Positions 1 through 41,276 of a stretch of DNA of 41,276 bases are shown piece by piece. The DNA is taken from positions 1 to 41,276 of the forward strand of contig JALOTC010000010.1 in NCBI GenBank assembly GCA_025458085.1, written 5' to 3'. Source of the DNA: Cypionkella sp. (GTDB taxonomy: Bacteria; Pseudomonadota; Alphaproteobacteria; Rhodobacterales; Rhodobacteraceae). Each line of letters begins with the position of its first letter. Position 1 is the stretch's first letter. The translations under genes were made by a program, and so were the position numbers. The notes below the pieces were generated by a model that was not told the DNA's origin, made no database searches, and saw only the letters and a list, made by a program, of their open reading frames with translations.

Positions 1-875
1 AGCGCGATGAAGACCAGCGCCCAGCCAGCGGAAACGCGGGCATCCGACACTTTCGGCACGGTGAAGAAGCGGATGATCACGTGCGGCAGACCCGCGGTGC
101 CGATCATCAGCGACATGGTCACAAGGAACATATTGAGCATGTTCGACGTGTCGGCCGTGTAGGCTGCAAAACCAAGATCGGTCACGACCTGATCAAGCTT
201 GTCGAGGAAGGCCACTTCGCCACCCTGCGGCGCATAACCGCTGATCAGGCCAACTTGCGGCAGGAAGCTACCGGTCAGGTTGAGCGAGATGAAGATAGCG
301 GGGATGGTGTAGGCGATGATCAGCACGACATACTGGGCCACCTGGGTATAGGTGATGCCCTTCATGCCGCCGAACACCGCATAGGCGAACACCACGGCCG
401 AGCCGATCAGAAGGCCGGTCGTCGTGGACACTTCGAGGAAGCGCGCGAAGGTCACGCCCACGCCGACCATCTGCCCGATCACATAGGTGATCGAGATCAC
501 GAGAAGGCAGATCACGGCGACCATGCGGGCCGAGGTGGAGTAGAAGCGGTCACCCACGAATTCCGGCACGGTGAACTTGCCGAATTTCCGCAGATAAGGC
601 GCAAGCAGCAGCGCCAGAAGCACGTAGCCGCCGGTCCAGCCCATGAGGAAGACCGAGTTGTTGTAGCCGCCGAAGGCGATCAGACCGGCCATCGAGATGA
701 AAGACGCGGCCGACATCCAGTCCGCTGCCGTCGCCATCCCGTTGACCACGGGGCCCACGCCCTGACCGGCCGCATAGAACTCCGCCGTCGAACCGGCGCG
801 CGCCCAGAACGCGATCCCGAAGTAGAGCGCGAAGGACAGGCCGATGACGATGAGGTTAAGGGTAAACTGATCCAT
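1..875 (-). CDS. Sodium:solute symporter (VC_2705/ActP-like), 3' part cut by window edge
   Basis: Minus-strand translation from 875 starts MDQFTLNLIVIGLSFALYFGIAFWARAGSTAEFYAAGQGVGPVVNGMATAADWMSAASFISMAG, typical of this SSS subfamily; next to DUF4212 small subunit. Confidence 0.88.
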   Translation of the reverse strand, partial: MDQFTLNLIVIGLSFALYFGIAFWARAGSTAEFYAAGQGVGPVVNGMATAADWMSAASFISMAGLIAFGGYNNSVFLMGWTGGYVLLALLLAPYLRKFGKFTVPEFVGDRFYSTSARMVAVICLLVISITYVIGQMVGVGVTFARFLEVSTTTGLLIGSAVVFAYAVFGGMKGITYTQVAQYVVLIIAYTIPAIFISLNLTGSFLPQVGLISGYAPQGGEVAFLDKLDQVVTDLGFAAYTADTSNMLNMFLVTMSLMIGTAGLPHVIIRFFTVPKVSDARVSAGWALVFIA

Positions 876-889
876 CTGTCCCTCGTCCC

Positions 890-1147
890 TTATTCATCCA
901 CGCCATGGGCGCGGTCGATCCCATTCATGATCTTTGCATAGGCAAAGATCAGGATCAGGAACACATAGATTGATCCGTTCTGCGCGAACCAGAACCCGAT
1001 ATCGGCACCGCCGATATGGATGCTGGACAGCGCCGGCCGAAGCAGGATGCCCAAGCCAAATGAGCACACGAACCAGATCACCATGGAAATGGTGATGACC
1101 CGGATGTTCGCGGCCCAATAGGCGTTGGACGATGATTTGTCCGCCAT
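890..1147 (-). CDS. DUF4212 protein (sodium/substrate symporter small subunit)
   Basis: MADKSSSNAYWAANIRVITISMVIWFVCSFGLGILLRP...; two TM segments; directly upstream of symporter. Confidence 0.88.
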   Translation of the reverse strand: MADKSSSNAYWAANIRVITISMVIWFVCSFGLGILLRPALSSIHIGGADIGFWFAQNGSIYVFLILIFAYAKIMNGIDRAHGVDE

Positions 1148-1214
1148 GAGTGCTACTCCCTGAGGTTTCTCTCTCTCCACACCTGCGCCCCTTGGCTGGG
1201 GCGCAAGCCTCCCC

Positions 1215-1883
1215 TTAAGCCGTGATCTTGCCCACGATGTCGGCAAGCGCGCTACGGATCGCCGGGATGCTCGCCATCCCGTCGACACGTTGCAGAACGC
1301 CCTTTGCCTCGTAATAGGTGATCAGCGGCGCCGTCTGGGCATGATAGGCCTTCAGCCTTTCGCGCACCGTTTCGGCATTGTCGTCAGCCCGGCGCTTGAA
1401 CACCGTGCCGCCGCATTTGTCACAAGCGCCCGCTTTGTCAGGCTGCTTGAATTCGTCGTGATAGCCTTCGCCGCAGCCGGCACAGGTATAGCGGCCCGAC
1501 ACCCGGCCCACCATGGCCTCGTCGTCCACATCCATGCTGATCGCGGCATTCACCCGCTGGCCAGCCTGCGCCAGCAACCCGTCCAGCGCGGCAGCCTGCC
1601 CATCGGTGCGCGGAAAGCCATCAAGGATGATGCCCTTGGCCACATCCGGCTCGGCCATCCGGTCTTTCAAGATCGCCAGAACGATCTCGTCACTGACAAG
1701 CGCCCCCGCTTCCATCACGGCCTTGGCCTTCTTCCCGGCCTCGGTGCCTGCAGCCACAGCGGCGCGGAGCAGATCGCCGGTTGAAAGCTGGACCAGACCG
1801 AAATCTTCCTCCAGCATCCGCGCTTGGGTGCCCTTCCCGGCACCCGGAGGGCCAAGAAGGATCAGAACGGCGGGTTGGGTCAT
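1215..1883 (-). CDS. adk: Adenylate kinase with Cys4 zinc-type lid
   Basis: MTQPAVLILLGPPGAGKGTQ P-loop, DGFPRT motif, lid CAGCGEGYHDEFKQPDKAGACDKCGG. Confidence 0.95.
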   Translation of the reverse strand: MTQPAVLILLGPPGAGKGTQARMLEEDFGLVQLSTGDLLRAAVAAGTEAGKKAKAVMEAGALVSDEIVLAILKDRMAEPDVAKGIILDGFPRTDGQAAALDGLLAQAGQRVNAAISMDVDDEAMVGRVSGRYTCAGCGEGYHDEFKQPDKAGACDKCGGTVFKRRADDNAETVRERLKAYHAQTAPLITYYEAKGVLQRVDGMASIPAIRSALADIVGKITA

Positions 1884-1898
1884 GACATCCCCCACCGA

Positions 1899-3863
1899 TC
1901 AGGCCCGGTTCATCCGGTTTTCGATCAACTCATCCACCACCGAAGGATCGGCCAGCGTGGAGGTATCGCCCAAGGCACCATAGTCATTCTCGGCAATCTT
2001 GCGCAGGATGCGGCGCATGATCTTGCCCGAACGGGTCTTGGGCAAGCCCGGCGCCCACTGGATCAGATCGGGCTTGGCAATCGGACCAATCTCTGTCCGC
2101 ACCCAAGCCTCAAGCTCTTTGCGCAGGCCATCGGTCGCTTCCACGCCGTTCATCAGGGTGACATAGGCATAGATGCCCTGCCCCTTGATCGGATGGGGAT
2201 AGCCCACCACGGCAGCCTCAGCCACAGCCTCATGCGCCACAAGCGCGGACTCTACTTCCGCAGTCCCCATCCGATGGCCCGAGACGTTGATCACATCATC
2301 CACGCGGCCCGTGATCCAGTAATAGCCATCCGCATCGCGGCGGCAGCCGTCACCCGTGAAGTAATAGCCGCGATACTGCGCGAAATAGGCCTCTTGGAAG
2401 CGTTCATGGTCGCCCCAAAGCGTCCGCATCTGGCCGGGCCAGCTATCGGCGATGCACAGCACGCCATCCGTCTCGGTCGCTTCCTGCACCGCTGCCGTAT
2501 TGGCATCCAGCACCACAGGCTTCACCCCGAAGAAGGGCTTGGTCGCCGAACCGGGCTTCTGCGGAATGGCACCGGGAAGGGGCGTGATCAGGTGACCACC
2601 GGTTTCGGTCTGCCAGAAGGTGTCCACGATCGGGCATTTGCCTTTGCCGACATGGGTGTTGTACCAATTCCACGCCTCTGGATTGATCGGCTCGCCCACC
2701 GACCCCAGCAGTTTCAGCGACGACAGATCGTGCTTTTCCACCCATTCCGCGCCAAGGCCCATCAGGCTGCGGATCGCAGTCGGCGCGGTGTAGAACTGGT
2801 TCACCTTGTGCTTGGCGCAAACTTCCCAGAAGCGGCCCGCATCCGGATAGGTCGGCACGCCTTCGAACATGATCGTCGTCGCGCCATTCGCAAGCGGTCC
2901 ATAGACGATATAGCTGTGGCCCGTCACCCAACCCACATCCGCCGTGCACCAGAAGATGTCGCCGTCCTGATAGTCAAAGGTGTATTGATGCGTCATCGAC
3001 GCATAGACCAGATACCCTCCCGAGGTATGCACAACCCCCTTCGGCCGCCCGGTGGAGCCGGAGGTGTAAAGGATGAACAGCGGGTCCTCGGCCCCCACCT
3101 CGACATAGGGGCAATAGGGCTTGGCCTCGGCCATTTCGGCCTTCAGGTCGATGTCGCGCCCGTCGACCCAAGAAATCTGATCGCCCGTATGCTTGACGAC
3201 CAAGCATTTCACCTTGTCCGAACAATCGAACAGGGCCTTATCCGTATTCGACTTCAACGCCGTCTTTTTGCCACCACGCGGCGCATAATCGGCGGTGATG
3301 ACAACCTTGGCTTCCGAGTCATTGATCCGGTTCGCCAAGGCATCGGGCGAAAAGCCCGCGAAAACCACCGAATGAATCGCGCCGATCCGCGCGCAGGCCA
3401 GCATGGCATAAGCCGCTTCGGGGATCATCGGCAGGTACAGCACAACCCGGTCACCCTTGCCCACGCCATGCGCCTTCAGCACATTGGCCATGCGGCTCGT
3501 CTGTTCCAAAAGTTGGGCATAAGTGATGTGCTGGGCGGGCGTCTTGGGATCATCGGGTTCCCAGATGATCGCCGTTTGATTGGCGCGCGTCAGCATGTGC
3601 CGGTCGATGCAATTGGCGCTGACGTTCAGCGTGCCATCCTCATACCATTTGATCGAAACCTTGCCGTAATCAAAGGTGGTGTCCTTCACCTTGGAAAAAG
3701 GACGGATCCAGTCGATCCGCTGCCCATGTTCGGCCCAAAAGGCCTCCGGGTCCTTCACCGAGGCGGCATACATCCGCGCATAGCCCTCGGCATCGACATG
3801 GGCCTTCGCGATGAAATCCTGCGAGGCCGAGTAAACGCCCTGAGCTGCACCCTGATCCGACAT
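1899..3863 (-). CDS. acs: Acetate--CoA ligase (AMP-forming)
   Basis: About 654 aa; [53 protein letters not shown]-terminal [17 protein letters not shown]. Confidence 0.96.
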
Positions 3864-3940
3864 GTGGTTCCTCCTTCGAAGCGGACAGGCCAATGCCCGC
3901 ATAAATCGCCTGCGCATCGCGCCGGCTGCTCCTACCCTTC

Positions 3941-3953
3941 GCTACACTGTAGC
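3941..3953. promoter_or_regulatory. Palindrome GCTACA-C-TGTAGC upstream of acs (candidate operator)
   Basis: Perfect 6-bp arms with 1-nt centre, about 78 nt upstream of acs start. Confidence 0.4.
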
Positions 3954-4007
3954 TTCTCGTCAATGATTTGATAACCCTCTTTAAGCAAAGCGTTTTTTTG
4001 TAAATTT

Positions 4008-4028
4008 ATTCACTAATTATCTGTGAAT
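4008..4028. promoter_or_regulatory. Inverted repeat ATTCAC-N9-GTGAAT in AT-rich acs upstream region
   Basis: Perfect 6-bp arms, 9-nt spacer, in intergenic AT-rich DNA. Confidence 0.35.
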
Positions 4029-4216
4029 TTGAAAACTTCGGCAAAAATCCGCCCAATTTGACAAGAGTTTTCAACCCTCTGCCGTTCACGCAGCGGTGAA
4101 GATGCCGGTCAAAGGCAGGCAAACGGCTTCTGGTGCAAATTGCCGCAATCCGGCGATCACCGCCCCAGATCACCCCGCACGCGTCTCGGTGGAGGGGGCT
4201 ACGAATCACGGTTGCG

Positions 4217-5857
4217 CTAACGCTGCGCTTCGATCTCGTCCACGGTCTGGGAATCGGGCAAGAAGCGCACAAGCGGCTCTTTCGCCCCTTGCGCAATCAA
4301 AACCTTGCGGACTTCTGGCCGCGTTGCCACCAGATAAAGCTGCCCGCCCTTGCGCGCGACCTTATGCGCCAAAAGCTCGAAAGACCGCGCCCCGGACGAA
4401 TCGATGAAAGGCACATCCGCGAAATCCACAACAAAGGCGCGCGGATGATCGGCAATCCGGTCCAGCACAGACCCAAGCCGCGCCGCCGCGCCAAAGAAAT
4501 AGGGGCCACGCAGACGATAGGTCACGCGCGCATCATCTGCCGCCACGCCGGGGGCGAAACCTTCATCCCGGTCAGGCTCCACCTGCGCTGCCTCTGACAT
4601 GCGGCGAATGAACACCAGCCCCCCCAGCGCAAAGCCCACGACGATCCCCTCGGTCAAATCGCGGAACACCACCAGAAGGAACGTCACGATCACCACCATC
4701 GCATCCCCGCGTGAGGATTTGACGAGGTTCAAGAATTCCTCCTTCTCGGCCATGTTCCAAGCGACCACCGCAAGCACACCGCCCAGCGCCGCCAAAGGGA
4801 TAAAGGCCGCCAGAGGAGCCGCCACCAGCATGAAGCCCAGCACAAAAAGCGCATGCAGCATCCCCGAGACCGGCCCCCGGCTGCCCGCGCGCACATTGGT
4901 CGCGGTCCGCGCAATCGTCCCCGTCACGCAGAACCCGCCAAACAGCGCCGATCCCACATTGGCCACTCCTTGTGCGACCAGTTCGGCATTGCTGCGATGC
5001 TGCCGCCCACTCATCCCATCGGCCACCACCGCCGACAAAAGTGACTCAATGGCCCCCAGCAACGTGAAACTCAGCGCGAAAGGCAGCGCCGCCAGCACCG
5101 CCTCCGCGCTCAAACTGGGCAAGGCAGGCATCGGCAAGACGCGCGGCAATTCGCCAAACCGGCTCCCGATCGTATCGACCGGAAGGCCAAGCACTGCCGC
5201 CACCATCGCCGCCACCGCCACCGCGATCAGCATATTGGGCAAGCCGGGCCGCAGCCGCTTGATCCCCACGACCAAAACAATCGTCAGCCCCGCGATGCCA
5301 AAGGCCGCCCAACTCACCGTGCCCCGCGCGACCCATAACGCCTCCACCTTGTGCAAAATCTCCGCAGGCTCGCCGCCTGCCAAGGTCAGGCCGAACAGTT
5401 CCTTGATCTGGCTCGCAAAGATGATGACCGCGATCCCCGCGGTAAAACCCACAGTCACCGGATAGGGGATGAACTTGATATAGGTCCCAAGCCGCAAGAC
5501 CCCCGCGAGCATCAGGAAGAACCCCGACAGGAAAGTGGCAAGGATCAACCCCTCCACCCCGATCGCCAGGACACAGGCGGAAACCAGCACAATGAAGGCG
5601 CCCGCCGGACCGCCAATCTGATACCGGCTTCCGCCAAGGGCAGAAACAAGGAAACCGCCCACAATCGCGGTGTAAAGCCCACGCTCCGGCCCCACGCCAC
5701 TGGCAATCGCAATCGCCATGGAAAGGGGCAGCGCCACAATGGCCACGGTCAGGCCCGCCATCACATCGGCGCGCAGATCGGCTAAGCCATAGCCTTCGCG
5801 CAAAACCGTGATCAGTTTGGGCAGGAATTCGGGGGGGCGCGCGCTTGTCTGTGTCAT
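4217..5857 (-). CDS. SulP family inorganic anion transporter with C-terminal STAS domain
   Basis: DLRADVMAGLTVAIVALPLSMAIAIASGVGPERGLYTAIVGGF...; STAS-like VVDFADVPFIDSSGARSFELLA. Confidence 0.93.
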   Translation of the reverse strand: MTQTSARPPEFLPKLITVLREGYGLADLRADVMAGLTVAIVALPLSMAIAIASGVGPERGLYTAIVGGFLVSALGGSRYQIGGPAGAFIVLVSACVLAIGVEGLILATFLSGFFLMLAGVLRLGTYIKFIPYPVTVGFTAGIAVIIFASQIKELFGLTLAGGEPAEILHKVEALWVARGTVSWAAFGIAGLTIVLVVGIKRLRPGLPNMLIAVAVAAMVAAVLGLPVDTIGSRFGELPRVLPMPALPSLSAEAVLAALPFALSFTLLGAIESLLSAVVADGMSGRQHRSNAELVAQGVANVGSALFGGFCVTGTIARTATNVRAGSRGPVSGMLHALFVLGFMLVAAPLAAFIPLAALGGVLAVVAWNMAEKEEFLNLVKSSRGDAMVVIVTFLLVVFRDLTEGIVVGFALGGLVFIRRMSEAAQVEPDRDEGFAPGVAADDARVTYRLRGPYFFGAAARLGSVLDRIADHPRAFVVDFADVPFIDSSGARSFELLAHKVARKGGQLYLVATRPEVRKVLIAQGAKEPLVRFLPDSQTVDEIEAQR

Positions 5858-5933
5858 TTTCGGGCTGTAGCCATCTTTGGCAGCAGCAAACGTCCGCCGG
5901 CCCGTCTCTGTCAACTGCATAAGGAACAGGCAA

Positions 5934-6422
5934 ATGGCCACTCGCCCCGATCCCGTCGCTCCTGCGGATGCTCAGGCGCGCGCCATCGCCCGCGATCTCC
6001 TCTCTCTCGGCCATGCCGCGCTCGCCTATGCCGATGCCGCCACCGGCCTGCCTGCGATCAGCCGCATCGCCTTTGGCCGTGCGCCCGATGGCACACCGAT
6101 GACGCTGATCTCGGCCCTTGCGCCCCATGTCGCGGGGCTTCAGGCACAACCCGCCTGCGCGCTGATGCTGGGCGAGCCGGGGGAAAAGGGCGATCCCCTC
6201 ACCCACCCCCGGCTGATGATCCGCGCCACGGCCCGGTTCATTGCCCCTGATGATCCGGCCCGCCCTGCCTTGCGCGACCACTGGCTGGCCCATCACCCAA
6301 AGTCGAAACTCTACATCGACTTCGCCGATTTCTCCTTCGTCCTCTTTACCCCCCAAGAGTCGCTTCTGAACGCTGGTTTTGCCCGGGCCTATCGCCTCAC
6401 AGCACAGGATCTCGCCGCTTAA
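5934..6422 (+). CDS. HugZ-like pyridoxamine 5'-phosphate oxidase-fold protein
   Basis: MATRPDPVAPADAQARAIARDLLSLGHAALAYADAATGLPAISRIAFGRAPDGTPMTLISALAPHVAGL...HPKSKLYIDFADFSF. Confidence 0.8.
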   Translation: MATRPDPVAPADAQARAIARDLLSLGHAALAYADAATGLPAISRIAFGRAPDGTPMTLISALAPHVAGLQAQPACALMLGEPGEKGDPLTHPRLMIRATARFIAPDDPARPALRDHWLAHHPKSKLYIDFADFSFVLFTPQESLLNAGFARAYRLTAQDLAA

Positions 6423-6426
6423 GGGT

Positions 6427-8715
6427 TCAGGTCGGCGTGTCGCATCGAATGGTTGCCAACACCCGCCCTCGGACCGCATTCGGCCAGCGCAGTTCTACCC
6501 GGTTTCGTGCAGTGCCAATTTCATTCACCGCATGAGGCATGGCATAGTCCGGCGCGCCCCCACTTGCCACAATTGCCCCCTTCGACACGATTGATGTCGT
6601 GTTGCGCGCCCGTGCCCCAAAGGGGAGAAAAGGCCCCGCATCAATCGTCCAGACCGTCGCCGCGCTGGCCTGATTGTGCTCGATCACCAAGGGGTTCATC
6701 GCAATCTGTGAAACGCCGTTGAATGCATTCCCGTCAAAGGTCACGTTCCTTAGTCTGCCATAGTCCAGCGACGCATGGGTTGTATCCACAGCCTCGGCGC
6801 GGTCTACGCTGCCCCCGACCGTTCGAAAGACATTGTCAGTGATGCTGACCCCAAACAAGAAATGTCCGGCCCCCTTGGGCGCGACCACGATCCAACGAAA
6901 GAAGGAAGCCATATCGCTGGCAAAGAAATGGTTGCCCACGATCGACATGCCACCAAAACTGAAGCCAGAGGTGAAGTCTGGGTTCGCATCATGTTCATTC
7001 GACCATTCCAGCCAGCAGTTGTCGACGTAGTTTCCGCTGAACGTCAACCGCGGGTTGGTCTGGGTAATCACGATGCCCGCGCGCCGGACACCCTGCGCCA
7101 CCGTATCACCTTGGAAGAAATGGTTGCCAAGAATCAGATGCCCGCCGCCATTCGCCACCATGAAATGCGCAAAGCGCACCACCCGGTTGTCGCGGATCTT
7201 GGCATCATTGGCATTCAGATTTAGCCCGATGCTCACCCGGTCCTGCGCAGGGATTGCCTGCTCATTCGACCAGAACTGGCAACTGTCCACGATCAACCCC
7301 TGGCAGCCCCCCGCAAAAGATGTAATCCCCCGATCCCTCGGCCGGTTAAAGACACAGTTCGAAAAAGTCAGTGTCAGCCCGATACGCGGGAGCAAGACCC
7401 CGCTTGCCACCCCGTTGCAGTTAAAGTCCATCCGGTCGCATTCAAACCGGCTCAGATCGGCAAAACCCGAGAAATCCAGCAAATAGCGGAACCTTCGGAA
7501 CACAAGAGTCCGCGTCCCCGCTCCGCCCCAAAGCGGCTGGCTGAGCGTCAGCGTGCCCGCCCCCACATTCCGCCCCGTCACATAAACCTCGCGCCCAACT
7601 CCCGGCCCGGTCACCAAAGACCCGATCTGGATCGCTGACACATTCGAGACATTGGTCAAGGTCACAGGATTGGCAGGATTATAGGTCGTAGTCGCCGAGA
7701 CTTGCTCCGTATCCCACCCCGGTCCCGGCACCGCATTCAACTGCCCATTCGTCAGAAAACGACGTTGTGAGAATGTCGTCAGGCCACTGATTTGCGCGAC
7801 ATCGACAGGCTCAGTCAGATCGACACGCCGATCAGACAGATCCAAAGCCACGTGATCGGTGAAATAAAACAACGCTTGCAACGCCTTACGAAAGCCCAAT
7901 AGCTCATTCCCGAAGGCGCTCGTATAGGTATCCAGATCATAGTTCCGCGTCAGCGCAAGCCGCACATTGGCAGGCTGGACCAAGGTGCCTTGAAATCGGA
8001 TCGGATTCTGAATCGTCAAATTGCCGTTGATCCGGTACGTTCCCATCGGCACCGTGATCGTGCGCCCCTCTGCCGCTGCATCTGCCGCAACAAAGGCTGC
8101 GGTATCATCGGCAACCCCATCCCCCCGCGCGCCAAAATCCCGCACATCCACCGCGTCGAAAATGTCACGAAGATAAACCCCCGTCACATCCTCCACTTCG
8201 ATATCGTCGATCCGAACCACCCCACCCAAAGGCCCCGTCAGGTCAATCCCGATATGGGCATAAGCCGCGGTGGCGCCCCAAGCCATCGTCACGCCCCCAC
8301 GCAGACCTGCGCCGATGATCGCCGTCACCGTGACCGGTTGGCCATAATTCGTCAGTTGCACCGATGGCCCCGCCTGCACAACGCCGGGAACATTCGTCCC
8401 ATTGGTACGGCCTGCCCATCCCGCGATCCGCACGGCAGGCATGTCACCTGCCACCGCTTTCACCCGCACCGTCACCCGCAGATAAAGGCCGGGCATCATC
8501 GGTATCTGCTGGAAACAGCGCAGCCTTTGCACCGCTTGCGTCTTTTGCAACTCCAGCGCGCCACCAAAGTCCTGATCGGCCGGCACAAAGGCTGCGTTGG
8601 CCTGCCCCGCATAAGACCCCTGCCCCGGCAGACCATCTTCGCGCGACCAAAGGTTCAGCCCCGCCGCAAAGGGCGGCGGCATCAGCACCAGCCCGTCGGT
8701 AATCGCCTTGTTCAT
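6427..8715 (-). CDS. Right-handed parallel beta-helix / GH28-related (pectate-lyase-like fold) protein
   Basis: MNKAITDGLVLMPPPFAAGLNLWSREDGLPGQ...VDVRDFGARGDGVADDTAAFVAADAAAEGRTITVPMGTYRI, followed by repetitive beta-helix-like rungs. Confidence 0.75.
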   Translation of the reverse strand: MNKAITDGLVLMPPPFAAGLNLWSREDGLPGQGSYAGQANAAFVPADQDFGGALELQKTQAVQRLRCFQQIPMMPGLYLRVTVRVKAVAGDMPAVRIAGWAGRTNGTNVPGVVQAGPSVQLTNYGQPVTVTAIIGAGLRGGVTMAWGATAAYAHIGIDLTGPLGGVVRIDDIEVEDVTGVYLRDIFDAVDVRDFGARGDGVADDTAAFVAADAAAEGRTITVPMGTYRINGNLTIQNPIRFQGTLVQPANVRLALTRNYDLDTYTSAFGNELLGFRKALQALFYFTDHVALDLSDRRVDLTEPVDVAQISGLTTFSQRRFLTNGQLNAVPGPGWDTEQVSATTTYNPANPVTLTNVSNVSAIQIGSLVTGPGVGREVYVTGRNVGAGTLTLSQPLWGGAGTRTLVFRRFRYLLDFSGFADLSRFECDRMDFNCNGVASGVLLPRIGLTLTFSNCVFNRPRDRGITSFAGGCQGLIVDSCQFWSNEQAIPAQDRVSIGLNLNANDAKIRDNRVVRFAHFMVANGGGHLILGNHFFQGDTVAQGVRRAGIVITQTNPRLTFSGNYVDNCWLEWSNEHDANPDFTSGFSFGGMSIVGNHFFASDMASFFRWIVVAPKGAGHFLFGVSITDNVFRTVGGSVDRAEAVDTTHASLDYGRLRNVTFDGNAFNGVSQIAMNPLVIEHNQASAATVWTIDAGPFLPFGARARNTTSIVSKGAIVASGGAPDYAMPHAVNEIGTARNRVELRWPNAVRGRVLATIRCDTPT

Positions 8716-9251
8716 CTTCGCAACCCTCGCTTGGCCCCATCCGCGACCGCCCAGCGGTGCCGATGCTTGTCCGGCAAGACCTATGGGCAAAGGGTTAACG
8801 CTGGCTCAGACGACCGTGCGCTGGCTCTCTGGACAGGCCCGAAAATGGTCAAACCTGCGTCCGAATTCAGAGGCAAAACCAAGAGGCAAAGCACCGAAAG
8901 CCCGGCTTGCGCGGCCTTTGCCCGCACTGCGGGCACATTTCCCAACGCGGCAAGAGCCTCCGCAAAGGCAGCCACATTCCCCATCGGCACCATGTGGCCG
9001 CCTCCCGATACACCAGCCTGCAACGTCACCAGCCTTGCCCTAGCCAACCACCGGTATCGCGTGCCTCAACGCCTCCAAGTAGCGGCACGAAGGGTTCGCA
9101 TGGACGCGCAGAGCATCTGAACATTTCGCATCCCGCCAAGGCCCCCCATCTGGCAGGCAGATCGCAGACGCAGAAGCGCGCAAAAGCAAAGACAGCATGC
9201 CAGACCTCTCGCACCTTCTCCCCCCCAATTTCCGCCCCAAAGGGGCAAATG

Positions 9252-9277
9252 AAAAGGGCGGCCCCGAAGGACCGCCC
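9252..9277 (-). terminator. Candidate Rho-independent terminator of groESL
   Basis: GGGCGG/CCGCCC hairpin just downstream of groEL stop, followed on the minus strand by TTTT. Confidence 0.55.
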
Positions 9278-9301
9278 TCTCTTTCGTCACTGACGACCGG
9301 A

Positions 9302-10966
<1,665 letters not shown>

Positions 10967-10985
10967 TCAAACAAAAGGCGCGAAA

Positions 10986-11273
10986 TCAGGCGATAATGCC
11001 CAGAATGTCGCTTTCCTTCATGATCAGAAGCTCTTCGCCATTCAGCGTCACTTCCGTGCCCGACCACTTGCCGAACAGGATACGGTCGCCAGTCTTGACC
11101 GACGGTGCGATCAGCTCGCCCGAATCCTTGCGTGCGCCTTCGCCCACGGCAACGATCTCACCCTCTGCGGGCTTTTCCTTGGCGGTGTCGGGGATGATCA
11201 GGCCGCCCTTGGTCTTGTCTTCGCTCTGAATGCGGCGAACCAGCACACGGTCATGCAGCGGTTTGAATGCCAT
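10986..11273 (-). CDS. groS: Co-chaperonin GroES
   Basis: [46 protein letters not shown]... Confidence 0.97.
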
Positions 11274-11307
11274 CTGAGAACACTCCCTAGGTTCCAGGTT
11301 GAAACTT

Positions 11308-11334
11308 TTAGCACTCAATCAATCTGAGTGCTAA
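11308..11334. promoter_or_regulatory. CIRCE operator (HrcA binding site)
   Basis: TTAGCACTC-AATCAATCT-GAGTGCTAA, exact match to CIRCE consensus TTAGCACTC-N9-GAGTGCTAA, upstream of groES. Confidence 0.97.
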
Positions 11335-11487
11335 CGCCGCATGAATTAGGTAAGCCTGCCCCACCTGTCAACACCCCGACCCAAGGACCAACAAAGATTC
11401 CGCCGCGCGCAGAAGCTTGAACGCTTCGCCCTTGCCCCCAAGACTACGGGATGCAACCCTTGCCACGTTCCCCTGTTTCGGTGCCCC

Positions 11488-12480
11488 ATGCGCAGCCTTG
11501 CCCTTCTCCTGCCTCTCCTCTTCTCTCTGATCGGCCTTCCGGCCCATGCAGGCTGCGAAGGCACCAATATCCTCGCCACCATGCCGCCCGAGGAAAGCGC
11601 AGAACTGCGCGCCCGCGCCGATGCCCAACCCTTCGCGCGTGGCAATTTCTGGCAGGCCCGGCGCGAGGATCAGATGGTCACGCTGGTCGGCACCTATCAT
11701 CTTGGCGATGCCCGCCACGATGCCACGCTTGCCGCCATCGCCCCCCATCTGGACAAGGCCGCCACCATTCTTGTCGAGGCAGGGCCAGAGGAAGAAGCCG
11801 CTCTTATGGCCCGCATGACCAATGACCCCTCGCTCATGGTCATGTCTGACGCCTCGCTCCGCGACATCCTCCCGCCCGAGGAATGGGAGGCGCTTGCCGC
11901 CGCGCTCACCACCCGCGGCATCCCCCCCTTCATGGGAGCGAAGTTCCAGCCGTGGTATGTGACCCTCCTCCTCGCCATCCCCGCCTGCCAATTGGCGGAC
12001 GCCCAGTTGGAAAACGGGCTGGATGCCCGTATCATCGAATTCGCTAACGCCAAGGGCACGCCCCTGCGCGCGCTGGAACCCTTCGATACGGTCTTTCGCA
12101 TCTTCGACGCCATCCCGCGCGAAGATCAGATCGCCCTGATCCGTAGCACCCTTGCGATGGAGGACCGCGCCGAGGATTTCGCCGTCACCTTGGCCGATAC
12201 CTATTTCGCAGGCGAATCGCGGCTGATCTGGGAACTCATGCGCTACGAAAGCCTCCGCCTGCCCGGCTATACGCCCGAAGAAGTGGAGCAAGACCTCGCC
12301 GTGATGGAAGAGGCCATGATCAACGCCCGCAACCGTGCTTGGATCTCAGTGATCGAAGAGGCCGCGGCGCAGGGCCCCGTCCTCGCCGCTTTCGGTGCGC
12401 TCCACCTGCCGGGGGCCGAAGGCGTGCCCAATCTCCTTCAGGCCAATGGCTGGACCCTGACCCCTCTGCCCATGCCCTGA
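11488..12480 (+). CDS. TraB/GumN family protein with signal peptide
   Basis: MRSLALLLPLLFSLIGLPAHAGCEG...VTLVGTYHLGDARHDATL...LEPFDTVFRIFD...LAAFGALHLPGAEGV. Confidence 0.85.
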   Translation: MRSLALLLPLLFSLIGLPAHAGCEGTNILATMPPEESAELRARADAQPFARGNFWQARREDQMVTLVGTYHLGDARHDATLAAIAPHLDKAATILVEAGPEEEAALMARMTNDPSLMVMSDASLRDILPPEEWEALAAALTTRGIPPFMGAKFQPWYVTLLLAIPACQLADAQLENGLDARIIEFANAKGTPLRALEPFDTVFRIFDAIPREDQIALIRSTLAMEDRAEDFAVTLADTYFAGESRLIWELMRYESLRLPGYTPEEVEQDLAVMEEAMINARNRAWISVIEEAAAQGPVLAAFGALHLPGAEGVPNLLQANGWTLTPLPMP

Positions 12481-12499
12481 ACCTCCGCCTTCGTGCGTT

Positions 12500-12700
12500 A
12501 CCCCCGGGTGGCACCCTACCCGACCCCTGCACTCTTGGCTTCATACCGGGGAGGGCTGTCTGCCCGACCCTTTGCACTCTTGGATTTACCCCGGAGTGGG
12601 CTGTCTGCCCGACCCAGATCTTTCTTGGATATACCCCGGGGAGGGCTGTCTGCCCTCCCCGGACCCCTCCCGAGGATATTTGGAAACAGATGAAGGGGCC
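12500..12700. repeat. Degenerate tandem array (about 45-nt period) of an intergenic hairpin element ending in GAGGATATTTGGAAACAGATGAAG
   Basis: Copies of CCGGGGAGGGCTGTCTGCCCGACCC...CTCTTGGAT; last copy forms perfect 9-bp stem GGGGAGGGC-TGTCT-GCCCTCCCC (12638-12660). Confidence 0.75.
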
Positions 12701-12810
12701 GATGCAGGCTCGTTCTATCGGCGCAGCCACGCGCATTACGCGGCCCACGTGACAATCTCAAAGCCCCCGCCTATAAGCCGCGCAAAATTCCCTTTCGCTA
12801 CAGGTGCCCC

Positions 12811-13731
12811 ATGACCACGCTCGTTTTCGGCCATAAATCCCCCGATACCGATTCGACCGGCTCGCCCATCATCTGGGCCTGGTATCTGAACGAGGTAAAA
12901 GGCACCAAGGCAGAGGCCGTGCTTCTGGGCGAACCCAATACAGAAGCGGCCTTTGTCCTCAAACGCTGGGATTGCCCCAAGCCCCGCATCGTGACCGAGA
13001 TTGCCGATGGCACCAAAGTGGTGATCGTCGATACCAATAATCCCGCCGAACTGCCCGCCAATGTGAACGCGCTCGATATCACCGCGATCATCGACCACCA
13101 CAAGCTTGTGGGCGGGCTGGAAACCAAAGGCCCGATCGACATCACCATCCGCCCGCTGGCCTGCACCGCCACCATCATGCATGACCTGATGGGCGCGGAT
13201 GCGGCGGCCATGCCCGCTTGGGTCAAGGGCCTGATGCTCTCCTGCATCCTGTCCGACACGCTCGAATTCCGCTCGCCCACCACCACCGCCCATGACCGCG
13301 CCGTGGCCGAAAAACTGGCTGCCGACCTTGGCATCGCCATCCCCGCCTATGCGGCAGAACTGTTCGAGGCGAAATCCGACGTGGGCGCCTTCTCGGATGC
13401 CGAACTTCTGCGCATGGATTCCAAAGAATACACCGTCGCGGGCAAGGAACTCCGCGTCTCGGTCTTGGAAACCACCGCGCCCAAGCTGATCCTTGACCGC
13501 AAGTCCAGCCTCATGGCCTCCATGGTGGATGTCGCCCGCGAAGACGGGGCCGATCAAGTGCTTCTCTTCGTCGTCGATATCCTGCGCGAAGAGGCAACCC
13601 TGCTCGTCCCGAACGACCTCGTGCGCCAGATCGCCGAAGCCAGCTTTGGCTGCAAGGTGACGGGTGATACCGTCGTCCTGCCCGGCATCATGAGCCGGAA
13701 AAAACAGATCATCCCGGCGCTGAAACTCTAA
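12811..13731 (+). CDS. ppaC: Manganese-dependent inorganic pyrophosphatase
   Basis: MTTLVFGHKSPDTDSTGSPIIWAWYLN..., VDTNNPAEL, IIDHHKLVGG, DHH-type motifs. Confidence 0.95.
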   Translation: MTTLVFGHKSPDTDSTGSPIIWAWYLNEVKGTKAEAVLLGEPNTEAAFVLKRWDCPKPRIVTEIADGTKVVIVDTNNPAELPANVNALDITAIIDHHKLVGGLETKGPIDITIRPLACTATIMHDLMGADAAAMPAWVKGLMLSCILSDTLEFRSPTTTAHDRAVAEKLAADLGIAIPAYAAELFEAKSDVGAFSDAELLRMDSKEYTVAGKELRVSVLETTAPKLILDRKSSLMASMVDVAREDGADQVLLFVVDILREEATLLVPNDLVRQIAEASFGCKVTGDTVVLPGIMSRKKQIIPALKL

Positions 13732-13743
13732 TCGCACCGCAAA

Positions 13744-13776
13744 GTGAAAAGGCCGGGAAACCCCGGCCCTTTTCAC
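13744..13776. terminator. Bidirectional terminator-like hairpin between convergent ppaC and gshA
   Basis: GTGAAAAGGCCGGG-AAA-CCCCGGCCCTTTTCAC (one bulge), flanked by A and T tracts within the stem. Confidence 0.75.
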
Positions 13777-13790
13777 ATCCGAACATCCGC

Positions 13791-15137
13791 TTACAGGCTC
13801 GACGCCACATAGATCGGCGCAAGCGACCCGGACCATTCCGTTTCGAACATCCGCGCCCAACGGTCCGCCTGCACCTCGCCCGTCTCAAGGCTGGGCATCA
13901 GGGGCGCCAGCAGCGCCTCCTCGCCCAAGCCCCGCGCGGCCAATCCGGCATGGGAAAGCCCCACTGCCGCCCGCGCAAGATCCCACAGTTTCACGCCGCC
14001 CGCCTCGCCCCGCAGCGCGGAAACCGAGGCTGCGACCCGCAACCCCTCGCGCGTTTCGGTATCCAGACCCTTTACCAAATCCCATGCCGCATCCAGCGCG
14101 GTCTGGTCATACATCAGCCCCACCCAAAACGCGGGCAGCGCGTTCAAATGCGGCTCATCACCCGCATCCGCGCCCCGCATCTCGATATATTTCTTCACCC
14201 GCGCCTCGGGAAACACCGTGGTCAGATGGTCCGCCCAATCCGACAGGGTGGGCTTTTCGCCGGGCAGCGCAGGCAGTTCCCCCTTCAGGAAATCGCGGAA
14301 ACTCTGGCCCAGCGCGTTGTGATAGACCCCGTCGCGATAGACGAAATACATCGGCACATCCAAAACCCAATCGACATATTTCTGAAAACCGAAGTCGCCC
14401 TCAAAGGCAAAGGGCAGCATCCCAGTCCGGCTGGCATCCAACCCCCGCCAAATCCGGCTGCGCCAACTGCGATGCCCATTCAACTTGCCCTCGAAAAACG
14501 GTGAAGAGGCGAAAAGCGCCGTTGCCACCGGCTGCAAAGCCAGCGCCACGCGCAGCTTTTTCACCATGTCGGCTTCTGATGCGTAATCCAAGTTCACCTG
14601 CACCGTGCAGGTCCGATACATCATCTGCGTGCCGTGGGTGCCTACGCGCCCCATGTAATCGGTCATCAGCCGATACCGCCCCTTGGGCATCACCGGCATC
14701 TCCTCGTGCCGCCATTCCGGGGCCGCGCCCAGCCCCATGAAGCGCACGCCCAAAGGCCCGGCAATCGCCGCAACCTCTTCCAGATGCTGGCGCAACTCCG
14801 CCGCTGTCTCGTGCAGGTTTTCCACCGCCGCGCCCGAAAGCTCGAACTGCCCGCCGGGTTCAAGGCTGATATTCGCCCCCTGCCGCGAAAGCCCGATCAC
14901 ATGATCCTGCTCATAGACCGGCTGCCAGCCAAACCGCGCCTGCAACCCTGCAAAAATCGCGCTGATCGACCGCTCGCCTGCAAAGGGCAAAGGCGCGCGG
15001 CTGTCGGTCAGCCAGCCGAATTTCTCGTGCTCCGTCCCGATCCGCCACGCCGCCTTGGGCTTGCATCCTGATTCGAGCAGTTCCGCCAATTGGTCAGGAT
15101 GTTCGATCGGCCCGCCGCCGGATTGAGGAATAGACAT
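13791..15137 (-). CDS. gshA: Glutamate--cysteine ligase (alphaproteobacterial/plant type)
   Basis: MSIPQSGGGPIEHPDQLAELLESGCKPKAAWRIGTEHEKFGW...ISLEPGGQFELSGA...PKGRYRLMTDYMGRVGTHGTQMMYRTCTVQVNLDYASEADM. Confidence 0.94.
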   Translation of the reverse strand: MSIPQSGGGPIEHPDQLAELLESGCKPKAAWRIGTEHEKFGWLTDSRAPLPFAGERSISAIFAGLQARFGWQPVYEQDHVIGLSRQGANISLEPGGQFELSGAAVENLHETAAELRQHLEEVAAIAGPLGVRFMGLGAAPEWRHEEMPVMPKGRYRLMTDYMGRVGTHGTQMMYRTCTVQVNLDYASEADMVKKLRVALALQPVATALFASSPFFEGKLNGHRSWRSRIWRGLDASRTGMLPFAFEGDFGFQKYVDWVLDVPMYFVYRDGVYHNALGQSFRDFLKGELPALPGEKPTLSDWADHLTTVFPEARVKKYIEMRGADAGDEPHLNALPAFWVGLMYDQTALDAAWDLVKGLDTETREGLRVAASVSALRGEAGGVKLWDLARAAVGLSHAGLAARGLGEEALLAPLMPSLETGEVQADRWARMFETEWSGSLAPIYVASSL

Positions 15138-15259
15138 GGGGGAGGCTCCGTTTGGGACCAGACGGCTTGGCCCGTCAGGCGCCAACAGGTGAAACGTGCA
15201 GCCGCCCGAGTCAAGACGCCCAAGCGTGCGGCCCTGCAAAGCCGCCCCTGCGCAAAGGC

Positions 15260-15799
15260 TCAGGCGCGCACCACGCCGCGCCCCTCACGCCGCCAGATCA
15301 CCCGGTTTTCCGCCACCTCCGCCACCAGCCCTGGCCCGCTGGGGGCCTCTTCCAAGGCCGCCACCAAAGCACGGCTCGTCAGCCCCGGCAGGCTCCCGAA
15401 GGCATCAAACAAAGCCTCCGCCCCCATCGCATCAAGCGGGATGAGCACCGCCTGCCCATCCGCCTGTTTCAGGCGCCACAGCCGCCGCCCCCGCATCCGG
15501 ATCAACCGGATTTCCACCAGATCGGGCAGACTGACAAAGCCCCCCACCTCTGGCCCGAAATAGGAAATCTGCCCCTCATCCACCCGTACGACGCCCGGCG
15601 CATCGCCCTTGGCGGCAAAGCGCCGCCGCCGCCAGGCCAAAACCCCCATGCCAAGCCCCGCCAGCGCCGCCACTCCGCCCAAGGGCACCAGCAAATAGCC
15701 CCCCTGCGCCGCGATCCATGCGCCAAGGCAGACCACCGCCCCCGCCACCAGAACCTCGCGCCAAGCCCAGAGCACCGCGCGCAACTCTGGCCGGATCAT
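15260..15799 (-). CDS. Hypothetical membrane protein
   Basis: MIRPELRAVLWAWREVLVAGAVVCLGAWIAAQGGYLLVPLGGVAALAGLGMGVLAWRRRRF...; 4-nt overlap with rsmE stop. Confidence 0.75.
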   Translation of the reverse strand: MIRPELRAVLWAWREVLVAGAVVCLGAWIAAQGGYLLVPLGGVAALAGLGMGVLAWRRRRFAAKGDAPGVVRVDEGQISYFGPEVGGFVSLPDLVEIRLIRMRGRRLWRLKQADGQAVLIPLDAMGAEALFDAFGSLPGLTSRALVAALEEAPSGPGLVAEVAENRVIWRREGRGVVRA

Positions 15800-16521
15800 C
15801 GCCAATCCCCAGCAGCCGCCTGCCATTGCACAATGGCCGCCACCGCCGCTGTCTCGGCCCGCAGGATGCGCGGCCCCAGCCGCAGCGCGCGGACAAAGGG
15901 CAAGCCTCCAAGCCGCGCCTTTTCTTCCTCGGAAAACCCACCCTCCGGCCCGATCAGAATCGCCGCCGCCTCCCCCGGCACAGGGATCGCACCCCCCGCG
16001 TCCTCGCGCGCAAGGCGCTCATCCGCCCAATAGAGAAGCCGCCCCTCGGGCCAAGCAGCCAAAAGCCGATCCAAAGCCTGCACCTCTGCCACCTCTGGCA
16101 CAAAGGTCGCGCCGCATTGCTCGGCGGCCTCAATCGCATGGGCGCGCTGTTTGTCCTGCCGCCAGCGTTCGGAATTGGTGAACCGCGTCGTCACGGGCAC
16201 CACCCGCGCCACGCCCAATTCCACCGCCTTTTCCACGATGAAATTCGTCCGTTCCTTCTTTACCGGGCTAAAGACCAACCAAAGATCGGCGGGCTGAACC
16301 TGAGGCCCGCTCTGCGCCTCCACGCGCAGCGCACCCCGGCGCTTGCCCGCATCCTCCACCCGTGCGATCCATTCCCCATCCCGCCCGTTGAACAGCCGCA
16401 CGCCATCGCCGGGGCCAAGCCGCATCACGGCGAAAAGATAATTGGCCGCCTCTGGGCCAAGCGCCACGGCTTGCCCCGGCCCAAGCGGTTGCTCTACATA
16501 CAAACGGATTTTCGCTTCCAT
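15796..16521 (-). CDS. rsmE: 16S rRNA (uracil1498-N3)-methyltransferase
   Basis: MEAKIRLYVEQPLGPGQAVALGPEAANYLFAVMRLGPGD...NFIVEKAVELGVARVVPVTTRFTN...ILIGPEGGFSEEEKARL...LGPRILRAETA. Confidence 0.93.
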   Translation of the reverse strand: MEAKIRLYVEQPLGPGQAVALGPEAANYLFAVMRLGPGDGVRLFNGRDGEWIARVEDAGKRRGALRVEAQSGPQVQPADLWLVFSPVKKERTNFIVEKAVELGVARVVPVTTRFTNSERWRQDKQRAHAIEAAEQCGATFVPEVAEVQALDRLLAAWPEGRLLYWADERLAREDAGGAIPVPGEAAAILIGPEGGFSEEEKARLGGLPFVRALRLGPRILRAETAAVAAIVQWQAAAGDWR

Positions 16522-16533
16522 GGACCCGAAGCT

Positions 16534-17517
16534 ATGACCCCTTCCCCCGAAAGGCCAGAGGCCACATCCCCGCAACCCGCGGGCATCGTGGCCGATGCGC
16601 CCAAGGGCAATTGGGTCGATACACGCGCCCCTGCCGCCACCCGTCCCTATCTGCGCCTCTCGCGTGCCGACAGGCCCATCGGCACATGGCTTTTGCTGAT
16701 CCCCTGCCTCTGGGCCATCGCTCTTTCCGCCGCCTCTGGCTCAGGCTTCGGCCTATGGGACCTCTGGCTCGCGCTCTCCTGCACCCTCGGCGCCTTCCTC
16801 ATGCGCGGCGCGGGCTGCACTTGGAATGACATCACCGACCGCGACTTCGATGCAAAGGTCGCCCGCACCCGCTCCCGCCCCCTCCCCTCGGGGCAGGTCA
16901 GCACCCGCCAGGCGCTGATCTGGATGGCGGCCCAAGCCCTCGTCGCCGCCGCGATCCTGTTCACCTACAACAGCCTCGCGATCGTCCTCGGCATCGCATC
17001 GCTCGCTCTGGTCGCGATCTACCCCTTCGCCAAACGCTTCACCTGGTGGCCGCAGGTCTTTTTGGGCCTCGCCTTCAACTGGGGCGCACTGCTCCTCTGG
17101 GCCGCCCATTCCGGCACGCTCCCCCTCGCCGCCGTGGCCCTCTATAGCGCAGGCATCGCCTGGACGCTCTTTTACGACACGATCTATGCCCATCAGGACA
17201 AGGAGGATGACGCACTGATCGGCGTCAAATCCACCGCCCGCCTCTTTGCCGAACACAGCGGCTGGTGGCTCCGCCTCTTCCTCATCCTCACCGTGGCCTT
17301 CCTCGCGCTCGCCATTCTGCTCGCGCTCCTGCCCAACCGCCAGCCGCTGCAACTCGCCGTGGCGCTGGCCGCCCCTTGGGCGATGGGCTGGCACATGGCA
17401 CGCCAAATGGCCCGGCTCGACCTCGACGATCCCGCCATCTGCCTGCGCGAATTCCGCGCCAATCGTGACGCCGGTCTGATCGCTGCGCTGTTTCTTGCCG
17501 CCGCGGCACTCCTGTGA
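16534..17517 (+). CDS. ubiA: 4-hydroxybenzoate polyprenyltransferase
   Basis: YLRLSRADRPIGTWLLLIPCLWAI..., GAGCTWNDITDRDFDAKVARTRSRPLPSG, YDTIYAHQDKEDDALIGVKSTA. Confidence 0.95.
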   Translation: MTPSPERPEATSPQPAGIVADAPKGNWVDTRAPAATRPYLRLSRADRPIGTWLLLIPCLWAIALSAASGSGFGLWDLWLALSCTLGAFLMRGAGCTWNDITDRDFDAKVARTRSRPLPSGQVSTRQALIWMAAQALVAAAILFTYNSLAIVLGIASLALVAIYPFAKRFTWWPQVFLGLAFNWGALLLWAAHSGTLPLAAVALYSAGIAWTLFYDTIYAHQDKEDDALIGVKSTARLFAEHSGWWLRLFLILTVAFLALAILLALLPNRQPLQLAVALAAPWAMGWHMARQMARLDLDDPAICLREFRANRDAGLIAALFLAAAALL

Positions 17518-17602
17518 TTGATCCCCGCGCCTGCCCCCCTTAAGCAGGGTGCCAACCAGAACGCGCAGCCGCTCCGGCGGCTGCCAACCAGGGAACTGCC
17601 TT

Positions 17603-19639
17603 TTGCCACGGGAACGCCTCGCGAATCTGGCAAGCCGCCTGCCGCGCGACTTTGCCGCCCTGACCCCTCGTCGGGCCAAGGGCCTGCTCGCCACGGGGGT
17701 TTTCCTCGGCGCCGCCTGCCTCGCGGGCCTTGCCGCATGGGCCTCCGCCCTCGCCATCGAATCGCGCACTGCCGCCGCCGTGCAAAGCCGCATGCTCGAA
17801 GCCGGTCTGACCTGGGTCGATGTGCAGGCCGATGGCCTACAACTCCACCTCACCGGCACCGCCCCGAACGAGGCTGCGCGCTTCCGTGCCGTAAACCTCG
17901 CCGGCGGCGTGATCGATGCCGCCCGCATCCGCGACGGGCTAGATGTCACCCCCGTCACGGCCATCGAAGCGCCGAAATTCTCTCTCGAAATCCTGCGCAA
18001 CGACGATGGCATCCAGCTCATCGGCCTCCTGCCCGCCACCGAAGACCCCGAAGCGCTGGTGACCGCACTCGTGACCCAGGCCGAGGCGCTCAACGAGACG
18101 ACCGGCGTCTCGAACATGATCGAAACCGCCGATTACCCCGCCCCCGAAGGCTGGACCCAAGCCTATGATTTCGGGCTTCAGGCGATGCGACTCCTGCCCC
18201 GGTCCAAGATTTCGATCGCCGAAGGCCGGGTGGAAATCAAAGCCATCGCCGATAGCCTCGACCAGCAGCGCGCGCTCTCTTCCGAACTTGCCGCTGCTCG
18301 CCCGCAGGGGCTAACCGCAGCCATCGACATCTCCGCCCCGCGACCGGTGCTGACCCCCTTCACCCTGCGCTTCGTCAAGGATGACCAAGGCGCGCGATTC
18401 GACGCCTGCGCCGCCGATACTGAACGCGCCCGCGACCGCATCGTCGCCGCAGGCACCGCCGCGGGCATTCCCGGCAGGCCCAGTTGCACCATCGGCCTCG
18501 GCGTTCCCTCGCCCTCTTGGGCCGATGCTGTCGGGCGCGGCATCGCCGCCGTCACTGCACTCGGGGCGGGCACCATCACCTTTTCCGATGCGGATGTCTC
18601 GCTCGTCGCAGCCAGCAGCGTCGCGCAGGCTGATTTCGACCGCGTCGTGGGCGAACTCCAAGCCACCCTGCCCGAGGTCTTTTCCCTGACCGCCACGCTT
18701 GAACGCAGCGAAGCCACCTCCGGCCCCGCTGAATTCACCGCCGAACTTGCCGCAGGCGGCGCGGTCACCTTGCGCGGGCGGCTGACCGATGCGCTCTTGC
18801 GCGATGCGGTGGACAGCTACGCCCGTGCCCGCTTCGGCATGGCCTCGGTCCAAACCCTGACCCGGCTCGACGAGGCCCTCCCCGAAGGCTGGTCTATCCG
18901 CGTCCTCGCGGGCCTTGAATCGCTCTCCCTCCTCGTCGAAGGCAGCCTTCTTGTCCGCGCCGACCTGGTCGAAGTGCGCGGGGTCACCGGGTCTCAATCC
19001 GCCCGCGACCGTATCTCGCAAATCCTCTCTGACAAACTGGGCCAAGGGCAAACCTTCCGCGTCGCTGTCCGCTACGACGAAGCACTCGACCCCCTTGCTG
19101 CCCTCCCCACACCCGAGGTTTGCGCAGAGCGCATCGGCGCTTTGATCGCAGAACGCAAAATCACCTTCCCTCCCGGCTCCGCCGAAATCGACGGCACCAC
19201 TGTCGGCATCATGGATTCGCTCGCCGAAATCCTGCTCGAATGCCCCGCGATGCAAATGGAAATCGCCGGCCACACCGACAGCCAAGGGTCCGAGGGTGGT
19301 AATCAAGCCCTCTCCCAAGCCCGCGCCGAAGCAGTCCAGATCGCGCTCCAAGGCCGTGGCGTCGATGTCAGCGGCATCACCGCCCGCGGCTATGGCGAAA
19401 GCACGCCCATTGCCGACAATGCCACCGAAGAAGGGCGCGAGGCGAACCGGCGCATTGAATTCACGCTCACGGGCCTGCCCGCACCGGCCGAGCCAGCCCT
19501 CAGCGCCTCACCTGGCTCTGCACCCGAAGGCACAGCCAGCGCGCCTGCCTCCGGCACCGCAGCAGAAGACGACAGCCCCTCTGTCGCCCCCACCGAAATG
19601 ACCCTCCGTCCGCGCGCGCGCCCAGCGCGCGACGGCTAG
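17603..19639 (+). CDS. OmpA family protein (peptidoglycan-binding C-terminus); start uncertain (17549 ATG or about 17603 TTG)
   Basis: TM near N-terminus, long BON-like region, C-terminal ITFPPGSAEIDGTTVG...MEIAGHTDSQGSEGGNQALSQARAEAV...ARGYGESTPIADNATEEGREANRRIEFTL. Confidence 0.9.
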   Translation: MPRERLANLASRLPRDFAALTPRRAKGLLATGVFLGAACLAGLAAWASALAIESRTAAAVQSRMLEAGLTWVDVQADGLQLHLTGTAPNEAARFRAVNLAGGVIDAARIRDGLDVTPVTAIEAPKFSLEILRNDDGIQLIGLLPATEDPEALVTALVTQAEALNETTGVSNMIETADYPAPEGWTQAYDFGLQAMRLLPRSKISIAEGRVEIKAIADSLDQQRALSSELAAARPQGLTAAIDISAPRPVLTPFTLRFVKDDQGARFDACAADTERARDRIVAAGTAAGIPGRPSCTIGLGVPSPSWADAVGRGIAAVTALGAGTITFSDADVSLVAASSVAQADFDRVVGELQATLPEVFSLTATLERSEATSGPAEFTAELAAGGAVTLRGRLTDALLRDAVDSYARARFGMASVQTLTRLDEALPEGWSIRVLAGLESLSLLVEGSLLVRADLVEVRGVTGSQSARDRISQILSDKLGQGQTFRVAVRYDEALDPLAALPTPEVCAERIGALIAERKITFPPGSAEIDGTTVGIMDSLAEILLECPAMQMEIAGHTDSQGSEGGNQALSQARAEAVQIALQGRGVDVSGITARGYGESTPIADNATEEGREANRRIEFTLTGLPAPAEPALSASPGSAPEGTASAPASGTAAEDDSPSVAPTEMTLRPRARPARDG

Positions 19640-19666
19640 GCAAAGCGCTCCTGACCGGAACTCACC

Positions 19667-19996
19667 ATGAACCGCACCGAATTCATCATCGTCACCGCCA
19701 TCATCCTGATGGTTGCCTTTGCCCTGGGCTGGTTCGCGCATTGGATCATGAGTCGCTTCGCCCGCGTCACCGGCGGCGATGTGGGTGAGCTGGACCGACT
19801 GAGCCAAATGCTGCACGAAGCGGAAGAGACCCGTGATCAGGCCATCCTCTACCTTGAACAGCGGGAGGCCGAATTGATGAATCAGATCGCGCAGACCGAG
19901 GCGGAGCTGCGCGCGGCGATGGAGGGCCTGCGGGACGCAAGGGCCGAGGCCGAAGAAATGCGCGCCTATATCGAACGGATGCACGCCAATTCGTGA
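19667..19996 (+). CDS. Hypothetical protein: one TM segment plus coiled coil
   Basis: MNRTEFIIVTAIILMVAFALGWFAHWIMSRFARVTGGDVGELDRLSQMLHEAEETRDQAILYLEQREAELMNQIAQTEAEL... Confidence 0.75.
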   Translation: MNRTEFIIVTAIILMVAFALGWFAHWIMSRFARVTGGDVGELDRLSQMLHEAEETRDQAILYLEQREAELMNQIAQTEAELRAAMEGLRDARAEAEEMRAYIERMHANS

Positions 19997-20097
19997 TCGC
20001 GGCCCCTGCACCAACTGACGCCCTCATCAAGCCCCTTGCCCCAATTCGCCTAGCGCGCATACTGCTCTCTTGTCGCTTTTCCATCGGAGCCTTTCCC

Positions 20098-20667
20098 ATG
20101 CGCCTTTTCCCAAGCCTTGTTCTCCTTGCCGCGGCCCTCACCCTGCCTGCTCAGGCGGATGAAGTATCAGACCGGATCGACGCCGCCCGCGCGGCTTACG
20201 ATGCCCAAGACCTTAGAACCGCGGGCGCGGAACTCGCCGCCGCCAGCAAGGCGATTGCCGAGATGAAATCGGCCCTTTTGGCCCAGTCCCTCCCCGCTGC
20301 CCCCGAAGGCTGGTCGCAAACCATCAACACCGAATTTCAAGCCAATCTCGCCATAGCGGGCGGCGGAACGGGGGCCGAAGCCTCTTACGCTGCCGAAGAT
20401 GGCACCACGGTCACCGTCAACATGATGATGGATAGCCCGATGCTGGCCATGATGATGGGCATGTTCGGCAATCCGCAAATGCTCGCCATGATGGGAAAAA
20501 CGGTCGAGGTGAACGGCGCCACGCTGCTCGATCAGGACAACAGCCTGACGACCGTGGTCGACAACCGCATCATGGTCAGCATCAGCGGCGCGCCCGCCGA
20601 CCAACTCCTGCCCTTCGCCCAAGGCATGGATTTCGTCGCCCTCGCAGGTTTCGACGCGCCGAAGTAA
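20098..20667 (+). CDS. Secreted/periplasmic hypothetical protein
   Basis: Signal peptide MRLFPSLVLLAAALTLPAQADE followed by soluble domain; start after ACTGCTC.. leader. Confidence 0.75.
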   Translation: MRLFPSLVLLAAALTLPAQADEVSDRIDAARAAYDAQDLRTAGAELAAASKAIAEMKSALLAQSLPAAPEGWSQTINTEFQANLAIAGGGTGAEASYAAEDGTTVTVNMMMDSPMLAMMMGMFGNPQMLAMMGKTVEVNGATLLDQDNSLTTVVDNRIMVSISGAPADQLLPFAQGMDFVALAGFDAPK

Positions 20668-20670
20668 CGC

Positions 20671-21459
20671 TCAAGGCCCGCCCAGACAGGCCTCCATCAA
20701 GGCACTGCCCGGATCGGCCAGATCGTCGATCACATCGAAATGGTGCCGCCCCGCCGCCACGGTCCAAGGGCAGGCCCAATCTTCCGACAGACAGCGCGCC
20801 TGCCACACAAAGGCAGGCCGCTCCTGCCCGCCAACCCAGACATGCGCCTCCACCCCCGCGCAGCGCGGCAGGAGTGTCGGGCTTTCCGCCGCCGCCTCCG
20901 CCGCATCCAGCCGCAGGGTCTCGTTCATCGTCGTGGCCATCAGGGGCCGCAGATCGGCCAGCGGCGAAATCGGCACCACCCGCACCACGCCCTCGGCCCC
21001 ATCTGCGCAGCCCATCCGCGCCGCCAGATGCCCCCCCGCCGAATGGCCCGTGATGACCACAGGCCCCGCCACCTGCCCGCGCGCAAAGGCCACCGCCGCG
21101 CGGATCTCTGCGGTCATCTGCGCAATCCGCGCCTCTGGGGCCAAGGTATAAGAGGGCATCGCACAGGCCCAGCCCCGCGCCAAAGCCCCCGCCGCCAGAT
21201 GGGACCACTCCTCGCGCCCAAAGGCCATCCAATAGCCGCCGTGGACAAAAACCATCACCCCCAGCGCTGCGCCTTCGGGCAAAAAAAGGTCCATCCGCTG
21301 CCGCGCCCCCGGCCCATAGGCCAGCCCCAGCCGCGCCCGTGCGCCCAGTGCGGCCCGAAACGCCGCTGCCTCTGCCTGCCATCTCGGCACGAACCCCTCC
21401 GCGCCGGGAATAAAGGCTCCATTGGCATAATCCCGGTCCGCTTGGCTTGCGAATTCCAT
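20671..21459 (-). CDS. Alpha/beta hydrolase, arylformamidase-like
   Basis: VFVHGGYWMAFGREEWSHLA (HGGYW), nucleophile GHSAGGHLAARM, DVIDDLADPGSAL. Confidence 0.82.
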   Translation of the reverse strand: MEFASQADRDYANGAFIPGAEGFVPRWQAEAAAFRAALGARARLGLAYGPGARQRMDLFLPEGAALGVMVFVHGGYWMAFGREEWSHLAAGALARGWACAMPSYTLAPEARIAQMTAEIRAAVAFARGQVAGPVVITGHSAGGHLAARMGCADGAEGVVRVVPISPLADLRPLMATTMNETLRLDAAEAAAESPTLLPRCAGVEAHVWVGGQERPAFVWQARCLSEDWACPWTVAAGRHHFDVIDDLADPGSALMEACLGGP

Positions 21460-21516
21460 CTCCGCCTCTTTTGATCAAAAAATGGCCGCCCTAGAACTGG
21501 ACAGGACGCCTGCGCC

Positions 21517-22974
21517 ATGCTTTGCATGTCCCGATCCGAAATGGGAGAGTCCGATGCTCGACACCGTCACCAACCTCGCGTCCCTTCTCAAGATGGCGAT
21601 ACTTTCGCCGTGGTGAACCCCGCCCGCGGCGACATCATCTGCCATGTCCCCAACCTTGGCCGGGCCGAAACCGCTCGCGCCATCGCCGCCGCTGATGCCG
21701 CGATGAAGGATTGGGCCGCCCGCACCGGCAAGGAACGCGCCCAAATCCTGCGCAAATGGTTCGAGTTGATGATGGAAAACCAGCACGATCTGGGCCTCAT
21801 CCTCACCGCCGAAATGGGCAAACCGCTGGCCGAGGCAAAGGGCGAAGTCGCCTATGGTGCCTCCTTCATCGAATGGTTCGGCGAAGAGGCGAAACGCATC
21901 TACGGCGAAACCATCCCCGGCCACCAGCGCGACAAGCGCATCACCGTGCTCAAACAACCCATCGGCGTTGTCGGCTCCATCACGCCGTGGAACTTCCCCA
22001 ATGCGATGATCGCCCGCAAGGCTGGCCCCGCGCTTGCCGCAGGCTGCGGCTTCGTCGCCCGCCCGGCGGCAGAAACGCCCCTTTCGGCGCTGGCGATGGG
22101 GCTTTTGGGCGAACGCGCGGGCCTTCCCAAGGGGATTCTCTCCATCATCACCTCCAAGAAATCCTCCGATATCGGCAAGGAATTCTGCGAAAACCACACC
22201 GTGCGCAAACTCACCTTCACCGGCTCGACCGAGGTAGGCCGCATCCTTCTGCGTCAAGCCGCCGATCAGGTGATGAAATGCTCCATGGAACTGGGCGGCA
22301 ATGCCCCCTTCATCGTCTTTGACGACGCCGATCTCGATGCCGCGGTCGCCGGAGCGATGATGTCGAAATTCCGCAACAACGGCCAAACCTGCGTCTGCGC
22401 GAACCGCATCTATGTGCAGGCCGGCGTCTATGACGCCTTCGCCGCCAAACTCCGCGCCGCCGTTGAAAAATCCCGCGTGGGCGATGGCCTGTCTGATGAT
22501 GTGCAATTCGGCCCCCTCATCAACAAGGCCGCTGTCGAAAAGGTGCAGGAACATATCCAAGACGCCACCGCCAAAGGCGCACGCGTCGAACTCGGCGGCA
22601 AGCCCCATGCGCTTGGCGGCAATTTCTTCGAACCCACCATCCTCACCGGCGTGACCGATGACATGCTGGTGACGAATGAAGAAACCTTCGGCCCCCTCGC
22701 GCCACTGTTCAAATTCGACACCGAGGAAGAAGTCGTGGCCAAGGCCAACGCCACGATATTCGGCCTCGCCTCCTATTTCTATGCCCGCGACATTGGCCGC
22801 ATCACCCGCGTGCAAGAGGCGCTGGAATACGGCATCGTCGGGGTGAACACCGGCATCATCTCCACCGAAGTCGCCCCCTTCGGCGGGGTCAAGCAATCCG
22901 GCCTTGGCCGCGAAGGCTCCCGCCATGGGATGGAGGATTATCTGGAGATGAAATACATCTGCCTCTCGATCTGA
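21517..22974 (+). CDS. gabD: NAD(P)-dependent succinate-semialdehyde dehydrogenase; N-terminus appears disrupted
   Basis: FAVVNPARGDIICHVPN...PWNFPNAMIARKAGPALAAGCGF...MELGGNAPFIVFDDADLD...NNGQTCVCANRIYV...GGVKQSGLGREGSRHGMEDYLEMKYICL; start region abnormal (see findings). Confidence 0.88.
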   Translation: MLCMSRSEMGESDARHRHQPRVPSQDGDTFAVVNPARGDIICHVPNLGRAETARAIAAADAAMKDWAARTGKERAQILRKWFELMMENQHDLGLILTAEMGKPLAEAKGEVAYGASFIEWFGEEAKRIYGETIPGHQRDKRITVLKQPIGVVGSITPWNFPNAMIARKAGPALAAGCGFVARPAAETPLSALAMGLLGERAGLPKGILSIITSKKSSDIGKEFCENHTVRKLTFTGSTEVGRILLRQAADQVMKCSMELGGNAPFIVFDDADLDAAVAGAMMSKFRNNGQTCVCANRIYVQAGVYDAFAAKLRAAVEKSRVGDGLSDDVQFGPLINKAAVEKVQEHIQDATAKGARVELGGKPHALGGNFFEPTILTGVTDDMLVTNEETFGPLAPLFKFDTEEEVVAKANATIFGLASYFYARDIGRITRVQEALEYGIVGVNTGIISTEVAPFGGVKQSGLGREGSRHGMEDYLEMKYICLSI

Positions 22975-22981
22975 CCTTCCG

Positions 22982-23025
22982 CCGCGGGCGGGGTTTCTGT
23001 GCGCCAGCGCAGGCCCCTCCCGCGG
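22982..23025. terminator. Strong GC hairpin downstream of gabD
   Basis: CCGCGGGCGGGG ... CCCCTCCCGCGG (11 of 12 paired) with inner CTGTGCG/GCGCAG pairing; no T tract. Confidence 0.45.
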
Positions 23026-23097
23026 CTCACGCCACTGGCGGCGCGGGCGCACAGCGCCTAGCTTTAGGGCCAAAGCCACAGCAAAGGGCATCCGCCA

Positions 23098-23895
23098 TGT
23101 CAAACGACTACACTCCCCCGAAAGTCTGGAAATGGGAACAGCCCTCGGGCGGCGCTTTCGCCAATATCAACCGCCCCATTGCAGGCGCCACCCATGACGC
23201 GCATCAAGGTCACGATCCTTCTGGAAGAACTGCTGGAGGCTGGCCACGCCGCCGAATATGACGCGTGGCATATCGATATCGGCAAGGGCGAACAATTCAG
23301 CACGGGCTTCGTCGCCATAAACCCCAATTCCAAAATCCCCGCGCTGATGGACCACAGCGCCACACCGCCCCAGCGCGTCTTCGAATCCGCCTCCATCATG
23401 CTCTATCTCGCCGAAAAATTCGGCGGCGCCTTCATCCCCCAAGCCCCCGCCGACCGGACCGAGATGTTTAACTGGCTCTTCTGGCAAATGGGCAGCGCCC
23501 CCTTCGTCGGCGGCGGCTTCGGCCATTTCTACGCCTATGCCCCGGTGAAAATCGAATATGCGATCAACCGCTATGCGATGGAAACCAAGCGCCAGCTTGA
23601 CGTTCTCAACCGCCATCTCGCCGACCGTGACTGGATGGCAGGCCCCAGCTACAGCCTCGCCGATATCGCGATCTTCTCGTGGTATGGCAACATGGTCCTT
23701 GGCCGCGCCTATAACGCCGCCGAATTCCTTGATGTCGAAAGCTATACCCATGTCCTCGCTTGGGCGCGCCGCATCGATGCCCGCCCCGCCGTGATCCGTG
23801 GCCGCATGGTCAACCGCACCTGGGGTGAGCCTTGGGAACAACTCAAGGAACGCCATTCCGCCGCCGATTTCGCCAGCGTCCCGAAACGGCCCTGA
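23098..23895 (+). pseudogene. YghU-type glutathione S-transferase; frame interrupted near N-terminus (intact ORF 23179..23895)
   Basis: Frame from 23098 reads MSNDYTPPKVWKWEQPSGGAFANINRPIAGATHDA (YghU N-terminus); the family continues in another frame as IKVTILLEELLEAGHAAEYDAW...INPNSKIPALMDHS...GGGFGHFYAYAPVKIEYAINRYAMETKRQLDVL. Confidence 0.75.
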
Positions 23896-23910
23896 AGTCT
23901 CCTGTCCTCC

Positions 23911-23963
23911 TTCATCTTGGCCCAAATACTCTCGGGGGGCGCGGGGGGCAGACAGCCCCCCGC
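23911..23963. repeat. Second copy of the dispersed intergenic hairpin element (opposite orientation to 12500..12700)
   Basis: TTCATCTTGGCCCAAATACTCTCGGGGGGC + perfect 9-bp stem GCGGGGGGC-AGACA-GCCCCCCGC. Confidence 0.75.
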
Positions 23964-24087
23964 CTTACCGGCAAGCCAAGGCAGGCAGATCCGAAACGCG
24001 TGATTTTGACACCTGCCGCATCGCGCCCCTTCCCCCTGCGCGCCCTTTGCGCTATGCGGCCCCGTCTTTGGACGGAAGGAGCACCAG

Positions 24088-25044
24088 ATGGGCTACAAGG
24101 TCGTTGTCGTCGGCGCTACCGGGAATGTGGGCAAGGAAATGCTCAACATCCTGGCCGAGCGCGAATTCCCCGTGGATGAAATTGCCGCGCTGGCCAGCCG
24201 AAAATCGCTGGGCACCGAGGTAAGCTTCGGCGACCGAACTTTGAAAACCCAGGATTTGGACACGTTCGACTTCACGGGCTGGGATATCGCGCTCTTCGCC
24301 ATCGGGTCAGACGCGACCAAGGTCTATGCGCCCAAGGCGGCAAGCCAAGGCTGCGTGGTGATCGATAACTCCTCGCTTTACCGCTACGATCCGGACATTC
24401 CGCTGATCGTTCCGGAAGTGAACGCGGAGGACATCGTCCGCTACAAGAACAAGAACATCATCGCCAACCCCAACTGCTCCACCGCGCAGATGGTGGTGGC
24501 CCTCAAGCCCCTGCATGACCGCGCCCGCATCAAGCGCGTGGTCGTCGCCACCTATCAATCGGTCTCCGGCACCGGCAAAGAGGCGATGGACGAACTCTGG
24601 AACCAGACCAAGGGCCTGTTCGTCCCCGGTCAGGAAGTCGCGCCCAAGGTCTACCCCAAGCAGATCGCCTTCAACGTGATCCCGCATATCGACATCTTCC
24701 TCGACTCGGGCGAGACGAAGGAAGAATGGAAGATGGTGGCCGAAACGAAGAAGATCCTTGATCCGTCGATCAAGGTCACCGCCACCTGCGTGCGCGTGCC
24801 GGTGTTCGTCGGCCATTCCGAGGCGATCAACATCGAATTCGAAGATTTCCTCGATTGGGAAGAGGCGACCGATATCCTGCGCGAAGCGCCCGGTGCCACC
24901 TACATCAGCCGCATCCGTCAGGATTCGACGATCGAGAATGGCCTGAACCTGTGGTGCGTCAGCGACAACCTGCGCAAGGGTGCCGCCCTGAACGCCGTGC
25001 AGATTGCCGAAGTGCTGGGCAACCGCTGCCTGAAAAAGGGCTGA
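24088..25044 (+). CDS. asd: Aspartate-semialdehyde dehydrogenase, with apparent in-frame internal deletion
   Basis: MGYKVVVVGATGNVGKEMLNILAEREFPVDEIAALASRKS..., NPNCSTAQMVVALKPLHD, RVPVFVGHSEAINIEF, SDNLRKGAALNAVQIAE. Confidence 0.93.
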   Translation: MGYKVVVVGATGNVGKEMLNILAEREFPVDEIAALASRKSLGTEVSFGDRTLKTQDLDTFDFTGWDIALFAIGSDATKVYAPKAASQGCVVIDNSSLYRYDPDIPLIVPEVNAEDIVRYKNKNIIANPNCSTAQMVVALKPLHDRARIKRVVVATYQSVSGTGKEAMDELWNQTKGLFVPGQEVAPKVYPKQIAFNVIPHIDIFLDSGETKEEWKMVAETKKILDPSIKVTATCVRVPVFVGHSEAINIEFEDFLDWEEATDILREAPGATYISRIRQDSTIENGLNLWCVSDNLRKGAALNAVQIAEVLGNRCLKKG

Positions 25045-25070
25045 GTCGCCCTCGACCTACGTGAAGCAGA

Positions 25071-25093
25071 GGCCCGCCATTGGCGGGCCTTTT
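25071..25093 (+). terminator. Rho-independent terminator downstream of asd
   Basis: GGCCCGCC-ATT-GGCGGGCC followed by TTTT. Confidence 0.8.
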
Positions 25094-25279
25094 GCTTTGC
25101 TGCATCCTGATAGCAAACAAGGCGTCACAGCCACACAGGGGCACATGGCCCCAAACCATCCGGAAACCATCCAAAAGGTGGTGTCCCTTATCCTTCCAGA
25201 AGCACGGCTTATCTTTTCGCGCAGGTGCATTGGCGCAGTCTTCAGCCTATTCCTAGATCATCGCGAAAGGAGATGCGCC

Positions 25280-25441
25280 ATGACCCAGAAAGCTGAAGAA
25301 CTCTTCGCCTCGCTCGCCGAAATGTTCTCGCCCTCGGCCAAGCGCTATGCGGAATCGCTTGCCCCCCTGATGCCCAAGCGGGACGCAACGGCTTCGCACT
25401 CCACGCCTCGTCGCGTCAGCGTGTTTGGTCACGCTGCCTGA
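25280..25441 (+). CDS. Small 53-aa hypothetical protein
   Basis: MTQKAEELFASLAEMFSPSAKRYAESLAPLMPKRDATASHSTPRRVSVFGHAA; Shine-Dalgarno-like AAAGGAG upstream; own terminator downstream. Confidence 0.6.
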   Translation: MTQKAEELFASLAEMFSPSAKRYAESLAPLMPKRDATASHSTPRRVSVFGHAA

Positions 25442-25467
25442 TCGTTTCACACGTTCCTCTGGGAAGG

Positions 25468-25496
25468 GGGGATGGCTGAAAGGCCATCCCCTTTTT
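25468..25496 (+). terminator. Rho-independent terminator downstream of the 53-aa ORF
   Basis: GGGGATGGC-TGAAAG-GCCATCCCC followed by TTTTT. Confidence 0.85.
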
Positions 25497-25549
25497 CCGT
25501 TTCAAGGGAAATGGCAAAGCGCGGCACGGTGCAAAACCGTCCCACGCAC

Positions 25550-26194
25550 TCAAACCGGGGAAAAACCGCGCAGGGGGTCGTATTGCTCCAGAACGCCTTC
25601 GCCCGTGTCATTCCACAACCCATGCAGCGTCAAACGCTCTTCCTCGACCGCGCGGGCGACGAAGGGGAAGGTCATCAGGTTTTCAAGGCTCACCAACACC
25701 GCCTCTTTCTCCAAGGCGCGCGGGCGCACAGCATCGGGCAGGTCTTTCACCCGGTCAAATCCGGGGCGCAGAATATCCATCCACCGCCCGACGAAAGAGG
25801 ATTTCTCCTCCAAAGCGGGGGCAAGGCCACAGCACATGTCATGGCACCCCCGCACGCCGCCACAGTTCGAATGGCCCAGCACCACGATATGCGCCACACC
25901 CAGCGAGGTGACCGCATATTCCACCGCCGCCGATGTGCCGTGATACTCGCCATCAGGATTATAGGGTGGCACAAGATTTGCGATGTTGCGGTGGATGAAG
26001 AATTCCCCCTCATCCGCCCCAAAGATCGACGTAACATGGACGCGGCTGTCACAGCAGGAAATCACCATGGCGCGCGGATGCTGACCACTTTCGGCCAACC
26101 TGCGAAACCACGCCTTGTTGTCCTGATAGGAGGTCGCGCGCCAGCCATGAAACCGCTGGATCAGATAATGGGGAAGCGGGCGGGCTGCATTCAT
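25550..26194 (-). CDS. Beta-class carbonic anhydrase
   Basis: AMVISCCDSRVHVTSIFGADEGEFFIHRNIANLVPPY..., VLGHSNCGGVRG. Confidence 0.95.
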   Translation of the reverse strand: MNAARPLPHYLIQRFHGWRATSYQDNKAWFRRLAESGQHPRAMVISCCDSRVHVTSIFGADEGEFFIHRNIANLVPPYNPDGEYHGTSAAVEYAVTSLGVAHIVVLGHSNCGGVRGCHDMCCGLAPALEEKSSFVGRWMDILRPGFDRVKDLPDAVRPRALEKEAVLVSLENLMTFPFVARAVEEERLTLHGLWNDTGEGVLEQYDPLRGFSPV

Positions 26195-26348
26195 GCCGGT
26201 CGTCCTCGGGTCGCCCTTAGGGCGGGTCTAGGCGCGGTGATACGGGGCAATCGCAGAAAATTCGAGAGGAATATTGCCGCGGCAGCAACGTTTTCTTCAG
26301 CGCCGCGGCTGTTTCTCGCATTCGGGTGTGACTAGGAAAGGTGTGGCC

Positions 26349-26738
26349 ATGACGGCTGAAAAAATTGTCACGCTGCATCCCGTTGAACGGGTGCAGCAAG
26401 ATGCGGAACCCATCGCCTCGCTCTATCGCGATCTGGGCACAACCTCCGCCGAACAGGTGGTGACACGTGCGCTCACGGAACTGGGGCTGACCATGGCAGC
26501 GCTCAATGCACAGGTCCGCGCCCGCGACCTCGATGCACTCGCGCGCCGCCTGCGCAAATTGCAGTCCATGGCCGAAAACCTCGGACTTGTGTCCCTTGCC
26601 CGTGTGGCACAGGATCTGCGCATTTGCCTTGGCCGCAGCGATGCCACGGCCTTTTCCGCCGTCTGGGCGCGGCTCATCCGCATCGCGGAACGCTCGCTTG
26701 CCCCGGACCGCGATCTGCTCGACAGGTCGCTACACTGA
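26349..26738 (+). CDS. Helical hypothetical protein
   Basis: MTAEKIVTLHPVERVQQDAEPIASLYRDLGTTSAEQVVTRALTELGLTMAALNAQVRARDLDALARRLRKLQSMAENLGLVSLARVAQDL... Confidence 0.65.
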   Translation: MTAEKIVTLHPVERVQQDAEPIASLYRDLGTTSAEQVVTRALTELGLTMAALNAQVRARDLDALARRLRKLQSMAENLGLVSLARVAQDLRICLGRSDATAFSAVWARLIRIAERSLAPDRDLLDRSLH

Positions 26739-26801
26739 CAGGTGCCCTTGCGGGCGGCAGAGGAACGGCTAGGCTTGGCGCGACCCAAGCAAGAGGCTCC
26801 G

Positions 26802-28205
26802 ATGTCCGTTCCTCCCCGCCCCGCCCCTGCCTTCGCGCCCGATGACGCGCCTTCCCTGCCGCTGCACCTCGTGGCTCCCGAAGGGCTGGAGGCTTGGCTC
26901 GAAGGGCCGGGCAAGGCCTGGTCCGGCTGGCTCAAGACCACGGGGTTCGAGGCAGGTCTGGGCGAAACCCGGCTCCTCCCCGCTACGGATGGTCTCGCCG
27001 GTGCGGTCTGCGGCCTAGGTACACCCAAGGCCCGCGCGCGCAGCCGTTTCGGCCTGTCCCGCGCGACGAATGCCCTGCCCGCGGGCGTTTGGCATCTGGA
27101 AGGTGCGCTTTCCCCGCAAGACGCGACCGAGGCGGCTTTGGGCTGGCTCCTCGCCTCTTACCGCTTTGACCGCTATCGCCCCGGCAAGGCCGCGCCCGCC
27201 CTGCCCTTGCTGAAATGCCCTGCGGGTGTGCAGGCCGACCAGTGCCTCGCCATGGCCGAAGGCGAATTCCTGACCCGCGATCTGATCAATACCCCCGCCT
27301 CGGACCTCGGCCCTGCCGAATTGCAAGAGGCATTCATGGCCCTCGCCGCCCGCTTTGGCGCCACGGCAGAGGCGATCGTAGGCGATGACCTGCTGGCCCG
27401 AAACTTCCCCATGATCCATGCCGTGGGACGCGCCTCTGCCCGCGCGCCCCGCCTGCTAGAGATGCGCTGGGGCGATGCGGGTCCGCGGCTGACGCTCGTG
27501 GGCAAAGGCGTCTGTTTCGATACCGGGGGGCTGGACCTCAAACCCTCCACCGGCATGCTCTTGATGAAAAAAGACATGGGCGGGGCGGCCACGGTCATGG
27601 GGCTTGCGCTGATGATCATGCGGCTTCGCCTGCCCATTCGCCTGCGCGTTCTGGTGCCTGCGGTGGAAAACAGCGTCTCTGGCACGGCGATGCGCCCGCG
27701 CGATATCCTGACCAGCCGCAAGGGCCTGACGGTCGAGGTGAACAATACCGATGCCGAAGGCCGCCTGATCCTTGCCGATGCCCTCGCCCTCGCCTGCGAG
27801 GAGGAAAGCGATGCGCTGATCTCCATGGCCACGCTGACAGGCGCGGCGCGGGTGGCGGTCGGGCCGGACCTCGCCCCCTATTTCACCGATGACGCCGAAG
27901 TTTCCGCCGCGCTCGAGGCGGGGGCCGTCGCGGGCCTTGATCCGGTCTGGCGCCTGCCCTTCCATGCGCCCTATGACTCGATGCTCGAACCCGGCATTGC
28001 CGATCTGGACAATGCCCCCACAGGCGGCTTTGCCGGCGCAATCACCGCAGCCCTGTTCCTGCGCCGCTTTGCCGACCACCCGCGCTATACGCATTTCGAC
28101 ATTTACGCCCATACGCCGAACGACCTGCCCGGTCGGCCCAAGGGGGGCGTGGGGCAAGGCGCGCGGGCGCTCCTCCATGCCCTGCCCCGGATCCTCGGCC
28201 TGTGA
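26802..28205 (+). CDS. M17 leucyl aminopeptidase family protein
   Basis: LVGKGVCFDTGGLDLKPSTGMLLMKKDMGGAATVMGLA..., NNTDAEGRLILADALALA. Confidence 0.94.
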   Translation: MSVPPRPAPAFAPDDAPSLPLHLVAPEGLEAWLEGPGKAWSGWLKTTGFEAGLGETRLLPATDGLAGAVCGLGTPKARARSRFGLSRATNALPAGVWHLEGALSPQDATEAALGWLLASYRFDRYRPGKAAPALPLLKCPAGVQADQCLAMAEGEFLTRDLINTPASDLGPAELQEAFMALAARFGATAEAIVGDDLLARNFPMIHAVGRASARAPRLLEMRWGDAGPRLTLVGKGVCFDTGGLDLKPSTGMLLMKKDMGGAATVMGLALMIMRLRLPIRLRVLVPAVENSVSGTAMRPRDILTSRKGLTVEVNNTDAEGRLILADALALACEEESDALISMATLTGAARVAVGPDLAPYFTDDAEVSAALEAGAVAGLDPVWRLPFHAPYDSMLEPGIADLDNAPTGGFAGAITAALFLRRFADHPRYTHFDIYAHTPNDLPGRPKGGVGQGARALLHALPRILGL

Positions 28206-29032
28206 CGCGCGACCGCAGGCTCACGCCCTTTTCGGGCCGCATCGCGCTTGCCGCCCTGCGAGGAGAGATCGCAGCAGAGGCCTTCACCGAAGGCGAGGCC
28301 GCTGCCATCGCCACACCGCTGGCGGACCTCCTCACCCAGCCCGGCGGTGCGCGGGACCGTCAACTTCTGCTGGGCGATGCGGTCACCGTGATTGACCGGC
28401 GCGATGGCCATGCCTTCGTTCAGGCCGAGAAAGACGGCTATTGCGGCTGGCTGGCCGAAGCCGCCCTCGGCCCGCCCATCACGCCAAGCCATTGGGTCGC
28501 AGCCCGCGCCTCGCATCTCTACATTGCGCCCAAGGTGCAGGCCCCAGACATCGCCGCCCTCCCCTTTGGCGCGCGCCTCACAGTCACAGCCACCTCTGGC
28601 AGTTTCGCGCAGGTGACGGGCGGCTTCGTCCCCCTTGCCCATCTGCGCGCGATGGGTGATCGCCCCACCGATCCGGTCGGCGTTGCCGAAAGCTTCCTCG
28701 GCGCGCCCTACCTCTGGGGCGGGAATTCAGCGGCGGGGCTCGATTGTTCGGGCCTTGTGCAATCGGCCTTCCTCGCCTGCGGCCTGCCCTGCCCCGGCGA
28801 CAGCGATTTGCAGCAGAGCGTGGGCCAGCCCTTGCCCAACAGCGCCCCTCACCGGCGCGGCGATCTGATCTTCTGGAAAGGCCATGTCGCGCTGGTCAGC
28901 GATCCACAAACCCTGATCCATGCGAACGGCCACAGCATGACCGTCACCTATGAACCCATCACCGCCTGCATCCAGCGCATCGAAAGCCAAGGCGGCGGTC
29001 CGGTCACCGCAAGGCGCAGACCCGCAGGCTAA
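28202..29032 (+). CDS. C40 (NlpC/P60) family peptidase with SH3-like N-terminal region; GTG start
   Basis: FLGAPYLWGGNSAAGLDCSGLVQSAFLACGLPCPGDSDLQ..RRGDLIFWKGHVALVSDPQTLIHANGHSM; GTGA overlap with upstream M17 stop. Confidence 0.92.
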   Translation: MTRDRRLTPFSGRIALAALRGEIAAEAFTEGEAAAIATPLADLLTQPGGARDRQLLLGDAVTVIDRRDGHAFVQAEKDGYCGWLAEAALGPPITPSHWVAARASHLYIAPKVQAPDIAALPFGARLTVTATSGSFAQVTGGFVPLAHLRAMGDRPTDPVGVAESFLGAPYLWGGNSAAGLDCSGLVQSAFLACGLPCPGDSDLQQSVGQPLPNSAPHRRGDLIFWKGHVALVSDPQTLIHANGHSMTVTYEPITACIQRIESQGGGPVTARRRPAG

Positions 29033-29382
29033 AGCCCATCAACCGACCGGATCAACTTGCGCTCCAGCACACGTAGCACCAGCTCCAGATCGTGACCACG
29101 CCGCAGCACCTGCCCATCCGCGCCAAGCACGGCATATATCCCCTGCTTGGCCCGCAGCTTCGGGCGCTTTTCAATGCGGTAGAGCGGGAATTCCGTGGTC
29201 CGCCGGAACACTGCGAACACCGCCACATCGCGCAGGAAAGACATCGCATAGTCGCGCCACTCTCCCGCCGCGACCATCCGCCCGTAAAGGCCAAGGATCA
29301 CCTGCAACTCACGCCGATCAAAGCGCACCTGATCATCCAGGTGGGCACCAGAGGGGAAAGGGGTCGGGGTCTGGGCCGTCAT
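29029..29382 (-). CDS. DUF2794 domain-containing protein
   Basis: VRFDRRELQVILGLYGRMVAAGEWRDYAMSFLRDVAVFAVFRRTTEFPLYRIEKRPKLRAKQGIYAVLGADGQVLRRGHDLELVLRVLERKLIR. Confidence 0.85.
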   Translation of the reverse strand: MTAQTPTPFPSGAHLDDQVRFDRRELQVILGLYGRMVAAGEWRDYAMSFLRDVAVFAVFRRTTEFPLYRIEKRPKLRAKQGIYAVLGADGQVLRRGHDLELVLRVLERKLIRSVDGL

Positions 29383-29452
29383 GGCGCAAGCTTACGCCAG
29401 CGCGGGCACAAATCAATGCCCCTGATCGGCCCGAACGCGCTCACCGCACCGG

Positions 29453-30442
29453 TCACAGAAACCCCGCCGCCAAATGCAATTCCCCCGTCTCTCGCCCGCG
29501 CCAATTGCGTTGCCGCCCTGGCAGCCGCTTCTGCGCCATGGGATGCCCCGCCTCCAGCACACCATAGCGCGCCAAAAGCGCCGTGATCACCGCCTCCGAT
29601 GCCCGCGTCGCGCCATCAGCGATCTTGACCGCAATCCCCATCCGCCGCTCCGGCAGGATGGCGACGAAAACCGCCTCCGCCCCCGTCTTGATCGCAACCC
29701 GGTGGTCCATCGCGCGCATCAATTCGGTACAGGCACGGCCCTCACCCGCAACCAGTTCCGGGTGCCGCGCCATGGCCCGGTGCAGCCGCACCATCGCACG
29801 TTCGCGCATCGACCCATCCTCGCGCGCGGCGGCAAAGGCCTGCATCGCCCGCGCCAATCCTGTCAACGACATTGCGAAATTCGGGGCCGAACAGCCATCG
29901 ACCCCCCAGCCCGCCACGGCCTCGCCCGTCACTTCTTCCGTCGCTTGCCGGATCGCACGCTGCAAGGGATGGTCGATCTCCACATACTCCGGCCCCGCTT
30001 TCAGATGCCGACTTGCGGTAACAAACCCGCAATGCTTGCCCGAGCAGTTGTTGTGCAGCTGGCACGGCACCTCACCGCCCCGGATCAGCCGGTCCCGCTC
30101 CTCCCGGTCATAGGGTTCATGCGCCCCACAGCGCAGATCCCCCTCCCCAAGCCCCAGATCGGCCAGCCAGCGCGCGGCCATGCCCACATGCAGCGCCGCC
30201 CCCTGATGGCTCGCGCAAGACAGCGCCAGATGCCTGTCGGTCAGACCCGCCGCATCGGCCGCCCCGCTTTCGACCAAAGGCAGCGCCTGAATCATCTTGC
30301 AAGACGACCGGGGAAAAATGACCTCAGCCGGGTTACCCCAGGCCTCCAGCAAGCCAGAGTCCCCCCACACCACGGCATGTCCGGCATGGGCACTTTCCTT
30401 TTGCCCACCGCGCCAAAGTTCGACCATCGGCTGCGCCAGCAT
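29453..30442 (-). CDS. L-asparaginase, rhizobial (AnsA/PF06089) type
   Basis: MVELWRGGQKESAHAGHAVVWGDSG...FPRSSCKMIQALPLVESGAAD...LALSCASHQG...NNCSGKHCGFV...GWGVDGCSAPNFAMSL. Confidence 0.9.
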   Translation of the reverse strand: MLAQPMVELWRGGQKESAHAGHAVVWGDSGLLEAWGNPAEVIFPRSSCKMIQALPLVESGAADAAGLTDRHLALSCASHQGAALHVGMAARWLADLGLGEGDLRCGAHEPYDREERDRLIRGGEVPCQLHNNCSGKHCGFVTASRHLKAGPEYVEIDHPLQRAIRQATEEVTGEAVAGWGVDGCSAPNFAMSLTGLARAMQAFAAAREDGSMRERAMVRLHRAMARHPELVAGEGRACTELMRAMDHRVAIKTGAEAVFVAILPERRMGIAVKIADGATRASEAVITALLARYGVLEAGHPMAQKRLPGRQRNWRGRETGELHLAAGFL

Positions 30443-30626
30443 GCTTTCTCTCCGAATTTCCGCGTCACACATGCGCGATTTGTCGCCCATGGGTCTTTCA
30501 CCACTTGGACATTCTGCGCTAAGAAAGGGATATCGGCAGAAACGCCCCCGCGCCAGTTCAAACAAACCGGGTCCACCCGGCGGCCTGCGGGCAGAGGCAA
30601 GTGACAGCTTGGAGGCTGTGATCGAC

Positions 30627-31151
30627 ATGACTTCTTCCATCATGCGCGTCATTCTGGCGGCAACCCTCGCCCTCGGCACCGCGCCTGCCATCGCGCAGGA
30701 ATCCACGAACCAAGTTGCCGTCCGCACGGATTGGAGCGTGTTCACCGAGGAAAGCCCGAAAGAATGCTGGGGCGTGTCCAAGCCGCGCGAAACAGTGAAC
30801 TCGCGCAATGGCCAGCCGGTTTCGGTGCGCCGTGGCGATATCCTCCTCTTTGTCACCTTCCGCCCCGGCTCTGGCGCGAATGGGGAAATCTCCTTTACCG
30901 GCGGCTATCCTTTCGCCAATGGCTCTACCGTCTCGATGAATGTGGATGGCCGCAATTTCGACCTCTTCACCGATGGCGAATGGGCATGGCCCGGCAGTGC
31001 CGAGGCCGATGCCGCCCTCCTCGCCGCGATGAAGGCAGGCCAGACCGCCATCCTGACCGCACGCTCGGGTCGCGGCACGGAAACCCGCGATACCTTTAGC
31101 CTGCGGGGCTTTACCGCCGCGATGCAAGAAGCCGAGTCGCGCTGCCGCTAA
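30627..31151 (+). CDS. Invasion-associated locus B (IalB) family protein
   Basis: Signal peptide MRVILAATLALGTAPAIAQ; TDWSVFTEESPKECWGVSKPRETVNSRNGQPVSVRRGDILLFVTFRPG. Confidence 0.8.
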   Translation: MTSSIMRVILAATLALGTAPAIAQESTNQVAVRTDWSVFTEESPKECWGVSKPRETVNSRNGQPVSVRRGDILLFVTFRPGSGANGEISFTGGYPFANGSTVSMNVDGRNFDLFTDGEWAWPGSAEADAALLAAMKAGQTAILTARSGRGTETRDTFSLRGFTAAMQEAESRCR

Positions 31152-31174
31152 TCGTGCGGCACATCGCGCCCCAA

Positions 31175-31199
31175 CGCCCCGGCCCGTCCGGGGCGCTTT
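31175..31199 (+). terminator. Terminator-like hairpin after IalB gene
   Basis: CGCCCCGG-CCCGT-CCGGGGCG followed by CTTTGCTTT. Confidence 0.6.
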
Positions 31200-31265
31200 G
31201 CTTTGGCGGTTCCTTTTTCGCGAAAATCGCCTATATAGCCCCCATTCCCAGCATCGGACCCGCCC

Positions 31266-32459
31266 ATGACCGCCCCGGCCCCCCTTCCCTCGGCCCCCAT
31301 CACCCAAGATGTCCTGACGCTTCCGCGCAAATTGCCCGAAGGCGGCAAGGTCAATATCATCGGGCTAACGCGCGACCAGTTGCGCGCGGCACTGATCGCG
31401 GCAGGGACGCCGGAAAAACAGGCCAAGATGCGGCTTGGGCAAATCTGGCAATGGGTCTATCACTTTGGCCTGCGCGATTTCGCCGCTATGACGAACCTTG
31501 CCAAGGACTACCGCGCCCTTCTGGCCGATCACTTCGAAATCGCCCTGCCGGAAATCGTCACCCGCCAAATCTCGGCCGATGGCACGCGCAAATACCTGCT
31601 GCGCATCGCGGGCGGGCATGAGGTCGAGGCGGTCTATATCCCCGAAGAAAACCGCGGCACGCTCTGCATCTCCTCCCAGGTCGGCTGCACGCTCACCTGC
31701 TCCTTCTGCCATACCGGCACCCAGAAACTCGTCCGCAACCTTACGCCTGCGGAAATCGTCGGCCAGTTGATGGTCGCCCGCGATGACCTTGGCGAATGGC
31801 CAGAACCCGGCGCGCCCAAGAACGAAACCCGCCTAGTCAGCAATGTCGTACTGATGGGCATGGGCGAGCCGCTGTACAATTTCGAAGGCGTCCGCGATGC
31901 GATGCGCGTGGTGATGGATGGCGAGGGGCTCAGCCTCTCGCGCCGCCGCATCACCCTTTCCACCAGCGGTGTCGTGCCCGAAATCGCCCGCTGCGCCGAA
32001 GAAATCGGCTGCCTTCTGGCGGTCAGCTTCCACGCCACGACCGATGAGGTGCGCGACCGCCTCGTGCCGATCAACAAACGCTGGAACATCGAAACGCTGC
32101 TGAACGCGCTGCGCGATTATCCGCGCCTATCAAATTCGGAACGGATCACCTTTGAATATGTCATGCTCAAAGGCGTGAATGACAGCGATGCCGATGCCCG
32201 CCGTCTGGTCAAGCTGATCGCGGGGATACCGGCCAAGATCAACCTGATCCCGTTCAACGAATGGCCCGGCGCGCCCTATGAACGCTCCGATTGGGAACGG
32301 ATCGAGGCTTTTGCCGACATCATTTACAAAGCAGGCTATGCCAGCCCCATCCGCACCCCACGCGGCGAAGATATCATGGCCGCCTGCGGGCAGTTGAAAT
32401 CTGCCACCGAACGCGCCCGCAAATCTGCCAAAGAAATCGCCGCCGAGGCGGGGCTGTAA
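31266..32459 (+). CDS. rlmN: 23S rRNA (adenine2503-C2)-methyltransferase, radical SAM
   Basis: [65 protein letters not shown]. Confidence 0.97.
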
Positions 32460-32468
32460 GGCCCGCCT

Positions 32469-34334
32469 CTAGCTGCGGGCGTGAAAGAAATCGTGGATGG
32501 TCTGGGCCATGGCCTCAGAAATACCCTCCACCTGCTTCAAATCCTCCACCCCGGCCCGCGCCACGGCCTTGGCGCTGCCGAAATGGGCGAGAAGGGCGCG
32601 CTTGCGCCCCGCGCCCACACCCGGCACCTCGTCGAGCGGCGTGGCCCCCACGGCCTTGGCCCGCTTGGCCACATGCGCGCCATTGGCCCAGCGATGCGCC
32701 TCATCTCGCAAGCGCTGCACGAAATACAGCACCGGGTCATTGCGTTGCAGCGCAAAGGCAGGTTCGCCGGGGCGGTAGAATTCTTCCTTCCCCGCATCCC
32801 GATCAATCCCCTTGGCGACGCCCACAAAGGGAATGTCATCCACCCCCAGTTCCGCCATGATCTCTCCCACGGCAGAAACCTGCCCCGCGCCACCATCAAT
32901 CAGCAACAGGTCTGGCCAAGCGTCGGACTTCCGCTCCGGGTCCTCCTTCAACAGCCGCTCAAAGCGCCGGGTCAGCACCTCTTTCATCATGCCGAAGTCA
33001 TCCCCCTGACGCCCGGCCTCGCCCCGAATGTTGAACTTGCGGTATTGCGATTTCAGGAACCCCTCCGCCCCCGCCACGACCATCCCGCCCACGGCATCCG
33101 CGCCCTGAATGTGGGCGTTGTCGTAAATCTCGATCCGCCGGGGCGGGGCCTCAAGATCAAAGGCCTCGGCCAGCCCCGCCAGCAGCTTGTTCTGCGTGCT
33201 CGTCTCCGCCATCTTCCGCGCCAAAGCCTCGCGCGCATTGCGGGCGGCGTTTTCCACCAGCTCCGCCTTCTCCCCCCGCTGCGGCACGGCCAGTTCCACC
33301 TTGCGCCCCGCACGGGCAGACAGCGCCTCTACGACCAGATCCTCATCCTCCACCGGATGGGACAGAAGGATCAGCTTCGGCGGGTCCTTGTCGTCATAGA
33401 ATTGGGTCAGGAAAGCGGTCAGGATCTCCGCCTCCTCCGCCCCCGCCCCGGTGCGCGGATAGAAATCCCGGTTCCCCCAGCTTTGGTTCGCGCGAATAAA
33501 GAACACCTGCACACAGGCCTGCCCACCCTCCAGATGCAGCGCGATCACATCCGCCTCGGCCACACCGCGCGGGTTGATCCCCTGCGATTGCTGCACATTG
33601 GTCAGCGCCCGGATCCGGTCGCGCAGCGCAGCGGCGCGTTCAAATTCCATCGCCTCTGACGCCTCGGCCATGCCGCGCGCCAATTCCGCCTGCACTGCCG
33701 TGGATTTGCCCTGCAAGAACCGCTCGGCATCCGAAACAAGCTCCGCATAGCCCTCGGCGCTGATCTTGCCCACACAGGGCGCGCTGCACCGCTTGATCTG
33801 ATATTGCAGGCAGGGCCGCGTGCGGCTTTCAAACATCGCATCCGAACAATTGCGCAGCAAAAACACCTTCTGCAACTGGTTCAGCGTTCGGTTCACTGCC
33901 CCCGCACTGGCAAAGGGGCCATAGTAACTGCCCTTCTCCGACTTCTTCCCCCGATGCTTCTTGATCTGCGGAAAGGGATGCGCCTTCGAAATCAGGATAT
34001 TCGGGAAACTCTTGTCATCCCGCATCAGCACATTGTAACGCGGCTTCAACTGCTTGATCAGGTTCTGCTCTAAAAGCAGCGCCTCCACCTCGGTCCGTGT
34101 GGTCAGAAACATCATGCTGGCGGTTTCAAAGATCATCCGCGCAATCCGCGCCGAATGACCCGTGCCGCGCGCATAATTCGACACGCGGTTCTTCAGGTTC
34201 CGCGCCTTGCCAACATACAGGACCTCGCCCTTGGCATTCAGCATCCGATAGACGCCGGGCGAGCCATCCAGCGTCTTGAGATAGCCCTGAATCACGGCCT
34301 GCCCGGTCGGGGCAGATTGGGTCTCGTCTGTCAT
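32469..34334 (-). CDS. uvrC: Excinuclease ABC subunit C (alternative start at 34382)
   Basis: [73 protein letters not shown]-terminal HhH. Confidence 0.96.
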
Positions 34335-34652
34335 CGCGCCGGTGCCGATTTGAAGGGTTTCGGAGTCATCGATTCTGCTCATGGCTGCAACGATCCGTGG
34401 CCGGGGGCAAGAGCAAAGACATCCACCATTTATGTGGATAACTCTGCGGAAAAACTTTCCAAAGCGCCGATTTTCCCTTGCTGCAAAGCGCTTTCTTCAA
34501 GATGCCTAAAAAACCAGCAAAACTGCAACTATTTGATTTACCTTGAAAGATTTATTAATTTTCCCCAAATCCTTGAAAAATTAGGGATTTTGTAACGGCT
34601 ACGTGACCGAACCGCCGAAAGTGGACAAGTCAAGGTAGTATGCAGCCACAGC

Positions 34653-35426
34653 CTACTCCACCCCCATCACATCGGGCGTTTCCCATCCCAAATGCTGCCC
34701 GCCATCCACCGCGATCATCTGCCCCGTCACCGCCGGGGAATCGAGGAAAAACCCAAGCGCTGCCGTGATCCCTTCGGGGCTGGCGCCTCGGCCCAGAACC
34801 GTCGCCGCCCGTTGCCGCGCGAATTGCTCGGCGCTCTGCCGCCCGCCTTGCAGCGTCGGCCCGGGGCCGATCCCGTTCACCCGCACATGGGGCGCAAGCC
34901 CCTGTGCCGCCGTCCGTGTCAGCGCCCAAAGCCCCATCTTGGCCAGCGTATAGGTGCTGAATTCCGGCGTCAGCTTGTGAATGCGCTGATCCAGCATATT
35001 CACGATCAGCCCTTGGGCCACAGGCTCCCCCGCCGCATCGGGCAGCGCGTCCGGGCATTGCCGCGCGAAAGCCTGCGTCAGTACATAAGGCGCGCGCAGG
35101 TTCGATTCCATATGCCTGTCCCAACTGTCCCGCGTCGCGGTCTGGATCAGGTCATGTTCAAAGATCGAGGCATTGTTGATCAGCACCGTCAAAGGCCCCA
35201 GCGCCGCCACCGCCCGCGGCACCAGCGCCTCCACCTCCGCCTCTTCCAAGATATCGGCCTGCAACGTCACCGCGCGCCGCCCCATGGCGCGGATCTCCTC
35301 GGCGACAGCCTCGGCCTCTGCCGCAGAGGTGGCATAATGCACCGCCACATCATGCCCCCGCCGCGCCAAATACAGCGCCATGGCGCGGCCCAACCGCCGC
35401 CCCGCGCCCGTCACCAATGCCGTCAT
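34653..35426 (-). CDS. SDR family oxidoreductase (FolM/pteridine-reductase-like)
   Basis: MTALVTGAGRRLGRAMALYLARRGHDVAVHY...LINNASIFEHD...YTLAKMGLWALTRTAAQGLAPHVRVNGIGPGPTL. Confidence 0.88.
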   Translation of the reverse strand: MTALVTGAGRRLGRAMALYLARRGHDVAVHYATSAAEAEAVAEEIRAMGRRAVTLQADILEEAEVEALVPRAVAALGPLTVLINNASIFEHDLIQTATRDSWDRHMESNLRAPYVLTQAFARQCPDALPDAAGEPVAQGLIVNMLDQRIHKLTPEFSTYTLAKMGLWALTRTAAQGLAPHVRVNGIGPGPTLQGGRQSAEQFARQRAATVLGRGASPEGITAALGFFLDSPAVTGQMIAVDGGQHLGWETPDVMGVE

Positions 35427-35430
35427 GTAT

Positions 35431-35613
35431 TCAACCCTTCTTGCCGCAGTCGCACGTCTTGCCAATGACATAGCGCCCGCAGGCTTTGCAGACAGGGTTG
35501 CGCCGCGTGATCCGCTTCATGCCCCGCGACATGGCCCCCGGAAACAGCGCCTTGCCAATCATACCCAGAAGCACCATCGCCAGCAGAAAGACGAGGATGG
35601 TCTTGAGCAGCAT
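35431..35613 (-). CDS. 60-aa protein: TM segment plus C-terminal Cys4 zinc-ribbon-like motif
   Basis: MLLKTILVFLLAMVLLGMIGKALFPGAMSRGMKRITRRNPVCKACGRYVIGKTCDCGKKG. Confidence 0.7.
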   Translation of the reverse strand: MLLKTILVFLLAMVLLGMIGKALFPGAMSRGMKRITRRNPVCKACGRYVIGKTCDCGKKG

Positions 35614-35614
35614 C

Positions 35615-36409
35615 CTAAAGCCCGTAGCGCGCCCAAAGCGCGCGCTCCTCGACCGAGGCCATCACCGTATCCGTCATGGTCAGGCCAAAGCGCTGCAACA
35701 GGCTCCGCTTCTGGCCAAAGGGCACCAACCGCACCTTCTCGCCGTAAAGCTCCTTCAGCTTGGGCCGCAGATGGGCCACGCCATCGGCCAGCCCCATCTC
35801 CACCGCGCCCGCACCCACCCAGATATCGGCGTTGAACAGATCCGCCCCTTCCTTCAGCCGCGCGCCGCGCCGCGCCTGCACATGGGCGATGAAATTCTGA
35901 TGCACGGGGGCAAGCAGCGCCTCGATCCGCGCCACATCTTCGGGCGTTTCCGGCTTGAACGGATCGGCGAAACTCTTCGACCGCCCCGCCGTATGCACGC
36001 GCCGTTCCACCCCTTGGCGCTGCATCAATTCGGTAAAGCCAAAACCCGCATAGATCACCCCGATCGACCCAAGGATCGACGAGGCATCGACCCAAATGTC
36101 ATCCGCCGCGCAGGCCAGCCAATAGCCGCCCGAAGCGGCCACATCTTCGACAAAGGCGTGAACGGGAACCTTCTTGTCCTCTGCCAAACGGCGGATGCGC
36201 GCGGCAATCAGGCTCGATTGCACCGCCGACCCGCCGGGGGAATTGATCACAAGCGCCACCGCCGCAGGCTTGCCCTTGGCAAAGGCACGCTCCACCAAAG
36301 GCGCAACGGATTGGTCAGACAAGGACCTTGCGCCAGCACCAATCGCGCCCTGAAGGCGGATCACCGGCACATAGGCGGGTTTCGGCAAAAAGGGGATCAG
36401 ATGTTTCAT
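35615..36409 (-). CDS. S49 family (SppA/SohB-like) peptidase
   Basis: VIRLQGAIGAG...ALVINSPGGSAVQSSLIAARIRRLAEDKKVPVHAFVEDVAASGGYWLACAADDIWVDASSILGSIGVIY. Confidence 0.93.
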   Translation of the reverse strand: MKHLIPFLPKPAYVPVIRLQGAIGAGARSLSDQSVAPLVERAFAKGKPAAVALVINSPGGSAVQSSLIAARIRRLAEDKKVPVHAFVEDVAASGGYWLACAADDIWVDASSILGSIGVIYAGFGFTELMQRQGVERRVHTAGRSKSFADPFKPETPEDVARIEALLAPVHQNFIAHVQARRGARLKEGADLFNADIWVGAGAVEMGLADGVAHLRPKLKELYGEKVRLVPFGQKRSLLQRFGLTMTDTVMASVEERALWARYGL

Positions 36410-36454
36410 ACCCCAGAGGTAAGCCGCCACCCCCGCCGCAACAAGGGGGCGTCG

Positions 36455-36664
36455 TCAGTGCTGCTGCACCCGCCGATAGTCCATCGGCTGGGTCTGGCTA
36501 AGCCGCATATAGGCAAAGACCCCGGTCAGGAAGCCGATGGCAGCCAGAACCGCCGCCACGATGATCTGATCAGACTGATGGCTTTCCGCCGACAGTGCCA
36601 GATAGCCAAAGGCCCAGAAGCCGGACCAGCTCACGACGCACAAAAGCGCGACGATCTTGTTCAT
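36455..36664 (-). CDS. Hypothetical small membrane protein (69 aa)
   Basis: MNKIVALLCVVSWSGFWAFGYLALSAESHQSDQIIVAAVLAAIGFLTGVFAYMRLSQ..., two TM segments. Confidence 0.7.
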   Translation of the reverse strand: MNKIVALLCVVSWSGFWAFGYLALSAESHQSDQIIVAAVLAAIGFLTGVFAYMRLSQTQPMDYRRVQQH

Positions 36665-36742
36665 GACGAAACCTCCCGAAAGCCGGCCCTCCCCGGCCAG
36701 CCCTTGCGCCGATCATAGCGCGAAACATGCATATGTCTCGCC

Positions 36743-37423
36743 CTATTTCGCGCGGTCGTCCCCCTCTCCCTTGGGCAAGAGGGCGAGCGTCAGAACATGC
36801 CCCGCCGCATGGGTCAGCCGCCCGGCAATCTCGGCCCCCGCCGCAAAGGGCGCAATCGGCCCGGCAAAGCGGGCGACGAAACCCGCCTGTTCCACCGCAA
36901 CCGTCATCTGTTCAAATCCGAACAAAGTCTGGCTCACCGGATATTGCGCCTTGTAGGCCGCCTCCTTGGCCGAAAAGGCCACCTTGGCCGCAAGCCCCCG
37001 CGCCTCTGGCGCAAGCCGCATCAAGGCCATCTGTTCGTCGGGCAGCAGGATCGTATCCCACAGATCGCGCGGCAGCGGCGTCGCCTCCTCCAGATCAAGG
37101 CCAAGCCCCGCAAAACCATGCGACAGCCCCACCACCGCCAGACAGGCCCCGGCGGTATGGGTGATCGACCCCACCACCCCCACAGGCCAGACCGGCGCAC
37201 GATCCGCGCCTTGCGGCACCGCCACGGGTGGCAGGCCAATCTCGGCCATCGCCGCCCGCGCCGCCGCCCGCCCCGCCGCAAATTCCCGCAACCGGGCAGG
37301 CAGGGCATGGGGCAAGGCCTCACCAGGCAACAGCGCATGATCCCGCCCCGGATCGGCCCAGCCGCAGCCAAGCCCCGCCGGCACAAGCCCCCGCAGCGCA
37401 GAGAGCAGCACCTCCTCAGGCAT
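36743..37423 (-). CDS. 4'-phosphopantetheinyl transferase, Sfp/EntD type
   Basis: PVWPVGVVGSITHTAGACLAVVG, GLDLEEATPL, AKVAFSAKEAAYKAQYP; 8-nt overlap with NRPS 3' end. Confidence 0.9.
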   Translation of the reverse strand: MPEEVLLSALRGLVPAGLGCGWADPGRDHALLPGEALPHALPARLREFAAGRAAARAAMAEIGLPPVAVPQGADRAPVWPVGVVGSITHTAGACLAVVGLSHGFAGLGLDLEEATPLPRDLWDTILLPDEQMALMRLAPEARGLAAKVAFSAKEAAYKAQYPVSQTLFGFEQMTVAVEQAGFVARFAGPIAPFAAGAEIAGRLTHAAGHVLTLALLPKGEGDDRAK

Positions 37424-40400
37424 CCACGCCCGACCGTGCCGCCCGCATCGCCCGCCGCCGCGCCATGGCCTCGGCCCGCGCATCAGCCTGTGTGGCAATC
37501 CCCGCAACAGGCCCCGCGGCGTTCACGGCAGCCGCGGCTGGCGCAGGCTTTGGCCTGTCATCCAAATGCCGCGCCAAGGCCTCCAAGGTGGGAAAACGGA
37601 AGATATCCGTGATCGACAACCGCGCCGCACCCAACTGATCGCGGATTTCCCGATGCACCTGCACCGCCAGCAACGAATGGCCGCCCAGCGCAAAGAAATT
37701 GTCCTTCGCCCCCACCTTTGGAACGCCCAGCACCCGCGCCCAAATCGCCGCCAGTTGCGCAGCAACTCCCGTCTCGGGCGCCTCAAAGGCCACAGGCGCA
37801 GGCACAGCCGCCAATGGCGCAGGCAGGGCCTTGCGGTCCACCTTCCGGTTCGGGGTCAGGGGGAAGGCGGCAAGCCGCACGATCTGGCTCGGCACCATAT
37901 GCGGCGGAAGCCGCGCGCCCAGCTCCGCCTTCAGCCCCGCCTCCTGCGCCGCGCCGGTGACATAGGCCACCAGCCGCAGATCACCGGGGCTATCCTCCCG
38001 CGCCAGAACCACCGCCTGCGTCACGCCGGGCAGCGCCTCCAGCACGGCCTCGATCTCTCCCAACTCGATCCGATAGCCGCGGATCTTCACCTGATGATCC
38101 GCGCGGCCAAGGAATTCCAGCCGCCCATCGGCACGCCAGCGCACCAGATCACCGGTCCGATACATCCGCGCCCCCCAAGGGCAGGCCCGCTCCGCCGTCA
38201 CGAACGGGTCAGGGCGGAACCTCTCCTCCGTCAGATCAGGCCGCTGCCAATAGCCGCGCGTGACGCCATCGCCACCGATCCACAACTCCCCGGCCACACC
38301 GGGAGCCACGGGTTCCCCCGCCGAATCCAGCACGTAAACCTGCTGATTGGCCAAGGGCGTGCCGATCGTCACCGTGCCCTCGCCTGCGCCCACCTCCTCG
38401 ACCGTCGACCAGATCGTGGTCTCCGTCGGCCCATACATGTTGAGGATCCGCGCCTCCGTCGCCTGCCGCAGATCGGCCACCTGCGCCACAGGCAGAGCCT
38501 CGCCCCCGATCATCAGCGTGCTCAGCCCCGACAGCGCCGCCCGCGCCTCGTCGTTCATGGCAATCATCCGCGCCATGCTGGGCGTGCATTGCAGATGGGT
38601 CACCTTGTGGCGGATCAGTTGCGCAGCAATGGAAAAATCATCCGCCTCCACCACGCCCCCCGCATTGGCGCGCCGCACCACCTCGGCCAAGGGGTAAAGC
38701 CCCTCCATCACCTGTTCCGGCGCAATCCCGTAATCGATCAGGCAAGCCACCTCGCCCACACCGATGCGCTTCAACTGCTCCACCCGCGCCAAGGCATCCT
38801 CGACCGTGCCAAACAGCCCCGACTCCTCGAAATAGCGTTGAAAGGCGAAATCAAGGATCGCCGCATTTTCCTCGGCCGAGAGGGTCCGCAGGTCAATGTC
38901 CATCGGGTTGTCAACGCCTTCGGGCTTTTTGAAGGCGGGAAAGGCCCAAGCATATTGCTTCACCAACCCCACCGCCGCGCCCAGATAGGCTTTCATCGGC
39001 CCCTCGGCCACGCGGCGCACCTGGTCGCGGTCACGCCCCACAAAGCTATGCAGCATCAGCGTGACCACACCCGCCTCCGGGTCATGGCCCGCCTTGGCCC
39101 GCGCCGCGCGATAGAGGCGAATTTTCCCCGCCACCTCGTCAATCGACTGGCCCAGCAAATGGGTCAGCACATTGGCCCCCATCTCCCCCGCCTCGCGCCA
39201 TGTCTCGGGGTTGCCTGCCGTAGTCACCCACAGCGGCAATTCCGGCGACACCGGGCGCGGCTGCGTGCGCACGGTAAAGGGCGTGCCATCGGCCTTGGGG
39301 AAATCCACCCCCTCCCCGCGCCACAACCGCCGCAGCTGATCGGCCGCCGCATACATCGCGGCCTTGTTCGCAGGCGGCGTGTTTTCGGGGCGCAGCACAA
39401 AATCCTCGGGCTGCCAGCCGCTCGCAATCGCCATCCCCGCGCGGCCATTCGTCAGGTTGTCGATCACCGCCCATTCTTCGGCAATCCGCGCGGGGTGATG
39501 CAAGGGCACAACGCAAGACCCGGCCCGCACCCCGATGTTTTTCGTCACCGCCGCCACCGCGGCCCCGGTCACGCTCGGGTTCGGATAAGGCCCGCCAAAG
39601 GCATGGAAATGCCGCTCCGGCGTCCAGACCGCCACAAACCCGTGGCGATCCGCAAACTTTGCGCCTTCCAGCAAAAGCTCGTATTTCTTCGGCCCCGCCC
39701 CATCATCATTGCCCCAATAATACAGCGAGAAATCCATCTTCCGCGCCGAGCCGATCCGGCCAGAGGAGACAAGCGCCCGGTTTTCATCCGAGGAAATCAC
39801 CACCTTGAACCCGCGCGCCAGCGTCCAGAACAATTCCAGCACCGAAATGTCGAAGGAAATCGAGGTAACCGCCAGCCAAACCCCGGCCTCCGCCCCGATC
39901 CGCTGATCCATCCCGGTAAAGAAATTGGCGACATTGCGATGTTCGACCATCACCCCCTTGGGCCGCCCCGTCGATCCGCTGGTATAGATCACATAGGCCA
40001 GATCGGCAGGCGTCACGCCACTGTCGGGGTTCGCCTCAGGTGCCGCCGAAATCCGCGCATCGCTATCAAGACACAGACGCTCCACCTCCCCCGGCAAACC
40101 GCCCTCCAGCGCGGCTTGGGTCACGATCACGGCAGAGCCGCTATCTTCGACATAAAGTGCCGTGCGATCCGCCGGATAGGCCGGGTCCATCGGGACATAG
40201 GCCCCGCCCGCCTTCAAAATCCCCAAGGCCCCCACCAGCATGTCAAGGCTGCGGCGGCAATGCAGGCCGACCAAAGCCCCCGGCCCCACGCCCATGCCGC
40301 GCAGCACATGGGCCACCCGGTTCGCGCGGCGGTTCAATTCCGCATAGCTCAGCGTCACGCCTTCAAAACTCACCGCCTCCGCCTCTGGCGTGCGCTGCAC

Positions 40401-41276
40401 CTGCGCCTCAAAGGCATGGTGCAGGCAAAGCGCCGCCCGCAGGGCCAGCGTCTGATTGGGCTGTGACAGCACCGCCTCCCGGTCTGCCGGCGAAAGCGCG
40501 GGCAGGCGGCCCAACACATCCTCCATTGCCGCCCCCGCGACTGCGCGCGCCACAAAACCCAAGCGCCCAGCCAAAGCCTCCGCCTCGGCCCGGGGCATCT
40601 GCGCCAGATCGACCGACAGCCCCGCTTCGGTCACGCAAACCGCGGTCCCCGCCACAGGCTCCGCCGTCAGCGAAACCCCCACCTTGGGCGGCTCCACCCC
40701 TGCCAAGGCAGGATCACGGCGCATCAGGTCCAAGGCCCAGCCCTTGGCCTCTGCCCCCGCCGCCAACGCCGCGCGATTGGCCCCAAGGCTCGCCTCAAGG
40801 CAAGCGCCATCGCCTCCACCGCCGCGCGGCCCGCAAGGCCAGTGTCAACGGGCAAGGTCACCCGCCCCCCCTCGCCCCCCGGCACCAGCCCCGGCAGGTC
40901 CAAAGGCTGCATCGCCGCCAAGGCCCGCCGCAACCGAGGCTCGAAAGGAACAACCTCGGCCAAGGCGCGGGTCAGCGCCGCCGCGTCCTCCGCCCCCAAA
41001 GGCGCAAGGTCGCGAACGGTGGAGGGGCACACCGGCAAACCCTTCACCTGACAGGTCAACCGCGAAAGGCGCACCGCGCCCGCCCCGCAGGCCACCACGA
41101 CCCCTTCGGCAGAGGAAGAGAGGACCGCACCCGGCTCCCCTGGGCCCACCACCACCTCGGCCGCGCCCACATTCAGTACGCCAAAGGACCCGGCAATCTT
41201 GGCCGTGGTCAGCGGGTTCCAATACCGCCCATGATCCAAGGCGCGGACCATCCGCGCCACATCCTCGGCGCTTTGG
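37416..41276 (-). CDS. NRPS module: [formyltransferase-like C-terminal domain]-linker-adenylation interrupted by luciferase-like monooxygenase-PCP; truncated by window edge and apparently frameshifted near 40800
   Basis: Frame 1 (41260..about 40800): HGRYWNPLTTAKIAGSFGVLNVGAAEVVVG..PGAVLSSSAEGVVVACGAGAVRLSRLTCQVKG. Frame 2 (40766..37416): [37 protein letters not shown], then LLM KMDFSLYYWGNDDGAGPKKYELLLEGAKFADRHGFVAVWTPERHFHAFGGPYPNPSV, then NMYGPTETTIW, YRTGDLVRW, PCP FFALGGHSLLAVQ. Confidence 0.9.

Follow-up and report, generated by a model that had tools for sequence, protein, structure and literature searches.

Three consecutive genes in the window (the whole 41,276-nt stretch of DNA that was analyzed) lack short internal segments, and we consider it about 95% probable that these are assembly or consensus artefacts of the draft genome and not real deletions; as judged from sequence comparison, the organism's true genes are almost certainly full length, and reads would be expected to restore the missing bases. 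The window corresponds to contig C122 of a fragmented draft genome from the Rhodobacteraceae (2.87 Mb in 236 contigs, 83% complete); this is not a finished isolate genome, and its fragmentation and completeness point to a metagenome-assembled genome (MAG). A first-pass annotation of the window had proposed that each of the three genes is short by 18 to 22 residues, two with a change of frame and one in frame, that an assembly or consensus artefact is the likeliest cause, and that the gaps should be sized by alignment with close relatives. That alignment, performed at the DNA level, gave 58 nt for gabD, 56 nt near position 23201 for a glutathione-dependent oxidoreductase (GST), and 66 nt for asd, which bears out the proposed sizes; gabD and the GST gene are shifted and asd remains in frame. 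The artefact explanation is likewise supported and applies across the entire draft genome.

The first of the three genes, gabD (21554 to 22974, plus strand), is of the NAD(P)-dependent succinate-semialdehyde dehydrogenase type in the aldehyde dehydrogenase family. DNA alignment with the best 14 genus relatives placed the 58-nt loss and its frame change at junction 1 (21592/21593), after the motif CTCAA and after codon 13; codons 1 to 13 (21554 to 21592) lie in one frame and the rest of the gene in another, which continues to 22974. Translated from the ATG at 21554, the gene reads MLDTVTNLASLLKMAILSPW, passing into the shifted frame, and then meets a stop, and the PF00171 match (E = 1e-160) covers residues past the junction. 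The second gene encodes a YghU-type glutathione-dependent disulfide-bond oxidoreductase (the GST; 23097 to 23895, plus strand) and lacks 56 nt near 23201, again with a frame change and again sized by DNA alignment with the best 14 relatives; junction 2 falls at 23201/23202, the exact base being uncertain by a few nucleotides. Its N-terminal part and the remainder are in different frames, and it matches NF008731 from profile position 57 onward (E = 4e-115).

The third gene, asd (aspartate-semialdehyde dehydrogenase; 24088 to 25044, plus strand), lacks 66 nt (22 codons) in frame at junction 3 (24893/24894), in the C-terminal part of the dimerization domain PF02774. It has 318 codons here against 340 (339 in one) in relatives, and the gene was full length in all 80 of the 80 named relatives found by the asd search; relatives from across the class align to it as two pieces flanking a 22-residue gap. 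The TIGR01296 and PF02774 matches end at residue 270, whereas a relative's match extends to the end of the protein, and the shortened protein still scores above the family cut-offs. Upstream of its junction, asd had a dN/dS ratio of about 0.06; the ratio was 0.12 to 0.13 for gabD and 0.17 to 0.19 for the GST gene. Outside the losses, gabD and asd are under strong purifying selection, and the low ratios of all three genes indicate that they were functional until the loss.

The losses are not confined to these three genes, as the first-pass annotation had supposed. A fourth, which it had missed, lies near 40797 in a large gene on the minus strand (37419 to 41276, truncated by the contig end) for an AMP-binding, luciferase-like monooxygenase, and formyl-transferase multidomain protein, an assignment made from the domains in a relative's protein; about 94 nt are absent at junction 4 (40790 to 40799) with a change of frame, and a gap of 91 to 94 nt with the same frame change recurs against relatives from several members of the genus. 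At least 18 further losses were found on eight other contigs when coding sequence from 18 contigs, about 203 kb in total, was compared with a same-genus genome (G009), the window being additionally compared with further relatives. Candidates were chosen by eye from the lists and re-aligned at the DNA level, so that the count of 22 losses (31 to 142 nt, median 62, spread over nine contigs) is approximate and comprises clear cases only; most were called against the single relative G009, and additional relatives were checked for glyQ, topA, and rplY. The resulting rate of 0.11 losses per kb, or roughly one loss in every 9 kb of the coding sequence compared, extrapolates to about 310 losses in the genome.

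Outside the window, the clear losses affected xdhA (102 nt) on C103; glucokinase (44 nt) and an MFS transporter (31 nt) on C106; an esterase (31 nt) on C112; aconitase (32 nt), purB (68 and 71 nt), and an M20 peptidase (50 nt) on C115; methylmalonate-semialdehyde dehydrogenase (38 nt) and pgm (72 nt) on C121; a MetR-like regulator (57 nt), a thiolase (142 nt), and topA (82 nt) on C123; glyQ (131 nt) on C191; and a trypsin-like protein (45 nt), trpA (69 nt), an MFS transporter (79 nt), and rplY (70 nt) on C3. The two losses in purB (C115, 6886 to 7100) are separate and about 200 bases apart, and the first, of 68 nt, was reported by the aligner as two gaps of 55 and 13 nt. A further gap in aconitase (in frame, near C115:1100) and less convincing candidates at C103:9944, C121:7228, C191:13979, and C3:9525, all with ambiguous DNA alignments, were left uncounted. 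The loss in glyQ changes the frame of a gene that is intact in 11 same-genus genomes, and no second copy of glyQ was found in the draft genome.

Several properties of the losses argue for an artefact. The genes glyQ, topA, purB, asd, and rplY are needed in most bacteria, and a living cell could not carry such losses in essential genes; trpA, aconitase, and pgm, which were also struck, count among the essential or central genes. The losses are also blind to the reading frame, since 16 of the 22 change it where chance alone would give 14.7 (p = 0.65). Natural indels are mostly a few nucleotides long, whereas the sizes here run from 31 to 142 nt, small high-identity frameshifts are nearly absent, and stops are not in excess over the control. 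The flanks align well, all clear events are deletions, and microhomology at the junction edges, scored in the relative, amounts to only 0 to 4 nt. Finally, 13 frame-changing losses of at least 20 nt with good flanks were present in 205 kb of the draft genome, compared with none in 164 kb of four control genomes of the genus (G003, G006, G007, and G011; P about 3e-5), where the control loci were regions syntenic with the window and included overlapping genes from several species.

Among the other explanations, the one that survives best, though we still regard it as improbable, is that these are genuine, recent deletions in a lineage, such as a host-dependent one, whose genome is decaying or under relaxed selection. 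The losses are present in the deposited sequence and, as in genuine pseudogenization in decaying genomes, internal deletions occur across many genes; the genome is also small (2.87 Mb against 3.1 to 5.0 Mb in genus relatives), although it is 83% complete. However, genome decay normally yields many frameshifts of 1 to 2 nt and many stops, neither of which is in excess here, and it would not be expected to limit the sizes to 31 to 142 nt or to leave dN/dS low; it would moreover have inactivated topA, purB, and glyQ, the last without a second copy. The first-pass annotation had offered relaxed selection in a decaying block as an alternative, which is contradicted by the low dN/dS of asd and gabD together with the near absence of small frameshifts. 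We give slightly less weight again to real recent losses of 31 to 142 nt throughout the genome by some unknown process, with external supply or intact copies on undrafted parts of the genome.

It is very improbable that the three proteins are natural short variants of the species, belonging to families that tolerate the loss of about 20 residues. The asd loss, being in frame, could if taken alone be a real variant, and the shortened protein passes the family cut-offs, but the frame is destroyed in two of the three losses and unrelated genes throughout the genome suffer the same kind of loss. Relatives with the same short proteins, which the first-pass annotation had named as the mark of a natural variant, were not found among dozens. 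No more credible is its suggestion of a local deletion-prone process acting on these 3.5 kb, such as replication slippage at short repeats or hairpins: three of the window's four events do fall inside 3.3 kb, but at the genome-wide rate such clustering has a chance of about 9%, the contigs show no over-dispersion of losses (p = 0.31), repeats were not found at the edges, neither stable hairpins (mean structure rank 0.41, Kolmogorov-Smirnov [KS] p = 0.21) nor extreme GC (p = 0.13) was significantly enriched in the missing stretches relative to the rest of the gene, and the same losses are scattered over eight other contigs and strike glyQ, topA, purB, and asd. Given that 9% chance and the lack of over-dispersion, the spacing of 1.6 to 1.7 kb to which the first-pass annotation had drawn attention carries no information.

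Under the artefact explanation, contigs would join two correct stretches directly, omitting 31 to 142 bases roughly once per 9 kb. The likely sites would be places where read coverage was absent or inconsistent and read pairs were used to link the pieces. The gap may then have been closed to zero or its run of Ns stripped; alternatively, the assembler may have made a local misjoin. Lost scaffold gaps are, somewhat tentatively, our favored software step: the joins are blunt, the only clear events are losses, and there is not a single N across 556 kb of the draft genome, although local misjoins of other kinds would leave the same traces. A run of Ns has been retained in another genome of the collection. 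Unusual structure or GC content in the missing stretches would have been a sign of coverage dropout; neither was significant. The survey found no losses shorter than 31 nt, an absence that does not follow in any obvious way from a simple N-stripping model. The edge microhomology of 0 to 4 nt also disfavors slippage, false read merging, and long-repeat collapse.

Errors of a related kind have been described. Chen et al. (2020; PMC7111523) reported that MAGs contain local assembly errors and scaffold-gap errors, that such errors put incomplete protein genes into databases, and that the assembler IDBA-UD is particularly suspected. The losses described here resemble those errors in that joins in short-read assemblies would place protein-coding genes in public databases in incomplete or incorrect form; they differ in that the cases of Chen et al. 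involve Ns and unsupported consensus, whereas these joins are free of Ns, lose 31 to 142 nt, and occur about once per 9 kb. Cooley and Wright (2024; PMC11017572) found assembly errors to underlie many bacterial pseudogenes, that is, genes broken in the assembly and intact in the organism, as would be the case here; their spurious pseudogenes comprise frameshifts and internal stops generally, whereas the class seen here is a loss of 31 to 142 nt. Genuine pseudogenization, by contrast, would not be expected to spare genes point frameshifts, stops, and relaxed dN/dS or to affect essential genes.

Other features of the window and its relatives were observed in the course of the analysis. Intergenic copies of a dispersed repeat, which is about 57 nt long, includes CCTTCATCTTGGCCCAAATACTCTCGGG, and is followed by a GGGGGGCAGACAGCCCCCC hairpin, occur at 23902 to 23984 and 12633 to 12712 in the window. 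The repeat gave 38 matches over about 520 kb of the draft genome and is present in genus relatives too; it is probably a terminator-like or repeat element. An Rfam search of positions 20000 to 26500 returned no match, including for the repeat copy at 23.9 kb. Synteny changes at 23895 to 24013: gabD and the GST gene adjoin in G005 (L070), and asd has a different location in those genus relatives that were examined. This change coincides with the repeat copy at 23902 to 23984, so it would be a genuine rearrangement or else a further misjoin. A second synteny break lies at 13733 to 13787. In G009 its two flanks share a contig, about 56 to 80 kb from each other, and in G003, G006, and G007 they are on separate contigs. 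In another genus genome of 880 contigs (G008), topA (C618:3425 to 4651) appears as overlapping match pieces with a short open frame, which suggests assembly errors in that genome too.

The three short genes represent no biological novelty. Something like 300 genes in this draft may be wrongly cut, and those affected include completeness and metabolic markers (asd, purB, trpA, glyQ, and topA); losses that are short, clean, frame-blind, and free of Ns offer an easy signature with which to screen other draft genomes.
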